Shown: piece by piece, positions 1 to 64,000 of the stretch
Layout: the number at the start of each line of letters is the position of its first letter
Numbering within the stretch: the stretch's first letter is position 1
Assembly: GCF_007748035.1 (NCBI RefSeq)
Contig: NZ_CP036278.1
Span: 3,100,001-3,164,000 of the forward strand
DNA length: 64,000 nucleotides
Origin: Aeoliella mucimassa
Lineage (GTDB): Bacteria > Planctomycetota > Planctomycetia > Pirellulales > Lacipirellulaceae
Direction of reading: 5' to 3'
Notes under the pieces: model-generated
The model's input: only the letters and a program-made list of their open reading frames with translations
What the model was told of the DNA's origin: nothing
The model's database searches: none
Position numbers and translations under genes: made by a program

Positions 1-36
1 CCTCTTTTAGGAGTGCGACCCCAGGGGGCTAATACC

Positions 37-654
37 ATGCTTTTCCGAACCGTCGCTTTGCTCTTAGCATCGTTCGCAATACCACTGCTGTCGCAAGCAG
101 AGATAACGTGGAGCGGGGATATCGATCCGAGTGATCCGACAACGTGGGGGAGCAATGATATTGCATACATCGGCGGAGTTGGAGAAGGAACGATTGCTGT
201 CGATGGCGGGAGTGAATTATTCTCGCATGATTCCTATCTCGGCTTAGAGCTTGGTTCCATGGGTACAGTAGTCATTTCTGGGGACGGTTCTCAATGGACC
301 AATGCCGAGCGGTTTGTTGTTGGAATCTATGGAGACGGGGAGCTCCGAGTAAACTCAGGAGGAGAATTCTACAGTGAATATAGCTCTCTGGGGTCTCATC
401 CCGGATCCTCAGGAGCAGTAACGATCTCTGGGGCTGACTCTATCTTTACGACTCATAGTTTTTCGGTAGGTGAATCTGGAAGCGGTGCTCTGCTGGTTGA
501 GGAAGGGGGGAAGGTTGTTAGTGATTTCGTAGAAATTGGATGGACACCTACCTCCTCAGGCACGGCAACCATCACCGGCGTCGGTTCGCAGTTGATAACG
601 ACTTCACTGAGGGTTGGGAATGGCCAGATTGACAATGGCTCACGGCCTTGTTGA
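37..654 (+). pseudogene. N-terminal fragment of giant PEP-CTERM/dockerin repeat protein
   Basis: 5' part of a surface protein gene cut by an IS at base 644. The ATG at 37 is preferred over the upstream GTG at 13 because a G-rich stretch lies 7-12 bases before it and it opens a signal peptide (hydrophobic run LLLASFAIPLL, then a cleavage-like SQA). After that come beta-solenoid-type repeats of the form TVxxSGxGSxWxxxxxxxVGxxGxGxLxV. The native sequence stops at base 643; the last codons, ending at 654, come from the IS. As it stands it could make a secreted product of about 205 residues. The three fragments (37-643, 1688-4815, 5978-6754) total 4512 bases, exactly 1504 codons, so the intact protein had 1503 residues. 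Function is unknown; an exported, cell-surface or matrix role is inferred from the signal peptide and C-terminal sorting signal. Confidence 0.85.
635..643. repeat. 9-bp target site duplication, left copy (IS903-group element)
   Basis: ATGGCTCAC lies directly before the left end of the element and recurs at 1679-1687 directly after its right end. Nine bases is the usual duplication length of the IS903 group. Confidence 0.9.
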
Positions 655-670
655 ACAATTAGTCACAAAC

Positions 671-718
671 CTCCGTAAAAACTAACGTGGAATGGAACCA
701 CGTACCTTTTTTACGGAG
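671..718 (+). promoter_or_regulatory. Long stem covering the transposase ribosome binding site
   Basis: Bases 671-681 (CTCCGTAAAAA) are the exact reverse complement of 708-718, and a second stem (685-690 with 698-703) lies inside. The right arm contains ACGGAG (713-718), the likely Shine-Dalgarno of the transposase whose ATG is at 726. A transcript entering from outside the IS would fold this site away, whereas one started inside the left arm would not. IS10 and IS50 are known to use this kind of protection; its use here is inferred. Confidence 0.6.
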
Positions 719-725
719 ATCGAAC

Positions 726-1667
726 ATGGCTACGAAAGAAAAACGAACCTACAAAGTCACGAACTGGAAGGAGTATAACAAGTCGCTCATCGAGCGTGGA
801 AACATCACTATTTGGTTTAGCGACGAGGCGTTGGAGAACTGGGAACATCCTAACGACCAGACAAAAGTCGGTCGCCCTTTTGTCTTCAGCGATACGGCGA
901 TCGAGTGCTTGCTGACGATTCGCGAACTGCTGAAACTTCCCTATCGGCAGACTGAGGGATTCGGCCGCTCGCTGGTGGCGATGTTGGGCGTCGAGGCAGC
1001 GATTCCCAATTATTCTTCGCTCGCCAAGCGAGCCAGCAAGCTGAATGTTTCGCTCGATATCGCTAACAAGAGGGGCGACATCGATATCGTGGTGGATAGC
1101 ACCGGCATGAAAGTGTTTGGCGAGGGCGAATGGAAGATGCGGACGCATGGCAAGTCGAAGCGGCGGACATGGCGGAAGCTGCATTTGTCGGTGAATCCTG
1201 ACACCCGCGAGATTGTGGCGGAGATTTTGACCGAGAACAGTTGCCACGATGCCGATGCGGTTCCCGAAATGCTGGAGCAGGTGGAGCAGCCCGTAAAAAA
1301 GTTTCACGGCGACGGTAGTTACGACAAGTGGAAGGTTTATGAAGGGCTGGAATCCGAAGGCATTGAGCCGGTGATTCCGCCGCAGCACAACGCCAAGATC
1401 AAACAACATGGCAACTCTGCGGAGGAGCCTTTGCCCCGGGACGAGGCAATTCGTCAGATTCGACGCAAGGGGCGTAGGAGTTGGAAAGAGGAAGTGGGCT
1501 ATCATCGTAGAAGCTTGGCGGAAACGACCATGTACCGAGTGAAACAAAGCTTTGGGAGCCATCTCAAAAACCGAGTATTCGAAAACCAACAAACGGAAGC
1601 CCGCTTGCGCTGTAAAATCATCAATCAATTCACCCAACTCGGGCTTCCACAGTTCGAGTGGAGTTAG
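726..1667 (+). CDS. IS5-family transposase (IS903 group)
   Basis: DDE transposase of 313 residues. The N-terminus KRTYKVTNWKEYNKSLIERG followed by ITIWFSDEA is the typical start of IS903-type transposases, with the DDE_Tnp_1-like core after it (IVVDSTGMKVFGEGEW; FHGDGSYD; and the late ...RRSLAETTMYRVKQ region holding the last acidic residue). The ATG at 726 is chosen over the ATG at 687 because ACGGAG lies 7 bases upstream and homologues start at this MATKEK-type position. No frameshift or internal stop is seen, so the enzyme looks functional. Confidence 0.92.
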   Translation: MATKEKRTYKVTNWKEYNKSLIERGNITIWFSDEALENWEHPNDQTKVGRPFVFSDTAIECLLTIRELLKLPYRQTEGFGRSLVAMLGVEAAIPNYSSLAKRASKLNVSLDIANKRGDIDIVVDSTGMKVFGEGEWKMRTHGKSKRRTWRKLHLSVNPDTREIVAEILTENSCHDADAVPEMLEQVEQPVKKFHGDGSYDKWKVYEGLESEGIEPVIPPQHNAKIKQHGNSAEEPLPRDEAIRQIRRKGRRSWKEEVGYHRRSLAETTMYRVKQSFGSHLKNRVFENQQTEARLRCKIINQFTQLGLPQFEWS

Positions 1668-1678
1668 TCAACAAGGCC

Positions 1679-1687
1679 ATGGCTCAC
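1679..1687. repeat. 9-bp target site duplication, right copy
   Basis: Second copy of ATGGCTCAC, flanking the right end of the IS903-group element. Confidence 0.9.
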
Positions 1688-4600
1688 TGACAGTCGCACA
1701 TGGAGGGGTGGTTACAACCGGCAGATTGCAAGCTTCCTTGGACGACCTCTATGGCGATGGCACCATTCACGTAAGCTCAAGCGTCTTGCTTGATGCTAAT
1801 TTGAGGTATGACGCTTCAAGTGGTAACGAGATAATCACAAGTTTCGGTTCAGGTGGTTTGCTCAACATAGCGGTCGGTAATCGACTAGATTTAGGCTGGA
1901 GATCCCACGGTAGTTTAGAGATTGTCGAGGGAGCAATACTAACTAGTGGCGCCAGCGATTTAGGCCGAAACATAAACACCAGTGGCACAGTGAATGTTAG
2001 TGGCCCTAACTCTCAGTGGACTATAAGTAGTTTACTGTCCATCGGCGGCAATGGTACTGGAGCACTCACCGTGGAGGATGGAGGAGTGGTCACCACACGC
2101 AGTTTGCAAGCTTCGCTTGACGACCTGCACGGTGATGGCACGGTCAACGTGACTGATGGTGCCTTGCTTGATGCTACCTTGGACTTCAACACCTCGACGG
2201 GAACGAAGCAGGAGTTTCGCTTTGGTTCAGGTGGTACGCTGTTTCTCGAAACCGGCTCCGATATCTTAGGGGTGGGGTACAAATCCAATGGAAGTTTATC
2301 AATATCCGACGGCATTGCCATCTCTAGCGATAGGGGCTATCTAGGGCTCTTGCCTGGCTCTGCTGGTTCGGCAGTGGTAACAGAACCTGGTTCCGAATGG
2401 TCGCTAACTGACAGTCTTGCAGTCGGTGTCTCTGGTAATGGCTCTCTCCTCATCGATGCAGGGGGAGAGGTTAGTAATAGCTCTGGTACCATTGGATCTT
2501 CTGAAGGTTCAATCGGTACGGTAACGGTTACTGGCCCCGGCTCCAGATGGGACAACAGCTTTGGCCTTTGGGTCGGCTCTTATGGGAGTGGAAGCCTTCG
2601 AGTAGAAGACGGAGGGCAGGTCACCAGTTGGTTTTCGAACATTGGCAATGAGGAGGGAGCTACCGGAGTGGTCACCATCACTGGTATTGGCTCGCAGTGG
2701 ACGAACGATTCTGATCTCCACGTTGGACGTAGTGGACATGGATCCCTGACAGTTGAAGATGGAGGGCAAGTAATTACCAAAGTACTCTATGCATCTTTGG
2801 ATGACCTTCATGGAAATGGTAGCATTACCGCGACTGAGGGAGCGGTACTTGATGCCGACTTGTACCTTAGTGCGTCGAGTGGAAACGTGATCACCACCAC
2901 CTTTGGTGCTGGTGGTACTTTAGTCATCGAAACTAGTCGTAGTGTGTTTGGGGTGGGATGCAAAGACAAGGGAACTGTAATCATATCCGACGGAACCGAA
3001 ATCTCTAGTGACAGAGGCTATCTTGGGTATATGCCTGGATCCGATGGTGCAGCAACAGTAACTGGATCTGGATCGAAATGGACTTCCAATGCACTTTGGA
3101 TAGGTCGCGGCGGTAATGGATCATTACTTGTAGAAGCGGGAGGGCAAGTTGATTCTTCTTCAGGTTACTTGACAGGCTCTTCATGTGCAGCAACCATCAC
3201 TGGAGCAGGTTCTCTATGGAGCGCTAGTTCAAGGCTTGAAGTTGGTGGGTCTAATGAAGCAACCCTTTTGGTGCAAGATGGGGGGCAGGTTCATAGTGGC
3301 TACAGCGTGATTGGGAACAGCCGTGATTCCACAGGCCTAGCAATTGTCACTGGTAACGATTCCCAGTGGATTGCAGGCTCTTTAAGCGTTGGTGCGTATG
3401 GCAATGGAACACTATTGGTAGAAGATGGCGGTCAGGTCTCCAGCAATTTTTCCATAACCCTAGGCGAGTCTCTCGGTTCGACGGGACACACAACCATCTC
3501 AGGTCCTGGTTCGCAATTGACCATTGGCAGCAATCTCTACGTTGGTAGATCTGGAACTGGAGTACTAACTGTCGACAACGGAGGGCAAGTTGTTGCCAAT
3601 ACTCTCTATGCTGCGATAGAAGATCTGCATGGCGATGGTACGATTGCTGCGACCAATGGAGCCGTTCTCGACGCTGATATACAAATTGACGCGACTAGCG
3701 GTTCCACTCAGGAGTTTGAATTTGGATCGGGAGGTACACTGACAGTCGCATTGCAAGGATATACGTTGGGTGTGGGGAGTCAGAAGCAAGGCAGCTTGAC
3801 AATTTCTAATGGAGCGGTAGTAGCGAATGGATCTGGACACCTCGGCTACCACCATGGCTCCGATGGATCAGCAATCATTACTGGTGCCGGGTCGGTATGG
3901 GATCTCCGCAGTTTTCTTACCATTGGTCGCCAAGGAGACGGATCGATGCTGGTCGAAGCGGGAGGCGAAATCCGCAGTAATATTGCTCGTTTAGGTTTAG
4001 AATCGGGGGCTTCGGGTACGGTGTCTGTTACGGGCGCGGAATCGTTGTGGACCAGCAGTTCCATAACTATCGGTAGCGCGGGGAGCGGATCGCTGACGGT
4101 CGAAAACGGAGGGCAAGTTATTACGAGTTCGCTCTCTATCGGTAGTGCGGGGAGCGGATCGCTCACGGTAGAAACCGGAGGGCAAGTTATCACGGGTTCG
4201 CTCTCTGCATCGCTAAACGATCTTCATGGAGATGGCTCCATTATCGCAACCACTGGGGCCGTTCTTGATGCCGATATTCGTTTCGATTCTACGAGCGGAA
4301 CAACAAGAGAGTACAGTTTCGGCACTGGCGGCACCTTGACTGTTCAGTGGGACGGTGGACCTCTAGGAGTGGGCAATAAAGAAGAAGGGAGTCTGGTAAT
4401 TACCGATGGGATTATGATGTCCAGTTCCGGCGGTATACTGGGACGCAGTTACGGCTCTACTGGTACTGCTATTGTCAGTGGAGCAGGTACTCAATGGAAC
4501 AGCGTCATTGGCACCATTGTTGTCGGTGCGAACGGTAGTGGGGCACTTATGGTGGAAGCAGCAGGAGCAGTCAACGCACTACATGGCAATGTCGGGGAGA

Positions 4601-4815
4601 GGCGTTATTCGAGGGGATCGGCAACCATTTCCGGTGTCGGCTCCTTGTGGGATAGCTATGACCTTAATATCGGTGTTAGTGGTGACGGGGCATTCGCAAT
4701 AGAGACGGGTGGTCAGGCTCGCAGTGTATTGGCCACTTTAGGAACCAATTCTGATTCTACTGGTGTAGCAGTTGTTAGTGGTGCAGACTCTGTATGGAGT
4801 ATCGACAATTCCCTA
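1688..4815 (+). pseudogene. Central fragment of giant repeat protein (beta-solenoid repeats)
   Basis: About 1040 codons in the frame of codon position 1690, with no start of its own; it is the middle of the interrupted surface protein. It is built from short units (G-S-x-W ... VGxxGxGSLxVEDGGQV) grouped in larger super-repeats, each opened by a segment like ASLDDLHGDGxI..GAVLDAD, at about 1735, 2107, 2791, 3606 and 4204. Such Gly/Ser/Val repeats usually form a right-handed beta-solenoid, as in autotransporter passengers. Codon use is visibly more AT-rich than in the surrounding housekeeping genes. The 3' end is cut by the IS630 element after base 4815. Confidence 0.85.
4068..4205 (+). repeat. 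Tandem 69-bp duplication inside the repeat protein
   Basis: Two adjacent 69-bp copies (23 codons, SIGSAGSGSLTVE(N/T)GGQVIT type) that differ at only about six positions. They are far more alike than the other repeats, so this is a recent in-frame expansion. Confidence 0.75.
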
Positions 4816-4832
4816 GTACGTCGTCCCGGAAG

Positions 4833-5932
4833 TCATTTCCTATAGAGTTCAGGGAAGACGCGTTTGGCGTCTTTTCGATGGAAGGTCCAATTGATTTTGA
4901 TTTTCTTCCGATTGCGGTCGCGTGAACAGTGGGAGAGTTCGCTTTGAACCTTGTCGAGCGAAGCCAACCGACGTCCCAGGCATTGTCGCTGTATGGCCGA
5001 GATTTCGATCTCGGCCATGTTGAGCCAACTGGCATGCTTGGGGGTAAAATGCCACACAATCCGCTCCAGCATTGGCCGAGCCGCCTCCTCGCCAAAGGTT
5101 TCGATCAACGACTTCTCGTTGTGCGTGTTGAGGTTGTCCATCACCAGATGAACCCGCTCTGCGTCGGGATAGCGCTTCAAGAGGTCGCGGACGAACCGGG
5201 CGAAGTCGGCTCGCTTGCGGTGACGCTTGGCCTGAACGAATCGCTTGCCCGCCTTCGGCTCGACCGCCACGAACACGCTGCAGGTTCCGCAGCGGCGGTA
5301 CTCGTAGTCCTGCTTCGCGATCTTGCCGGGTGCCGCGGGCTCGGGCGGCCGCGCGTCGTCGACCCTCTGATAGGGCTGCTCGTCGAGGCAGACGACCGGC
5401 TCGTTCGGGTCGAGCGGCTTCTCGTACTGCTCGAGGACGTCCTCCATCCGCTCACAGAACTCGTCGTTCAGCTTGGGCACGCACCAAGTTTTTTTCGCCA
5501 CGGCTTCAGGTCGTGTTCCTTGAGCCACAGCGAGACCTCCGTCACGCTGAGCGAATCGACGAAGCCTTCCTTCACCGCGTGCTCGCACAACAATTCCAGC
5601 GTCCAGCGAGCCCGTCCCTCGGGCGGCTCGCTGCACGCCAGGGCGATTACCTGTTGCTGCTGCCGCTTGGTGAACTCTGGGGGGCGGCCCGAGCGAGGCG
5701 CATCGTACACCGCCCGCTGGACGCCCTCTTCGCAGAACCGCTTTCGGACGGCTCGGACGTTGCGCGTCGTGCAGCCCACATGCTCGGCGATCTCTTCGTC
5801 GGTGCATCCCGAGTCCGATTTCAATAATATCTGGCAGCGACGCACCACTTGCGCCGCGCGGGCGCCTGAGCGTGCTAGCTGCTCCAAACCTCCACGGGCC
5901 TGGTGGTCCAGGCAAACAATGTGCTTTTTCAT
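4833..5932 (-). CDS. IS630 transposase, two overlapping frames joined by a probable -1 frameshift
   Basis: The first frame starts at 5932 ([14 protein letters not shown]) and ends at 5468. It carries the helix-turn-helix part ([18 protein letters not shown]) and runs to KPWRKK. The second frame continues as [11 protein letters not shown] and holds the DDE catalytic core: [20 protein letters not shown] and the glutamate of WLNMAEIEI, ending at 4833. The switch is at a run of seven A on the coding strand (complement of 5489-5495), read A AAA AAA C, a classic -1 slippery site. The joined product KPWRKKTWCVP matches the expected IS630 sequence and would be about 365 residues. An alternative is a simple inactivating indel; the position on a slippery run favours programmed shifting. 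Confidence 0.82.
5489..5495 (-). promoter_or_regulatory. Slippery A7 frameshift site of the IS630 transposase
   Basis: Seven T on the plus strand, so seven A in the mRNA, exactly where the HTH frame and the DDE frame overlap. A -1 slip joins the two frames. Confidence 0.65.
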
Positions 5933-5977
5933 TCCGCAGCATATAGCAGCGGAATGGATTTCAGGAAAGACGTACTA

Positions 5978-6754
5978 GTCATCGGACAATCTGGTAGTGG
6001 TGCCTTGCAAATTGTGGCAGGGGGAGAAGTTCGCGCAGATTATTCCCTGTTAGGGAAATATTATGGCAGTTCCGGCACGGCTACGGTGACGGGAGCCGGC
6101 TCAAAATGGGTTCTCACCAAGAACGACACGGTTGGCAATGATAATACTGGCCTCCTGCGACTGGGATACAACGCAACTCTGCATATCTCAAACCAGGGAT
6201 TAGTTGCCCCTGAAGGTGGTCTAAGCATCGGTACATACAATAGCGAGGAAGCCTACGTCTCCATTACCACCGGTGGCCAGCTTGCCCTCTTCGGTGAGGC
6301 CGATGACTCCATCGACGAGTTCCTCGATCTGGTCGCAGGCACCGACGCCATTCGTTACTGGTCTACCGAACTCAACGATTGGGCGCACATAACCGAAGCT
6401 ACTTATGGCGACGACTACACGCTGGAGTACTTGACCTCCGGCGGGCTCGCTGGCTACACCGTGCTGACCGTCGGGACGCCTACGACGCCGGGCGATTTCA
6501 ATGGCGATGGACTCGTGAACCTGGCCGACTATACCGTGTGGCGCGACCATTTCGGGGCGACCGACGAGTCGTCCATTGGCTTTGCTGGTGACGGGCTCGC
6601 GGGCGTCGATCTCGCCGACTACGACTTATGGAAGGCCAATTTCGCTGCGGGCGACTCAGGCAACATCCCCCCTGCCCTGGTACCCGAGCCGAGTGCGATG
6701 CTGCTATCTCTAGCCGCCTTGCTGGGCTGGGGTGGACTGGCTCGTCGAGTTTGA
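5978..6754 (+). pseudogene. C-terminal fragment: dockerin-like segment and PEP-CTERM sorting signal
   Basis: 3' end of the interrupted surface protein, in frame once the IS630 element is removed. It has one more repeat unit ([29 protein letters not shown]), then two calcium-loop-like dockerin segments ([21 protein letters not shown] and [19 protein letters not shown]). It ends with VPEP, a hydrophobic segment and a terminal RR, the standard PEP-CTERM signal recognised by exosortases. An ATG-initiated frame starting at 5903 inside the IS runs into this part, so some expression of a fragment is possible, but it would lack a signal peptide. Confidence 0.85.
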
Positions 6755-6827
6755 GAACAAGCTTTTTAGAGTTGCATTGGTAGACGCAAAGCTGGTCGGT
6801 TCCGTGCACTTGGTTTTGTACTCGCAT

Positions 6828-6872
6828 AAAAAAACGCAGGTGCTGGCGACTCTTTGATCACCAGCACCTGCG
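6828..6872 (-). terminator. Intrinsic terminator downstream of rho
   Basis: Perfect 12-bp stem (6835-6846 with 6861-6872, arm CGCAGGTGCTGG) with a 14-base loop, followed on the minus strand by seven T (6828-6834). It lies about 50 bases beyond the rho stop codon. It can also fold on the plus strand behind the broken surface gene but lacks a T-run there. Confidence 0.85.
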
Positions 6873-6920
6873 GTGCGATTAATATTAGCACCCCTGACGA
6901 GGTGTGTTTGTTAGAGACGC

Positions 6921-8402
6921 TTAAGCCTCTTTCATGCTCATCAAGAACTCGGCGTTGGTCTTCGTCTTGCGAAGCCGATCGGTGAGCAGTTGCATCGCGT
7001 CGGGTGGGTTCATTTCGCTGAGCACTCGGCGGAGCATCGACACGCGACGATACTCTTCGGGGTCCATCAGCATTTCTTCGCGGCGAGTACCGCTGCGATC
7101 GATGTCGATGGCCGGCCAGATTCGCTTGTCGACCAGGCTACGGTCGAGCACGATTTCCTGGTTGCCGGTTCCCTTGAACTCTTCGAAAATCACCTCGTCC
7201 ATGCGGCTGCCGGTGTCGATCAGCGCGGTCGCGACAATCGTCAGCGAGCCACCCTCTTCGACCTTGCGGGCGGAGCCGAAGAACTTCTTCGGACGCTGCA
7301 TGGCGTTCGCATCGATACCGCCGGACAGGATCTTACCCGAGTTCGGGCACTCGGAGTTCCACGCCCGGGCCAGGCGAGTGATGGAGTCGAGGAAGATCAC
7401 AACGTCGCGGCCGTACTCGACCATCCGCTTCGCCTTCTCGATCACCATTTCGGAGACCTGGATATGGCGGGCAGCGGCCTCGTCGAACGTGCTGGAAATC
7501 ACTTCGCAGTTCGGGCCTTTGACCTCGCGCTCCATGTCGGTCACTTCCTCGGGGCGTTCGTCGATCAATAGCATGATGACGTAAGCCTCGGGGTAGTTCG
7601 CCAGCACGCTCTTGGCCATCTTCTGAAGCAGGATGGTTTTACCTGCTCGCGGCGGGCTGACGATCAACCCACGTTGGCCAAAGCCGATCGGCACTACCAT
7701 ATCGACCACACGCATGTCGATTTGGTCGCCACCGGTCTCCATGGTGATCCGTTCATCGGGATGCACCGGAGTAAGGTCGTCGAACGAAACCTTGCGGCTC
7801 AGTAGGTTGGGATCCTCGCCATTGATGGACTCGACCCGCAACAAGGCGAAGTAACGTTCGTTCTCCTTCGGTGGGCGGATGGTGCCACACACGGTGGCTC
7901 CGTCCTTCAGGCCGAAGCGACGAATCTGACTAGGAGAAACATAAATGTCGTCGGGACACGACAGGTAGTGGTAGTCGGGGCTTCGCAAGAATCCAAACCC
8001 ATCGGGCAGGATTTCAAGCGTGCCTTGTCCGACCATCATGCCTTGCAGCTTCACGCGTTCCTTGAGAATGCGGAAGATGAGGTCCTGCTTTTTGAGACCC
8101 GTGATGTCCTTTACCTGCTCGCGCTCTGCGGTGGCGATGAGCTCGGGCATCGACATTTGCTGCAGCTCGGCCACGTAGACGTTGCTGTCGAGCTTATCAC
8201 CCTTGGCGATAGAGGCTCCTGCTCGACGGACGCGTTCAGCGGCCTTATCGAGCTCTTCGGCGATGGTTAGAGGTTCTTCGCGATCGAGTTTAGCGAGTAG
8301 TTCGGGATCGATGTGGTGTCCATTAGTACCACTGTGACGCTTCCTGCGATGGGACGTGTGAGCACGGTCGCTCCGCGCTCCACGGCCAGACGTTTCGGCC
8401 AT
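6921..8402 (-). CDS. rho: Transcription termination factor Rho
   Basis: Hexameric RNA-dependent ATPase/helicase that ends transcription, 493 residues. The ATG at 8402 (MAETSG) is chosen because AGGAG lies 10 bases upstream; an upstream in-frame ATG at 8450 has no such site. Visible parts: a basic His/Arg-rich leader (residues 12-30), a Rho N-terminal helical segment (about 80-118), the cold-shock-like RNA-binding domain ([16 protein letters not shown], about 132-147), Walker A SPPRAGKT (249-256), and the Walker B region with [12 protein letters not shown]. The C-terminus includes the conserved [19 protein letters not shown]. It lies downstream of polA and coaE on the same strand, with a 240-base gap before it that may hold its own promoter. 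Confidence 0.97.
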
Positions 8403-8642
8403 GATGACGATGCTCCTGGAGAAGGATGTTGTTCCGGTTTGGCTACGCACAGAGGGCGCGGCCGGTGGGGGGATAAAGGGAAAAGTGACGGATGGGGGAA
8501 AGACGCGACTCGTACCGCCGTTGAGTCGTTTACTATTATTGCAGAAAGTAAGCTAAAAGGGAAAGTGAAATCTGGCACAAACTGGAAGGTACTTCGAAAA
8601 TTCATAATCGGCACAACCAGGATGCCACATTCATATTCTTGC

Positions 8643-9257
8643 TTAATCTCCTAATTGGGGAACCACGACCTCGTTCCAAAAGATGGCAACCTGCTCGCGG
8701 GTCTCTGCAAGGGTGCCGCTGTTCTCGATGGCCACATCGGCCCGGTGACGCTTAGTTGCTAGGGGTAATTGGGCATCTTCCCGGCGGTTGAGTTCGTCGA
8801 CCGACCAGCCTCGGCGAGCCGCATTCTCGATCCGCCGTTCGTCCGACGCCTTGACCATCAGTACCATGTCGCATTCAGTATCCCACCCTGCTTCGAGCAG
8901 CAGCGGCGCGTCGATAATGAATACATTATGGCCTTGGATCGCGAGTTGATCGCGATGCTCCTCAAGCAACAACCGGGTTCTCGGGTGGACTACCGACTCC
9001 AGGTACTTACGCTCTTCAACCGCTTGGGTCGACTTGCCAAACACCTGACGGGCGATAGCCGAACGGTTGATGCTCTCATCGGGGTACAGGATGCCAGGTC
9101 CCCAGCGATTGACCAGCAGCGTGCGGACTTCCGGGCTGTTGAGCACCTCGTGGGCTACTTTATCGGCATTGAGAACCACTGCTCCGCAGTCTGCTAGCAT
9201 TTCTGCGACGGTCGACTTACCGCTGGCGATGCCGCCGATGAGTCCAATAGTGAGCAT
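8643..9257 (-). CDS. coaE: Dephospho-CoA kinase
   Basis: Phosphorylates the 3'-OH of dephospho-CoA, the last step of coenzyme A synthesis; cytosolic, 204 residues, the normal family size. The P-loop GGIASGKST is at residues 8-16, followed by the family motif ADKVAHEVL (about 31-39) and the substrate-loop region VHPRTRLLLEEH. The start at 9257 gives the standard MLTIGLIGG opening. It begins 63 bases after the polA stop, consistent with co-transcription. Confidence 0.95.
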   Translation of the reverse strand: MLTIGLIGGIASGKSTVAEMLADCGAVVLNADKVAHEVLNSPEVRTLLVNRWGPGILYPDESINRSAIARQVFGKSTQAVEERKYLESVVHPRTRLLLEEHRDQLAIQGHNVFIIDAPLLLEAGWDTECDMVLMVKASDERRIENAARRGWSVDELNRREDAQLPLATKRHRADVAIENSGTLAETREQVAIFWNEVVVPQLGD

Positions 9258-9320
9258 GAGATGAGTTTCTTTAGTGGTAAGTATGAGTGCAACAAATTGG
9301 CCTTCGGCGGTCCGAGACGG

Positions 9321-12113
9321 CTATTCGCAGTTGGCCCAGTTGGTTCCTGATTTAAGATCGACATCCAGCGGTACGCGAAGTTCAGCAACCTGCGACATTT
9401 CGTCGACTACCAGCTTCCGCAGGGTTTCCAGTTCCTGGTCGGGGCAGTCGAACACCAGTTCGTCATGGATCTGGAGCAGCATCTTCGACTCGAGACCTTC
9501 CTCCTGCAGCCGACGGTGAATCGCCAGCATGGCGAGCTTAATAAGATCGGCCGCGGTACCCTGAATCACGGTGTTCACAGCGGTGCGTTCGGGAAGATTT
9601 AACTGCAGCGGGGCTGGTCGGGTTTCGAACAAAGCATCTTTGGGCTTCGTGGGGGGGCGGATGCCGGCGATCTGGCGCCGGCGGCCAAGCAACGTTTTCA
9701 CGTAACCATCGCGGCGGCAGTCGGCCAGCGTCTGGTGCATGAACTGCTCGACCCCTGGGTAACGGGCGAAGTACTCGTTGATAAACCTCGCGGCTTCTTC
9801 TTTGCTGATGCCTAGCGATTTGGCGAGGCCAAACGGACTCTGGCCGTAGATGATGCCGAAGTTCACCGCCTTCGCCCCGCGGCGCATCTCGCTGGTGACT
9901 TCGTCCATGCCGACGCCGTTTACCTGGCTGGCGACCAGGGTGTGGATGTCCTGCCCCTCGGCAAACGCCTGGCACAGGGTTTCGTCTTCGGAGAAGTGGG
10001 CGAGCACCCGTAGTTCGATTTGCGAGTAGTCGGCCGCCAGTAGCGACCAGCCTTCGCCAGCCGAAGTGAAGGCCGAGCGAATCTTCCGGCCCGCTTCGGT
10101 ACGGATGGGGATGTTCTGTAGATTCGGATCGCTGGAGCTAAGCCGGCCGGTGGCGGCGACCACCTGGTTAAACGAGGCGTGCACTCGGCCCGTTTCCGGA
10201 TGGACCATGGTCGGCAGTGCGTCGACGTAGGTGCCTTTGAGTTTGGCGTAGCCACGTTGCTCGATGATTTTGGCCGGCAGCGGGTGACGGCTCGCCAGTT
10301 CTTCCAGCACGCTGGCGTCGGTACTGGGCCCAGTTTTCGTCTTCTTGATGACCGGCAGCCCTAGTTCGGTAAACAGAACTTCGGCAAGTTGCTTCGGCGA
10401 AGCAATATTAAACGGATGGCCCGCCAGCTCTTCGATCTCCTCTTCGAGCCGTTGCAGTTCTTCGCCAAACTCAGCACTCAAGGCTTCGAGACGCGGTACA
10501 TCGACGCGAATGCCGTTGTACTCCAGTTCGGCAAGCGCCTCGATCAGCGGCACTTCGAGCTGACTATTGAGTTCATCGAGTTCGTCTTCGACCAGCCGGT
10601 CCTCGAGCATCGGCATCAGCCGCAGCGGGATGTCGGCGTCTTCGGCCGCGTAATGTCCGATGGCCGACACTGGCACCTCGTCCATCCGCTTCTGATTCTT
10701 CCCTTTGCCGATCAGAGCGTCGATCTTTGTGGTCTGGTGATTCAGGTACTTCTTGGCTAGATCGTCGAGATTGTGAGTCCGCTCCCCTGCATCGAGCAGG
10801 TAACTGGCAACCATGGTGTCGAACGCGATCCCGCGGAGCTGCACTCCTGCGGTGCGAAGCACGATTTGATCGTACTTGAGGTTCTGCCCCAGCTTACGCA
10901 GCGCCGGGTCTTCGAACACGGGTCGCAGGCAAGCGAGCACCGCTTCGGCGTCGAGTTTCAGATCGCCTTCGGGGCTGCGAACCGGGATGTAATAAGCCTC
11001 GCCGGCGGTCCAGGCCAGCGAGATACCAACCAGCTCGGCTTCGCGGGGATTCACGCTGGTGGTTTCGGTATCGACCGAAAGCCAGTCGGCGGACTTCATT
11101 TGTTCCACCAACTCGGCGAGTCGCTCCATGGACTCGACTACTTCGTAGCTGGATTCGAGTTTCTCGGGTGGTTTGGCATCGGCCAACGCCATCGCCCGCT
11201 CGCCGAGCGCCCGGAAGCCGAATTCGCCGCAGAGCTCCGCGATACGAGCCCCGTCGTAATTGCCCGGCCGAGCGAGCTGCCAGTCGATTTCGATCGGCAC
11301 CGCCGAATCGAGTCGCACCAGGTCGCGCGACATGCGGGCGTCGTCGGCGTATTCTTGTAGATTCTGGCTCCGCTTGGCCCCTTTCACGTTGGCCGCGTTG
11401 GCCAGCACCGCGTCGAGGTCGCCGTAGGTTTCGAGCAACTCGCGGGCGATCTTTGGCCCAATAAGCGGCACGCCAGGCACGCAGTCGATCTTATCGCCAA
11501 CGAGGGATTGAAAATCGACAACCTGATCAGGGCGAATCCCCCAGTCGGCGTACAACTCGGAAGAGCCGAACTCCTCGTCCTTGCGGATGTTGTAGATGGC
11601 CACATGCTTGGTAATCAGCTGGCGACAGTCTTTGTCGCCGGTCACCAGCAGACAGCGAACCTGCCGCTCGTCGCATTCGCGGGCCAGCGTGGCGAGAATA
11701 TCGTCGGCCTCGTACCCCGGTTTACCGATGACCGGCACGCCGATGGCATGGAGCATCTGCTCGATCTTCGGAATTTGCGTCACCAGGTCGGCTGGCATCT
11801 CGCCCCGGTCGGCCTTGTACCCGTCGTACAGGTCATGCCGGAAGGTTGGCCCCGGCATGTCGAAGGCCGCAATCAAATAATTTGGGGTATGCTTTTCTAT
11901 CAGGAATAAGATGTCTCGCAGGAACCCAAACACGGCCGAAACTGGCTCGCCGCGGGGGCTGGTCATCTCGCCAATCGCGTGAAAAACCTGGAAAATCAGG
12001 GAGTGAGCGTCGACCACGTAGACCGTATCGCCTGGCACCGGCTCGGCAGATGCGGTCATTTGTAGGGGTTCGGATTGCAGGGGGTCATGCCCCGGTAGGT
12101 TCCTTTGTTTCAT
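9321..12113 (-). CDS. polA: DNA polymerase I
   Basis: Family A DNA polymerase for Okazaki fragment processing and repair, about 930 residues. Three domains are visible: the 5'-3' flap nuclease (YVVDAHSLIFQVFHAIG; KPGYEADDILAT), the 3'-5' exonuclease with an intact acidic motif (WLSVDTETTSVNP), and the polymerase (AADYSQIELRVLAHFS, KAVNFGIIYGQSPFGLA, QIHDELVFDCP). The reading frame is open further upstream to 12299, but those residues do not look like protein. The start is either ATG 12113 or ATG 12059; neither has a strong ribosome binding site, and 12113 is taken as the longer plausible choice. It heads the polA-coaE-rho run and faces a divergent gene at 12298. Confidence 0.95.
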   Translation of the reverse strand: MKQRNLPGHDPLQSEPLQMTASAEPVPGDTVYVVDAHSLIFQVFHAIGEMTSPRGEPVSAVFGFLRDILFLIEKHTPNYLIAAFDMPGPTFRHDLYDGYKADRGEMPADLVTQIPKIEQMLHAIGVPVIGKPGYEADDILATLARECDERQVRCLLVTGDKDCRQLITKHVAIYNIRKDEEFGSSELYADWGIRPDQVVDFQSLVGDKIDCVPGVPLIGPKIARELLETYGDLDAVLANAANVKGAKRSQNLQEYADDARMSRDLVRLDSAVPIEIDWQLARPGNYDGARIAELCGEFGFRALGERAMALADAKPPEKLESSYEVVESMERLAELVEQMKSADWLSVDTETTSVNPREAELVGISLAWTAGEAYYIPVRSPEGDLKLDAEAVLACLRPVFEDPALRKLGQNLKYDQIVLRTAGVQLRGIAFDTMVASYLLDAGERTHNLDDLAKKYLNHQTTKIDALIGKGKNQKRMDEVPVSAIGHYAAEDADIPLRLMPMLEDRLVEDELDELNSQLEVPLIEALAELEYNGIRVDVPRLEALSAEFGEELQRLEEEIEELAGHPFNIASPKQLAEVLFTELGLPVIKKTKTGPSTDASVLEELASRHPLPAKIIEQRGYAKLKGTYVDALPTMVHPETGRVHASFNQVVAATGRLSSSDPNLQNIPIRTEAGRKIRSAFTSAGEGWSLLAADYSQIELRVLAHFSEDETLCQAFAEGQDIHTLVASQVNGVGMDEVTSEMRRGAKAVNFGIIYGQSPFGLAKSLGISKEEAARFINEYFARYPGVEQFMHQTLADCRRDGYVKTLLGRRRQIAGIRPPTKPKDALFETRPAPLQLNLPERTAVNTVIQGTAADLIKLAMLAIHRRLQEEGLESKMLLQIHDELVFDCPDQELETLRKLVVDEMSQVAELRVPLDVDLKSGTNWANCE

Positions 12114-12297
12114 CCGTTCCGTTATATGCGTTTCGTTGACATGCGTTAATCCCCTAAGTAAATTGGACTTAGGTCGAATTCCCTTCGGCCGCACCGGAAC
12201 AGTTCCCGATTCAAATCGCCGGGCGGGCGCACCTTCCCCATCCCACCTTTTCCGTTCGCCCCGCTCACCTTCGACGTAACTCACCAAGGGTATTTGC

Positions 12298-13674
12298 ATG
12301 GCCGCCCGTCAGGATCAGACGCTGCAAATCGCGCTCATCGTTTTCGCCATTTTCTTTGTGGTATTTGCTGCTCTCACTTATTGGTTTTGGAAGCAGTGGA
12401 GCGATGCCGAGCAACGCTTAACCGCCTCGCAGCAGGAAGTGCAGACCCAACGCTCCACGGCTGGCAATCTGCAAGCCGACAACGAGACTCTGCGTAAGCA
12501 GATGGGCTTCGATCCGTTCGCTGAACAAGGGGTTGTGGATGAGCAGTTCCAGGGCGACGTCGACCAAATGCTGGGTACCCTGCCTGAGGCCAAGCGGAAC
12601 TATCGCGACGGCCTGAAGCAGATGTATCTCGAAAACCAGCAGCTCGCCAGCTCGCAGGAAGTCGACAAGAAGAAGATCAAAGATCTGGAAACCAAGCTGC
12701 GGGAAGTAGAAACCGGACATCAGGCTCAGATTACTCGTCTCGAAGCCGACAAGGCCAAGATCGAGCAAGATGCGGCCACCCAGCGTAACCAGTTCACGCA
12801 AGCCCGTGCGGAGCTCGATCAGAGCAAAAAAGAGCTAGCCAGCCAAATCACCGAGATGGAAGCCGCCTTCGACAAGAAGGAGACCGATCTCCAGGGTCAA
12901 ATCGATACGCTAAGCCAAGAGGCTCGTACGCTAGAGAAGACAATCAACAAGCTACAAGACATGCTGGCCAAGCAAGATCCTTCGTTCGAAGTGGCCGATG
13001 GCCAGATTACCTGGGTCAACCAGGCGAACAACACGGTTTGGATCAATCTGGGCCCAGCCGACGCTTTGCGTCGTCAGGTGACCTTTAGCGTGTTCGATCC
13101 CAATGAAACCGACGCCGGCAAGGCTGCCAAGAAAGGCAGCGTGGAAGTGTTGCGGATGCTCAGCGATCACATGGCCGAGTGCCGCGTGACCGACGACGAT
13201 CCTCGCGACCCGATCATGCCTGGCGACAACATTTACAGCCAAGTGTGGCACCGTGGCAAGCCACAGCATTTTGCTCTGACTGGCCTGATCGATCTCGACA
13301 GCGATGGTCGTAGCGATCTGCAGCTTGCCAAGGACCTGATCGAACTGAACGGTGGCGTCCTCGATGCAGCTCCGAATGCCGAAACCGGCAAGATGGAAGG
13401 CGAAATGAGTGTCGAGACTCGCTACCTGGTCTACGGTGAACGTTCCGATAAGACGAACGACGCCGCACTGCGTAAGACCTGGGACGACATGCACGCCGAC
13501 GCCAGTTCGCTGGGTATCGAGTTGATTTCGGTCACCGACTTCATGAACCAAATGGGTTACAAGCCGGAAGATCGTACCGTGAATCTAGGAAGCAACGTCA
13601 ATGCGAACGACTTCCGTCCACGGGCTGCACCCGCTCGCGGCGACCTTCGCCCACGGGCCAGCTACGGTCAGTAA
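12298..13674 (+). CDS. Membrane-anchored coiled-coil protein of unknown function
   Basis: 458 residues. One N-terminal membrane segment (about 8-29, IALIVFAIFFVVFAALTYWF) is followed by a long charged coiled coil (about 35-225, rich in Q/E/K with heptads). A globular C-terminal part begins near VADGQITWVNQANNTVWINLG and contains a small beta-barrel-like stretch. The end is low-complexity (RPRAAPARGDLRPRASYGQ). AAGGG lies 8 bases before the ATG. The topology (single anchor plus stalk plus head) suggests a scaffold or tether whose side of the membrane cannot be told. I do not recognise a named family. Confidence 0.85.
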   Translation: MAARQDQTLQIALIVFAIFFVVFAALTYWFWKQWSDAEQRLTASQQEVQTQRSTAGNLQADNETLRKQMGFDPFAEQGVVDEQFQGDVDQMLGTLPEAKRNYRDGLKQMYLENQQLASSQEVDKKKIKDLETKLREVETGHQAQITRLEADKAKIEQDAATQRNQFTQARAELDQSKKELASQITEMEAAFDKKETDLQGQIDTLSQEARTLEKTINKLQDMLAKQDPSFEVADGQITWVNQANNTVWINLGPADALRRQVTFSVFDPNETDAGKAAKKGSVEVLRMLSDHMAECRVTDDDPRDPIMPGDNIYSQVWHRGKPQHFALTGLIDLDSDGRSDLQLAKDLIELNGGVLDAAPNAETGKMEGEMSVETRYLVYGERSDKTNDAALRKTWDDMHADASSLGIELISVTDFMNQMGYKPEDRTVNLGSNVNANDFRPRAAPARGDLRPRASYGQ

Positions 13675-13712
13675 TCCACCGATCGAACTCTCGCGTAGAG
13701 CTAGAGCTCCCG

Positions 13713-14255
13713 TTAGTGCTCGTCGTCATCAGGCTCACCGAAGGTGACTGTGACCTCGGGTGGGACTCCTGTGGCCATGTCGGCCGGCAGGAAGATCTTC
13801 ACGTTGCTCCTGGTGCCGCCGATAAAGTCGCCTGGCTGCAGCTTGTCGAGCCCATCGAATAGCTTGAACTTCAGTCGCTCGAAGGCTCGCTGATCTCTCG
13901 GCTTGGCCGATTGAAGATGCGCCCGGTTAAACAACTCGGGACGCAGAAACACGTCGGCAGGGTTTTCCAGATTGGCCGCATCGGATATTTCGAGCAGCAA
14001 TCGTCGCTCACGGCGGCTTAGTTGATGGGCATGGCACAAGTCGACGAATAAGTGCCACGGTTCATTGCTCATGCGCCGCGATTCCTGGCGGAGATGCAAC
14101 CATCGCAAGAGCATGATGAACAGCACGGCCGTCACTAGGATGCCGGCCATGGATCCCAGGTCGCCCCAGTGGAATATGATCTGGTCGCCGGTGAATCGAT
14201 TGCCAAGGCTCTCCCAGGCATCGCGCTGGGCAACAACGGGGTAAAGCATGCTCAT
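13713..14255 (-). CDS. Small single-pass membrane protein of unknown function
   Basis: 180 residues. An N-terminal extracytoplasmic stretch is followed by one membrane segment (about residues 36-52, AGILVTAVLFIMLLRWL) and a soluble part rich in Arg/Glu (LSRRERRLLLEISDAANLENPADVFLRPELF). Its ATG overlaps the stop of the HEAT-repeat gene upstream (ATGA, 14252-14255), so the two are almost certainly translated together and may act together. It converges with the coiled-coil gene, 38 bases apart. No family recognised. Confidence 0.8.
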   Translation of the reverse strand: MSMLYPVVAQRDAWESLGNRFTGDQIIFHWGDLGSMAGILVTAVLFIMLLRWLHLRQESRRMSNEPWHLFVDLCHAHQLSRRERRLLLEISDAANLENPADVFLRPELFNRAHLQSAKPRDQRAFERLKFKLFDGLDKLQPGDFIGGTRSNVKIFLPADMATGVPPEVTVTFGEPDDDEH

Positions 14256-15853
14256 GATTCTGGCCCTTTCGCCATGCTATGTAGGCTATCCCAAGTCCGC
14301 AGTGCCTGAGTCGCCCGATTTCGAACCAGTGCATTGGCGTCTTTCATGGCCGCCTCGATGGCCTCGCGAGCATCGTCGCTCGGTGATCGAGCCAACGTGA
14401 GCGCGGCTTCGGCTCGCACGGCAGCATCCTGATGGCCCGTCTGTTTGGTAATGGTGGGTATCAGGTCATCCACGGCTCCCATGGCCGATGCCATTTGCAT
14501 GCCGCGGAGCTTGCGACTCAGCGAAGCGGCGGTGATTTCGTGCCGCAACTGTTCGATGGCAGTCGCGTCGGTCTCGAGCACAATACAACCGAGCTCCTTG
14601 CGAGACCCTGTGTCCATTTCGTCGAACTGGCTTACGTATCGCATGAACGTGAAGTCGCTCAGGCCATCTTTCGCGATCTTGCGAACCGTTTGATCGGTGT
14701 GCTCCAGTAGCGAAGCGAGTTCTTTGACCGCGCTCTCCGAGCCAGTGCGTCGTAGCGCTCGGCCGGCGGCAGCAATGATCTGCGGATCGCTATCCGAAAG
14801 CAGTTTCTCCAGCGTCGCACGGGCTTCGGGCAGTTCGATCCTTCCAATTGAATTACAGCAGACAAGTCGAGCCAGTGGAGCCCCGTTGGTAAGCATGACT
14901 TGGAAGATGTTCAGCTTGATACGACGAGAGAGTCGTGAAGCGGAGAGCATCTCGAGCGCCACCGCTTGTGCTTGAGGCGGCAACGTAAACCAATCCTCTT
15001 CCGGCTTTTCAAGCAAGCGAATCCGTTTGAGCCGCTTTACGTTGTCGCGCACTCGGCTACTGATGGGATAGGTAATGGCTTGCAAAAAGAGCGAACGAAA
15101 ATGCTCGTCGGTGCGATCGACCGCGATCTCAAGCAGTTCGATTGGCGATTGCGGATCCTCAAATAGCTTAGCCAATAGCTCGATGGCTCCAATGGAGGGG
15201 CTATCGCGAAGCATCGTCATCAGCGAATCGTGCGCGGGATGCTCAGGATCGGTCAGCAGTTGTGTGAGTGTATGGTTGCCAGGCGTGGTGATCAGCAGGA
15301 ATGCTTCCAGTAACTCGGTGCGACGGTGTTCCTGGAACTGATCAACAGCCTTGGCCAGCGACGTAAGCGCCCAACGCCGGGCGAACGAGGGATCTCGCCC
15401 ACCAGGTGCCCGGCGATACGCAACAATCTGGCTATGCAGTGCGCGGGCCAGTGTGAGCGCGGTAGACGACATGACGTCGCCGCCGGGATGATCAGGGTCG
15501 CAAGCGGCGGTAACAACAGCCGGAAACTCGTCGAACGCCAGGTTGGAAGTGATGAAGTAGCAAGCTGCGCGGGTCGACTCGATGTCGTGCTCGGCAATCA
15601 TCTTGCGAAGCGTGGTTTGCAGCTTGCGTGGCAAATCGTCGAGCGCGGCGAGTTCGTCGCGTGAAAGCATGGGGATGATTTCGAGCAGTCGGCGCTGGCT
15701 CAATTCGTCGCTGCGTCGCGCAAATGCGGCAATCGCACCATTGCGAACCGCAGGCGAGATTTCTTCGATGCTGTGCACCAACACATCGGCCGCCGACTGG
15801 TTCGGCGTCCGAGAGAGTGTAGAGAGGGTTAGTTGAAAACCGGATACTGGCAT
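14252..15853 (-). CDS. HEAT-repeat protein
   Basis: 533 residues, almost entirely helical repeats. Clear HEAT-like units include LEKLLSDSDPQIIAAAGRAL, VKELASLLEHTDQTVRKIA and DAAVRAEAALTLARSPSDDA near the C-terminus. No signal peptide or membrane segment is seen, so it is probably a cytoplasmic scaffold or partner-binding protein. It is first in a two-gene unit with the small membrane protein. Specific role unknown. Confidence 0.85.
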   Translation of the reverse strand: MPVSGFQLTLSTLSRTPNQSAADVLVHSIEEISPAVRNGAIAAFARRSDELSQRRLLEIIPMLSRDELAALDDLPRKLQTTLRKMIAEHDIESTRAACYFITSNLAFDEFPAVVTAACDPDHPGGDVMSSTALTLARALHSQIVAYRRAPGGRDPSFARRWALTSLAKAVDQFQEHRRTELLEAFLLITTPGNHTLTQLLTDPEHPAHDSLMTMLRDSPSIGAIELLAKLFEDPQSPIELLEIAVDRTDEHFRSLFLQAITYPISSRVRDNVKRLKRIRLLEKPEEDWFTLPPQAQAVALEMLSASRLSRRIKLNIFQVMLTNGAPLARLVCCNSIGRIELPEARATLEKLLSDSDPQIIAAAGRALRRTGSESAVKELASLLEHTDQTVRKIAKDGLSDFTFMRYVSQFDEMDTGSRKELGCIVLETDATAIEQLRHEITAASLSRKLRGMQMASAMGAVDDLIPTITKQTGHQDAAVRAEAALTLARSPSDDAREAIEAAMKDANALVRNRATQALRTWDSLHSMAKGPES

Positions 15854-16058
15854 GGCCTGGCGCTAAAGAGGATGGATCCGTGCGAACGAGACGACAATGG
15901 AAGCATACCTTTTTGTCTGCGTCGGGTGCTGAACGATCGGAGATTGAAGTGCGGTACGGTTTTCCGGGTTATATCGCCCCGAGAAGGCGACGCCGGTTGC
16001 AATGCCTGCTCCAGGCGGAGAAACTGAAATAATCCGAATTCCAGGTGGAGTCCCTACG

Positions 16059-16313
16059 ATGAATACCAAACGCACAGCCGAACAAGTACTCGACGAAGAG
16101 TTCCTGCTGCTCCGCTCCAAGATTTTGGAGGTCGCAGCAGGCTTGGATCGCATCGAACGCGCTACGCTGCCAGCGGCCGACGAAGCCAGGCTAAGTAAGT
16201 TGTTTGCTGCGGTGGAAACGCTACTTCGTCCCGGAACACAGCGGGCGGAGCAAGTGCAATTGCTGTTCAGTCGCGCTTACGAAAATCACTGGCGCACCGA
16301 TATGGAGCTATAA
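16059..16313 (+). CDS. Small conserved-looking protein upstream of the TatD-like hydrolase
   Basis: 84 residues, helical, with no Cys or membrane segment. The ATG at 16059 is fixed by a good ribosome binding site (AGGTGGAG, about 7 bases upstream); the frame is open further upstream but with poor coding character. The gene ends 103 bases before the EboB-like hydrolase on the same strand. By position it could correspond to eboA, but it is much shorter than the EboA proteins I know of (about 200 residues), so the name is not used. Confidence 0.75.
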   Translation: MNTKRTAEQVLDEEFLLLRSKILEVAAGLDRIERATLPAADEARLSKLFAAVETLLRPGTQRAEQVQLLFSRAYENHWRTDMEL

Positions 16314-16416
16314 GCTTCGCCTACTGTCGTGGTCGTTGCGCTTAGCGTTGAACGCCCTGCCTGCTCTCTTTATTGCCTCGAACATTACCCCGACGCCTTC
16401 ACTCCCCTGCCCTATC

Positions 16417-17229
16417 ATGCAGTACATCGATCCGCATATTCACATGGTCTCCCGGACGACCGACGACTACGAAACGCTAGCCAAGATGGGGTGCGTAGCC
16501 GTGAGCGAACCTGCGTTCTGGGCCGGTTTCGATCGAGGAAGTGTCGACGGGTTTCGCGACTACTTCGAGCAGCTTACCACCTTCGAACGCAAACGCGCTA
16601 GTTGGTATGGCATTCAGCATTACACCTGGTTGTGCATCAATGCCAAAGAGGCCGAAAACGTGTCGCTTTCGCGTGAAGTGATCGACATGATCCCTGAGTT
16701 CCTCGACCGTCCGGGAGTGCTCGGCATCGGCGAAATCGGTCTCAATAAGAACACGCGGAACGAAGCCACGGTGTTTCTGGAACACATCGATCTGGCGATG
16801 GAAACCAACGAGCAGATCCTGATCCACACGCCTCACCTGGAAGACAAATACCAGGGGACGCGAATGATTATCGACATGCTCACCAGCGATGCGCGGATTG
16901 ATCGCTCACGGGTGCTGGTGGACCACGTCGAAGAGCATACCGTGCGACTGGTGCTTGAGGAGGGATTCTGGGCCGGCATGACTCTCTACCCAGTAAGCAA
17001 GTGCACTCCGGATCGGGCGGTCGACATGGTCGAGCTTTACGGCCCCGAGCGGTTGCTCGTGAACTCGGCGGGCGACTGGGGCCCTTCGAAACCGACGGCC
17101 GTTCCCGACTTCATCATGGCCATGCGGAAGCGAGGCCATAGCGAGGCCCTCATCCGGCAAGTTACTTACGAGAATCCGCTGAAATTCTTCCGCCAAAGTC
17201 GCAAGTTCGACTACCAGCCAGCGAACTGA
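16417..17229 (+). CDS. eboB: TatD-like metal-dependent hydrolase, EboB-like
   Basis: 270 residues of the amidohydrolase/TatD superfamily. Metal-ligand positions are present in order: DPHIHM at the N-terminus (HxH), the glutamate in GIGEIGLNKNT, the histidines in LIHTPHL and VDHVEEH, and the aspartate in NSAGDWG. Start ATG 16417 (MQYIDPHIH) is where homologues begin; the upstream open frame overlaps the small gene before it. TatD-like proteins of this type are the EboB component of the ebo/EDB cluster, and other ebo-type genes lie 1.4 kb downstream on the opposite strand. Substrate unknown. Confidence 0.8.
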   Translation: MQYIDPHIHMVSRTTDDYETLAKMGCVAVSEPAFWAGFDRGSVDGFRDYFEQLTTFERKRASWYGIQHYTWLCINAKEAENVSLSREVIDMIPEFLDRPGVLGIGEIGLNKNTRNEATVFLEHIDLAMETNEQILIHTPHLEDKYQGTRMIIDMLTSDARIDRSRVLVDHVEEHTVRLVLEEGFWAGMTLYPVSKCTPDRAVDMVELYGPERLLVNSAGDWGPSKPTAVPDFIMAMRKRGHSEALIRQVTYENPLKFFRQSRKFDYQPAN

Positions 17230-17323
17230 ACAGTGTAGATTCACCGTTCGTTGTGCACCGGCCCACTTGGGCTGGTGGTGATGGATTGTGATTCTTTGCT
17301 ACTTCATCCTCGGTTCGCGCTGT

Positions 17324-18598
17324 ATGGCCTCCCCATTATTCGAGACCCAAAGCCCAATGCCCGCGAAGCCGCGGGTGCAATTCGATTTGGTGGGCGACGA
17401 ACTTCATTTGAATTGGCGGACCCCAAAGTTAGGGGTGTCGCTGTTCTTGCTTCTCTGGCTCACCGGTTGGACGGTCGGCTGTGTGTTCTTGATTCACACG
17501 TTGCTAACCGACTTTGAATGGTTCATGGTGCTGTTCTCCATTCCGTTCTTCGTCGCGTGGTTCGCAGTGGCTGGCATCACCGCTTATCTATTGTTTGGTC
17601 GGCATCAGCTAGCACTAGGCCAACACAGCCTGCGTCACACTTCTTGGGCGGTGATTCGCGTAGGCACTCGCGAGATCCCCATTGACGAAGTGCTCCGTGC
17701 GTTCGTCGACGAAGAAGTGAGCCATAGTCAGAACGATGTGCCGGTGTGGCACAACTTTATTCGCGTCGATACGCTCGGCAAGCCGGTAAAGTTTGCCAAA
17801 GGAATCAAGGAAGACGAAGCAGCCTGGCTGGCCGAGACCATCAACATGTGCCTCGACCAGATGGCCCCGAACCGTGCGGCTCTTAAGCTTGCGGATAACG
17901 ATGGCGATCCGGTGGAGAGTGACCGCTTTGAGTACTTTTCAACCGACTCCCCAGACGGAGAGGACGACGAGCCGTATGAGGATATTGGAACAGAGCCGAC
18001 CGTGTTTGTTCCCACCAATAACCGGTGGAGCAAGCCTTCGGATTCTGTTTGGCACCAGGAAGCGGAGGGACGCTCCGTGGTGTTCCGCTCTCGCGGACAG
18101 TGGTCATTCGTGGCGATCGCCATGACGACTGGCATCACCCTCTTCTGGAACGGCATCGTCAGCGTGTTTGTCGTGGAACTGTTTAAGAACTTCGAGTGGT
18201 TTTTGGCGATCTTTCTGATCCCATTCGAAGTCATCGGGCTTTGCATGTTCGGAGCCTGGTTGGCCGCACTCACCGCACCTGCGTGGGGTAGCGAATACCG
18301 CTTTCGACCGGGCCGAATCGAAAGCTGCTGGTGGGGGCCTTTCTTCCGCTGGCCCAAAACCATCGAATTCCAACAACTGGACCACCTAGAGATACGTCGC
18401 GCGAAGCGAGCAAACCCGTCGAATCCCAATCCTCAAGTCACCCCGTTGGGAGGAAGCAAGGGAGAGTACTCGCTGGTAATGATTGATACCGACAATGTGA
18501 TTCTTCTGGAAATCAAAAGCCTCACGCGCGGCGAGGCTCTCTGGATGGCCGACAAGCTGATGTTCGAATTGCCCGATATGTTCCCACGAGATCGCTGA
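17324..18598 (+). CDS. Membrane protein with an internal duplication, function unknown
   Basis: About 424 residues from ATG 17324 (ATG 17357 is also possible; neither has a clear ribosome binding site). Two similar halves each have a soluble segment with VxFxxxG/RSRGQW-type opening, a pair of membrane segments (LGVSLFLLLWLTGWTVGCVF and later IAMTTGITLFWNGIVSVFVV, each followed by a second helix after an FEWF motif), then a soluble beta-rich segment. An acidic stretch (SDSPDGEDDEPYEDIG-like) links the halves. It sits between eboB and the minus-strand ebo-type genes. No named family recognised. Confidence 0.8.
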   Translation: MASPLFETQSPMPAKPRVQFDLVGDELHLNWRTPKLGVSLFLLLWLTGWTVGCVFLIHTLLTDFEWFMVLFSIPFFVAWFAVAGITAYLLFGRHQLALGQHSLRHTSWAVIRVGTREIPIDEVLRAFVDEEVSHSQNDVPVWHNFIRVDTLGKPVKFAKGIKEDEAAWLAETINMCLDQMAPNRAALKLADNDGDPVESDRFEYFSTDSPDGEDDEPYEDIGTEPTVFVPTNNRWSKPSDSVWHQEAEGRSVVFRSRGQWSFVAIAMTTGITLFWNGIVSVFVVELFKNFEWFLAIFLIPFEVIGLCMFGAWLAALTAPAWGSEYRFRPGRIESCWWGPFFRWPKTIEFQQLDHLEIRRAKRANPSNPNPQVTPLGGSKGEYSLVMIDTDNVILLEIKSLTRGEALWMADKLMFELPDMFPRDR

Positions 18599-18628
18599 GC
18601 TCGATTTCGGGATCTGTGAGCTATTGCG

Positions 18629-20002
18629 CTACCCTGCTCCGAACTGGTTGAGCACGATGCTGGCCACATCGGTGTCGGCCATGGTTTGCTCCACGAACAC
18701 TCCCCGCTGGCTGCTTAGGAGAACGCCTTGCTGCGACTCCTGACGCACCGGCGCACCATGTGAGCCGCGCACCAGGTCCGCATTGAGCGGTATGCCCTTG
18801 GTCGATGGATCGAAGAATAACTCAACCGGGTCGTAACCAGGTTTGCGATGAATGTCCATCTTGCGAGCGTAAGTGGGGGCCATCGCGTCGTCGAGCCACC
18901 AGTAGTAGGCTTGCCAGCTGTTGGGCTCGCTCACCAGCACAAGATCGCCGCTCCGGGTATGTTGCAGTTCGTAGCGGTCGAGCTGATCGTGCGTTAGTAC
19001 CTCGGCGATGCCCGGTTCGCCTCGGAATCGATCCACTAGTTCGCCGATTCTCGACTTGCAGTGGTCCTGGACGAACACATGCGAATGTTGATGGTCGGCC
19101 AGAGCAAACGCACCGCTCGCGGCTATATCGACTTGCTCTGTCCCTTCCAGCTGTTGGAACTCCAGCATTCCCAACTCTCGCAGGATGCGGTTGGGATAGG
19201 TCACATGATCGACCGGCGAGATCACGTACTCACTGGCAACAAGCCAAAGCAGCGACTTGCCGGCGTGGATGCGTTCGAACTCGGTGATCAAACGCCCGAG
19301 TTCGTTATCGAGTTCCACCAACGCGGCCATGGCTTCGGGGGACTGCGGACCACATTTCTGTGTCATGTAGTCGAGGTGCGGCAGGTAGATGTACCAGAAA
19401 TTCGGTTGATGGCGCTCGGCCGTCCAGATCGACGACGAGACGATCCAGGCCGACGACGGAATGCCAGCCAACGGGCCCCAGAAGTGCTTTAGCGGGAAGT
19501 GGCCGAACGCGTCGCGGAGGTCGCCGTACAGCATTTCGGGACGAGTGTAGCACCAGAGCGATTCGGAGCCATCGGGATTGTGAATCGGGGCGAATGTGCA
19601 GATGTAGTCGGCACCACACCCCTTGTTATTCAAAGCAAACCACATGGCCGAGGTGAGGTTCGCGTCATGCTCGTGCAGCAAGTCCCAGAGCTGAGGGCGG
19701 TGGATCACACTGTTCCAGCAGGTCCAGAGTTCGACTTGCCCTTGCTTGTCTTCGCTGCCGGCTGGCGCGGCGGTCTCCGGCGAATCTCCTCGCCAGAAAA
19801 ATCCGTTGGCCACCACCCCATGCTCTGCCGGAGGAAGCCCGGTCGTCATATTTGCCTGAACCGCACAGGTGACTCCGGGAAAACTGGCGACCAGTGGAGC
19901 GCGATCGCCCGCTTCGACGAGTCGCTTGAGATTCGGCATGCGAGCCACATCGCTCGGTGCTAATCCAGGAATCGAGAGCAGTACTACATGATCAGAATAC
20001 AT
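18629..20002 (-). CDS. eboF: Alkaline-phosphatase-fold phosphodiesterase-like protein, EboF-like
   Basis: 457 residues of the nucleotide pyrophosphatase/phosphodiesterase superfamily. The nucleophile loop is recognisable (FPGVTCAVQANMTTGLPP.EHG), as are later metal-site regions (PVDHVTYPN; a DHQHSHVF segment). The first metal-binding Asp, normally in an ISIDG-like strand, is replaced: the text reads LLSIPGLAPSD. No signal peptide is visible. It is the last gene of a minus-strand run of methyltransferase, isomerase, prenyltransferase and this gene. Phosphodiesterase-type proteins of this kind are the EboF component of ebo/EDB clusters. Confidence 0.8.
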   Translation of the reverse strand: MYSDHVVLLSIPGLAPSDVARMPNLKRLVEAGDRAPLVASFPGVTCAVQANMTTGLPPAEHGVVANGFFWRGDSPETAAPAGSEDKQGQVELWTCWNSVIHRPQLWDLLHEHDANLTSAMWFALNNKGCGADYICTFAPIHNPDGSESLWCYTRPEMLYGDLRDAFGHFPLKHFWGPLAGIPSSAWIVSSSIWTAERHQPNFWYIYLPHLDYMTQKCGPQSPEAMAALVELDNELGRLITEFERIHAGKSLLWLVASEYVISPVDHVTYPNRILRELGMLEFQQLEGTEQVDIAASGAFALADHQHSHVFVQDHCKSRIGELVDRFRGEPGIAEVLTHDQLDRYELQHTRSGDLVLVSEPNSWQAYYWWLDDAMAPTYARKMDIHRKPGYDPVELFFDPSTKGIPLNADLVRGSHGAPVRQESQQGVLLSSQRGVFVEQTMADTDVASIVLNQFGAG

Positions 20003-20050
20003 CGGCTTACATCACGGGTTGAAGGATTCCGAAGGCAAGTTCCACAGGCA

Positions 20051-20992
20051 TCAAGTCATCTTGAACATCTGCGAAAGCTGCATCGCCGGGGCGACGAGCG
20101 CCAGCACGGCGCACGCCCAGTAAGGATCGGCGTAGCCCAAGCTAATCGCCGCGTCGATCGTAATGAGCGAGAGAATCGCGTTGCCAACCGCTCGCTGCAT
20201 GTTACGCGGAGTTGGCTGCAGGATCGCCACGACCATGCGTCGCAAGATGGTTCCAGCGACAACGAACCACAGAATGAACCACCCAGTCGAATCGATTCGA
20301 AAACCATGGACCGCCGGAGCGTCGCTCCAAGGCATCGTGGCCAATAGCACCATGGCGGCAAGTACCGTGAGGCTTCCCATCACCAAGGTGCGTCGTTTGC
20401 CTTCGCCGGCTTCGTCACGAGCGAACCAGGTAACTCCAATGATGTAGAGACCAATCGCAAAGGCAGGAAGTAGGTTGAGGCTCGCGATTTCGGGTAGCCT
20501 CCACTCTGTTGGCAGACCTACGAGGCTCATGCCCAGAAGTACGTTGAATACTCGGCACATACCCATCGCAAAAGGCCCGAGCCAGGTTTGTTTCAACCCG
20601 GCATCGTAGCCGATGATGGCAAGGCTCAGGCAGATGGCCATCGCGATTGGAAGATAGGACTGCACGTAAAAAGTAACTAGCCCTGCAGCGATCAGCCCAG
20701 CAACGAGTAGTCCCCAGCCGAGGATTTTCGCAGAAGTGAGCGACACACGCCCGCTGGGAATCGGACGACCAGGACGCTCCACTGCATCGATCTGATGATC
20801 GAACACGTCGTTCAAAACCATGCCGGCCAGGTACATCAGCGCGCTGGCGAGCGAAATGCCAACGGCCGACCACCCCGGCAAGTATCCCGTGGTCAGGATC
20901 ATTCCCATCCAAACGTTGGATACCGAGGTAAACACATTTGCGACGCGCATCAGTTCAGCGTAGCTGCGCAGTGTGGTAAACGGCATGGTCAC
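20051..20992 (-). CDS. eboC: UbiA-type prenyltransferase, EboC-like
   Basis: 313 residues, integral membrane enzyme with about eight or nine helices. It transfers a polyprenyl group from its diphosphate to an acceptor. The first Asp-rich motif NDVFDHQID and the second motif YDAGLKQT are intact, so it is probably active. It abuts the isomerase gene (stop at 20993, start at 20992) and lies 48 bases upstream of the EboF-like gene. In ebo clusters the EboC enzyme is of this family. A generic UbiA role in quinone or lipid synthesis is the alternative. Confidence 0.82.
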   Translation of the reverse strand: MTMPFTTLRSYAELMRVANVFTSVSNVWMGMILTTGYLPGWSAVGISLASALMYLAGMVLNDVFDHQIDAVERPGRPIPSGRVSLTSAKILGWGLLVAGLIAAGLVTFYVQSYLPIAMAICLSLAIIGYDAGLKQTWLGPFAMGMCRVFNVLLGMSLVGLPTEWRLPEIASLNLLPAFAIGLYIIGVTWFARDEAGEGKRRTLVMGSLTVLAAMVLLATMPWSDAPAVHGFRIDSTGWFILWFVVAGTILRRMVVAILQPTPRNMQRAVGNAILSLITIDAAISLGYADPYWACAVLALVAPAMQLSQMFKMT

Positions 20993-21835
20993 CTACTTGG
21001 CTAGTTTCGCGTCGAGATATCGAAACGCCTCGCGGGCTGCTTCATCGGGATTATCCATGTATGGATAGAGTTCCACAGTAAGCCAACCGTCGTATCCGGT
21101 GTCGCGAATGGCAGCGAGCGTTGCATCGAAATCGATGGCTCCGTGACCTGGAATGAGATGCTGATGCTTGCGCGATGCGGCAATATCTTCCAGGTGGTAG
21201 TGCACGGTGTAAGGGGCCATTTTCTCGACCCAGTCCTGAGGATCCTCCCCCACGCAGTACGCATGACCGATATCGAAGTTCAACCCGACGTAAGGCGAAT
21301 CGAGACGATCGGCAAACTCAAGGTATTCGTTAAAACGTTCGATTAGTAGCTCTGGCTCTGGCTCAATCAACAGCGGCATCGCCAGATCGGCAGCCACTTC
21401 CAGGCAGGGCATCAACTCTTCATAGAAAATATCGAACCCTTCGGCGCGAGTTTGTCCCTCGGCGAGTAGTCCCCCTGGTTCGGTAGTGATATGTGGAGCC
21501 CCTAGCTCCGAAGCCAGCAGCAGCGACCGCTTGGTATGCTCGCGACGAATCGCCCGGTAATGGGGATCGGGATCAGTCCAGCCGGGATGCCAATACGGTT
21601 GGCGAGGGTCGGCCACGGCATTCATCATGAATGCGTTGATGTTCGAGATTTCCAGGCCATGTTCTTCCAGTGCTCGACGAAGGGAGTCGATTTGCTCAGG
21701 CAATAATCCGGCTGGCCAGGCGTGAGGCACATCGGCCAGGATTTCGATGCCGGTGTATCCGAAAGATGCGATACGGCGAATCGTCTCTTCGACAGAATGC
21801 TGAAGATACGCATTAGAGCTAAAGGCTAGTTTCAT
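20993..21835 (-). CDS. Sugar phosphate isomerase/epimerase-like TIM-barrel protein, possibly EboE-like
   Basis: 280 residues of the AP endonuclease 2/xylose-isomerase-like TIM-barrel family. Putative metal and catalytic residues: the glutamates in IEPEPELL, GLNFDIGHAY, VHYHLEDI and the final TVELYPY. Its start overlaps the stop of the methyltransferase gene (ATGA at 21832-21835), and its stop abuts the prenyltransferase start, so the three genes form one transcription unit. EboE proteins belong to this fold but are usually longer, so the assignment rests mainly on context. Confidence 0.8.
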   Translation of the reverse strand: MKLAFSSNAYLQHSVEETIRRIASFGYTGIEILADVPHAWPAGLLPEQIDSLRRALEEHGLEISNINAFMMNAVADPRQPYWHPGWTDPDPHYRAIRREHTKRSLLLASELGAPHITTEPGGLLAEGQTRAEGFDIFYEELMPCLEVAADLAMPLLIEPEPELLIERFNEYLEFADRLDSPYVGLNFDIGHAYCVGEDPQDWVEKMAPYTVHYHLEDIAASRKHQHLIPGHGAIDFDATLAAIRDTGYDGWLTVELYPYMDNPDEAAREAFRYLDAKLAK

Positions 21836-23046
21836 AGGTCTCCAGCGCGGTTCGCTACGATCGCAATACGCTTCTCACCGACTCGTGTCAGCAGTAGCGT
21901 CGCCCGATTATCGCCTTCGAGTTTGAGTTCTCGACGTAGCTGTTCAGGGTTGAGATCGACCGCGCGGTGTTTGATTTCTAGTTGCCCGACGTTCCGTACA
22001 CGCAGGTAGCGGGCGAGTTTCTTGGTATTTAGTGGTAGTACTTCTTGCACTTCGAACCGGCTGGTCGCTGGTTCGTCGACTAACGTGGTACCAGTAAGGT
22101 AACCGCTGGTCGAGGCAAAACTCCACCACTGGTGTTCTTGAGCCAATTCGCTGGCCAGTCCGCTGGCAAGCACCGCCGCATCGGGCTCGTAAACGTAGTG
22201 TTCAATTGTCTCGTCGGCTGGCATGGGGGAGTCGCCGGAGCCAACCAAGGTACGGACCACGGTAGTTTCGTGATCGGCTGCTTTGACCATGGTGGCCCGT
22301 CGTTGGCCGTGGCTTTCGGTTAGCTCACCATGCCAGACCACCAGTTGGCGACACTCTCCGTCGCGGCTGATCCATTCTAATTCACCAGCCTCAGCCCAGC
22401 GAGGTGGCACTTCGCAGGCCGGCGCCAGCTTGATAGCCGCGTGGGGATTGTAGGTGAGCATCGTGTCGATGGCCACGTCGGAGGGTTCCTGGAACTCAGC
22501 GTGCGTGGTCCGCTTACCCCCCGCCCTGCGATCCGGATCGATGTGCCAAGCCCCGTAGCTGCCGAGTGCTAATTCAGTAACATCGCCTACTCGGACTACC
22601 GTAGGGGTTACGTCTTCGGGATACGCTTCGGCGAGGTTGCGAGCCGCGTACTTCACTAGTTCCGGCGAGCGGTCGCAGAGCGTCAACTTATTGGCCACCT
22701 GCAACAGACCGAGCGCGTCGCCACCGATTCCGCAACAGAGATCCGCAACGTGACCGCGATCGGCAAATCTCGCCGCCTTGTATTGGGCGATCCACTGGTC
22801 GGTCGCCTGCTCGAACGAGGTGCGCGTGAAGAACATTTTCTCCGCAGCGGTGAACTTCTGGAGTGCGCGTTGGCGCAGTTCTGCTAGTTCGAGTACCCCG
22901 TGGGTCTGCTCTTGGGTCAGCGATTCGCGAAGCTTCGTCGTGAGTTGCAGTGAAGAGAGCTCCGCCGAACTGGCCAAAGCAAGCCACTTGTCGCCATTGC
23001 CGCGCAGCAGCCAGTCGTTGAGGTTCAGGTCGGCAGGTTTGGACAT
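21832..23046 (-). CDS. Class I SAM-dependent methyltransferase with THUMP-like C-terminal domain
   Basis: 404 residues. An N-terminal helical region is followed by the SAM-binding motif ADLCCGIGGD (101-110) and LCDRSPELVKYAARNL, then a YGAWHIDPDRR segment, and a C-terminal beta-rich region (VQEVLPLNTKKLARYLRVRN) like those called THUMP-like. Related proteins probably modify RNA, but the target is unknown. It is first in the run that continues with the isomerase, prenyltransferase and phosphodiesterase-like genes; whether it shares their pathway is unclear. Confidence 0.82.
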   Translation of the reverse strand: MSKPADLNLNDWLLRGNGDKWLALASSAELSSLQLTTKLRESLTQEQTHGVLELAELRQRALQKFTAAEKMFFTRTSFEQATDQWIAQYKAARFADRGHVADLCCGIGGDALGLLQVANKLTLCDRSPELVKYAARNLAEAYPEDVTPTVVRVGDVTELALGSYGAWHIDPDRRAGGKRTTHAEFQEPSDVAIDTMLTYNPHAAIKLAPACEVPPRWAEAGELEWISRDGECRQLVVWHGELTESHGQRRATMVKAADHETTVVRTLVGSGDSPMPADETIEHYVYEPDAAVLASGLASELAQEHQWWSFASTSGYLTGTTLVDEPATSRFEVQEVLPLNTKKLARYLRVRNVGQLEIKHRAVDLNPEQLRRELKLEGDNRATLLLTRVGEKRIAIVANRAGDL

Positions 23047-23234
23047 GGTCGGGCCGCAGGGTCTACCTAATTGGGCGAAGCGTGTTATCTGGGCTGGCGA
23101 CTGAAGTCGGTTCTAACTGTTGCAAGGACGAGCGGCGACAAAGCAAAGGCGGTTGCCCGCCGGTGCCGATGAGGAGAACAGCGCCCTCATAAGATGCGCG
23201 AAAATCCTGACAGATGGAATGCGAGTTTTCAGTC

Positions 23235-24137
23235 ATGCCCCCCCGCCCTGTTATGTTAGCCGGTTTGCTTGGAGCAGCGGTAGGTGTGCCCTACGTTGTC
23301 GACCAGGCAGATACCTGGAATGTTGCACCGCAGGCGGCCACCGCGCCGGGAGAACCGCAACTTTCGGCTCCAGTGGCCGCACCCGCCATCACGGTATCGG
23401 ACGTCGCCATGCCCAACAGCCCTGGCGACCAGTTCTACGTAAGCCGCGCGCCGTTAGAGGGATTGCCGACTTATTCTTTGGCCGAAGTCCTACGGATCGA
23501 CGTCAACAAAGAGTGGGTGTATCACCGGTGGGCTCGCAAGTCGACCGGCCTGTCCGATGTCGATTTGTTTGGCATTCGCGTTCCCTTGGTCAGCGGTACC
23601 CGCATGACCGATGTCGCTGGTTCGTTGACTTATTACTTCAATCGCACCGGGCAAGCCGACAAGATCCGGTTGGTCGGCAAGACCGCCGATACCACGGAGC
23701 TGGTGAACCTGTTAGTGCAGCGATACGGGTTCCGTCCGGCACCACCTCGCGTGGCCGGCGAGCAACTCTATCAGGTGAGAGAAAACAACCAGGTGCTGAG
23801 CGAACTAAGAACCTGGCCCGAATCGGTACTGTGGGCCACTTCGCCGCACGATAGTTTCTCGTTGGAGTTAGAGATCAACCGCCCTGGTTCTGGCCGCTAC
23901 GTGAAGTATCCTTTGCCGCAGTTGGCCGCGGTAGAGAAACCAGCCACTTCGCCCCCGCCGCCAGGATTGTTGGGTGAGGAGGCCAAGGGACCACCGCAAC
24001 CGGTGCTCCCTGCCGAGTCGGTGGTGCCATCTACCGAAAACGGAACCGCCAGTTCGAACGCGGCGAAGTCGTCCGCCCCGAAAGATGCCTCGGCTCCCAA
24101 GAAGCAGCCGGTCCCGCAGTTGCGTTGGCCGAGCTAA
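23235..24137 (+). CDS. Exported Pro-rich protein of unknown function
   Basis: About 300 residues from ATG 23235 (MPPRPVMLAGLLGAAVG), which gives a short N-terminal hydrophobic segment that could be a signal or anchor. ATG 23214 is the alternative. The middle (LPTYSLAEVLRIDVNKEWVYHRWARKS; GLSDVDLFGIRVPLVSG) looks like a compact globular domain, followed by a Pro/Ala/Ser-rich tail. No catalytic motif is seen. It is divergent from the methyltransferase gene and followed after 21 bases by a GNAT gene. I think it belongs to a planctomycete-restricted family but cannot name it with certainty. Confidence 0.75.
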   Translation: MPPRPVMLAGLLGAAVGVPYVVDQADTWNVAPQAATAPGEPQLSAPVAAPAITVSDVAMPNSPGDQFYVSRAPLEGLPTYSLAEVLRIDVNKEWVYHRWARKSTGLSDVDLFGIRVPLVSGTRMTDVAGSLTYYFNRTGQADKIRLVGKTADTTELVNLLVQRYGFRPAPPRVAGEQLYQVRENNQVLSELRTWPESVLWATSPHDSFSLELEINRPGSGRYVKYPLPQLAAVEKPATSPPPPGLLGEEAKGPPQPVLPAESVVPSTENGTASSNAAKSSAPKDASAPKKQPVPQLRWPS

Positions 24138-24158
24138 CACCTTTCGATAAGTTCGGCT

Positions 24159-25082
24159 ATGCTGCATGGCATGAGTAAAGTCCTTATTCGACCATGTCCG
24201 GCTGACTTGCATCGCGATGCACTGCGAATGGTGCTGGGATCGGTCGATCCCGAGCAGCGCGGCAGTATCATCGAATTGCTGCGTCCACTAGCGAGCGAAG
24301 GATTCGACGTCTTCGCGGGGTTGGTGATTGCCGAACAAGCCAGCGAACTGCTTGGCAGCATCTGGCTGCAGCCACAAGTCGGGCGCACCGCGACGCTCTG
24401 GCCGGCGGCCGTCGCGGAGCACGCCCCTGCGGGAGTCTCTCAACGTTTGGCCGAGGCCGCCTTACAGCAAGCGGCTGTGCTTCCGGTCTCTCTGGTGCAA
24501 ACCTTATTGCACCGTAGCGACGAACCATTTACTAAGGTTCTCGAGTCGGTCGGTTTTTCGCATCTAGCCGACCTTTGTTATCTACTGCTCACGGTGCCGC
24601 CGCGGTGCGAGCCGGTGGTAGAACCCGCCCTGGAGTTCGTTCCCAGCAGCAGCGATCCCGCGCTGCTCGAACAGCTTACCACCGCTACCTATCGTGAAAC
24701 GCTCGATTGCCCCGATCTCGAGGGGCGGCGGAACATCGCCGATGTGATGGACGGCTATCGCACGATCGGCGTGCACGATCCGAATCTCTGGAGCATCGTG
24801 CACTGGCACGGTCAACCAGTTGGGGTGTTGCTGATGGCTCCCTACCCCGAGGCCAACCAATGGGAACTGGTGTACATGGGAGTGATTCCCGAAGCACGAG
24901 GGCAAGCGATCGGGGGAAAGATTCTGGCCGAGCTGAAGTGTCGAGCAAGTCGCGCGGGAGTCGATCACATTGTGCTGGCCGCCGACGCAGCAAATCATCC
25001 CGCGCTGGCCATGTACAGCCAAGCCGGTTACACCGAATGGACCCGACGTGTAGCCTATGTCAAAAGTGTCGACGGCCTGTAA
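24159..25082 (+). CDS. GNAT-family N-acetyltransferase (two-domain)
   Basis: 307 residues; the size suggests two GNAT domains as in mycothiol-synthase-type proteins, with the N-terminal half degenerate. The C-terminal half has the acetyl-CoA binding motif VIPEARGQAIGGKIL and the closing HPALAMYSQAGYTEW. Substrate unknown. The start is ATG 24159 or ATG 24171 (MSKVLIRPC), and the latter fits the usual GNAT opening slightly better. It is probably co-transcribed with the gene upstream. Confidence 0.85.
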   Translation: MLHGMSKVLIRPCPADLHRDALRMVLGSVDPEQRGSIIELLRPLASEGFDVFAGLVIAEQASELLGSIWLQPQVGRTATLWPAAVAEHAPAGVSQRLAEAALQQAAVLPVSLVQTLLHRSDEPFTKVLESVGFSHLADLCYLLLTVPPRCEPVVEPALEFVPSSSDPALLEQLTTATYRETLDCPDLEGRRNIADVMDGYRTIGVHDPNLWSIVHWHGQPVGVLLMAPYPEANQWELVYMGVIPEARGQAIGGKILAELKCRASRAGVDHIVLAADAANHPALAMYSQAGYTEWTRRVAYVKSVDGL

Positions 25083-25539
25083 AGCGTGCAGTCCGCACAA
25101 GATACGCAAGGCGGTGAATTCTTACTGCGCGGGCATTTATCTGCGAAATACTTTGGCCAGGTCGAGCTCACACAAGTTATCCACAAGTGAGCACCGCTAG
25201 TAGAAAAAAAATCTGGCCCCTCGACATGGCGAATACTCTGTTAAAACTCGATGAATTTCAGCAGCGCTTCGCGCGTTCGGAGTTCGACTTCAGTTCGTCT
25301 AATGTCAACCCTTTGACTTGAGTGCTAGCAGTCGTAGAATCGTCGACTCGGGTGACAAACGAATCATGGCCAATGGGGTATCTAACCTTACCCCTGGCCT
25401 TAAAACTCCTTTCTTACGGGGCGGAGTACGATACTCAGTGGCCACGCCGCATCGATGCTGCGACATGCAAGTCGTGGTGATCGAAGGATGAGTATTGCCT
25501 TGTAGGAAAGCTAGGGATATCGAACAAGGACGGAACATC
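25083..25539. other. Gene-free region upstream of dnaA
   Basis: 457 bases with no convincing ORF. It holds one perfect DnaA box (25177-25185) enclosed by CTCAC/GTGAG inverted flanks and an A-run at 25204-25211. I found only one perfect box, so this is more likely a dnaA control region than a full origin. Confidence 0.6.
25177..25185 (+). promoter_or_regulatory. DnaA box (perfect consensus)
   Basis: TTATCCACA, identical to the classical DnaA box, about 355 bases upstream of the dnaA start. It suggests autoregulation of dnaA or part of an origin. Confidence 0.6.
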
Positions 25540-26955
25540 ATGGAAGGTCCTGGCGAAGGCGTCGGGCTGCGTGACCAATTGGCCGATCATGTCGGCCGTG
25601 ATCGGTTTGATCTATGGGTTGCCGACGACACAAAGATTTCGCTTACCGATTCCGGTAACATCGACATGCTGTTCGCATCGGGCTTCCTGTGCGACGCTGC
25701 GCGACGAAATCTGAATCGCGATCTGATGGAAGCCGCACGCCGACTCGTTGGCGGCGATGCCCGGGTGGTGTTGCGTGTCGATGAGACCGCCGTAGCGACT
25801 CCAGTAAGGCCGAAGATGGCTCCGCAACCCGTCGCGAAGCCAGAGCCCAAGCTCCGCGTACACGAGCCCTCCGAAGCTGCAGAGGCTCAACCAGCATCCA
25901 CTCCGCCAGCCGCCGAACCTTCCACCGCAGGAACCTTCGCTTCGTTGGTGGTGGGACGCTCGAACGAGCTGGCAGTGCGGGCTGGCGTGCAACTGGCCGC
26001 TGGGAACCATGTCGGTGGTCCGCTAGTGATCTGGGGCCCTCCCGGCACCGGCAAGTCGCATCTTCTGGCATCCATCAAGCATGCTTACCGTCATAAGTTC
26101 CGCCGCGCACGCGTGCTCTCGCTCACGGCCGAGCAGTTTGTCGGCACCTACGTAGAAGCCCTTCGTGGCAGCGGCTTGCCGAGCTTTCGTCAAAAATGTC
26201 GCGGCGCGAATCTGCTGTTGATCGACGACCTGCACTTCATGGCCGGCAAGCGGGCCACCCTTGAAGAATTACAACACACCATCGATAGCGTTACCGCTGC
26301 GGGTGGGCAGGTCGTGATCGCTAGTTGCCAGGAGCCTGGCAACATTGCCAAGCTCGGCGACGAGTTGCTCTCGCGTCTGCGTGCGGGATTGGTTTGCGAA
26401 GTCACTGCGGCCGACTACACCACGCGGCTCGAAATCGCTCGCCGCCGTTGCCATGCGATCGGGTTGCCAATTGAGGAAGCCGCCCTGCAGCGTCTGGCAG
26501 GCAGCGTCACGAGCGGTGCTCGCGAGCTGCTGGGAGCCGTCGAACGCTTGCGGGCTCGTCATGAGTTGCTCGGCGAGGCCGTTGATCTGAACCTGATTGA
26601 AGACATCGCCGGCGAGATTAACCATCAAACGACCCGCTGCGTCGCGATGGACGACATTCAACGCGTGGTGTGTGACCACTTTGGCATCGCCGCCAAGACG
26701 CTTCGCTCGTCGAGCCGCTTGAAGTCGGTCACCGAACCGCGAATGCTTGCCATGTGGCTCGCCCGCAAGTACACCCGCGCCGGCTGGCGCGAGATCGGCG
26801 AGTACTTCGGCGGCCGTCGACACAGCACGGTCATCTCAGCTCATCGCCGTATTGAATCGCAAATGGGGCAATCGACTCGCGTCCCTTCCAGCAGCGGCAA
26901 GGCGAACCTGGAAGAAACCGTAGTGGCTATTGAATCGAAGTTGCGTTTGGCCTAA
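25540..26955 (+). CDS. dnaA: Chromosomal replication initiator protein DnaA
   Basis: 471 residues. The start ATG 25540 has AAGGA about 10 bases upstream. Domain I (about 1-82) is followed by a Pro/Ala-rich linker (83-130), the AAA+ ATPase with Walker A GPPGTGKS (166-173) and Walker B LLIDDLHF (226-233), and the C-terminal DNA-binding domain (MLAMWLARKYTRAGWREIGEYF). In the signature helix the usual GGRDHxTV reads GGRRHSTV (424-431), so the base-contacting Asp is Arg. No dnaN or gyrase genes are adjacent, as is common in planctomycetes. It initiates replication by melting the origin. Confidence 0.95.
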   Translation: MEGPGEGVGLRDQLADHVGRDRFDLWVADDTKISLTDSGNIDMLFASGFLCDAARRNLNRDLMEAARRLVGGDARVVLRVDETAVATPVRPKMAPQPVAKPEPKLRVHEPSEAAEAQPASTPPAAEPSTAGTFASLVVGRSNELAVRAGVQLAAGNHVGGPLVIWGPPGTGKSHLLASIKHAYRHKFRRARVLSLTAEQFVGTYVEALRGSGLPSFRQKCRGANLLLIDDLHFMAGKRATLEELQHTIDSVTAAGGQVVIASCQEPGNIAKLGDELLSRLRAGLVCEVTAADYTTRLEIARRRCHAIGLPIEEAALQRLAGSVTSGARELLGAVERLRARHELLGEAVDLNLIEDIAGEINHQTTRCVAMDDIQRVVCDHFGIAAKTLRSSSRLKSVTEPRMLAMWLARKYTRAGWREIGEYFGGRRHSTVISAHRRIESQMGQSTRVPSSSGKANLEETVVAIESKLRLA

Positions 26956-27031
26956 GTCGCGATGCTGTTAAGCAGCTTGCACCCCTTATCCAGCGATTGC
27001 TCATCGCTACCAGCTTGTTCTTTAGGTTGCC

Positions 27032-30000
27032 CTATTTCACTCTTGGGGCAGGCCCTGAAAAGTGCCACGGTATCAGTCCGATCACAAACAGTACCATCTG
27101 GCTCACGATGAACCACCACAGGTAGAACGCCAGGTCCGGGCGGAAGGCATACGCGTGCAGTCCCACGCTCAGTTGGTTGACGCCAAACCAGCTCCACGCG
27201 GTCACGATGTTGCCCAGGATGGTCAGCAGTGCGAGTCCGCGAGGGCCAATCATTCTGTCCCAGCGGGCGTGCAAAGCAACCGCGTTCCAAAGCACAATTA
27301 ACAGGGCGCCGTTTTCCTTGGGATCCCAGCCCCAGAAACGTCCCCACGAATCGTCGGCCCACAGTCCGCCGAGCACGGTACCGATGAAGCTGAACAGGAT
27401 GGCAAAGCAGAGCGAGCCATACATCATCCCGTAAATCTGCCGGCGTTCCTTCTCGCTGAACATGTTGAGCACCTGCACGCCGATGACGTACACGATGCCA
27501 AAACAGCCAGCCAGCATGGTGGTCGCGTAGCCAATGTTAATCGACAGCACGTGGGTGGTCAGCCAAAATTGCGTATCGAGCACCGCCTGCATCACGGTAA
27601 AGGTATCTTCGTCCAAACCAAGGTAGTGGGCGATCAACAGCGTGGTGAAGCCCACCGCCGAAGCCACAAAGCTGCCGAATCCGAGCTTGAAGATCGACTC
27701 GAAAACCAGCATCAACAGCACCATTACCCAACCAATACAGATCGCGGTCGTATACAAGTTGGTGATCGGTGGTCGATCGGAGATATACACCCGCGCGGCA
27801 ATGGCCAGCGTGTGGAAGACCAGCGTGACCGCGACAATCGCAATCGCACTGCGCCCGAGTGTCTTGGGGAGCACCAGCCAGGAGGAAGCCGAAAGAATCA
27901 TCGCTACCAGATACATGATCGCGGCGTAAAAGAACGGGGCTACCCCGTTGAACCACGCTTCGAACGCAATGCGGTCGGAGTCGAGTTTTTCGACGGTCTT
28001 CATCTTCGAGACCTGCAGCGAGTTTTCCGGAGCGTTGAGTTCTGCCTCGTATGCCTTCGCATACAGGTGGTACTGATCGATTGCCTCGAGGAACTTCTCA
28101 GGCCGGTCCTGATACCATTCGATCATCGCAGCGGCCAGTGGTCGCGCAGGGACGTTCGTCTGACGCTGTTCCGCGGCCGACATCAAATAGTCGAGGGTGC
28201 CTTCGAAAACAGTTTGCCACTCCCCATCAACACTCGTCGGCACCACCGCGCGGACCTTGGGTCCCTGTTGCAAGGATTTAAAGGTCTCTCTGTCGGACTC
28301 CATCGACTGAGTCATCGGTACGGAGTAAGCATTCTGGACCTTGCGATACGCCAGCAGTTTATCCATGAGCTCCATGATGTCGTTCTGATAGAGCGAACGG
28401 AACTGAGGGTCTACCTGGTCGGCCTCTCGCGCTTGGGCGATCAATTTGTCGAGGTTCTGACGGATCTCGCTTGCCGAGTAACGATAGAATCCAGGCCGCG
28501 CATCGAGTCCGAGGGTAGAGAGCAATTCGGGGTTCACGATGCGGAATACGTAGTATTTGTCGGCGACCTCTTTGCCGGTTGCCACGTCGAGGAGCCACTG
28601 CGTTGCACTAATGCGATCGCGCTTGTTTTCCAACGAAACGCTGGCTTCCTGACGCTGGCAGAACCACTGCAGCATGTTGCGGGCTACGGTGTCGAAAGGC
28701 TTCACGCGGGCTTCGTCGAGCACGGGCAGCGTCGCTACCGATTGCAGCGAGATGCCATTGGCCTCAGGTTCTTTCGGACGAGCCAGACCTACGTAGATCG
28801 CCAGCGTCAACGTCCCCACGATTACTGGTACCACGATTTCGGAACGCAGCCACTGGCCGCTGAACGTTTCGGTAGGTTCCGGTGTGGTTTGATTCAATTC
28901 GCGTAGTCGGCGATTGAGGAATCGTAACAGGATGATTCCAAAGTGCACCAGCATGCCGACACCCACTGCAGCGCAAGCGATGTACGGCACCATCCAACCC
29001 TCGTTTTCCACCACCTGCAAGATGGTTGTCTTCTCCGTCCATTGATCGAAACCAGTCTGGTAGAAGGTTTCGCCACGATAGCGGAGCGGGTTATTCATGA
29101 AGATGTGGAAGTCGATCACGCTACCGGTTTCGTGATCGGTAAGGGTCACATCGGCCGAGTAGTTCTTCGCTTTACTACTACCGGCGAACTTATCGAACGA
29201 AAAATCGCGAAGTGCGATATCGTAAGGTTTGTAGATACGCTTGTATCGCATTGAGATCGCCAGCGGAGTATCGCTGCCTTCGACGACCTGTTCGCCAGAA
29301 CCAGTGGGGTAGCCCGCCCAGCTTTGGAACATTGGGCCGAACAACATGGTCGGCTCTTTGTCGAAGAACAGAGTCACCAGGTACTGGCCGAGAGACTCTT
29401 GCGACTTCTTGTCGAGCAACTCGATGTAGGCCCCGGGGAAGACTTGCTGCGGATTCACCTCGGCCGACTTGGCCTCGATCGTACGCGCGGCTCCACGCAA
29501 CGGAGACTCGCCGGTGGGAGGAGCCTGGGGGGCGATGGTCATGTTGGGGAAGTACTCCACCACCTTCACGTCGACTGGCAGTTCGTCGCTACGGATCACC
29601 CGGTCTTCGGAATCGGCCGAGGCTTCAGCCGCTTTGGCGATTAGCTCGCCTGGGATCACGGTCACGTGATCCGTCTCCTCGGAACTGCGATCGATGATGG
29701 CCAGCTCCGTTTCGCGGTCGTCGTACACCCAATTGGCCGAGCCCCCCTCGGGGATGATCATCTTGGCTTCGACATTGGTTTCGGCCACGTAGAACTCATG
29801 AGCCATGAGCATCGCAATGCCGATGTGCAGCAGAATGACTCCACTACGTTTGTCGAACAGCAACGCCAGCGCGGCCAGCAGCAGGCTGCCTGCGACCGAA
29901 GCTTGCAGCCCTTGCCATACGATGCGCATGCCGGCATCGGGGATGCGCATCTCAGGGTTTACGAACAAGTAAATCGCTGCCGCGAGCATCGCTACGTTGA

Positions 30001-30634
30001 GCGCGGCCAAGGTGAACCACTCCGGCTTACGGATCTTTCCCCAAGCGAGCGAAAGCAAGTAGGCGGCGCCCAAGACCAAGCCGGCATAGGCTCCCCGGCA
30101 GAGATTCCACAGGTTCGCGGAAAACTCCGAGGTCAAACTCGCCTCGTACGCCGAATCGAGTGCGCGGGAGATCACCAGCCAGGTAGCAAGCGTTCCCAAG
30201 GCTAGGACCAACAGAGCAGCAGCTAACCGAGTTCCGCGGGCGCGTACTTTGTAACGAAGCGTATGGGCGGCAAGCAGGTTGATTGCCATGGCTCCGCCGA
30301 TCAGGTACCCGCCGGGAAAGAGGAAATGCCCAGTCCAATCAAGCTTGTTCGGCTTGAACACGCCGAGCAGAGTGGGGATGATCTGCAACTCAATCTTGGC
30401 AAACCAAACGCGGAAGTACCCTTCGTTCACGACTTTCCAGATGTCGTTTTCCTTCTGAGCGAGCGTGCCTGCCATGACGAGCATCATGAGCAACACGAGG
30501 AGCACGACGGTTAGCTTAAGAGAAGCTAAGCACTTCCAGAGCAACAACAGAGGACTCTGCTCCCCTGGTTTATGTGGTGGGGTGCCGTTGGAGGTGACGC
30601 GAGGATTATTTTCGATGACTTCTGCAGTGGCCAT
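27032..30634 (-). CDS. Fused cytochrome c biogenesis protein CcsBA (ResB-ResC type)
   Basis: 1200 residues, system II cytochrome c maturation: exports haem and attaches it to apocytochromes on the outer face of the membrane. The N-terminal ResB/CcsB half has membrane segments (LKLTVVLLVLLMMLVMAGTL, and others to about 280) and a large extracytoplasmic domain. A second soluble domain of about 250 residues (from VATLPVLDEARVKPFDTVARN) precedes the C-terminal CcsA half. The CcsA half holds the Trp-rich haem-handling motif WGRFWGWDPKENGALLIVLW. Fused CcsBA proteins are known in other bacteria; the inserted middle domain makes this one unusually long. Its ATG directly abuts the stop of the lipoprotein gene upstream. 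Confidence 0.93.
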   Translation of the reverse strand: MATAEVIENNPRVTSNGTPPHKPGEQSPLLLLWKCLASLKLTVVLLVLLMMLVMAGTLAQKENDIWKVVNEGYFRVWFAKIELQIIPTLLGVFKPNKLDWTGHFLFPGGYLIGGAMAINLLAAHTLRYKVRARGTRLAAALLVLALGTLATWLVISRALDSAYEASLTSEFSANLWNLCRGAYAGLVLGAAYLLSLAWGKIRKPEWFTLAALNVAMLAAAIYLFVNPEMRIPDAGMRIVWQGLQASVAGSLLLAALALLFDKRSGVILLHIGIAMLMAHEFYVAETNVEAKMIIPEGGSANWVYDDRETELAIIDRSSEETDHVTVIPGELIAKAAEASADSEDRVIRSDELPVDVKVVEYFPNMTIAPQAPPTGESPLRGAARTIEAKSAEVNPQQVFPGAYIELLDKKSQESLGQYLVTLFFDKEPTMLFGPMFQSWAGYPTGSGEQVVEGSDTPLAISMRYKRIYKPYDIALRDFSFDKFAGSSKAKNYSADVTLTDHETGSVIDFHIFMNNPLRYRGETFYQTGFDQWTEKTTILQVVENEGWMVPYIACAAVGVGMLVHFGIILLRFLNRRLRELNQTTPEPTETFSGQWLRSEIVVPVIVGTLTLAIYVGLARPKEPEANGISLQSVATLPVLDEARVKPFDTVARNMLQWFCQRQEASVSLENKRDRISATQWLLDVATGKEVADKYYVFRIVNPELLSTLGLDARPGFYRYSASEIRQNLDKLIAQAREADQVDPQFRSLYQNDIMELMDKLLAYRKVQNAYSVPMTQSMESDRETFKSLQQGPKVRAVVPTSVDGEWQTVFEGTLDYLMSAAEQRQTNVPARPLAAAMIEWYQDRPEKFLEAIDQYHLYAKAYEAELNAPENSLQVSKMKTVEKLDSDRIAFEAWFNGVAPFFYAAIMYLVAMILSASSWLVLPKTLGRSAIAIVAVTLVFHTLAIAARVYISDRPPITNLYTTAICIGWVMVLLMLVFESIFKLGFGSFVASAVGFTTLLIAHYLGLDEDTFTVMQAVLDTQFWLTTHVLSINIGYATTMLAGCFGIVYVIGVQVLNMFSEKERRQIYGMMYGSLCFAILFSFIGTVLGGLWADDSWGRFWGWDPKENGALLIVLWNAVALHARWDRMIGPRGLALLTILGNIVTAWSWFGVNQLSVGLHAYAFRPDLAFYLWWFIVSQMVLFVIGLIPWHFSGPAPRVK

Positions 30635-31804
30635 TTATTCGCCCTTCCCTTCTTCCATGCTTGGACTAGCGATTTCAACTGCTGCCAGAAGTTGATCGTA
30701 GGCTTCGCGGTTGGCGTCCACCGCTTCAGGTGTACCGGTGAGTTGAAAGAACCAAGCGTGTCCATCTTTCACGACCATGGCAGCCAGCATCCGCTCACTG
30801 TTGTCGTCTCGATTGATGGTGGCCAGCCAACCTTGGGTACCGCTGATTTCGATGCGTTCAGTCTCTTGCTCAATTTGGTCTTGGGTGACCTCGCCGAGCC
30901 CTAGTTGACCACGCCAGCGATTGAGGTTGAAGAGCGGGTCGCCCATCATGCCAAAAGCAGCAAAGTCGGAGAGCTTCACCGTGGCTTGCAGGTCGCCTTC
31001 GCCAACTAAGTAGCTTCGACTACCCATGCTACCTCGATCGCTAAGCTGCCAATCGTCGGGAATGGTGACCTTCAGCTCAGGCTTCGCTGTAGGCCTGTCG
31101 GGGGGCGACGTCGCAGGTGGAGCCGAGGTGGCTGGAGGAGCCATGCCCGACGCTCCTTGGGCAAATGGGGCGAACGGGGCCGACATGCCAGAGCCGGACG
31201 AGTTGCCAGTGGCGTCGAACATCCAGACCTTTTCTCCGGCAACCGTGATGGTTTCCATGCCGGCTGCGGAGTCGACCTTCTCCACCGGGGAAAGCCCGAG
31301 CTGTCCCCGCCAGCGGTTGAGGTTCATTAGCAGGTAGGCATCCACATCGCTGCCGTCATAGCCTAGTTTGCTGATGGCGATTTCTAGCGGCGGATCTCCT
31401 TCCGGCAGCACAATAGTTGCTTCGCGAAACTGTGTCGGTGGCTTGGTTTGCCAGCCTTCGGGGACTGTCCAGCGAATCGCCCCTGGATCGTCTTCCGGCA
31501 GGGTGATCTGGTCGACGAATCCGCGCAGTTTGCCTGCCGCTTCGGCGATGGCATCCGGCGAGCCGGTGGTCTTTACGAACCACGCGTTGTCGCCTCGCAA
31601 GAAAGTAGCCACTAGCATGCGCTGCGGCGTAGGCGAAGCAGCCATCGGCATTTGCGGCATCGTCGGAACACTAGTCACCGGCTGCTCTGCTTCGCGAGCA
31701 ACATCGTAACTAGTGATTTCAGGCGCCTTGTCGCAACCCATTAAAGGGATACACAGCAGGCAGACAGTTAGCGCAAAGAGAGTACAAGCTGGCCGAAAAG
31801 GCAT
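30635..31804 (-). CDS. Lipoprotein with a duplicated domain, upstream of ccsBA
   Basis: 389 residues from ATG 31804 (MPFRPACTLF), which gives a lipoprotein signal peptide with lipobox LMGC. The ATG 24 bases upstream is less suitable. Two copies of a domain are visible, each with the exact string NLNRWRGQLGL followed by a related beta-rich stretch (ITVAGEKVWMFDATG and IEISGTQGWLATINRD). A Pro/Ala-rich linker joins them. Its stop is immediately followed by the CcsBA start, so it is probably a membrane-attached helper of cytochrome maturation or of a neighbouring process, but this is inference from position. Confidence 0.82.
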   Translation of the reverse strand: MPFRPACTLFALTVCLLCIPLMGCDKAPEITSYDVAREAEQPVTSVPTMPQMPMAASPTPQRMLVATFLRGDNAWFVKTTGSPDAIAEAAGKLRGFVDQITLPEDDPGAIRWTVPEGWQTKPPTQFREATIVLPEGDPPLEIAISKLGYDGSDVDAYLLMNLNRWRGQLGLSPVEKVDSAAGMETITVAGEKVWMFDATGNSSGSGMSAPFAPFAQGASGMAPPATSAPPATSPPDRPTAKPELKVTIPDDWQLSDRGSMGSRSYLVGEGDLQATVKLSDFAAFGMMGDPLFNLNRWRGQLGLGEVTQDQIEQETERIEISGTQGWLATINRDDNSERMLAAMVVKDGHAWFFQLTGTPEAVDANREAYDQLLAAVEIASPSMEEGKGE

Positions 31805-31957
31805 GGCATCACCGGATGGGAGGCACAAGGTGGGCGTACACAGCGGGATCCAATATCCCAGTGTGCGTTTTCGGCATTATAGTGCCGCCACCGCGCGCAA
31901 GTACACCCGCGTTCGGATGGGTGCGACCGATTGTCGCACCCGATGGAAGTCGCCGGC

Positions 31958-33547
31958 CTAGGGGAATAGGAATCCGCTTAGGCTATCGATCAACGAACTG
32001 TTGACCGCATACGGTTCTTCCCAACTCCACATGCTACGAACCACATCCAGGGCCATCATGCCACACAAGCTGAGCAGCACCAGGCACATGGTGAGGAACA
32101 CCACCTGCCAGCCAGTGAACTGGACTTCGGCCTTGGGCACGACGGCCGTTTGCGAGAAACCCGCTCCAGCCGGCATCGCCGCCGCGCCCATGCCAGCAGC
32201 GGCGTCGTCGCCACCGCCGCCGAGCAGGTCGTCGGCTTCCTGGTTCTCTTCAAAGGCATCCAGAGCGATCACCTGCGAGCTGTCGTCTTCGTCGTCGGCC
32301 CCGGCGTCTTCTTCCATCGGCGTTAGCTCAAAGTCGCCCATCGGTTCGTCGGACACCAAACCGGAGGCTTCGCCGAAGTCGATGCCGCTGCCGATGGACG
32401 AGCCAGCCAGATCGAGGGCCGCGTCGTCGAGAGACAAACCGCTGTCGGCTGGCGACAAATTGATCCCGCTGTCGGCAGCCGACAGAGTTACATCGCTGCC
32501 ATCGCCGAGTACGAAATCATCGTCGTCGTCGTCATCGTCGCTGTCCAATTCCAGAGCTGACAAACCCGACAAGCCAACATCGCCGGAGGGGGAATCGTCG
32601 AGGCTGAGCTCGGAGCCCGATTTATCGCCATCGAGTCCCGACAGACCGATATCGGAACCTACTAACCCGTAATCGTCGTCTAAATCGAGATCCAAGTCGC
32701 TGGTTTCAGCCGCTTTTTGCTGAGCCTGGTTACTGGCGGCAGCAGCTTGAGCGGCCGCGACGTCTTCAGGACTCAGAATGCGGCTCGATTCGGCTTCGAG
32801 GTCGATTTCGAGCTCTTCAATGTTATCGAAAGCACTATCAGAAGCTTCGCCCACTGGCAAATCGCCAGTACCTTGGTTGGAATCGAGATCTTCCAAGTCA
32901 GCGAGCTGGACATCGCTTTTTGCCGCGTCGGAATCGCTAGCCAGTTCAAGATCAAGGGCGTCATCCAGATCCGAGCGACCAATAATAGTGCTTGGCGGAC
33001 GGTCGGGCGAGTCGCCGAGTTCGGACTCGCTGAGCAGGATCGATTCGGGATCGTCGCCGGAGTCGAGTTCCAAGTCGAGGATGTCGTCTTCCTCATCCAC
33101 GGGGGGCTTCGGAGGATTGCTCGAGACCTGTGTCGGAGGAGCAGGCGACTCGTCGTCGAGATTCAAAGTGACGTCGGCCGAGCTGCCGGTGGTCAGGTCG
33201 AGTTCCAACTCGTCATCGTCTTCGAGTTGAATGTCGCTGAAAGAGGGATCGTTGGTGGTCAGCTCCATGTCGTCGGCAATCGAATCGCTGCCGTCGCTGC
33301 TGTCGTCCAACCCAAGATCATCGCCAAGCGTCAGGTCGTCGAAATCAAGATTGATTCCCGAGTCTTCCGCATCGAGCTGAGGGATGCCTTCGGCCTGCAT
33401 CCGTTCGATTTCCTCTTTACGGAACTTCCAACTGCTCCCGTCGCGATAGGCACGTAGTTTACCTTGCTCACGCAGAGCGTTTAGTTGATCGGGGCTAATG
33501 TTGAGCTGCTGAGCAGCGTCGTCCATTGTGACGAACTTAGGATCCAT
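31958..33547 (-). CDS. Protein with N-terminal HTH, acidic linker and C-terminal membrane segment
   Basis: 529 residues. The first 55 form a MerR/excisionase-like helix-turn-helix (VTMDDAAQQLNISPDQLNALREQGKLRAYRDGSSWKFR is its core span). About 400 residues of Asp/Ser/Leu-rich low-complexity sequence follow, with repeats such as SGINLDFDD, DDDDDDDFVLGDGSD and SGLSLDD. A hydrophobic segment near residues 483-505 (VVFLTMCLVLLSLCGMMALDV) and a short tail end the protein. This is the layout of a membrane-tethered DNA-binding protein. No named family; it is preceded on the same strand by a small exported protein gene. Confidence 0.82.
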   Translation of the reverse strand: MDPKFVTMDDAAQQLNISPDQLNALREQGKLRAYRDGSSWKFRKEEIERMQAEGIPQLDAEDSGINLDFDDLTLGDDLGLDDSSDGSDSIADDMELTTNDPSFSDIQLEDDDELELDLTTGSSADVTLNLDDESPAPPTQVSSNPPKPPVDEEDDILDLELDSGDDPESILLSESELGDSPDRPPSTIIGRSDLDDALDLELASDSDAAKSDVQLADLEDLDSNQGTGDLPVGEASDSAFDNIEELEIDLEAESSRILSPEDVAAAQAAAASNQAQQKAAETSDLDLDLDDDYGLVGSDIGLSGLDGDKSGSELSLDDSPSGDVGLSGLSALELDSDDDDDDDDFVLGDGSDVTLSAADSGINLSPADSGLSLDDAALDLAGSSIGSGIDFGEASGLVSDEPMGDFELTPMEEDAGADDEDDSSQVIALDAFEENQEADDLLGGGGDDAAAGMGAAAMPAGAGFSQTAVVPKAEVQFTGWQVVFLTMCLVLLSLCGMMALDVVRSMWSWEEPYAVNSSLIDSLSGFLFP

Positions 33548-33602
33548 GGCGTTTCTCTAGGGGTTGCCTCTTCGATCACGGCCATGGCTTCGCTGGTTGC
33601 TA

Positions 33603-33965
33603 CTAGTGACCAGCGGCGCCTTCCAGACCGTTTTTGATTTCTTGTGGCAAGGGTGCCTTGCCTTGAAAGTGCAGCATCTGCAAATCCCATTGGATTTGGC
33701 GAATGCTTTTGAGTTCTATTTCTCCACTGTTCCTGTCCACGTGATATACACCGAGCACTTGTTGCTGCGGATCGTACACCACGGCCGTTATTGGTTCGCC
33801 CGGCTGCGACACGACTTGCAGACAGCCAGGTGGTAGTTCGTTGCTAGGTAATTTGGGTGCAGTACGCTCGGCATTGGTTGCTTGACCAAATGCACCACCT
33901 AACCACGATCCAGCTACCACTACGCACAAGGCGACAAAAAGTGCCGAACGTCGACTATCGCTCAT
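33603..33965 (-). CDS. Small exported protein of unknown function
   Basis: 120 residues with a clear signal peptide (LFVALCVVVAGSWLGGAFGQA) and a soluble domain (GCLQVVSQPGEPITAVVYDPQQQ; GEIELKSIRQIQWDLQML). It lies 55 bases upstream of the HTH/acidic/membrane protein gene and is probably co-transcribed with it. No catalytic motif or Cys pair seen. Confidence 0.78.
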   Translation of the reverse strand: MSDSRRSALFVALCVVVAGSWLGGAFGQATNAERTAPKLPSNELPPGCLQVVSQPGEPITAVVYDPQQQVLGVYHVDRNSGEIELKSIRQIQWDLQMLHFQGKAPLPQEIKNGLEGAAGH

Positions 33966-34352
33966 CGCTACTCCTCCATGAACGGGCGAAGACCGGTTCC
34001 TGCGTCACCGGACAGCCCGCACAATAGTCGAGCTGGCCGCAAACGGCAATTCCTACCCCCTTATTCTAAACAACCACCCTTCTGGATCAAGCTAAATACC
34101 AGCAGCATATGGAGTTGGGACACGATTGAACGATCTGCAAAATCCCCCCAATAGGACCGTCGGCGTCACTTTTTGTGAGTTAAACGGATTGATCAGCCGT
34201 CGCGTCGTCAGGTGACGAGCTATGCGTCGCGCAAGGGAACAGAACACAAGGCGTTCAGTATCGAAACCGGGTTGCCCTCCCCTGCTGCTTTCGAGTCGTT
34301 CGGACCTGCATCTATCCGCAGGTGGTCGAGTCTTGCCACCTCTCTGGGCGGG

Positions 34353-34599
34353 ATAGATTCCCACCGCTACGCAAATAGATTCCCAACTTACCCACCGATG
34401 GGAAAATTGAATCGGCGCCCAATCTACAAAACCAGTGGTTTTCGCACCCGAATAGATTCCCATTCCCCAAAACGCATCGAGTGGGAATCTATTTTCGCAG
34501 TGGGAATCAATTGTAAGTCGTTGATAGGTAATAAGTTGCATCAACACCTCCGCGATAGTTGCCCAAAATAGATTCCCACCCATGGGAAACTATTTTGGG
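34353..34599. repeat. Cluster of an 11-bp repeat in both orientations, ending in a hairpin
   Basis: ATAGATTCCCA occurs at 34353, 34375, 34452 and 34568. Its complement occurs exactly at 34482, and with one mismatch at 34501 and 34583; a weaker copy lies at 34399. The last pair makes a near-perfect 17-bp stem (34562-34578 with 34583-34599, one mismatch, 4-base loop). Confidence 0.75.
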
Positions 34600-34644
34600 G
34601 AGGAGTCAGGGATCAGGATTCGGGGACCAGGGAAAGTGGGATTT

Positions 34645-34665
34645 CGGAATGCGGAATGCGGAATG
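34645..34665 (+). repeat. Short tandem repeat, 3 x 7 bp
   Basis: CGGAATG three times without interruption. Confidence 0.8.
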
Positions 34666-35112
34666 CCATCTTGAAGGAGCTTCCAGCGACGCAGTCCCAC
34701 CAGCGCATTACCGACACGCGCAGCAGCGAACGCCCACGCAGGCAACCAATCGCTTGCGTGTCGCTAAAAGTCTGACATGAAAACAAGCACTACATCTCAG
34801 TCACCTCCGATCACTAAAAAGCCAACAGCCGATAGCTGATAGCCGACAGCCAAAATACCTGTTCATTAGAGCACCGGTGGTGGCCAGTTTTCAGCAAATT
34901 ATGGGCCTTTTTAGAAGCTGTTTCTCACTGCGAGCCTCCGGCGAGAGCTTTGACCGGGCTTTCATTTTGAGCCTGCCAGCTAGTTCCGTACCCGGGCGGT
35001 GAGGAGTCTCCTTCGTCCTGGCCAGAGGTGAGCGCTCGAATTACCTATAGCAGCGACGCTCTTACCCAGGGGATGGCCTACCCTTTTCGGCAGTTCGTGG
35101 TACGCTGACGCC

Positions 35113-35940
35113 ATGGACCGCACAAATGAAAACCAAGCCCGACTCGATTGGGCCCTCGAAATCGCCTGCGAGGCGGGAAACGTCACTCTGCAGCACTTTC
35201 GGCAACCGACGCTGGAGGTTGAACGCAAAGGGGATGACTCGCCGGTTACGATCGCCGATAAAGCCGCCGAAAACCTGCTGCGGGAGCGAATTTCTGAGCG
35301 ATTTCCCGACGACGCCATCATTGGCGAAGAGCATGGCCAAACAGCCGGAACATCGGGGTTCACTTGGGTGCTCGATCCGATCGACGGAACCAAGAGCTTT
35401 ATTCACGGCATTCCGCTCTACGCCACGCTAATCGGCGTGCTGTATGGCGATCCGGCAGATGCCAGCTCAGGAACCCCCGAAGTGGGGGTGATACGTGCTC
35501 CTGCGCTCGACGAGATCGCCTACGCCCGACGTGGCGGTGGCGCCTGGCATCAACGCGGTTCAGAGGCACCGCAGCAAGCAAAAGTCGCTCAAAAAACCGA
35601 GCTTTCCGACGCTTTGATGCTTACCAGCGAAGTCGGCAGCTTCCGTAAACGGAAGTCGGGCCAAGGCATGGCCGCTTACTTAGAGTTGGATGAGAAGGTC
35701 CGCTTGGCTCGCACTTGGGGCGACGCGTATGGCTACCTGATGGTCGCAACTGGCCAGGCCGACGTGATGTTCGACCCCGAGATGAATCTATGGGACGCCG
35801 CCGCGCTGCAACCCGTGATCGAGGAAGCAGGCGGCGTGTTCAACGACTGGCAAGGCACACCCACAGTTCACAGCGGCGAAGCGGTAGCCGCTAACGCATC
35901 GCTGATGCCGGCTGTTCTAGAAAGCCTTAAAGGCAGGTAG
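35113..35940 (+). CDS. hisN: Inositol-monophosphatase-family phosphatase, probably histidinol-phosphatase
   Basis: 275 residues, Mg-dependent phosphatase. The metal-binding motifs are intact: IIGEEHG (the glutamate), DPIDGTKSF, and the C-terminal WDAAALQPVIEEAGG. The phrase DGTKSFIHGIPLY is typical of the HisN branch, which removes phosphate from histidinol phosphate in histidine synthesis. An inositol or PAP phosphatase activity is the alternative. It is monocistronic, with a hairpin just after the stop. The ATG at 35113 gives the normal family length. Confidence 0.82.
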   Translation: MDRTNENQARLDWALEIACEAGNVTLQHFRQPTLEVERKGDDSPVTIADKAAENLLRERISERFPDDAIIGEEHGQTAGTSGFTWVLDPIDGTKSFIHGIPLYATLIGVLYGDPADASSGTPEVGVIRAPALDEIAYARRGGGAWHQRGSEAPQQAKVAQKTELSDALMLTSEVGSFRKRKSGQGMAAYLELDEKVRLARTWGDAYGYLMVATGQADVMFDPEMNLWDAAALQPVIEEAGGVFNDWQGTPTVHSGEAVAANASLMPAVLESLKGR

Positions 35941-35956
35941 TGCACCTCGCCGCATG

Positions 35957-35992
35957 CCTGGGCAACATTATTCTGCCCAGGGCTGCGGTTTT
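35957..35992 (+). terminator. Probable terminator after the hisN-like gene
   Basis: 8-bp stem (CCTGGGCA 35957-35964 with 35974-35981), then GCTGCGG and four T. The T-run is a few bases away from the stem, so it is moderate in strength. Confidence 0.5.
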
Positions 35993-36017
35993 AGCGGCGT
36001 CTCAACTCAAGTGACTC

Positions 36018-36179
36018 TTAGCGTCCGTCGGCTGCAGATCGTTCCGACATGGCATCTTCACGTTGCTGCACGGCTTCGGCCTGTTTCTCTTCGTCGGTCT
36101 TCTCTGGCTTCGAACTGCAACCAACAAACGTGGTGAGCGTAAGGGCGACGGTCAAGAAAGCGGTAATGAACTTGGTCAT
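36018..36179 (-). CDS. Small lipoprotein, 53 residues
   Basis: Start ATG at 36179, stop TAA at 36018. The N-terminus MTKFITAFLTVALTLTTF is a signal sequence with lipobox FVGC (Cys 21), followed by a charged tail (SSKPEKTDEEKQAEAVQQRE). It is downstream of the DUF1559 gene on the same strand but separated by a strong hairpin. Small lipoproteins next to DUF1559 genes are common in planctomycetes; role unknown. Confidence 0.75.
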   Translation of the reverse strand: MTKFITAFLTVALTLTTFVGCSSKPEKTDEEKQAEAVQQREDAMSERSAADGR

Positions 36180-36215
36180 GTTTCGTCTCTGTGGGCGAAA
36201 GTGATTGAATCTAAG

Positions 36216-36257
36216 AAAACTTGCGTACCAAGACTTACAGGAGTCTTGGTACGCAAG
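36216..36257 (-). terminator. Hairpin between the DUF1559 gene and the small lipoprotein gene
   Basis: A perfect 16-bp inverted repeat (36220-36235 with 36242-36257, arm CTTGCGTACCAAGACT) with a 6-base loop, followed on the minus strand by TTTTC. It probably ends or attenuates the DUF1559 transcript before the small lipoprotein gene. Confidence 0.7.
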
Positions 36258-36291
36258 AACTGAGTTTAGAGATAGATCTGGGCGTTAAAGC

Positions 36292-37338
36292 CTAGCGACG
36301 ACCACCACCGCCACCGCGATCGACTTCTTCTGGATTACCAGCGCGGGTGCCGTAGTCGAGCCAAACATCGAGATCGATGTCTTCCTGGATGGTTTGCACC
36401 GAACCGTCGCACAACACCATGTTGATCACACCCATGTGATGGCTACTCGGTGGCGATACCAAGTCCCACCAGCTCTGAGCACCTTGTCGCATGCAAGGGG
36501 TGTTGGGAGGCAAAATGTGGTTGAACCAGTTACGCCACATGGTGCCTTCTTGCCAAGGGTAGCCACGCCAGCGCCAGTCGGAATACTGCTTGCCTTGCCA
36601 GTCGTTCGACATCAGCGAGGTGCGAGCCGCTTCGACGTTGGTCACAGGAGCCGAAGGCATGACAAAGCAGTCACGCAGCGGATCGACCGCTTCGCCGGTA
36701 TTGGCTAAACCGTTGAGAACCTCAGCAAATGCAGAGGTATTGCTGAGTCCGTCGATGATTCGGCGAACTTCCAACGGACGCAACCGAGGATAGGTACTGC
36801 CGTAGGAGCCAGTGACACGGTCGGGACCGAATACACCGTCCCACTTACGCGACAACTTTACCCAACCGCCAGCGTTGGCATGGTAGTTGGTCCAGCCCAT
36901 GGTGGTTCCCAGGCCATCTTTGCTGAGCGAGTCGCTCGGGCAAATCAGCATGCCGAGTTCGTTCGCCGAAATGGCTTCGTTGTGTGGACTCCAGGGATCG
37001 CTCTCCCCCGGATCATCATCAATCACGAATGCATCCGCAATCTGATTCTGTTCCATATATGGAAGGAGCAGAGCGTGGGCCGACCAGTAACCGGGCGAGT
37101 TACCGATGGTACCCAACGAGCCGGCCGGGTATTCGCCCTTGGCCGATTCGTAGTTAAGCAGTGAGAGCCCTAGCTGCTTTAGGTTGTTCGCACATTGCAT
37201 TCGGCGGGCTGATTCCCGCGCGGATTGAACCGCGGGCAATAGCAGTGCCACCAAAATGCCAATAATGGCGATGACAACCAAGAGTTCGACGAGTGTAAAA
37301 CCGATACGTTGGCGACGCGCGAAAAGAGTTTTTGACAC
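36292..37338 (-). CDS. DUF1559 protein with type IV pilin-like N-terminus
   Basis: 348 residues from GTG 37338, which gives the short basic leader SKTLFARRQRIG followed by FTLVELLVVIAIIGILVALL, the prepilin peptidase signal and membrane helix. The longer frame from 37440 adds residues unlike any known leader. Conserved DUF1559 features follow: LPAVQSARESARRMQC, NNLKQLGLSLLNYESAKGEYPAG, and near the C-terminus the SSHHMGVINMVLCDGSVQTI block. Planctomycetes have many such proteins, thought to be exported pseudopilin-like surface proteins. A promoter-like pair lies about 50-80 bases upstream. Confidence 0.9.
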   Translation of the reverse strand: MSKTLFARRQRIGFTLVELLVVIAIIGILVALLLPAVQSARESARRMQCANNLKQLGLSLLNYESAKGEYPAGSLGTIGNSPGYWSAHALLLPYMEQNQIADAFVIDDDPGESDPWSPHNEAISANELGMLICPSDSLSKDGLGTTMGWTNYHANAGGWVKLSRKWDGVFGPDRVTGSYGSTYPRLRPLEVRRIIDGLSNTSAFAEVLNGLANTGEAVDPLRDCFVMPSAPVTNVEAARTSLMSNDWQGKQYSDWRWRGYPWQEGTMWRNWFNHILPPNTPCMRQGAQSWWDLVSPPSSHHMGVINMVLCDGSVQTIQEDIDLDVWLDYGTRAGNPEEVDRGGGGGRR

Positions 37339-37388
37339 AGGATATTTCTCTGGATTGAAAGGAACGCCTGTCCTCTTCTTGTTTCCCC

Positions 37389-37418
37389 TATATAGACGAT
37401 TGATGCGTAAACGTCCAA
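37389..37418 (-). promoter_or_regulatory. Candidate promoter of the DUF1559 gene
   Basis: On the minus strand TTGGAC (37413-37418) and TATATA (37389-37394) with an 18-base spacer, about 50 bases before the GTG start. Match to the housekeeping consensus is only partial. Confidence 0.35.
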
Positions 37419-37636
37419 GCGTTACACAAAAGCTCGCCAATTTTTTTCAACTTCTTCGATTCCATTTCTCAAAATGGCTAGAAACTCGGTAATTACTACA
37501 GTTTTCCATTTATCCGATTCCCAATAGTTTTTGTTGGCCAATCTGGCGGTTAACCGTCGCTTGGGAAGATGGGTAAAGGCGGCCCTGGTGCTGTTCCGCT
37601 CTCAGGCAAAAGTGGACCTCGAGGGCCAACCCCGCA

Positions 37637-37664
37637 TTGCATATCTCGTTACCACCTGTATACT
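37637..37664 (+). promoter_or_regulatory. Candidate promoter of the rpmB-gatCAB run
   Basis: TATACT at 37659-37664 (one mismatch to TATAAT), with a weak TTGCAT 16 bases upstream, 62 bases before the rpmB start. Confidence 0.4.
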
Positions 37665-37725
37665 TACGAGCTTACCAACTCCTGCATATCGCAGTCGACT
37701 AAGACGTTATCGAGAGATTCAAGTC

Positions 37726-37989
37726 ATGGCTAAGCAATGCGAAGTTTGCGGCAAGGGGCCGCAGATGGGCAATCAAGTCACCATCCGTGGTAAGAAAAAG
37801 TACCTGGGCGGTGTCGGTACCAAGGTGACCGGCATTACTCGCCGGCAGTTCAAGCCGAACCTGCAAAAGGTGAAGGTCGCCGCTGAGGATGGCAAGAGCG
37901 TGCACAAATGGGTCTGCACCCAGTGCATTCGTGGTGGTGCTATCCGCAAGGTGGTGCAAATAGCTCCGTTTACCGTTCCCGCCAAGTAG
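37726..37989 (+). CDS. rpmB: Ribosomal protein bL28
   Basis: 87 residues, part of the large ribosomal subunit. The start MAKQCEVCGKGP is normal for bL28. It has two Cys pairs (CEVC at 5-8, CTQC at 64-67), so this is the zinc-binding form of the protein. The conserved core TGITRRQFKPNLQKVKV is present. It is followed by gatC on the same strand. Confidence 0.96.
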   Translation: MAKQCEVCGKGPQMGNQVTIRGKKKYLGGVGTKVTGITRRQFKPNLQKVKVAAEDGKSVHKWVCTQCIRGGAIRKVVQIAPFTVPAK

Positions 37990-38035
37990 TTGCTGACCTC
38001 TGGTTGACAGCTAAATCTACCTTGCTACGGTTTCC

Positions 38036-38326
38036 ATGTCGCTCACTGCTGCCGATGTCGAAAAAGTCGCGCTGCTCAGCCGGTTGATGCTATCGCCGGA
38101 AGAGTTGCAGTCGCTGACTAGCGAAATGGCTAGCATCGTGGAGTACGTGGACCAATTGGCAGAGGTCGACACTTCCGATGTCGAACCGATGGCTCACGCG
38201 GTGGAAATGCACAACGTGACCAAGGACGATGCGGTTGCCCAGAGCCTCTCTCGGGAGCAAGCGTTAGCCACTGCTCCCAAGCATAATAACGAAGGCTATT
38301 TGGTACCGGCTGTTCTGGGCGACTAG
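38036..38326 (+). CDS. gatC: Asp/Glu-tRNA amidotransferase subunit C
   Basis: 96 residues, normal size. Subunit C of GatCAB, which converts misacylated Glu-tRNA(Gln) and/or Asp-tRNA(Asn) to the correct forms. Typical opening LTAADVEKVALLSRLMLSPEEL and the middle EYVDQLAEVDTSDVEPMAHA, which stabilises subunits A and B. It is directly upstream of gatA and gatB. Confidence 0.95.
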   Translation: MSLTAADVEKVALLSRLMLSPEELQSLTSEMASIVEYVDQLAEVDTSDVEPMAHAVEMHNVTKDDAVAQSLSREQALATAPKHNNEGYLVPAVLGD

Positions 38327-38368
38327 ACGGTTCCTGCGCCTAATCCGAACTCGCAGCCACACGGTATC

Positions 38369-39904
38369 ATGTCTCTTACCTCGCTATCCGCCGTCGAGCA
38401 AAGCCGGAAGCTACAGGCAGGCGAGGTATCGGCCGTTGATTTGGCGCGAGCCTATCTCGATCGGATCGACGAGCACAATCCGGGCGTTGGTGCTTTCTTG
38501 CGCTACGACGCCGAGCGAGCGCTTACCGCTGCTCGCCATATCGACGAGCGGCGTAAAGCTGGCGAACCGCTCGGTCCGCTGGCTGGAGTGCCAGTCGCGG
38601 TGAAGGACATTCTGGCCGAGCAAGGCGAACGGACTACTTGTGCGTCGCGGATGCTCGAAGAGTTCCGGGCCCCTTACGACTCCACGGTCATCGCTCGACT
38701 AAAGGCCGCCGACGCGGTGCTGCTCGGGCGTTTGAACATGGATGAGTTCGCCATGGGGGGCTCGACCGAGAACTCAGCCCTCGGCAAAACAAGCAATCCC
38801 TGGGATCTCAAGTGCTCGCCAGGTGGTTCGAGTGGTGGTTCAGCCGCTGCGGTGGCCGCTGATTTTGCCCCGCTCACTATTGGCACCGACACCGGGGGGT
38901 CGATCCGCCAGCCAGCAGCATTCTGCGGCATCACCGGCATGAAACCCACCTACGGGCGGGTCAGCCGCTTTGGGCTGGTTGCCTTTGCGAGTAGTCTTGA
39001 TCAAGTCGGACCGATGGCCCGCTCGGCGGAAGACTTGGCTTTGCTCTACGGAGCGATCGCCGGCCACGATCCACAGGATTCCACCTCGCTGAATCAACCG
39101 ATCGGCGATCTGTCGACCATCAGCCAGCCGCTGAAGGGCCTGCGCATCGGCTATGCCAAAGAGCATTTTGCCGCTGGGCTTGATGGCGAAGTCGACGAAG
39201 CGGTTCGCACCGCACTCAAAGTGTACGAAGCGCTCGGCGCCACGTTGGTCGAGGTGTCGCTGCCCCACAGCAAATATGCGGTGGCCACTTACTATGTGAT
39301 TGCCCCCTGTGAAGCTTCGAGTAACCTCGCGCGTTACGATGGTGTGCACTACGGCTACCGTTCGGATGTGGCAAAAATCACCGCCGAGCTCTCCGCTCAA
39401 CGTGCTGCGTTAGAGGAAGCCGGCGAGCGTCGCGCGGCCGAAGATCTCGATACTCCGTTGGTGCGAATGTATCGCCAGAGCCGCAGCGAGGCCTTCGGCC
39501 CCGAAGTCAAACGGCGGATCATGCTCGGCACCTACGCCTTGAGCGCCGGGTATTACGACGCCTATTACTTGAAGGCCCTCAAAGTGCGGCGATTGATTCG
39601 CCAGGACTTTGATAAGGTCTTCGAGCAGGTCGACGTGCTGGCAGGTCCCACGACCGCGACGCCAGCTTTTGAGTTGGGTTCGCTGGTCGACGACCCGTTG
39701 GCCATGTACCTGGTCGACCTTTATACCGTCAGCGCCAACCTGGCCGGCGTGCCTGCGATGAGCCTGCCTTGCGGGTTCTCCAAGAGTGGACTCCCCATTG
39801 GTCTGCAGTTGCAGGCCAAACCACTGGCGGAAGAAACACTGCTGCGGGCCGCATACATGTATCAGAACGAAACCGAGTGGCACTTGCAGAGGCCAGCGCT
39901 GTAG
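38369..39904 (+). CDS. gatA: Asp/Glu-tRNA amidotransferase subunit A
   Basis: 511 residues. Amidase-family subunit that releases ammonia from glutamine. The Ser-Ser-Lys catalytic elements are visible: the Lys in GVPVAVKDIL, the SPGGSSGGSAAAVAA segment and GTDTGGSIRQPAAFCG. It lies 42 bases after gatC and 35 before gatB. Confidence 0.97.
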   Translation: MSLTSLSAVEQSRKLQAGEVSAVDLARAYLDRIDEHNPGVGAFLRYDAERALTAARHIDERRKAGEPLGPLAGVPVAVKDILAEQGERTTCASRMLEEFRAPYDSTVIARLKAADAVLLGRLNMDEFAMGGSTENSALGKTSNPWDLKCSPGGSSGGSAAAVAADFAPLTIGTDTGGSIRQPAAFCGITGMKPTYGRVSRFGLVAFASSLDQVGPMARSAEDLALLYGAIAGHDPQDSTSLNQPIGDLSTISQPLKGLRIGYAKEHFAAGLDGEVDEAVRTALKVYEALGATLVEVSLPHSKYAVATYYVIAPCEASSNLARYDGVHYGYRSDVAKITAELSAQRAALEEAGERRAAEDLDTPLVRMYRQSRSEAFGPEVKRRIMLGTYALSAGYYDAYYLKALKVRRLIRQDFDKVFEQVDVLAGPTTATPAFELGSLVDDPLAMYLVDLYTVSANLAGVPAMSLPCGFSKSGLPIGLQLQAKPLAEETLLRAAYMYQNETEWHLQRPAL

Positions 39905-39939
39905 CCAACCCGCGCTCGACCGCCTACGACTCCATAAAC

Positions 39940-41406
39940 ATGCCCGATTACACCACGATCATCGGCCTGGAAGTTCACGTGCAGCTTGCCACGAAGAGCA
40001 AGCTGTTCTGCCGGTGTAGTACGCAGTTCGGAGCCGAGCCCAATACGCAGACCTGCCCCGTCTGCATCGGCATGCCTGGTTCGTTGCCAGTGATGAATCG
40101 CGAAGCACTGAACCTCGCGCTGAAAACAGCAGTCGCCCTGAACTGCACGATTCCACCGATGACCAAGTGGGATCGCAAACAGTATTACTATCCCGATTTG
40201 CCCAAGGGGTATCAGATCTCGCAGTACGACATGCCGATGTCGGAACATGGATTTCTGGAGATCGCCGACTCGAAGGATCGCTTCGAAACCAAACAAGTTC
40301 GCATCCTGCGGGCTCACTTGGAAGAAGACGCCGGCAAGAGCGTGCACGACGAAGTCGCGGGCCGCGCAGACAGCATGATCGACCTGAATCGTACCGGCAC
40401 TCCCCTGCTGGAGATCGTGAGCGAGCCCGACATGCGATCCGGACTGGAAGCCCGCGCGTATCTCGACGAACTCAAGTTGCTGCTGACCTACATCGGTGTG
40501 TCCGACTGCAACATGCAGGAAGGCAGCTTGCGTGTGGATGCAAACGTGAACTTGCACATCGCAGCATCCGACGGCAAGATCGCCACGCCGATTGTCGAAA
40601 TCAAGAACATGAACAGCTTCCGGGCGGTCGAGCGAGCCATCGATTACGAAGCCCGCCGGCAGTACGATGTCTGGCAAGAGACCGGCGCGAAAATCGGCGA
40701 CGTGCCGAAGCAAACTCGCGGGTGGGACGACAACGCGGGCGTCACACGTGGTCAGCGTAGCAAAGAAGAATCGAGCGACTATCGCTACTTCCCCGATCCC
40801 GATCTGGTGCCGGTGAAATTCAGCGAAGCCGAAGTGCAAACCGCCCGCGAATCGTTGGGCGAACTGCCGGCCGCTCTCCGGAGTCGCTTGCAGGCGGAGC
40901 ATGCCCTATCGGTCTACGACTCGGAAGTGCTGGTCAATCAAGGTGTCGATGTGGTTGCCTACTACCTGGCTGCGGTCGAGGTGGCCGGCGACGGCAAGGC
41001 GGTCTGCAACTGGGTATCGCAAGATGTACTGCGAGTGCTGAAGGAAAGCGAAGCGAACATTGCCGACTTTGGCATCTCAGCCAAGTCGCTTGGGGAGTTC
41101 GTCGGTAAGCTAAAGGCAGGCGATTTGCCCAGCGCCCGCGGACGAGAAGTATTCGACGTGATGCTCGAAGAAGGAATCGACGTCGATCAGGCCATGCAAA
41201 AACTTGGCATCGAGGAAATCGACGAATCGGAACTCGTTGGCATCTGCCAGTCGCTTCTCGAGAAGAATCCGAAAATTGTAGAAGACGTAAAAGGTGGCAA
41301 GCAGCAGGCCGTCGGTGCGTTGATCGGTCAGGCGAAGAAGCAAAACCCCAATGCCGATCCCGGGCGAGTACGGCAGATTTGCCTCGATCTAATCGCCCAA
41401 ATGTAA
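39940..41406 (+). CDS. gatB: Asp/Glu-tRNA amidotransferase subunit B
   Basis: 488 residues. Kinase/transferase subunit that activates the misacylated tRNA. Start ATG 39940 gives MPDYTTIIGLEVHVQL, the family opening; the frame is open upstream inside gatA but in the wrong frame. The zinc site (CRCSTQF...CPVC) and the core LMIDLNRTGTPLLEIVSEPD-like block are present, and the C-terminal tRNA-binding YqeY-like domain is complete. Confidence 0.97.
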   Translation: MPDYTTIIGLEVHVQLATKSKLFCRCSTQFGAEPNTQTCPVCIGMPGSLPVMNREALNLALKTAVALNCTIPPMTKWDRKQYYYPDLPKGYQISQYDMPMSEHGFLEIADSKDRFETKQVRILRAHLEEDAGKSVHDEVAGRADSMIDLNRTGTPLLEIVSEPDMRSGLEARAYLDELKLLLTYIGVSDCNMQEGSLRVDANVNLHIAASDGKIATPIVEIKNMNSFRAVERAIDYEARRQYDVWQETGAKIGDVPKQTRGWDDNAGVTRGQRSKEESSDYRYFPDPDLVPVKFSEAEVQTARESLGELPAALRSRLQAEHALSVYDSEVLVNQGVDVVAYYLAAVEVAGDGKAVCNWVSQDVLRVLKESEANIADFGISAKSLGEFVGKLKAGDLPSARGREVFDVMLEEGIDVDQAMQKLGIEEIDESELVGICQSLLEKNPKIVEDVKGGKQQAVGALIGQAKKQNPNADPGRVRQICLDLIAQM

Positions 41407-41426
41407 GGGCCAGGGGTCACCCTCCC

Positions 41427-42218
41427 ATGAACCATCGCCCAATCGTGACTCTGACCACTGATTTCGGCGAAGGAAGCCGATACGTCGGCGCCATGAAGGG
41501 GGCCCTGCTCGCGGTCTGCCCCGAGCTGACGATAGTCGACATCAGTCATGCGGTGCCGCACCAAAACGTCTTGCAGGCGGCGATTACCTTGGTGGAATCG
41601 ACTCCTTACTTTCCACCACAGACCATCCACGTGGCGGTCATCGATCCAGGTGTCGGCACCAATCGCCGCATCCTCTACGCCGAAATCGATGGGCAGCGAT
41701 ATATCGGTCCCGACAACGGAATCTTCACTTGCTTGGCGGACCGTGCGAAACCAAGTACGATGCGCAGTGTTGAAAACACTAAACTGTGGCGCTGCGGCGT
41801 TTCGTCGACCTTTCACGGACGCGACATCATGGCCCCGGTTGCCGCCCACCTGGCGGCCGGTGTTGAGCCAGCCGAAGTGGGCCCTGAGATCGACGACTTC
41901 ATACGGATACCCTTACCGCAGGCGGAACGAGTGGCAAATAAAATCGAAGGCGAGGTGACCGAGGTCGATAGTTTCGGAAACCTGATAACGAACATCACAA
42001 CCGAGATGCTGGCCGATGTTCCCCGCGGCGAAGAGACTCGCATCTGCTGCGACGGGCACGAAACCATGGGCATTTTCGCCGCCTACGGCGATCAACCCCC
42101 AATGACGCTCATCGCTTTGGTTGGCTCCGGCGATAAGCTCGAGCTCGCCATCGTTGACGATTCGGCCAAAATCATGCTGGGAGTCACCGTGGGTACCCCA
42201 CTAACCGTGGAATGGTAA
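41427..42218 (+). CDS. SAM hydroxide adenosyltransferase (SAM hydrolase, DUF62 family)
   Basis: 263 residues. Related to bacterial SAM-dependent chlorinase/fluorinase but of the widespread type that splits SAM with water into adenosine and methionine. Motifs: LTTDFGEGSRYVGAMKG at the N-terminus, VIDPGVGTNRR, and YIGPDNGIF. Start ATG 41427 (MNHRPIVTLTTDFG) fits homologues. It follows gatB by 20 bases. Confidence 0.88.
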   Translation: MNHRPIVTLTTDFGEGSRYVGAMKGALLAVCPELTIVDISHAVPHQNVLQAAITLVESTPYFPPQTIHVAVIDPGVGTNRRILYAEIDGQRYIGPDNGIFTCLADRAKPSTMRSVENTKLWRCGVSSTFHGRDIMAPVAAHLAAGVEPAEVGPEIDDFIRIPLPQAERVANKIEGEVTEVDSFGNLITNITTEMLADVPRGEETRICCDGHETMGIFAAYGDQPPMTLIALVGSGDKLELAIVDDSAKIMLGVTVGTPLTVEW

Positions 42219-42233
42219 AGAGAGGGACGACCG

Positions 42234-42938
42234 ATGACGGAAGAGATGGCCCGTAATCTGTTCATTGCCATAATGATGGTCGGTGGTCTCGTATGGTTGG
42301 TTGCTCTTTCGCTGGCATTGAGGATTGGCAAATCTCCAACCGTCGCTCCCGATTTTGATTGGGAGCATCCTGACCAACCGCACCCTAGTGAGGATTCGGG
42401 ATCCATCACGGTGCCAGGAAACACGCACGATGCTTCGACTCGTTTAGCCCGGGCAATCCTTCAGGCTAATCAACAATTTGATGGGGTTGCGTACCGCATT
42501 GTCGAGCGGAGCGACCGTCAGCTCCTTATTGAAAAAGTCGGGAGCTATTCCCAGTTTTCCCCCCATCAGCATGGCGGGGCTTACTTTTCGGGGGCCGAGT
42601 TTACGTTTGCCACCACCCGCAGCAATCAGGTAGAGGTGACTTACCAGCTCGACTTCACCAACTTCGCCCGCCGGCAACGGACGATCGCCTTGGCCCTGAT
42701 TCTCGGCTTAGGTTTACCGGTGCTTGCCCTTGCTGGACTTCTGATCTGGAACCTCGTGATTTTCAACCCGCAGCCGGGCGCGCGGTGGCAGGTGATGCAG
42801 ACGCTTCAGATCGTACACGTGCTGTGGCCGCCGTTCCTGCCGATTGGCATCTATAACTTTGGGCGGCGAAGCGCTAAGATCTGGGTAGAGAATGTACTTG
42901 CCTCGTTACAGATCGTCGACCTTCCGCAAACCGCATGA
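42234..42938 (+). CDS. Membrane protein of unknown function upstream of bioA
   Basis: 234 residues. One N-terminal membrane segment (about 8-28, LFIAIMMVGGLVWLVALSLAL), a soluble domain (LARAILQANQQFDGVAYRIVERSDRQLLIEKVG and a following beta-rich stretch), and two hydrophobic segments near the C-terminus (LALILGLGLPVLALAGLLIW and HVLWPPFLPIGIY). Its stop overlaps the bioA start (ATGA). No family recognised. Confidence 0.8.
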   Translation: MTEEMARNLFIAIMMVGGLVWLVALSLALRIGKSPTVAPDFDWEHPDQPHPSEDSGSITVPGNTHDASTRLARAILQANQQFDGVAYRIVERSDRQLLIEKVGSYSQFSPHQHGGAYFSGAEFTFATTRSNQVEVTYQLDFTNFARRQRTIALALILGLGLPVLALAGLLIWNLVIFNPQPGARWQVMQTLQIVHVLWPPFLPIGIYNFGRRSAKIWVENVLASLQIVDLPQTA

Positions 42939-44293
42939 TGTCTCCTACCCCCAGCCAGGATCAGCTCGAAACCTGGGACCGCACGCATTATTGGCACGCC
43001 TTCACGCAGATGGAGGAGTACGAGCCGCTCATCATTGAGCGTGCCGAAGGTGTCTGGCTCTACGATATCAAAGGCCGTCGACTGCTTGATGGAGCCAGTA
43101 GCATGTGGTGCAACGTGCATGGGCACAACCATCCCGTGATGAACAAGGCGATCGAAAAGCAACTGCACCGAGTGTGCCATGCTACGTCGCTGGGGATGAG
43201 TTGCGACGTCACGATCGAACTCTCGAAGCGGCTGATCGACGTCACGCCGGGTGGGCTCGAGCATGTGTTCTTCTCCAGCGATGGATCGAGCGCGAACGAA
43301 GTGGCCTTGAAGGCTGCGTTTCAATACTGGCGGCAATGCGACACCCCCCAGCCGCAGAAAACCAAATACCTCGCGTTCGGGCAGGCGTATCATGGGGATA
43401 CCCTAGGGGCTGCGAGTGTGGGTGGCATCGGCAAGTTTCATGATATCTTCCAACCTTTGCTCTTTGAAGTAATCCGCACCGCCTCGCCCGACGTTCGGCG
43501 ATTGCCCCCTGGCGTCACGGGCGAAGCTGCCGCACAGTACTTCCTCGACGAAGTCGAAACCGTACTCCAAGCGAATGCCGACGAGCTGGCGGCCATCGTC
43601 ATCGAGCCGCTCGTGCAAGGCGCGGCGGGTATGGCGATGCAGCCGCTCGGTTTTGTCCGCGGACTGCGGCAGCTGGCCACGCAGTACAACGTGCTGCTGA
43701 TTGTCGACGAAGTCGCCACTGGTTTTGGCCGCACCGGTTCGATGTTCGCCTGCGACAGCGAACAGATCTCGCCCGACTTTCTTACCCTCGGTAAAGGGCT
43801 GACTGGCGGGTACTTGCCGATGGCGGCCACGTTGACTTCGAACAAAATCTGGAGGACCTTTCTCGGCGATGCTGCGTCGGGGCGGGCGTTGTATCACGGT
43901 CATACTTATAGTGGCAATCCTTTGTCGGCTGCTGCTGCGATGGCTTGCCTCGACTTGTTCGAAGCAGAGCAAACGCTCGAGCAGTTGCCTGCCAAGATCG
44001 AGCATCTCGGCGACCGGCTCAGCACGCTAGCCGAGCATCCACACGTGATCAATGCTCGGCAACGCGGCATGGTTGTTGCCCTCGACCTGGTGGCCGACAA
44101 GCAAACAGGCCAGGCTTTTGGTCCGGAGCAACGAGTCGGCCAGCGACTCGCTGCCGAGGCTTTGAATCGCGGCGTTTGGCTGCGGGCGCGTCCGGATATG
44201 GCTTACACGTTGCCGCCGCTGGCGATTTCGCATGATGAAATCGACCTGCTGATGGACGCCATGGCCGCGGGCATCGATGCGGCTACCAGTTAG
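42935..44293 (+). CDS. bioA: Adenosylmethionine-8-amino-7-oxononanoate aminotransferase
   Basis: 452 residues, PLP enzyme of biotin synthesis that makes 7,8-diaminopelargonate using SAM as amino donor. Family features: RTHYWHAFTQMEEYEPLIIERAEG at the N-terminus (core HAFTQM), SSMWCNVHGHNHP, IVDEVATGFGRTG, and the PLP lysine in LTLGKGLTGGYLP. No other bio gene is nearby. The gene next door makes a SAM-consuming enzyme, though that is likely coincidence. Its stop interlocks with the stop of the sigma54 activator gene (TTAG at 44290-44293). Confidence 0.95.
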   Translation: MMSPTPSQDQLETWDRTHYWHAFTQMEEYEPLIIERAEGVWLYDIKGRRLLDGASSMWCNVHGHNHPVMNKAIEKQLHRVCHATSLGMSCDVTIELSKRLIDVTPGGLEHVFFSSDGSSANEVALKAAFQYWRQCDTPQPQKTKYLAFGQAYHGDTLGAASVGGIGKFHDIFQPLLFEVIRTASPDVRRLPPGVTGEAAAQYFLDEVETVLQANADELAAIVIEPLVQGAAGMAMQPLGFVRGLRQLATQYNVLLIVDEVATGFGRTGSMFACDSEQISPDFLTLGKGLTGGYLPMAATLTSNKIWRTFLGDAASGRALYHGHTYSGNPLSAAAAMACLDLFEAEQTLEQLPAKIEHLGDRLSTLAEHPHVINARQRGMVVALDLVADKQTGQAFGPEQRVGQRLAAEALNRGVWLRARPDMAYTLPPLAISHDEIDLLMDAMAAGIDAATS

Positions 44294-46170
44294 TCCTCCT
44301 CTGCTTCCATGCCGAGTGCTCGCATCTTGCGATACAGATTCGAGCGATGAACCCCCAGCAGCTTTGCCGCTTCGGTTACGTTGCCGCGAACCTGTTCGAT
44401 GGTGCGGCGGATGTAATCCGACTGAAAGTCGTGCGTCGCTTCGGCGAGCGGCAACCCGGTTTCGACACCAGGACCGCTAGCGGCGCCAGGCGAAAGCGTG
44501 AACGCCAGGTCTTCGGCTTCCACTTTGTCGCCAGCTGCCAGATAGGCAACCCGTTCCATCAGATTGCGAAGTTCGCGAACGTTGCCCGGCCAGCGATGCG
44601 CGACCAAACGCTTCTTTGCCGCCGCGGTAAGCCGTGGTGGTTTGCGTCCTTGTTTCTGACAGAGCTGACGTAGAAAAAAGTCGGCCAGCAGAATGATGTC
44701 GTCGCCACGTTCGCGAAGCGGTGGCAATTCGAGCGTCACCACGTTCAGGCGGAAGTACAGGTCTTCGCGAAACTTCTTCTCGCGGACGAGTTCCGCCAGA
44801 TTCTGATTGGTCGCTGCGACGACGCGCACATCGGTCGAAATGGTCTCGTGTCCACCGACTCGCACCACTTCCTTCTGTTCCAGCGCCCGCAATAGTTTGG
44901 CTTGTCCCCCAAGGCTCATGTCGCCAATTTCGTCGAGGAACAACGTACCGCCCGACGCGACTTCAAACTTACCAGCGCGCGACTCGGTCGCTCCGGTGAA
45001 GGCTCCCTTTTCGTGTCCGAACAGCTCGCTCTCCAGCAGTGTTTCGGTGAGCGCGGCGCAGTTCACTGCGATCAGTGGTTCGCTTCGGCGAGGGCTGCGG
45101 TAGTGCAGCGACTGGGCGACTACCTCCTTGCCGGTGCCGTTCTCACCGAGCACGAGCACCGCGAGATCGGCCGCCGCCACTTTGGCCACAGTGGATCGTA
45201 ACGCCTCGATGGCGGGGCACTCGCCGATCATCTGAACCTTGTCGGCCGCTTCGTCGACCAGCAATTGATGGCGAACGAGCAGTTGCTCCCACTGCTGCGT
45301 GTTGTCGAGCGACACTGCTGCGTAAGCGGCAAGCTCCGTAAGCCCTGTCAGGTCGTCGGCGGTGAAGTTTCCCGCGCGTTTATTTAGCACCTCGAACGCA
45401 CCGAGCGTCTCTTTGTCGGGCGAAAGGAGCGGAACGCACAAGATGGTTTCGGTGGTGTAGCCCGACTCCTTATCGACTTGGCTATGAATCACCGCGCGAT
45501 CGTCGGTGCGATCGACCCGCTCAGGCTGACCGCTTTGGACCACGCGGCCGACGACGCCGGCGGTGTCGGGCACGCGAAGCTCGTTGTTCTCCATGCCCAG
45601 CGCGGGCCGGCCCACCAGGGTGCGATGAGGCCGATCCCACAGGAAGATCGTCGCTCGATCGCAATCGAACAGTTCGGTCGCCGCTTCGGCCATGCGGTTA
45701 AGCAGCGTCTCGGTGTTGTCGGTTTGCGCCCATTGATGGGTGATTTCGAGCAGAGCCTGCAAGCGTCGCGCGTGCCGACTTTCGCGACGGCGACTCCGCA
45801 TCAAGCTGCAGGCTGCGGAGATGCCGGAAGCGAGTGAAGTCCAATCGAACTCGGCGGTGCCTGAGATCATGAGCACCGTGGGCGAGCTATTCGGCTCTTT
45901 GAACAGATCGAGCGGAACCGCCCGCCATTCTCCCGCGGTGCAGACGTTGCCCGAGTCGAGTGCCTCGGCGGCCAGCTCGGTCTGTAGTTGACCGGCCGGG
46001 TGTCCGGCGCTGGCGGTTACGACCCACTCGGGCGGTTGCGAAGCCACGAGCGCCGCGATTTTGACACCTGGTAGTTCTACAAACCGCCGGACGATGACCT
46101 GATGCAACGCCGTTTCGTCGGCGCAGCCAAGTAAATCCGCGAGCAGTATCGAAAAATCAAATGCCATCAT
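44290..46170 (-). CDS. Sigma54-dependent transcriptional activator with GAF domain
   Basis: 626 residues. An N-terminal region of about 130 residues of unknown type, a GAF sensor domain (about 135-292), an AAA+ domain with Walker A GENGTGKE (342-349) and the sigma54-contacting GAFTGA loop (389-394), Walker [10 protein letters not shown], and a C-terminal Fis-type HTH ([21 protein letters not shown]). It has no receiver domain, so it probably senses a ligand or redox signal directly through GAF. Targets are unknown; it could act on nearby -24/-12 promoters, none of which I identified. Confidence 0.93.
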
Positions 46171-46430
46171 CAGTGGTACAGATCCGCCTTTTTTAAGGTT
46201 CTCGCCTGCAGTGTATCAGTTTGACCACACGAGCATACTCGAATGTTCGCAATTGCGCAACCATTGAGCGCTGTAATTCTGATACTATCATGCTCGGAAA
46301 TCTCTTCAAATCAAATGCTCCCGGGGCTTTACGACAAAGCTGCAAGGCTGGTAGGTTGTAGCGTTTTGGCGGCCGAGACGGCCGAATGGAACGATTTCCC
46401 CTGCCATTCTCTGAGCCCCGAGGAAGTGAA

Positions 46431-47246
46431 ATGTTCGAAGGAAAACGCGGCCTGATCACCGGCGTCTTTAACAAGCAATCCATTGCTTGGGCGATTGCCG
46501 AACGCATTATGCAGAATGGCGGCGTTTGTGGTTTTTCGTACATGCCCGACAAGCCAGATGATGAGCGCAAGAAGAACCTGAATCGCATTCAAAAGCTCAC
46601 CGATGGGCTTGAGAATGTCGCCTTCCTGCAGCCGATGGATGCGACGAAGGACGATCAGATCGAAGCAGTGATGGACACCTGCAAAGAGAAATTCGGTCAA
46701 CTTGATTTCGTGCTTCATTCGATTGCTTATGCTCCTCCAGAGGATCTCAAAGGTTCGACCATCGACACCAGCCGCGAAGGCTTCAAGATGGCGATGGAGA
46801 TCAGTGCTTATAGTTTGCTCGCGATTTCAAAGGCGGCTCAGCCATTGCTCAAGGAAGGCTCGACCATCCTGACTCTCACCTACTTCGGCGGTGAGAAGGC
46901 GGTGCCGGGCTACAACATCATGGGCGTCTGCAAGGCGGCTTTGGATTCGATTGTTAAGTACCTGGCTTTCGATTTGGGTGCGGATGGTGTTCGTGTAAAT
47001 GCACTAAGCGCCGGGCCGATCCAGACCGTTAGCGGCCGGGGTGCCGGGGTCGACGAAATGCTCGGCCTGTACGAGGGAGTCGCTCCCTTAGGGCGGAACG
47101 TCACTCACGACGAGACCGGCAAAAGCGGTGCGTTCCTACTCTCGGAGATGTCGAGCGGCATCACCGGCGAAATCCTGCATCTCGATAGCGGATACAATAT
47201 GATGGGTTCGCCCGGTCGATTGCTCGATCGGTTTCGCAAGCAATAA
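46431..47246 (+). CDS. fabI: Enoyl-ACP reductase (NADH)
   Basis: 271 residues. Final reduction step of fatty acid elongation. Start ATG 46431 (MFEGKRGLITGVFNKQS) has GAGGAAGTGAA directly upstream. Nucleotide site and SIAWAIAERI are typical, and the active-site Tyr and Lys are in GYNIMGVCKAAL. The C-terminus ITGEILHLDSGYNMMG is the family ending. Its stop immediately abuts that of the convergent regulator gene. Confidence 0.95.
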   Translation: MFEGKRGLITGVFNKQSIAWAIAERIMQNGGVCGFSYMPDKPDDERKKNLNRIQKLTDGLENVAFLQPMDATKDDQIEAVMDTCKEKFGQLDFVLHSIAYAPPEDLKGSTIDTSREGFKMAMEISAYSLLAISKAAQPLLKEGSTILTLTYFGGEKAVPGYNIMGVCKAALDSIVKYLAFDLGADGVRVNALSAGPIQTVSGRGAGVDEMLGLYEGVAPLGRNVTHDETGKSGAFLLSEMSSGITGEILHLDSGYNMMGSPGRLLDRFRKQ

Positions 47247-48122
47247 CTAAGCCTGCTTCAGCTCGGCTTGCAGTTTTGCCGCAGTACATGCCAGATCAGT
47301 CATCGATGTGCTGTACCGCGTACAAGATAAGTTGGGTTGTAACTCAACCGGAATGGCCTGACCGCCGACGATCCAGCGGGTAATCTCCGCAGTGGGATCA
47401 AGCAGCTTTTCATTTGCTTGCTCGATGAACCTTTCGGGGTGATCGATGTGGGTCAGGCTGAGTAGTGATAGTTGCGGAGCGTGATGCTCTACCGCATCGC
47501 GAATCTCTTCCAGCGGAAGTGCGATACCGAGGATTTTGGCGTCCCAGCCTTTCTCTCGCAGCACGAGTTCCACGAGTCGGGCGGGGAGTTCCGAGTGATC
47601 CCCCGAGGGGGTCGTGATCAATGCCTTAGGGGCACCGGCTATTGCAAGCGGTAACATGCGACGCAAGTTGTGCAGTGTCGCGACCGCGATCTCGCACGCC
47701 CGACGTTCTTGATGCACGCTTAGTTCGCCCCGCTCCCAGCGATGGCCAAGCTCGTGGAACACCGGTGCGATCACGAAATCGGCCAGCTCCACGATGGAAT
47801 GCCCTGCGTGGTACAGCGGTTCGATAATCGCCTGACTGGCTCCTTCGTCGCCAGCGGTCAGGGCTTCTAGCAGCGGCTCGTGAACATCCTTCAGCTCGCA
47901 CTTGGCACTCTTCGCAGCCAGGCCGAGCACTTCAGGGCGGATGATGCGGTAACCCTGTTCGCGGGCGAGTCGCACCACGGCCGAGAGGGCCAGTTTGCGG
48001 TGGCCACCTGCGGTTTTTACGGCTTCGACTTTGCCGCAATCCACCCATCGTTTGACCGAAGATTCACCAACGCCAAGCGCTCGGGCGACTTGCTTGGGCG
48101 TAAATTTTCGTTCCATCGGCAT
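47247..48122 (-). CDS. MerR-type regulator with B12-binding-like domain (CarH-like), ligand residues missing
   Basis: 291 residues. An N-terminal MerR HTH (FTPKQVARALGVGESSVKRW), a helical bundle and a Rossmann-like cobalamin domain, as in the light sensors CarH/LitR. CarH binds adenosylcobalamin through Trp, Glu-His and an axial His in GExH. Here the first motif reads WERGELSVHQER (W129 kept, His of EH changed to Arg140) and the second reads TTPSGDHSELP (axial position Ser177 by alignment). So cobalamin binding is doubtful. Likely a DNA-binding repressor with a changed signal. It converges with fabI and is downstream of the aldehyde dehydrogenase gene. Confidence 0.88.
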   Translation of the reverse strand: MPMERKFTPKQVARALGVGESSVKRWVDCGKVEAVKTAGGHRKLALSAVVRLAREQGYRIIRPEVLGLAAKSAKCELKDVHEPLLEALTAGDEGASQAIIEPLYHAGHSIVELADFVIAPVFHELGHRWERGELSVHQERRACEIAVATLHNLRRMLPLAIAGAPKALITTPSGDHSELPARLVELVLREKGWDAKILGIALPLEEIRDAVEHHAPQLSLLSLTHIDHPERFIEQANEKLLDPTAEITRWIVGGQAIPVELQPNLSCTRYSTSMTDLACTAAKLQAELKQA

Positions 48123-48240
48123 GGCAGTACTTCAACTCGCTTGTCGATGCGGTTCGATCTTCAGAACCGCAGGTTTGGCAGGTGTCTACCTATTCTTCTA
48201 TCGAGTGCTGACGGTCGATTTATTGTCCTTTTATGAATCA

Positions 48241-48274
48241 GATGCCTCCCCCCTCTTGGGAGGGGAGAGGCGTC
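48241..48274 (-). terminator. Hairpin downstream of the aldehyde dehydrogenase gene
   Basis: GC-rich inverted repeat just past the stop codon (arms around GCCTCCCCCCTC and its near-complement, one internal mismatch, 4-base loop, outer pairs extended). No T-run follows, so it may stop RNA decay or act with Rho rather than as an intrinsic terminator. Confidence 0.4.
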
Positions 48275-48284
48275 TGGAGAAGTC

Positions 48285-49760
48285 CTAATCTAGCGACATG
48301 GTCACGGTCTTCACCTCAGTGTAGGCTGCCAGTCCGGCTTCGCCCAACTCTCGGCCAATTCCGCTTTGCTTAAAGCCGCCAAACGGAGCACCGGCATCAA
48401 AAACATCGTAACAATTCACCCAAACGGTTCCGGCTCGAACCTGGTCGGCGAACCGGTGGGCCTTCGCAACGTCGCGAGTCCAAACCGCCGCGGCCAGCCC
48501 GAAGTTCGTGTTGTTCGCCCGCCGTACCAGCTCGTCGACGTCACTGAACTTCAGCACACTGAGCACCGGACCAAAAATTTCGTCGCGGGCAATCCGCATG
48601 TCGTCGGTCACGCCAGCAAATAAGGTGGGCTCCACGTAGTAACCGCGGTCGCCCAGGCGGTTGCCGCCGGTCACGCAGCTGGCTCCATCTTGTTTGCCGT
48701 AGTCGACGTACTGCAGCACCTTATCGAGCTGCGCCTGATCGACCTGCGGACCTTGCCGAGTTGCAGGATCGAACGGGTCGCCGACCACGTGCTCGCGGTT
48801 GCGGCTGGCAATACGATCGACCACTTCGTCGTACACGCTGTCTTCCACAAACAATCGGCTACCAGCGCAGCAACATTGCCCTTGATTGAAATAAAGCGCG
48901 AAGTGGGCACCAGCGATGGCCGCGTCGAGATCCGCATCGGCGAAGATCACGTTCGGGCTTTTGCCGCCGAGTTCGAAGGTGAGCCGCTTCATCGTTTCGG
49001 TCGCCGCGCGCTGAATGATCTTGGCCGTGGCCAACTCGCCGGTGAAGGCAATCTTGTCGACGCCGGGATGTTCGACCAAGGCGGCGCCGGCCGTGGGACC
49101 GTAGCCCGGCACCACATTAATCACCCCGTCGGGGATACCCGCCTGCTGGGCGAGGTGGGCCATTCGCAAACAAGTAAGCGGAGTTTGCTCGGCTGGCTTC
49201 ATCACAATCGTGCAACCGGCCGCGAGGGCGGGGCCCCACTTCCAAGCGGCCATCAGTGCGGGGAAATTCCAAGGGATAATCTGCCCGACCACGCCGACCG
49301 GCTCACGCTTGGTGTAGCAGAAGTAGTCGCCGCGGATGGGGATCGTCGCCCCGTGGATCTTGTCGGCCCAGCCGGCGTAGTAACGCAGGCAGTCGACCAC
49401 CAGCGGCAGGTCGGCGTTGCGGGCGTCGCTAATCGGTTTGCCATTGTCGAGCGTTTCGAGCGCGGCGAGTTCGTCGATTTCGCTCTCGATCAAATCAGCC
49501 AGCCGATTCATCAACAGGCTGCGATCACGGGCGTCGAGCTTCGACCACTCTCCGCCGTCGAACTGCGCGCGGGCGGCATCCACCGCCGCGTCGATGTCGG
49601 CCTTGTCGCCTTCGGCCACTTGGCAGATCACTTCCTCGGTCGCCGGGTTAATGGTATCGAAAGTCTTTCCGCTCACCGACGAGGTCCACTTACCGCCGAT
49701 AAAGCACTCGGTATGGCGGATTGGGGGAGCCGATAAGACTTGGGGAACAACCGTAGCCAT
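48285..49760 (-). CDS. NAD(P)-dependent aldehyde dehydrogenase
   Basis: 491 residues, oxidises an aldehyde to the acid. Start ATG 49760 ([13 protein letters not shown]) is fixed by a perfect AGGAGGT seven bases upstream; the open frame further up is non-coding. Visible: cofactor-site [20 protein letters not shown]-type segment, general-base Glu in [12 protein letters not shown], catalytic Cys in [11 protein letters not shown], and the conserved [12 protein letters not shown]. The usual FTGSTEVG reads FTGELATAK. Substrate unknown; the family includes betaine- and fatty-aldehyde dehydrogenases. It has a long structured upstream region with a promoter-like pair. Confidence 0.93.
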
Positions 49761-49820
49761 CCTAATTACCTCCTGTGGTTGAAAAGCGGCACAGCGAAGT
49801 GCGCCGGATAAGTCCAAGGA

Positions 49821-49849
49821 ATTGTAGCCAATCAGGTCCTGAATGTCCC
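49821..49849 (-). promoter_or_regulatory. Candidate promoter of the aldehyde dehydrogenase gene
   Basis: On the minus strand GGGACA and TACAAT separated by 17 bases (49844-49849 and 49821-49826), about 60 bases before the ATG. Confidence 0.4.
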
Positions 49850-49881
49850 GTTTGTAGTTGGAAGCAGCCAAGTTTCGCGAG

Positions 49882-49924
49882 ATAAAGCCCCCAATAGCCC
49901 GAAAACGATTCGTGGGGGCTTTAT
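49882..49924. terminator. Orphan bidirectional hairpin
   Basis: Perfect 12-bp stem ATAAAGCCCCCA (49882-49893) with its complement (49913-49924) and a 19-base loop. Both strands end in TTTAT, so it could terminate either way. No gene ends here; it lies upstream of the aldehyde dehydrogenase promoter candidate. Confidence 0.55.
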
Positions 49925-50268
49925 TCCTTCTGTAGTGCCCCCAGTCGCGTGAAAAAGTGCCGTGAATTTCGGGTAGAATCAGCCATGGGTGGGGCGAAAC
50001 GCTCCGCAAAGTTCCCCCAGCCGTGAAAGTGGGGGCAAAACCGTCGTCAGCCAGTCAGAGTGATCCGGCAAGAGTGAGAGGACTCGATCGATGAAACGGA
50101 AGCGAAGTGTGGCGGATGCGTATCGGAAAGCAACCTGTTTAAGTAAGGAAAGTGGTGGGTAAGTCGATACATCTATTAGAACAAAACGGGCGCCATTTAC
50201 CACTAAAAACTCTCTAGAATCGCCTGCGGGTTATACTGTACATTTGTTTTGAAAGAAAAGCTTGACAC

Positions 50269-50844
50269 ATGCTATGGCCACTGATGTTTCCCATGCGACT
50301 CACGTTCGTTGTGCTCGTGGCATTGGTGTGTCTGGCCACGATGTTTGCTCCGCGGTGGAATCGGAAACGAAAGTCGATGTTTTCGCTGGCGGTCGCTGTG
50401 GCCTGCGTCGCGTTCATTCCCTCGTGCGTGCTGATCCAAGTCGCCATCGACAAAGTGCGGTTTGGAGAGTTTGAATACTCGTCGGCCGCCGACATTCACG
50501 ATCGACGTGTCGATGGCTGGATGCCCAGGCAGGCCAGCAACATACGCTTGTTCAAACACGCGGGAGGGTTCCAGGCCAAGTATCAGATAGAGCAAGCGGA
50601 ACTGGAAGCCTTTATCGATCGGGAGTGGAAGGAGTGGGGAAGATACTCCGTGGTTTCAAGAAGCGACATAGAGCAAGGGAGATTTGTGAGCACGATGCGA
50701 GAGGATTTCCGCTACCCTCCGGAAACCGGCAGCGACACTCCTTTGAAAACCTATTCAAGCCCAGTTGCCGCCGACGGTGCTGGATTCACCATTTGGTACG
50801 ACCCCGAGACAGCAACCGCTTATCAGGAAGCTGGTTATTGGTAG
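50269..50844 (+). CDS. Two-helix membrane protein of unknown function
   Basis: 191 residues. Two membrane segments (FPMRLTFVVLVALVCLATMF, about 7-26, and FSLAVAVACVAFIPSCVLIQ, about 38-57) are followed by a soluble domain (SAADIHDRRVDGWMPRQASNIRLFKHAGGFQ as one span) with no recognised motif. No strong ribosome binding site before ATG 50269; ATG 50284 is a possible alternative start. Confidence 0.7.
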   Translation: MLWPLMFPMRLTFVVLVALVCLATMFAPRWNRKRKSMFSLAVAVACVAFIPSCVLIQVAIDKVRFGEFEYSSAADIHDRRVDGWMPRQASNIRLFKHAGGFQAKYQIEQAELEAFIDREWKEWGRYSVVSRSDIEQGRFVSTMREDFRYPPETGSDTPLKTYSSPVAADGAGFTIWYDPETATAYQEAGYW

Positions 50845-50896
50845 TGGGGGCCGACATTAATTGTGGATCCCCATCACTTTCTGAGGAGAATCAGCG

Positions 50897-51080
50897 ATGC
50901 AGTACGATACCGACAAAGTAGACGAGGCGGTGTTGGGGTTGTTGCTGCTGGGGACGAGTGGTCGCCAAAGGCTGGCTCGAACCGCCGGATCGCAATGCGA
51001 TGACGCTGACCTTCACCGAGCCGGGCTTGTCGCACGCACGGGATGTGTTTGACCGCCTGTTTGGGAAAGCCGCCTCGTAA
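50897..51080 (+). pseudogene. Frameshifted remnant resembling DUF6429 proteins
   Basis: GAGGAGAATCAGCG precedes ATG 50897, which opens MQYDTDKVDEAVLGLLLLG, the recognisable start of a small family (about 75-80 residues). The matching C-terminus (TLTFTEPGLSHARDVFDRLF) follows in another frame and ends at 51080. The centre, normally about 20 residues, is shortened and a +1-type shift separates the halves. It is probably a decayed gene. Confidence 0.5.
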
Positions 51081-51178
51081 CTTGCCGCCGATTATGGCAA
51101 GATTGGCCCCAGAGCGACGAATACTGCTTGCTGGCCTAGGTTGCCAGGTTGATAGATCGACTTTGGGAGAGGGTGTTC

Positions 51179-52681
51179 ATGGCGAGGAAGAAGGATAGCA
51201 AGTTTGGAGCCATTCTGGCGGGGCCGGCAATTGTTTGCGTGGGGGTGCTTGCCCTTTGGGAGAACGAGGGGCGATTCGATTTTCATAAGGCCGCGCGACA
51301 GGCCACGGTGGTCGCCGACCCCGCCGAGGCGAGTCAGCACGACACCTTTGCTCTGACCGGCCAGTTGGAAACGAAGATGCCGATCCAGGGGTACTACGTC
51401 GAAGGTTTCACCGGCTACTATCGGGTCGATCGCAATGCAGAGATCTACTGTTGGGATCGCGACGAAGATAGCGATGGCGACGTGACCTGGCGGGAGAAGT
51501 GGATGTCGAGCGTCGATAATAATTCGCGGAATAGCGGCATCAAAAAGACTTTGAAGAGCGACCATTTGTTTCCCCCCAGGTACGAATTGGGCGACCTGCT
51601 TATCAGCGCAGAAGATATTCATCTGGTCGACGATCGCGAGCCGATCGCCGCGGGGAGGTTGGCGATGACCGACGCTGCCAAGTCGGCCCGGTTGCGCATC
51701 GATACCCAGTGCTTTTATAAAGGCAAAGGTCGACTCTCATCGCCGGAATTGGGGGACGAGCGGATTGAGTACTACGGAATACCTAACTCGCCGACCGCCA
51801 GTTACTTCGGCGCGGTTCGTGGCGATATGGCCTGGGGCAAGCAATACGAGGTTTCGCAGAGCTTTCTCTCGGGCATCATCCAGAACGATGGCATGCTGCA
51901 TCACCTGGCGAATGGCGATCGCGAGGTGGCCTTAGCTACCATCAAAGGGTACCTCGCGAAGCTGCTGTGGTTCACCCGCCTGGGCGGGACCGTGGCGATC
52001 ATCGTTGGCATGCTCATCACCGTGAGCCCGTTCGTCGGTTTGCTAAGGGGGGTGCCAGTGCTGGGGCCGCTGGTCGAGTGGGGAGCGTTTCTCATCAGCG
52101 TGGTGCTTGGCTTAACGCTGGCCGGCACGGTGATCGCAGCCTCGTACATTGCCCATCATCCACTGCTCGTCGCGTTGCCGCTGGTGCTGGTAGGCGTAGG
52201 CATCTACTACCTGAGAAGGCGATCGCAAGCAACCAAGGAGAACGTACAGACCGCCTTATCGGAGTACCAGCAGAAGCACGCCGCTTCGGCAGACGAAGAG
52301 GGATTCGATATCGACATCAACTCGCGTGGCTGGAGCGCCGGCTTCGCCGAGCAGACGTTCGAAAAGCTGGTGGCCATGGCGTCGCTGCATGGGCTTGGGC
52401 GGAAGGAAACCAAGTTTCTTGAGCAATGGGGCGAGTCGAATGGCATCGCCAAATCACGGGTCGACCAGATGATTGCCACTGCCCCGCAGGAGGTGGATGC
52501 GGTGGAGATCGATACCCGCAACGACATGATTCTGCTGGTGTGCGTCGCCTTGGCCGATGGCATGCTATCGGGCCGGGAGCACTCGGCGCTCAAGTCGATT
52601 GCCAAGCGGGTGGATATGGAACCGGCGGTGCTGAACGAGATTATTGCTGGCGTCGAAGCGGGAACGCTCCGCCCGGCGTAA
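51179..52681 (+). CDS. TMEM43-family membrane protein fused to a TerB-like domain
   Basis: 500 residues from ATG 51179 (MARKKDSKFG). An N-terminal membrane segment (GAILAGPAIVCVGVLALW) ends in ENEGR, the hallmark of TMEM43 (LUMA) proteins. A large extracytoplasmic domain (about 35-265) follows, then three or four membrane helices (about 278-375). The C-terminal 110 residues are TerB-like (LVCVALADGMLSGREHSALKSIA as core). TMEM43-type proteins in bacteria have no settled role; TerB domains bind metal or partners at the membrane. The fusion hints at an envelope stress or metal response. Confidence 0.82.
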   Translation: MARKKDSKFGAILAGPAIVCVGVLALWENEGRFDFHKAARQATVVADPAEASQHDTFALTGQLETKMPIQGYYVEGFTGYYRVDRNAEIYCWDRDEDSDGDVTWREKWMSSVDNNSRNSGIKKTLKSDHLFPPRYELGDLLISAEDIHLVDDREPIAAGRLAMTDAAKSARLRIDTQCFYKGKGRLSSPELGDERIEYYGIPNSPTASYFGAVRGDMAWGKQYEVSQSFLSGIIQNDGMLHHLANGDREVALATIKGYLAKLLWFTRLGGTVAIIVGMLITVSPFVGLLRGVPVLGPLVEWGAFLISVVLGLTLAGTVIAASYIAHHPLLVALPLVLVGVGIYYLRRRSQATKENVQTALSEYQQKHAASADEEGFDIDINSRGWSAGFAEQTFEKLVAMASLHGLGRKETKFLEQWGESNGIAKSRVDQMIATAPQEVDAVEIDTRNDMILLVCVALADGMLSGREHSALKSIAKRVDMEPAVLNEIIAGVEAGTLRPA

Positions 52682-52849
52682 GATGAATTCAGGGCTTTTT
52701 ATGCCAAAGTTCGCTGAGAACGGGCAAAATCGCTCTGGGTGATTCCCCGCCAGATGTGGTAAGGTGTCGCACGTCGAAAGGATACTCGACCGATGCTAGC
52801 AGCCGCTGTGCATCGCTTTAAGCCACCCACCGCGAACCTGGAGAGCAGC

Positions 52850-53803
52850 ATGGAAGCTCGCTCGAAGTCGGCCGCTTTGCCGACTGTCGTACTCGCCCTG
52901 TTTGTTGTTTGGTCGTTGACGCTCGATGTCGAGGCGGCTCGCTATCAAACCACTAACTTCGATGTCGTGGCTCCCACTGGCGAATTAGCCCAGGAAATCG
53001 GCAATGCAGCCGAGCACTGGCGGAAGACCTTGGCAGTTCAATGGATTGGCAAAGAGATGCCCCCTTGGTCGCGCAAGTGCCCGATTAAGGCCGAAGTGGC
53101 TCCTCACCTTGGTGCGGGTGGTGTGACCACCTTTGTGTTCGACCGCGGCGAGGTGTTCGACTGGAACATGACCATCACTGGATCGCGCGAGCGAGTGCTC
53201 GATTCGGTGCTTCCTCACGAGATCACGCACACGATCTTCGCCTGCCATTTCCGCCAACCCCTGCCCCGCTGGGCCGATGAAGGGGCTTGCACCACGGTGG
53301 AGCATCCGAGCGAAATCGCCAAGCAGGAACGCCTGCTGATTCAATTTCTGCAAACCGGCAAAGGCATTCCCTTTGGGCAGATGTTTGCCATGAAGGAATA
53401 CCCCCGCGACGTGCTACCGCTGTACGCTCAAGGGCACTCGCTTACTCGCTACCTGATTGGCAAGCATGGCCAGCCTGAGTTCTTGAAGTTCGTAGCCGAC
53501 GGCATGACCGACGAAAACTGGCCGCGTGCGGTTCGCGAGCACTACGGGCATCAGAGTCTGCTGGCGTTGCAGAACGAATGGCTCGAATGGGTGAAGCAAG
53601 GCCGCCCGGTGCTGCCCGGCGAGCATCGCGGATCCGACGTACAACTAGCGGGGCATGAAGCACCAGTGTCGTTGCCGCCGCGGAAGGAAATCACCCCGCT
53701 GGCCAGCACCAATCACGAATCGGCCTACTCGCGGAACGTGCGTCAGCAAGGTAGCAAAGCAATGCGAGCCGATACGAACTCGGCGAACACTGTCTGGCGC
53801 TAA
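52850..53803 (+). CDS. Exported zinc metallopeptidase-like protein (gluzincin type)
   Basis: 317 residues. ATG 52850 is chosen for the GGAGAG just upstream and because it leads into a signal peptide (ALPTVVLALFVVWSLTLDVEA). The zinc motif HEITH is at 123-127, and WADEG (141-145) supplies the third ligand Glu. This layout matches the MA-like peptidase clan. The tail (from about 250) is Pro/Ser-rich and disordered-looking. It is probably active outside the cytoplasm. Its stop interlocks with the cdsA stop (CTAA at 53800-53803). Confidence 0.82.
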   Translation: MEARSKSAALPTVVLALFVVWSLTLDVEAARYQTTNFDVVAPTGELAQEIGNAAEHWRKTLAVQWIGKEMPPWSRKCPIKAEVAPHLGAGGVTTFVFDRGEVFDWNMTITGSRERVLDSVLPHEITHTIFACHFRQPLPRWADEGACTTVEHPSEIAKQERLLIQFLQTGKGIPFGQMFAMKEYPRDVLPLYAQGHSLTRYLIGKHGQPEFLKFVADGMTDENWPRAVREHYGHQSLLALQNEWLEWVKQGRPVLPGEHRGSDVQLAGHEAPVSLPPRKEITPLASTNHESAYSRNVRQQGSKAMRADTNSANTVWR

Positions 53804-54744
53804 GGCACCAACAGGTGCTTGGCGACGTGGTAGAACACCGGCGCGGCAAAGCAGATGGCGTCGATGCGGTCGAGCACACCGCCATGGCCTTCTACTAAGG
53901 TCCCAAAATCGCGGACTCCACGGTCGCGTTTGATGGCCGACATGGTCATCGACCCGGCAAAGCCCATCACCGCGATCACCATGCTCACCAGCGCGGTGTG
54001 CCAAAGCTCGTTGAAGGGTTTGAACGCCATGTGATAGGTCATGCCGACCAACGCGGTACTGGCCGCTCCGCCGAGCATGCCTTCCCAAGTCTTGGTGCCA
54101 TTGATGTTGGCCGAGATCACGTTGCGGCCGTAGAGACGGTCGCCGATGAACTGCAGCCCTTCGCTCACGAGCGACATGAGCACCAGGAAGAACAGCAGCC
54201 GCGAACGATCGGCGTACTCGCCGTACTCCAGGTCGAGCAGCGCGGGGGCGAAGCCCAAGCAATACACGCACACCAACAGGCCCGATTGAATCTTGGCCAC
54301 TCGCTCCAGGAATCGTTTGGTATCGCCGGCAATCGCGATGCGAAGCGGGATAAACAAGAACCCGTAAACCGGGATCAACACGCTATAGCTGTCGTACAGG
54401 TTCATCCACACCAGGATGTAATGCAGTGGGGTGAACAGGAAGAACACCCAGAACAGCGCGCGGTGATCCCCTTGCCGAGTCGGCGTGAGGGTAATGAATT
54501 CGCGGAGTGCCCAAAAGCTAATTAGCCCGAACAGCAGGATGGTGACCCCGGGGCTGAGGAACGCGACCGAGAGCAGACAGCAGATGATCCACCATGCGCG
54601 CAGCCGGGCGTTGAACGCGTTGACCGCTGCGGGGTTGAGGCCCAGCTGTGGCTGCCGCGCAAGGAGCTGCCCAATCACGGTCACGGCCGTGAGGAGCATG
54701 ACAATGGTGCCGGCAAGCGCCCAGTTAAGTTGAATTGGTGTCAT
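53800..54744 (-). CDS. cdsA: Phosphatidate cytidylyltransferase
   Basis: 314 residues, polytopic membrane enzyme that makes CDP-diacylglycerol from phosphatidate and CTP. The C-terminal signature is recognisable (SAIKRDRGVRDFG...GHGGVLDRID) but the normally invariant Lys-Asp pair reads Arg-Asp and the region before HGG is changed. Many helices (IVMLLTAVTVIGQLL; WIICCLLSVAFLSPG; LLFGLISFWAL, etc.). It is 34 bases downstream of plsC, which makes its substrate. Confidence 0.9.
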   Translation of the reverse strand: MTPIQLNWALAGTIVMLLTAVTVIGQLLARQPQLGLNPAAVNAFNARLRAWWIICCLLSVAFLSPGVTILLFGLISFWALREFITLTPTRQGDHRALFWVFFLFTPLHYILVWMNLYDSYSVLIPVYGFLFIPLRIAIAGDTKRFLERVAKIQSGLLVCVYCLGFAPALLDLEYGEYADRSRLLFFLVLMSLVSEGLQFIGDRLYGRNVISANINGTKTWEGMLGGAASTALVGMTYHMAFKPFNELWHTALVSMVIAVMGFAGSMTMSAIKRDRGVRDFGTLVEGHGGVLDRIDAICFAAPVFYHVAKHLLVP

Positions 54745-54778
54745 AGGAATTATTCGCAGGGCGAAGTAGCGACTGCGG

Positions 54779-55393
54779 TTAACTGTCTTTCTCTCGCGCC
54801 CGCAGATTCATGACCGCTTCGCGGGCTCGGGCCAGGAACTCCACCTTGGTTTCGCCGGCTTCGAGCCACATCGGTGGGCCAAAGGTTACTGACGACAATA
54901 GCGGGACCGGCAGGAATTCTCCACGGGGGAGAATGCGATTCATGTTGTCGATGTATACGGGGATCAGCTCCAGGTCGGGACGTTTCTTCGCCAGGTAGTA
55001 CAAACCGCTTTTGAACGAGCCAACCGTCTCGCCGGACGAGCGGCCCCCCTCGGGGAAAATAATCACCGAGTAGGTGCGGCCGATCTCCCGGATCATGATG
55101 TCGACGGGGCTCTGATGCACTTTGATCTCCTTGCGGTCGATCAGCATCGCATTGTACACCTTCGCGATGTAGGGCCGTATCCGCCCCTTGCCCCAGTAGT
55201 CCTTCGCCGCGGCTGGGCGGGTGAGCTTACGCACATCATGCGGCAATGCTGACCAGACGAGTATCACATCCAAGTGACTCGTATGGTTGGCAAAATAGAC
55301 CCGCTGGCACGTGTCGGGCTGGCTGTCCACCCACCGCACACTCGCGCCGCTCAACAGGCGGGCGGTCGTTGTCAGGATGGTTTCGGTGATCAT
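54779..55393 (-). CDS. plsC: 1-acyl-glycerol-3-phosphate acyltransferase
   Basis: 204 residues. Adds the second acyl chain to lysophosphatidate. Active-site NHTSHLD (36-42) and the FPEGGRS block (113-119) are intact; the later GLYYLA and PVYIDN segments also match. It sits directly upstream of cdsA, the next step of phospholipid synthesis. Confidence 0.92.
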   Translation of the reverse strand: MITETILTTTARLLSGASVRWVDSQPDTCQRVYFANHTSHLDVILVWSALPHDVRKLTRPAAAKDYWGKGRIRPYIAKVYNAMLIDRKEIKVHQSPVDIMIREIGRTYSVIIFPEGGRSSGETVGSFKSGLYYLAKKRPDLELIPVYIDNMNRILPRGEFLPVPLLSSVTFGPPMWLEAGETKVEFLARAREAVMNLRAREKDS

Positions 55394-55526
55394 TCCGGTT
55401 CAGTCAGCAGTGGCGGGCTCGGATCGTAGGACGAGGCATTATTATGATTGCGCCCGGGGAACGACGCGAGTGGCATCGGGGCGGTTGACAGCACGGTTTT
55501 CGGGCCGGGACGGAGCCGAAATCTCC

Positions 55527-56717
55527 CTATACCGCCACGCACGGCTCGGCAGGGGCTTCGGTGGCCGACGGGGCGTGGATGCCGGTTTTCTCGGTATAAA
55601 TGCGCCACAACAGCTGTTCGTACCCCTCGACCATCACCTCCAGCGACCAGCGACTCTCCACCATTTGGCGGGCGGCCGCTCCCAATTCTTGGCGAAGTAG
55701 CGGGGTGTTCATCAGCGTGAGAACCCGCTCCGAAAGCACCTCGGCGTCGCCCGCGGGGGCTAGGTATCCGGTTTTTCCTTCGACCACCGATTCGCTGACC
55801 GATCCCACGTTGCTGGCCACGGTCGGGGTGCCAGTGCTCATCGCCTCGAGAATCGAGACCGGATTCGCTTCGTTGTGCGAAGTCAAAACGTTCACGTCGG
55901 CCAGGTTCAACAGCGAGGGAATATCGCTGCGGGTGCCGAGAAAGCGTACCGAGTCGCCGAGTTCGAGTTGCTCGGCTCGCTCTTTCAGTTGCACTCGCTG
56001 AGGACCATCGCCAACCACCAGGAACACGGCCTCAGGAATCTGTTTGGTGACGCGCGCAGCGACTTCGAGATAAAGTTCGTGATTTTTCTCGGGACGCAGT
56101 GCGGCAACAATGATGCCGACTGGCGACGTCGCAGGAATGCCCAGTTCGCTTCGTAGTTGATTGGTTTCGGCGCCTGGGGCGAACCGCGCGGTGTCGACTC
56201 CGTTGGGAATCACCACCACTTTCGAGGCGGGGAACTTTTCGCCTTCGATCAAGTGCCGCCCGTGGGGGGCGGCCACTGCGATGAACGCATCGGTCAGCGG
56301 GGTGAGCAAGCGGTTGAGCCGCCCTACCCCGTCGGGCCAGCCGGTGCTGTGCAGCGCACTACAGACCACCGGCACTCCAGCGCGTTTGGCAGCCAATCGG
56401 CCCCAGAACATCTTATCGCCAGCGCCGACGGTCACCACCGCGTCGATTTGCCGCTCGCGTAGCAAGCGAGTCATTCGGTTCAGTACCAACACATCGAGCT
56501 TATGATGAATCAGCCCCGAGTGCACCGGTACCTCGGCGGCCATCTCGTCTCCAAGCGGCCCAGGTTGTTTCAAGCAGCATATCTCAGGAGCAATCTTGGA
56601 GCGATCCAGCCGGCGGATCAGGTTCACCAGCAATGTTTCGGCACCGCCGACCGGCATCGAGGTCACACAGAACAGCGTGCGTAGCGGGGCGGCATCTGTG
56701 GTCGATGGTTCAGGCAT
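55527..56717 (-). CDS. Family 4-type glycosyltransferase
   Basis: 396 residues, GT-B fold. N-terminal SMPVGGAETLLVNLIRRL, C-terminal nucleotide-sugar region with GIIVAALRPEKNHELYLEVA, VGDGPQRVQLKE and the E-x7-E-type ISHNEANPVSILEAMSTG (core HNEANPVSILEAM). It overlaps the flippase gene by 8 bases (56710-56717) and is the last gene of the minus-strand arm of the polysaccharide locus. Sugar unknown. Confidence 0.92.
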   Translation of the reverse strand: MPEPSTTDAAPLRTLFCVTSMPVGGAETLLVNLIRRLDRSKIAPEICCLKQPGPLGDEMAAEVPVHSGLIHHKLDVLVLNRMTRLLRERQIDAVVTVGAGDKMFWGRLAAKRAGVPVVCSALHSTGWPDGVGRLNRLLTPLTDAFIAVAAPHGRHLIEGEKFPASKVVVIPNGVDTARFAPGAETNQLRSELGIPATSPVGIIVAALRPEKNHELYLEVAARVTKQIPEAVFLVVGDGPQRVQLKERAEQLELGDSVRFLGTRSDIPSLLNLADVNVLTSHNEANPVSILEAMSTGTPTVASNVGSVSESVVEGKTGYLAPAGDAEVLSERVLTLMNTPLLRQELGAAARQMVESRWSLEVMVEGYEQLLWRIYTEKTGIHAPSATEAPAEPCVAV

Positions 56718-58251
56718 GTTCCATTCCTTCGCGATTCAAAGATTGTTTCGAGTTGGGAAGCCACCGCCCGAGTTTGCTGTGGAGTAGCTCGACTACGAGT
56801 CGTCGCTCTTCGTGCGAGAAGATCAGAGGGGTCGAGAATATCAGCATGCCAATCAACGATCCCGACGAGAGGGCCAGCGGCAGGCCTTGCGTGAGACCAA
56901 GCGGCACGATGGCGACCACCAGCGTGCGACGACATCCTTCCATGCCGAGTCGGCAATTGACCACCATTTGTGAGACAAAGGCGGTCATTGTCGACAGCGC
57001 GGTGGCCATTACCGCGCCTTGGAGTCCCAGGATTGGCAGCAGCAATAAGTTGAGCATTACGTTGGTGCCCAGACCAATCGCCAGCGGTATTGTCGCGCGG
57101 CGGGTCTTCTCTGCACACCACACATAAGTCTGAGCGACCAAGAGCAGACCGAACCACACGCACGAGGCTAGCGCCCATGGCAGCACGTGTAGGCCTTGGT
57201 TGTATTTATCGGCAAACGCCATGTGGAACAGCCAGGGAGCAATGAGCAGCACACCGATGCCGGCCAAAAACATGCCTAACCCAGCGAGCTTGAGAATCAT
57301 GTTCAAGCGAGTCGAAACGCCGTGCTGGTCCCCTTCTTCCCAGTGGTGACTCAGATGCGGAGTGATGGCACCCACCAGCAGGTTGGCAACCGAAACCAGC
57401 AGCATCGGCAGCAGCATGCTTGTATGATAATGCCCGACCAGGCCCAATGCGTCTTCGGCCGGTAGTCCGCTGTAATGTACGAGCATGTAGCGATCGATGA
57501 TCGCAAACAGATTCGACAGCAGATTGGTCACCCACACCCAAACCGCAAATCGCAGCAGTGGTGGCCAGAAGTCGCGATGCGTCTCGGCCATCGTTTCCGG
57601 AGTGGTTTGCCAATGACAGCGTTGCGACCAAATGAGGACCAGCACTGCTGAGATTAAGCAGGCCACACCGTATCCGACGATAACACTCGCCGCGTCGTTT
57701 CGCCAGTTGAGCAGCAAGCTAATCGAAATCGCTGCAAAAAGCATGCTCTGGACGAATTGCATGGCCGATACCACGCGGAACACACGTAGGCCAGCGAATA
57801 CCGCTTCGAGAAAGTGATGCAGGATCACTGCCGCCAAGGTGCAGGTAACCAGCACAATGAGCCATTGCTCGTTACTATCACCATACACAAGGTAGGCAAA
57901 GCCTTTGCGACCAATCAGCAAAGCAGCAATCGCTATTCCAGCCAGACTTGCTGTCCACAGTGAGGTCCGCAAGAGAAACGAGTTTAACTGGCCCCGTTGC
58001 CGATAGCGTTCGAGGTAACGTCCAAACGAGCCCGGTAGACCAAGCACGGCAACCGGCGCAGCGAGCAACAAGAATCCGTACGACATATCCCAGAGGCCGA
58101 GGGCGTCGGGATCGAGCCATCGGCAGAACAGCAAGCCACGTCCAAAGCCAATGCTGCGTTGCACGACATTCACCACCAGCAGCACCACGACGCTCGTTAG
58201 CAGCGTATCAGGGCGCATAGGGCCAGCGGTTTTGCGATTGGCAGTGGCCAT
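56710..58251 (-). CDS. Polysaccharide flippase (Wzx/MATE-like)
   Basis: 513 residues from ATG 58251 (AAAGGGG about 8 bases upstream; the longer frame begins at 58278 inside the deacetylase gene). About 12-14 membrane helices, typical of the MOP flippase family (VVLLVVNVVQRSIGFGRGLLF; HTSMLLPMLLVSVANLLVGA core; VMLNLLLLPILGLQGAV). It moves lipid-linked oligosaccharides across the inner membrane. Confidence 0.9.
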   Translation of the reverse strand: MATANRKTAGPMRPDTLLTSVVVLLVVNVVQRSIGFGRGLLFCRWLDPDALGLWDMSYGFLLLAAPVAVLGLPGSFGRYLERYRQRGQLNSFLLRTSLWTASLAGIAIAALLIGRKGFAYLVYGDSNEQWLIVLVTCTLAAVILHHFLEAVFAGLRVFRVVSAMQFVQSMLFAAISISLLLNWRNDAASVIVGYGVACLISAVLVLIWSQRCHWQTTPETMAETHRDFWPPLLRFAVWVWVTNLLSNLFAIIDRYMLVHYSGLPAEDALGLVGHYHTSMLLPMLLVSVANLLVGAITPHLSHHWEEGDQHGVSTRLNMILKLAGLGMFLAGIGVLLIAPWLFHMAFADKYNQGLHVLPWALASCVWFGLLLVAQTYVWCAEKTRRATIPLAIGLGTNVMLNLLLLPILGLQGAVMATALSTMTAFVSQMVVNCRLGMEGCRRTLVVAIVPLGLTQGLPLALSSGSLIGMLIFSTPLIFSHEERRLVVELLHSKLGRWLPNSKQSLNREGMEHA

Positions 58252-58253
58252 GC

Positions 58254-59144
58254 TCAGCCCCTTTCTCCCACGATGCATTCCTGCCGTTCGTGGACTTGAG
58301 GCATAGCAGTCAATTCGGGATCGAAGGATGGGCTACGGAATACCTTCATCGCATCGACACTGAGCCAATGCTTGAAGCGGACGAACTCGGGGTCGCCGTG
58401 GAAGCGTTCCAAATGAAACGAGTCGCTGCCGGGGAAGTTGTACCCCCCGTAGGCGGAGCACACGCCCGCAAATCCGGCCTGTTGGGCTACTTGAAACGCT
58501 TCGCCGCTAAGATGTTGAGGCTGACCGTAAGGAAAGGCAAAATAGCGGACTTCGCGACCAAGCATGAGTTCGAGATCTTGCTTAGAGCCCACGATCTCGT
58601 GCTGGAGTTGCTGCGAATCGAGTTCCGCAACGTTCGCGTGCGATCGGGTGTGGGCGCCGATTTCGATACCGGCTTCCGCGAGCCGACGAATATCGTCCAC
58701 GGTGTTCGGAGCCAATGGCTGACCAAGTTCCACATCGTGCGGAAACGGCTTTCCGTTACGGATATAGTCGGTCGAAACAAAATAGGTGACCGGGATCTTG
58801 CGTTCCAGAAGCAATGGTAACGCAAAGTTCATATTATCCGCGTAGCCGTCGTCGAAGGTCACCACCGCCGTGGGGCGGCGGTTCTTGCCTCGCTCGATGC
58901 GATATTGGGCCTCAGCCATTGACACTAGATCGAATCGTTGGCTAAGCCAGTCGATTTGTTCGGCGAACGATTGGGTACTGATCGTCCAAGGATTCGGAAC
59001 ATCGTCGGCAACACGATGATAGAACACGACCTGTACGGGCTCGTGCCGGCGGTAGCGACGGACCTGTTCCATGGTCCAGCGAACTGGAGTCGAAACCGTA
59101 TAGTACGTATTGAGTAGCCAGCGTCTGGCCATCGACATTTGCAT
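58254..59144 (-). CDS. NodB-type polysaccharide deacetylase
   Basis: 296 residues. Motif 1 TFDDGY (96-101) and motif 2 HTRSH are intact, so it is probably active on N-acetylated sugars of the polymer. ATG 59144 has AAGGG upstream; the longer frame (59195) would overlap the gene before it. It is similar in layout to deacetylases found with XrtA/PEP-CTERM systems. Confidence 0.88.
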   Translation of the reverse strand: MQMSMARRWLLNTYYTVSTPVRWTMEQVRRYRRHEPVQVVFYHRVADDVPNPWTISTQSFAEQIDWLSQRFDLVSMAEAQYRIERGKNRRPTAVVTFDDGYADNMNFALPLLLERKIPVTYFVSTDYIRNGKPFPHDVELGQPLAPNTVDDIRRLAEAGIEIGAHTRSHANVAELDSQQLQHEIVGSKQDLELMLGREVRYFAFPYGQPQHLSGEAFQVAQQAGFAGVCSAYGGYNFPGSDSFHLERFHGDPEFVRFKHWLSVDAMKVFRSPSFDPELTAMPQVHERQECIVGERG

Positions 59145-59154
59145 GGCTCGACCC

Positions 59155-60351
59155 TTAGCTTCCGTGAGATGTCGAGAGTCCATCCGCAGGACCATTTACC
59201 AAGGGCCGCAAGCGAGCCTTCAGTGAGCTGGCCAACGATTCCGCAAAGTCGGCGGTCTGTGCCAGCCAGTTCGTGGCATGCGACGGCGCAAGCACGCGAA
59301 GGTGGTAGGTCGGTCGAGCGGTGGCTCGCCAGTGGGCCTTGTAGGGTTCGTTGCCGCGGAGCAGATCGAAGTGAACGGCGCCCGATCGGATCGCGGCCTG
59401 AATCGAGGCCATCAGCGATAGTCGGCCAGGTTGCTCGTCCTGTTGTTCCGGTGCAAAACCACCTTGGTAAGCGTACACGCTGGCGTTTCCGGCGAATTGA
59501 TACTCGGCCGAGATAGGCTCGCCATCCAAACGAAGCAGGCCTAGTCGCAGACGACCTGCTCGCAGAAGTTGCTCCGCAAAGTCGTGGTGGAAGGCCGCAA
59601 ACCGTTCGGAGGCAAAGCTGCCAGGCTCGCCCAGGCTTTCGCGGCGACGTTGGTGCAGATCGACGAAAACCGGCCAAGTGTCTCTAAGTTGCTGTGGTGT
59701 TTGCACCTGTTGCCAGTGAGCTCGATCGGACTGGAGTACACGATGATCCAGCTTTCGAAGTTGTTTGCGATGCGACTTGGAGAGCATCGCCAGAAAGCCT
59801 TCCCAACTGTCGGGCAGGTCGATGCTCCAGCAGTTGCCTTCGGCGCGGCAAGTAGTGGTGCAGCCAACCGCAGCGAGTCGATCGGCCAGCATGTTCATGG
59901 TGACGTCGGAGTCATCGATGCTTTCGAGTTCGAGACGATTCCACTCGTCGCTGGCGCGCAGGTGTTGGGAAAGTGCTTCGACCACGGCGACCTGATCTCG
60001 CTCACGGCACAAGACACTCAAGTGGTCGCTGCAGACCTCTCCGCTACCAAGCCAGCGGACCACCCGCCCACGGGTGCGCGATTGCTCCACGTACCACGGT
60101 GCGATGGCCAGTGGTTGCTGGTGGTGCTGCACGACGAGCACGTATAGCTGTTGCTTGGTCGATCCGTCGCCGGCCCCGTAATGCTTCCACCAGGTTGCCA
60201 GCCAGTCGAAGGAACGAAAAGGCACACCGCCGTCGAGCACGTTCCACGAAGCACGCAAGTCTTCGAGCGCAGCAAGAGTGGTGATGGATTGTACCTGAAC
60301 GCTCAAGGTAGCCTCGTCGACTAAGCAGCAATAGCAGCAGGGAGGGATCAA
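59155..60351 (-). CDS. FemAB/BioF2-like acyltransferase of the polysaccharide locus
   Basis: About 398 residues, two GNAT-like halves. Conserved-looking blocks: LSKSHRKQLRKLDHRV and FAGNASVYAYQGGF followed by PGRLSLMASIQAAI and FDLLRGNEPYKAHW. Such proteins occur with XrtA/PEP-CTERM polysaccharide loci, where they may acylate or aminoacylate the polymer. The start is uncertain: the frame opens with TTG at 60351 and there is no ATG nearby; a TTG 15 codons in, with GAGG before it, is an alternative. Confidence 0.82.
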   Translation of the reverse strand: MIPPCCYCCLVDEATLSVQVQSITTLAALEDLRASWNVLDGGVPFRSFDWLATWWKHYGAGDGSTKQQLYVLVVQHHQQPLAIAPWYVEQSRTRGRVVRWLGSGEVCSDHLSVLCRERDQVAVVEALSQHLRASDEWNRLELESIDDSDVTMNMLADRLAAVGCTTTCRAEGNCWSIDLPDSWEGFLAMLSKSHRKQLRKLDHRVLQSDRAHWQQVQTPQQLRDTWPVFVDLHQRRRESLGEPGSFASERFAAFHHDFAEQLLRAGRLRLGLLRLDGEPISAEYQFAGNASVYAYQGGFAPEQQDEQPGRLSLMASIQAAIRSGAVHFDLLRGNEPYKAHWRATARPTYHLRVLAPSHATNWLAQTADFAESLASSLKARLRPLVNGPADGLSTSHGS

Positions 60352-60615
60352 CTAGTAAGGAAGTGTGCCTTGCGACTTTGATGGCTTCAAACCACTCTTG
60401 GTGGGTTTCCGGATACTCTGGTTGTAATGGCTGCTGGCGGTGTTGAGTTTCGGCAACACGTTGATTCTCGGCAACACCCGACAGCAAGGTTCAAAAGCAA
60501 GAAAGCTCAGCTTTTCCGGTGTTTATGCGCGTTCTGGGCGATTGGCACAGTGGTTGCCTTCTGTTTGGCCGTCTCGCCTTTGCTCGCTTGAATCCTCTTC
60601 GGAACAGAACCTACC

Positions 60616-62109
60616 ATGACGCGTCCAGTCGCCTCGAGTCTTTCGCCTCGCCAGTTTGTTGAGTTGCTGGTGGAATATCGCAAGCTGTGGTTGGTGCCGA
60701 TGGTGGTGGCCACGGTGCTGGCAATCGGCTACTCAGTGGTGATGCCGCGCAATTGGAAGGCCACCCAAGGCTTGCTGGTTCGCCCCGAAGTCGCTGGACT
60801 CGGCAACGACCGTCTTGGTAAGTTTGGCGACCTATCGGAAATGAAGACCTTGCAGGAAACGTTGCTCGAACTGGCACGGAGCAAGTCGGTTGTCACCAAA
60901 GTACTGCAGGAAGTTGGACCTCCCGCGAATTGGAAGAAGAACAAAGCATGGCCCACCGCGCAGGACGTGGTCGACTTTCGCGATGCGATGGTCATGAACC
61001 CTCCCGGTGGTGCTGAGTTCGGTAAGACCGAAGTGTTTTACCTCGGCGTGCTCGACCAAGATCCCGAACGGGCCGCTGACCTCACGTCGAGTCTGGCTGC
61101 TGCCCTGGAGCAACGCACCCAGGAAATCCGTCAGGGGCAGGCCGACAGCATGATTGCCGAACTGGCCAACGGGGTGTCGCAAGCGGTCGAAACACTCACG
61201 CTGAAAACCAACGAGCTTTCGGAGTTCGAAGGAAGCGTGGGTGCCGACCTGAATGATCTACGGAACCTGCTGAATCCCATCGGTGGAGCCAGCGAAAGTT
61301 CGCAGGACAATCTGGCCATTCAGGCCGAATTGCGGGCGATTCGCTCGGAACGTGAGCAAAACGAGAAGCTGCTGGAAGTGCTGCAAAAAGCCCAGAAAGA
61401 CCCGCAAATGTTGGTTGCCACGCCTGCTACGCTGCTTGCTTCGCAGCCAGCCGTGGATCGCCTGAAGCAAGGGGTGATCGACGCTCAGCTGAATACCGCC
61501 CGGTTGTTGGGTACCTTGGCTCCCGCCCATCCTTATGTGCTTGCCGCTCAAGAGGCCGAATCGCATGTTCGCGAGCAACTGCACCGCGAACTGGCAACTG
61601 CCATCCAAGGCTTGCAAATCGAACTCGAAGTCAGCCAACAACGTCAGGCTGCCCTCAAGCAGCAGCTTGTGGAGAATCAGGATCGTCAGCGGGGGCTTGC
61701 TCGCCATCGTGCGGTCTATGCCCAACTGGTAGCGGCTGTGGATAATCAAACTCAGTTGGTCGATGCTGCTCAAACCCGTCTGGCTGAAGCCCAGAGCCAT
61801 CTGGCTGGGGCCCAGTCGGCTAGTCTGCTGTCGCGAATCGACCACGTGGAATCGGGTATCAAGCCGGTTGGACCAGGTCGGGCGACCGTGGTTGGTGTTG
61901 GTGGTCTACTGGGTTTGATGTTGGGTCTTGGCATTGTGTTCGTCAAACATGGTCCCCGCCCAATGGACGTAGCCGAGCTGGAGGCGACTCCCGCAACAGT
62001 TGCAGGTCGCACCGAGTTTGGCTTTGCCTCGCCCCGCTCGCATCGTTTCACCTTAAGCGAAGCAATTGCCACTGGCTACGAAGCTCGCGAAACCGCAGGT
62101 GCCCACTAA
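60616..62109 (+). CDS. Wzz-type chain length determinant
   Basis: 497 residues. Two membrane segments near the ends (YRKLWLVPMVVATVLAIGYS and VVGVGGLLGLMLGLGIVFV) enclose a long coiled-coil periplasmic region (about 130-430) rich in Gln/Glu/Ala. No Walker motif, so it is a Wzz/GumC-type chain-length regulator without a kinase domain. Such proteins also accompany XrtA systems. It is the first gene of the plus-strand arm of the polysaccharide locus. Confidence 0.88.
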   Translation: MTRPVASSLSPRQFVELLVEYRKLWLVPMVVATVLAIGYSVVMPRNWKATQGLLVRPEVAGLGNDRLGKFGDLSEMKTLQETLLELARSKSVVTKVLQEVGPPANWKKNKAWPTAQDVVDFRDAMVMNPPGGAEFGKTEVFYLGVLDQDPERAADLTSSLAAALEQRTQEIRQGQADSMIAELANGVSQAVETLTLKTNELSEFEGSVGADLNDLRNLLNPIGGASESSQDNLAIQAELRAIRSEREQNEKLLEVLQKAQKDPQMLVATPATLLASQPAVDRLKQGVIDAQLNTARLLGTLAPAHPYVLAAQEAESHVREQLHRELATAIQGLQIELEVSQQRQAALKQQLVENQDRQRGLARHRAVYAQLVAAVDNQTQLVDAAQTRLAEAQSHLAGAQSASLLSRIDHVESGIKPVGPGRATVVGVGGLLGLMLGLGIVFVKHGPRPMDVAELEATPATVAGRTEFGFASPRSHRFTLSEAIATGYEARETAGAH

Positions 62110-62213
62110 GAGCGATACGATCGATTCGACCCTGCCGAGTCGATCCGTGAGCTACAGTTTAGGAATCGAGGTCATGCTCGCTAAAGTGCTTCTTCTCTGG
62201 TTCGACTTATCCA

Positions 62214-63641
62214 ATGGCTCTTATCATCGTGTTCGCCGTGTTGGTTGCCCTGTTGTGGGGAGCCATTGCCTTTCGCCGGTTTACGCCGGTGGGAGTGGCT
62301 GTAGCGACGGTAGCTATTGGCTACGTGCTGGGCTATGAGTTCTGGCACCTGCACCTAGGACCGCTGCCGCTAACAGTCGACCGACTGCTATTGGGTGTGT
62401 TAGTGGCCGCCCTGGCGATGTTCGCCTGGCAGCGAAAGCTGGTGCATTGGACTCCGCTGACCGTCGACTGGGCGATCTTTACTTTGTTGGGCTGGCTGAC
62501 TGTAAGTTGCGTCTTGGCGAACGTCGGCAGCGACGCCGATCTGCCGGTATCGCCATTCTTTCGCTTGCTGTTTAGTTTCTGGACTCCCACGCTGCTCTAC
62601 CTGGCGGTGCGAATCGCCCCTCCCTCGACTCGTACTACCACCTACGTGCTCGCAGCGTTTGCAGCACTGGGTACCTACCTGGCGGTGACCGCCTGTGCCG
62701 AAATCACGCAGCAGTGGTGGGCGGTGTTTCCGAAGTACATTACCGATCCGGAACTCGGCACGCACTTTGGCCGCGCCCGTGGTCCTGCCTTGAACTCAGT
62801 GAGTCTGGGGAACTACCTTTGCTTGTGCTTCTGGGCCACCTGGACCCTCCGCCCCCGCGTTCGGCGATCGCTTCAATTAGTGCTGTTGGGATGCATGGGC
62901 CTGATGGTGCTCGGCATCCTATTCACCTACACCCGCAGTGTGTGGATGGGCTTCGCCCTCAGTGCGTTCGTGATGCTCATCGCCCATACTCCTCGTGAGT
63001 ATCGCTGGCCGGTTGCGATCGGTTCGTCCGTTTGCGGAGCGTTGCTGCTGATGGTCGCCTGGTCGTTCGTGTTGTACCTGAACCGCGAAGACTCGGGCTC
63101 GGTGTCCGAACACTCCGTCGAGCAGCGCACCTCGTTCGCGTATGTTTCCTGGAAGATGTGGTGCGATGAACCTCTGGCAGGCGTCGGCTTTGGACGGTTC
63201 TTCGACAAGAAGCTGCCGTACCTGTCGGACCGACACCAGTCGTTCGAACTCGAATCGATTCGCAATCTGCACCATCACAACACGTTTCTCGGCCTGGTGG
63301 TCGAAACCGGATTGGCTGGCTTGGCCGCTTACTTGGCAATGCTAGTTGGGTGGATCTGGATTGGTTACCGCATGACGTTCGACGAATCGAACTCTCCAGC
63401 AATGCGACAGATGGGACGACTGTTGTTGGCGGTGCTTTGTGTTTATTTGCCGTCGGCACTGTTTCACGATCTGACCCACATTTTCCAGGACCAGACGTTC
63501 TTGTTCCTGATTGCAGGCCTTGCCTTGGCCGTGGCCGAACAGCATAGCCCGGTAGCGCAGCCGGCAACCATGCCGAACCGCGTTGGCTTTAGCTCCTTCA
63601 CTACGACTTCGCACTCGAAAACGGGATTTCACGCACCATGA
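62214..63641 (+). CDS. O-antigen ligase/polymerase-like membrane protein
   Basis: 475 residues with about 11 membrane helices and the Wzy_C/WaaL-type large periplasmic loop (about 230-360; includes YTRSVWMGFALS and HNTFLGLVVETGL, the latter being the conserved family region). It ligates or polymerises polysaccharide. Its stop overlaps the start of the next gene (ATGA at 63638-63641). Whether it is a ligase or a Wzy polymerase cannot be told. Confidence 0.88.
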   Translation: MALIIVFAVLVALLWGAIAFRRFTPVGVAVATVAIGYVLGYEFWHLHLGPLPLTVDRLLLGVLVAALAMFAWQRKLVHWTPLTVDWAIFTLLGWLTVSCVLANVGSDADLPVSPFFRLLFSFWTPTLLYLAVRIAPPSTRTTTYVLAAFAALGTYLAVTACAEITQQWWAVFPKYITDPELGTHFGRARGPALNSVSLGNYLCLCFWATWTLRPRVRRSLQLVLLGCMGLMVLGILFTYTRSVWMGFALSAFVMLIAHTPREYRWPVAIGSSVCGALLLMVAWSFVLYLNREDSGSVSEHSVEQRTSFAYVSWKMWCDEPLAGVGFGRFFDKKLPYLSDRHQSFELESIRNLHHHNTFLGLVVETGLAGLAAYLAMLVGWIWIGYRMTFDESNSPAMRQMGRLLLAVLCVYLPSALFHDLTHIFQDQTFLFLIAGLALAVAEQHSPVAQPATMPNRVGFSSFTTTSHSKTGFHAP

Positions 63642-64000
63642 CCGCTGTTAGCTGCCCCGTACCAGTCGCTCAGAAGCCCGTTGTACAGCTCTTCGGCATG
63701 CAGATCGACCGAGTTGATCTGCAGCAAGCGACTGCGCAAGTGATGGACTGGTGCGAGTCTCCGACCTCGATAAATTGTCGCTACGTAGTGACCCCGAATG
63801 TCGACCATGCGGTGCTGCTCAGCCATCACGAAGGTCTGCAGAACGCTTACAAGTCGGCCGCGATGGTCTTGGCCGACGGGGCGCCGATTGTTGCTGCATC
63901 TCGCCTGCTGGGGCGGCCGCTGCCCGAACGCGTGGCCGGGAGCGACTTGGTACCGAGCGTGTTAGCCGCTGCGGCTGCTGGTTCGCAGCCCTTGCGAGTG
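63638..64000 (+). CDS. WecG/TagA/CpsF-family glycosyltransferase (partial)
   Basis: Only the first 121 codons lie inside the window. LFGMQIDRVDLQQATAQVM, VTPNVDHAVLL and the active-site block ADGAPIVAASRLLG with ERVAGSDLVP are typical of this family, which adds N-acetyl-mannosamine-type sugars to lipid-linked intermediates. It belongs to the polysaccharide locus, translationally coupled to the ligase-like gene. Confidence 0.88.
   Translation, partial: MTAVSCPVPVAQKPVVQLFGMQIDRVDLQQATAQVMDWCESPTSINCRYVVTPNVDHAVLLSHHEGLQNAYKSAAMVLADGAPIVAASRLLGRPLPERVAGSDLVPSVLAAAAAGSQPLRV

Follow-up and report, generated by a model that had tools for sequence, protein, structure and literature searches.

A planctomycete regulator of LitR/CarH fold, probably independent of B12, from a family with cobalamin-pocket residues altered most likely in steps

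The 64,000-nucleotide stretch of DNA analysed here (hereafter the window) encodes, on its reverse strand, a regulator that is probably a B12-independent protein of the LitR/CarH fold, that would control a neighbouring aldehyde dehydrogenase gene, and that comes from a planctomycete family in which the cobalamin-holding residues were most likely altered in steps; the majority of this family, which carries a tyrosine in the column of the cobalt-ligating histidine (the Tyr-type members), would consist of light-stress regulators. The account that we favour runs as follows. A B12-photoreceptor-like ancestor would have exchanged its cobalt-ligating His for Tyr, after which the Glu-His pair of the upper pocket would have become Glu-Arg in most members; the Tyr column would have turned to Ser or Ala in the clade that holds the window protein (the Ser/Ala clade). 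The Tyr-type majority would govern a light/photo-oxidative-stress regulon via head-to-tail binding on 9-bp direct repeats, and the Ser/Ala clade would represent a paralogous branch outside the Tyr-type operator and gene cluster. The window protein would bind DNA with its winged helix and would use its CBD fold as an effector or oligomerisation domain that does not ligate AdoCbl; the dehydrogenase would be its most likely target, probably a repressed one, and the effector domain would answer either a ligand other than B12 or a partner protein.

The regulator and its domains

The features of the regulator, all on the reverse strand, are given below in window coordinates.

47247..48122, reverse strand: CarH/LitR-like regulator, 291 aa (open reading frame list, domain search, alignment and AlphaFold); start at ATG 48122, or at ATG 48116
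47955..48104, reverse strand: BldC/MerR-like winged helix, HTH_17, aa 7-56 (Pfam/NCBIfam)
47685..47882, reverse strand: four-helix cap domain, B12-binding_2, aa 81-146 (Pfam)
47358..47627, reverse strand: Rossmann-like B12-binding domain, aa 166-255 (Pfam)
47736..47738, reverse strand: codon of W129 (TtCarH W131), Trp in 99/99 homologues
47703..47708, reverse strand: codons of E139-R140 (TtCarH E141-H142), Arg in 98/99 homologues
47592..47597, reverse strand: codons of H176-S177, with S177 in the column of the cobalt-ligating His (TtCarH H177; alignment)

All three domains (HTH_17, B12-binding_2 and B12-binding) score above the Pfam gathering cut-offs. With the NCBIfam CarH model (NF052513) the protein scores 55.1 bits, far below the cut-off of 400, which is passed by none of the 294 genomes of the phylum sample nor by the Thermus control, and the N-terminus reaches 36 bits with the BldC model (NF033787; cut-off 77). 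The nearest solved relatives are CtMerR of Chloracidobacterium (8jbs, E 1.9e-34) and CarH of T. thermophilus. An AlphaFold2 model built from a 28-sequence alignment has a mean pLDDT of 92.9, and structure alignment of its CBD yields CtMerR 8jbs as a match (Z 25.8 over 216 residues), next to photocobilins (Z 24-25), the SCHIC domain of AppA (Z 20.9 at 12% identity) and CarH (Z at most 20.6). The likeness to CtMerR (8jbs/8jbt, PMC11796333) encompasses, besides the CBD, the domain order and the KRW recognition helix; the two differ in that CtMerR keeps the Trp, the Glu-His pair (EH) and the axial His and binds AdoCbl, whereas the window protein has Glu-Arg (ER) and Ser.

The cobalamin-pocket residues in the window protein and its homologues

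The original prediction, namely that the Trp of the adenosyl pocket is kept while the Glu-His pair reads Glu-Arg and the axial His reads Ser, was borne out by an alignment with TtCarH and CtMerR and by a check of the codons on the forward strand: TtCarH W131, E141-H142 and axial H177 correspond to W129, E139-R140 and S177. The W-x9-EH upper-pocket motif is represented by W129 and E139, with R140 in place of the His, and the axial stretch reads G-D-H-S-E-L-P as against D/E-x-H-x2-G/P in CarH, with S177 in the ligand column; the Ser and the GG of the B12 motif are kept.

Homologues were collected from two sources. Of 59 relatives, 34 gave a match at E 0.001, the weakest hits including some other proteins with B12 domains; a scan of named genomes added the best 80 of 341 matches, all of them planctomycete as judged by title. 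The residue table derived from both sources holds 109 family proteins above 300 bits, 99 of them distinct and mostly present as one copy per genome. Trp and Glu are found in all 99, and Arg replaces the His of the pair in 98, the exception being one protein with His (L023); the axial column holds Tyr in 89, Ala in six, Ser in four and His in none. Two further pocket columns are nearly or fully constant, with Cys at TtCarH S145 in 96 and Asp at E175 in 99. The regulator had been described as if it were a single oddity, which it is not: judged by these residues (axial His in 0/99, Arg in 98/99) the gene is part of a wider loss of B12-holding residues among planctomycetes. In the window protein the axial column is preceded by H176; across the nine Ser/Ala members this position holds Phe six times, His twice and Tyr once, and because it is Phe or Tyr in 7/9, H176 is not a conserved ligand; a role as displaced ligand seems unlikely on the same comparison.

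Whether such a protein could still hold cobalamin deserves consideration. An altered B12 light or level sensor, in which cobalamin is bound His-off or base-on and W129 and E139 hold the upper group, strikes us as rather improbable. It would agree with the Trp and Glu found in all 99 homologues, with two B12 domains above their Pfam cut-offs, with the retained Ser and GG, and with a second B12-binding_2 match in the same genome, which implies that B12 may be used there and which lies in a 1264-aa frame that we take, by its size, to be methionine-synthase-like. Precedents for binding without the His exist as well: Mmp10 holds cobalamin with Leu322 at the lower axial position, and OHCbl was bound by HaAI-2E, a CBD in which Arg takes the place of H177 (PMC11796333). 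These two cases imply that the loss of the His residues does not exclude all cobalamin binding. Against an altered B12 sensor speak the Arg in 98 of 99 homologues, which is charged where the upper group of AdoCbl would lie, and the behaviour of that same HaAI-2E, the signature-less CBD in print, which took neither AdoCbl nor MeCbl (PMC11796333). Mmp10 was also considered as a precedent for Tyr as a cobalt ligand (Tyr115); this was ruled out, as Tyr115 ligates an iron-sulfur cluster and it is Leu322 that lies under the cobalt.

According to PMC11796333 four residues are key to AdoCbl binding, i.e. W131, E141, H142 and H177, and of these the equivalents of H142 and H177 are gone from the window protein, which lends indirect support to the earlier expectation that it would not be a B12 light sensor of the usual kind. 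As read from the sequence, the case that the loss of both His residues makes against AdoCbl ligation appears strong but not final.

Living intermediates and the probable order of the changes

Within the sample of 294 genomes the family was matched (E 1e-30) in 56 and the CarH model (E 1e-20) in 45. Residues were read for 30 family loci of the 66 matches listed, one of which is the window itself, and for 12 CarH-model loci of the 50 listed. The latter are all W-EH-H (12/12). The 29 other family loci comprise W-ER-Y (19), W-EH-Y (seven, four of them near-copies from one genus), W-EH-H (one, L226), W-EH-S (one) and a single locus without the Trp (V, EA, Y). Living intermediates thus range over W-EH-H, W-EH-Y and W-ER-Y, with W-ER-S in the window protein. 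L226 could be either a survivor or a reversal.

Quick trees place the family apart from CarH and CtMerR (supports 98 and 95). In a tree of 57 rows, CarH separates, then CtMerR, after which the family splits in two: an EH group with a support of 94, the branching inside which is left open, and a group of mostly ER members (94, likewise open) that includes L023, which has EH, and the Ser/Ala clade of the window protein (100, five members). In a tree of 101 rows the nine Ser/Ala members group together (93) as sister to the remainder and L023 falls elsewhere, so that the two trees differ in where they put the Ser/Ala clade. Because the EH group is mostly Tyr, the simpler orders would be His-to-Tyr before EH-to-ER, and Tyr before Ser/Ala.

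Gene copies add to this picture. Six genomes (G005, G018, G009, G021, G026 and G030, the last four of one genus) each have a Tyr-type and a Ser/Ala copy, and in the genome of the window and that of the other Aeoliella only a Ser/Ala copy was seen. The six second copies, which come on top of the set of 99, all have an axial Tyr; three have ER and three (in G009, G026 and G030) have EH. As these three and L023 keep EH within the Pirellulales group, the Glu-His pair must have changed more than once or reverted, and, on the residues and trees at hand, EH did not give way to ER in a single clean step. The three EH copies (L172, L173 and L175, in G009, G030 and G026, respectively) adjoin a sigma factor and lie some 12-14 kb from the Ser/Ala copy.

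The genomic context of the Tyr-type relatives

Gene neighbourhoods were compared for 80 named loci, the longest of 12.9 kb and many of them shorter, of which 76 are Tyr-type and four Ser/Ala. Recurrent neighbours are a sigma-70 factor (26 loci, mostly divergent), an FAD amine-oxidase-like protein (24), CFA synthase (19), DUF1365 (17), ferrochelatase (16), a polyketide-cyclase/SRPBCC protein (12), a membrane protein that we take to be DUF1295-like, the NCBIfam scan having given nothing (11), epimerase/DUF1731 (8), fasciclin (7), DCC1 (7), DUF2867 (7) and class II photolyase (4). By raw counts, set without a random-locus baseline, at least one of these 12 families occurs in 61/76 and at least two in 40/76 Tyr-type loci; at least one beyond sigma factor and ferrochelatase occurs in 50/76, and none of the 12 in the Ser/Ala loci (0/4). 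Within the EH group a photolyase-family gene adjoins the regulator in 5/9 (L226, L229, L231, L232 and L234, the last four being near-copies).

Several of these functions have been connected to light elsewhere. In Vibrio cholerae, CFA synthase and an operon of a MerR gene and a photolyase gene go up under blue light (PMC5241685), and in Pseudomonas putida the photolyase and other light-induced genes are under the control of class II LitR (PMC9758184). On these precedents a light or photo-oxidative role is likely for the Tyr-type cluster, i.e. the cluster likely represents light/photo-oxidative-stress genes by analogy.

The context also bears on what the pocket might hold. Ferrochelatase lies directly downstream of the regulator in 13 of its 16 loci, which hints at porphyrin control. 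One could imagine that the pocket has swapped its cofactor for another tetrapyrrole (heme, protoporphyrin or bilin) or for a nucleotide-like ligand; Tyr, Arg and Cys would then be the new contacts in the Tyr type, and the pocket of the window protein would have been altered still more. Besides the ferrochelatase, such an exchange would fit the conservation of the new residues (Arg 98, Cys 96, Asp 99 and Tyr 89 of 99) and the fold match to SCHIC, a heme sensor by name; we nevertheless consider it improbable, since the window clade has no Tyr at the axial column and the similarity to SCHIC about equals that to CarH. A broader variant, which we regard as conceivable but doubtful, would make the family a new planctomycete LitR/CarH class. 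Its pocket would have been remodelled (His to Tyr, Glu-His to Glu-Arg, Ser to Cys) to sense some other cofactor or a photosensitiser, e.g. a porphyrin, with the light-stress regulon and the BldC-like operator of 9-bp repeats retained, and the window gene would be an offshoot redirected to the detoxification of aldehydes.

Two other observations concern the surroundings of the window gene and its genome. In G014 (L182, 6453-15977) a sigma factor gene is divergent to a family regulator with EH and an axial Ser, and the genes close by include fabI, bioA and one for an NtrC-like activator, much like the window surroundings. The genome of the window itself carries an FAD oxidase-DUF1365-CFA-CFA-DUF1295 run (G000:C1, ~2,976,832-2,982,165; L183, 8333-13666), and the 19.9 kb read around it held no family regulator, sigma factor or operator site with at most one mismatch; two sites with two mismatches were found, both outside the cluster.

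A putative 9-bp direct-repeat operator of the Tyr-type members

Upstream of most Tyr-type regulators we found a directional 9-bp direct repeat with the consensus AAAWCGTTC. Among 99 distinct upstream regions of at most 250 bp, 46 contain TCGTTCA and 32 contain AATCGTTC, as compared to 2.3 and 0.4, respectively, in shuffles. A search of the 80 loci (831,544 bp) for WCGTTCANNWCGTTCA with at most one mismatch yielded 58 sites versus a mean of 0.6 in mononucleotide shuffles; 56 of the 58 point in the direction of the regulator, and almost every site is at most 400 bp away from a start of the regulator gene or of the gene divergent to it. The 54 relatives contain 55 exact matches to the operator and 16 to the reversed pattern, several of the former upstream of family genes and some in genomes without a family match (E 0.001). 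One exact operator, at 1534745 of contig G025:C1, lies ~270 bp before the stop-interrupted remains of what was a second family gene (1535019-1535384).

We then compared the Ser/Ala clade with the upstream regions (up to 450 bp) of 88 members outside it (87 Tyr-type and L023, two short loci being left out). On the regulator strand the best site has zero, one or two mismatches in 27, 15 and 12 regions (54/88), as compared to six with at most two mismatches on the other strand and 0/88 for the reversed pattern; half-sites 9 bp apart form 33 pairs, and 16 pairs of sites are spaced 55-60 bp apart. The nine Ser/Ala upstream regions contain no operator with at most two mismatches (0/9; Fisher p 0.0004, which is not a clean probability because the sequences are related), and a search for another shared 9-bp repeat in this clade returned isolated repeats, none common between genomes. 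At two mismatches the genome of the window shows a slight excess (408 sites versus 347 for the reversed control; exact matches, 1 versus 1). At three mismatches the window has 25 sites versus a mean of 15.85, a number reached in 3/100 shuffles; none of these sites is upstream of the regulator or the dehydrogenase, and the nearest, at 47878, lies inside the regulator gene. An imperfect 9-bp direct repeat (ACACCTGC/AAACCTGC) is present upstream of the regulator at 48168-48185, with 0.12 expected in shuffles; it is absent in Aeoliella.

The family has an invariant K-R-W, the Arg of which presumably corresponds to Arg30 of BldC. In Streptomyces, BldC protomers sit head to tail on 9-bp direct repeats AATTXXXX(C), in which Arg30 reads the C-G pair (PMC5859096). 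The window protein appears to share the type of DNA-binding domain with BldC, and the AATT-XXXX-C layout matches the AAAW-CGTT-C of the Tyr type; BldC differs in having no effector domain, and no such operator was found in the window clade, which may have one of unlike sequence. By analogy to BldC, the Tyr-type members most likely control the light-stress regulon by head-to-tail binding to the 9-bp repeats.

The Ser/Ala clade and the aldehyde dehydrogenase

The genes on either side of the window regulator are the following.

48285..49760, reverse strand: aldehyde dehydrogenase, 491 aa, proposed target; adjoins the regulator in 5/9 clade members
46431..47246, forward strand: fabI-like enoyl-ACP reductase, convergent neighbour (neighbourhood, NCBIfam)

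The best NCBIfam match of the dehydrogenase is phenylacetaldehyde dehydrogenase (614.5 bits, below the cut-off). It is found beside the regulator in tandem in the window and in Aeoliella (88% identical) and in divergent orientation in G005 and G018 (75-76%) and in the metagenome-assembled genome L034 (81%), i.e. in 5/9 Ser/Ala members versus 0/76 Tyr-type loci. Among the 80 named loci it occurs in two, L033 (Aeoliella) and L034, both Ser/Ala; within the stretches read it was not found beside the Ser/Ala copy in G009, G021, G026 and G030.

The suggestion that the regulator acts at the aldehyde dehydrogenase or at fabI holds up in part. For the dehydrogenase the conserved linkage stands, and no operator was found there; the link to fabI exists in the window and in Aeoliella, as well as in G014, where one gene intervenes, and is missing from the stretches read from G005 and G018. 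On the strength of its gene context the window regulator probably controls the neighbouring dehydrogenase, and the linkage, taken with the way in which CarH and LitR work, suggests repression. Between the two genes (~48244-48276) a G+C-rich inverted repeat can be discerned by eye, perhaps a terminator.

The changed ligand residues and the lack of any sign of the family operator might also be explained by a gene that is decaying without a function. We consider this very improbable, given that the frame is of full length, that the protein is 70% identical to its Aeoliella orthologue over 287 aa, that the dehydrogenase linkage is kept and that the helix-domain residues invariant in the family are retained.

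Comparison with known systems

With CarH and class I LitR (T. thermophilus, M. xanthus and B. megaterium) the window protein shares the fold, both B12 domains behind a MerR-type helix and the Trp and Glu of the upper pocket; it differs from them by the absence of the EH His and the axial His and by the CarH-model score given above. As compared to CarH, the operator of the Tyr-type relatives consists of 9-bp CGTTCA repeats. CarA of Myxococcus xanthus had been put forward as a model, in line with the idea of a B12-independent paralogue. The residues show the opposite pattern: according to PMC9304148, CarA keeps the His of the B12 motif and the EH and is without the Trp, of which the window protein, with its Trp kept and its EH His and axial His lost, is the mirror image, and the CarA-like reading is rejected. 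Class II LitR (PplR and PmlR of Pseudomonas) offers a LitR-like regulator that makes no use of B12, and the kin of the window regulator likewise occur among light genes; as described in PMC9758184, however, class II LitR has only the four-helix domain and a LOV partner, whereas the window protein has both domains above the cut-off. Because the residue patterns of CarH, CarA and class II LitR all fail to match, the window protein is set apart from the three.

Class II LitR with its short LOV protein (PMC9758184) and CarA with CarS (PMC9304148) do raise the alternative that the effector domain holds no ligand, serves as a platform for oligomerisation and receives its signal via a protein partner. 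Both are cases from the same superfamily, but they have lost a recognisable domain or the Trp, while the window protein keeps both domains and a constrained pocket, and no match to LOV, BLUF or PAS was found in the 16 neighbour families scanned; as a full explanation it seems unlikely to us. The reading that we prefer, a B12-independent LitR/CarH-fold regulator probably of the dehydrogenase, leaves room for such a partner next to a non-B12 ligand. The open-access library searched yielded no paper naming CarH together with Planctomycet, and, by title and the start of the abstract, no description of such a planctomycete regulator among the papers listed.

Implications

The family represents a natural series that begins with a likely photoreceptor of the B12 type and ends with regulators independent of B12. 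Since its intermediates are alive, one can test what the loss of each contact to cobalamin entails. The defined operator, in turn, provides a predicted regulon for light-stress control in planctomycetes.
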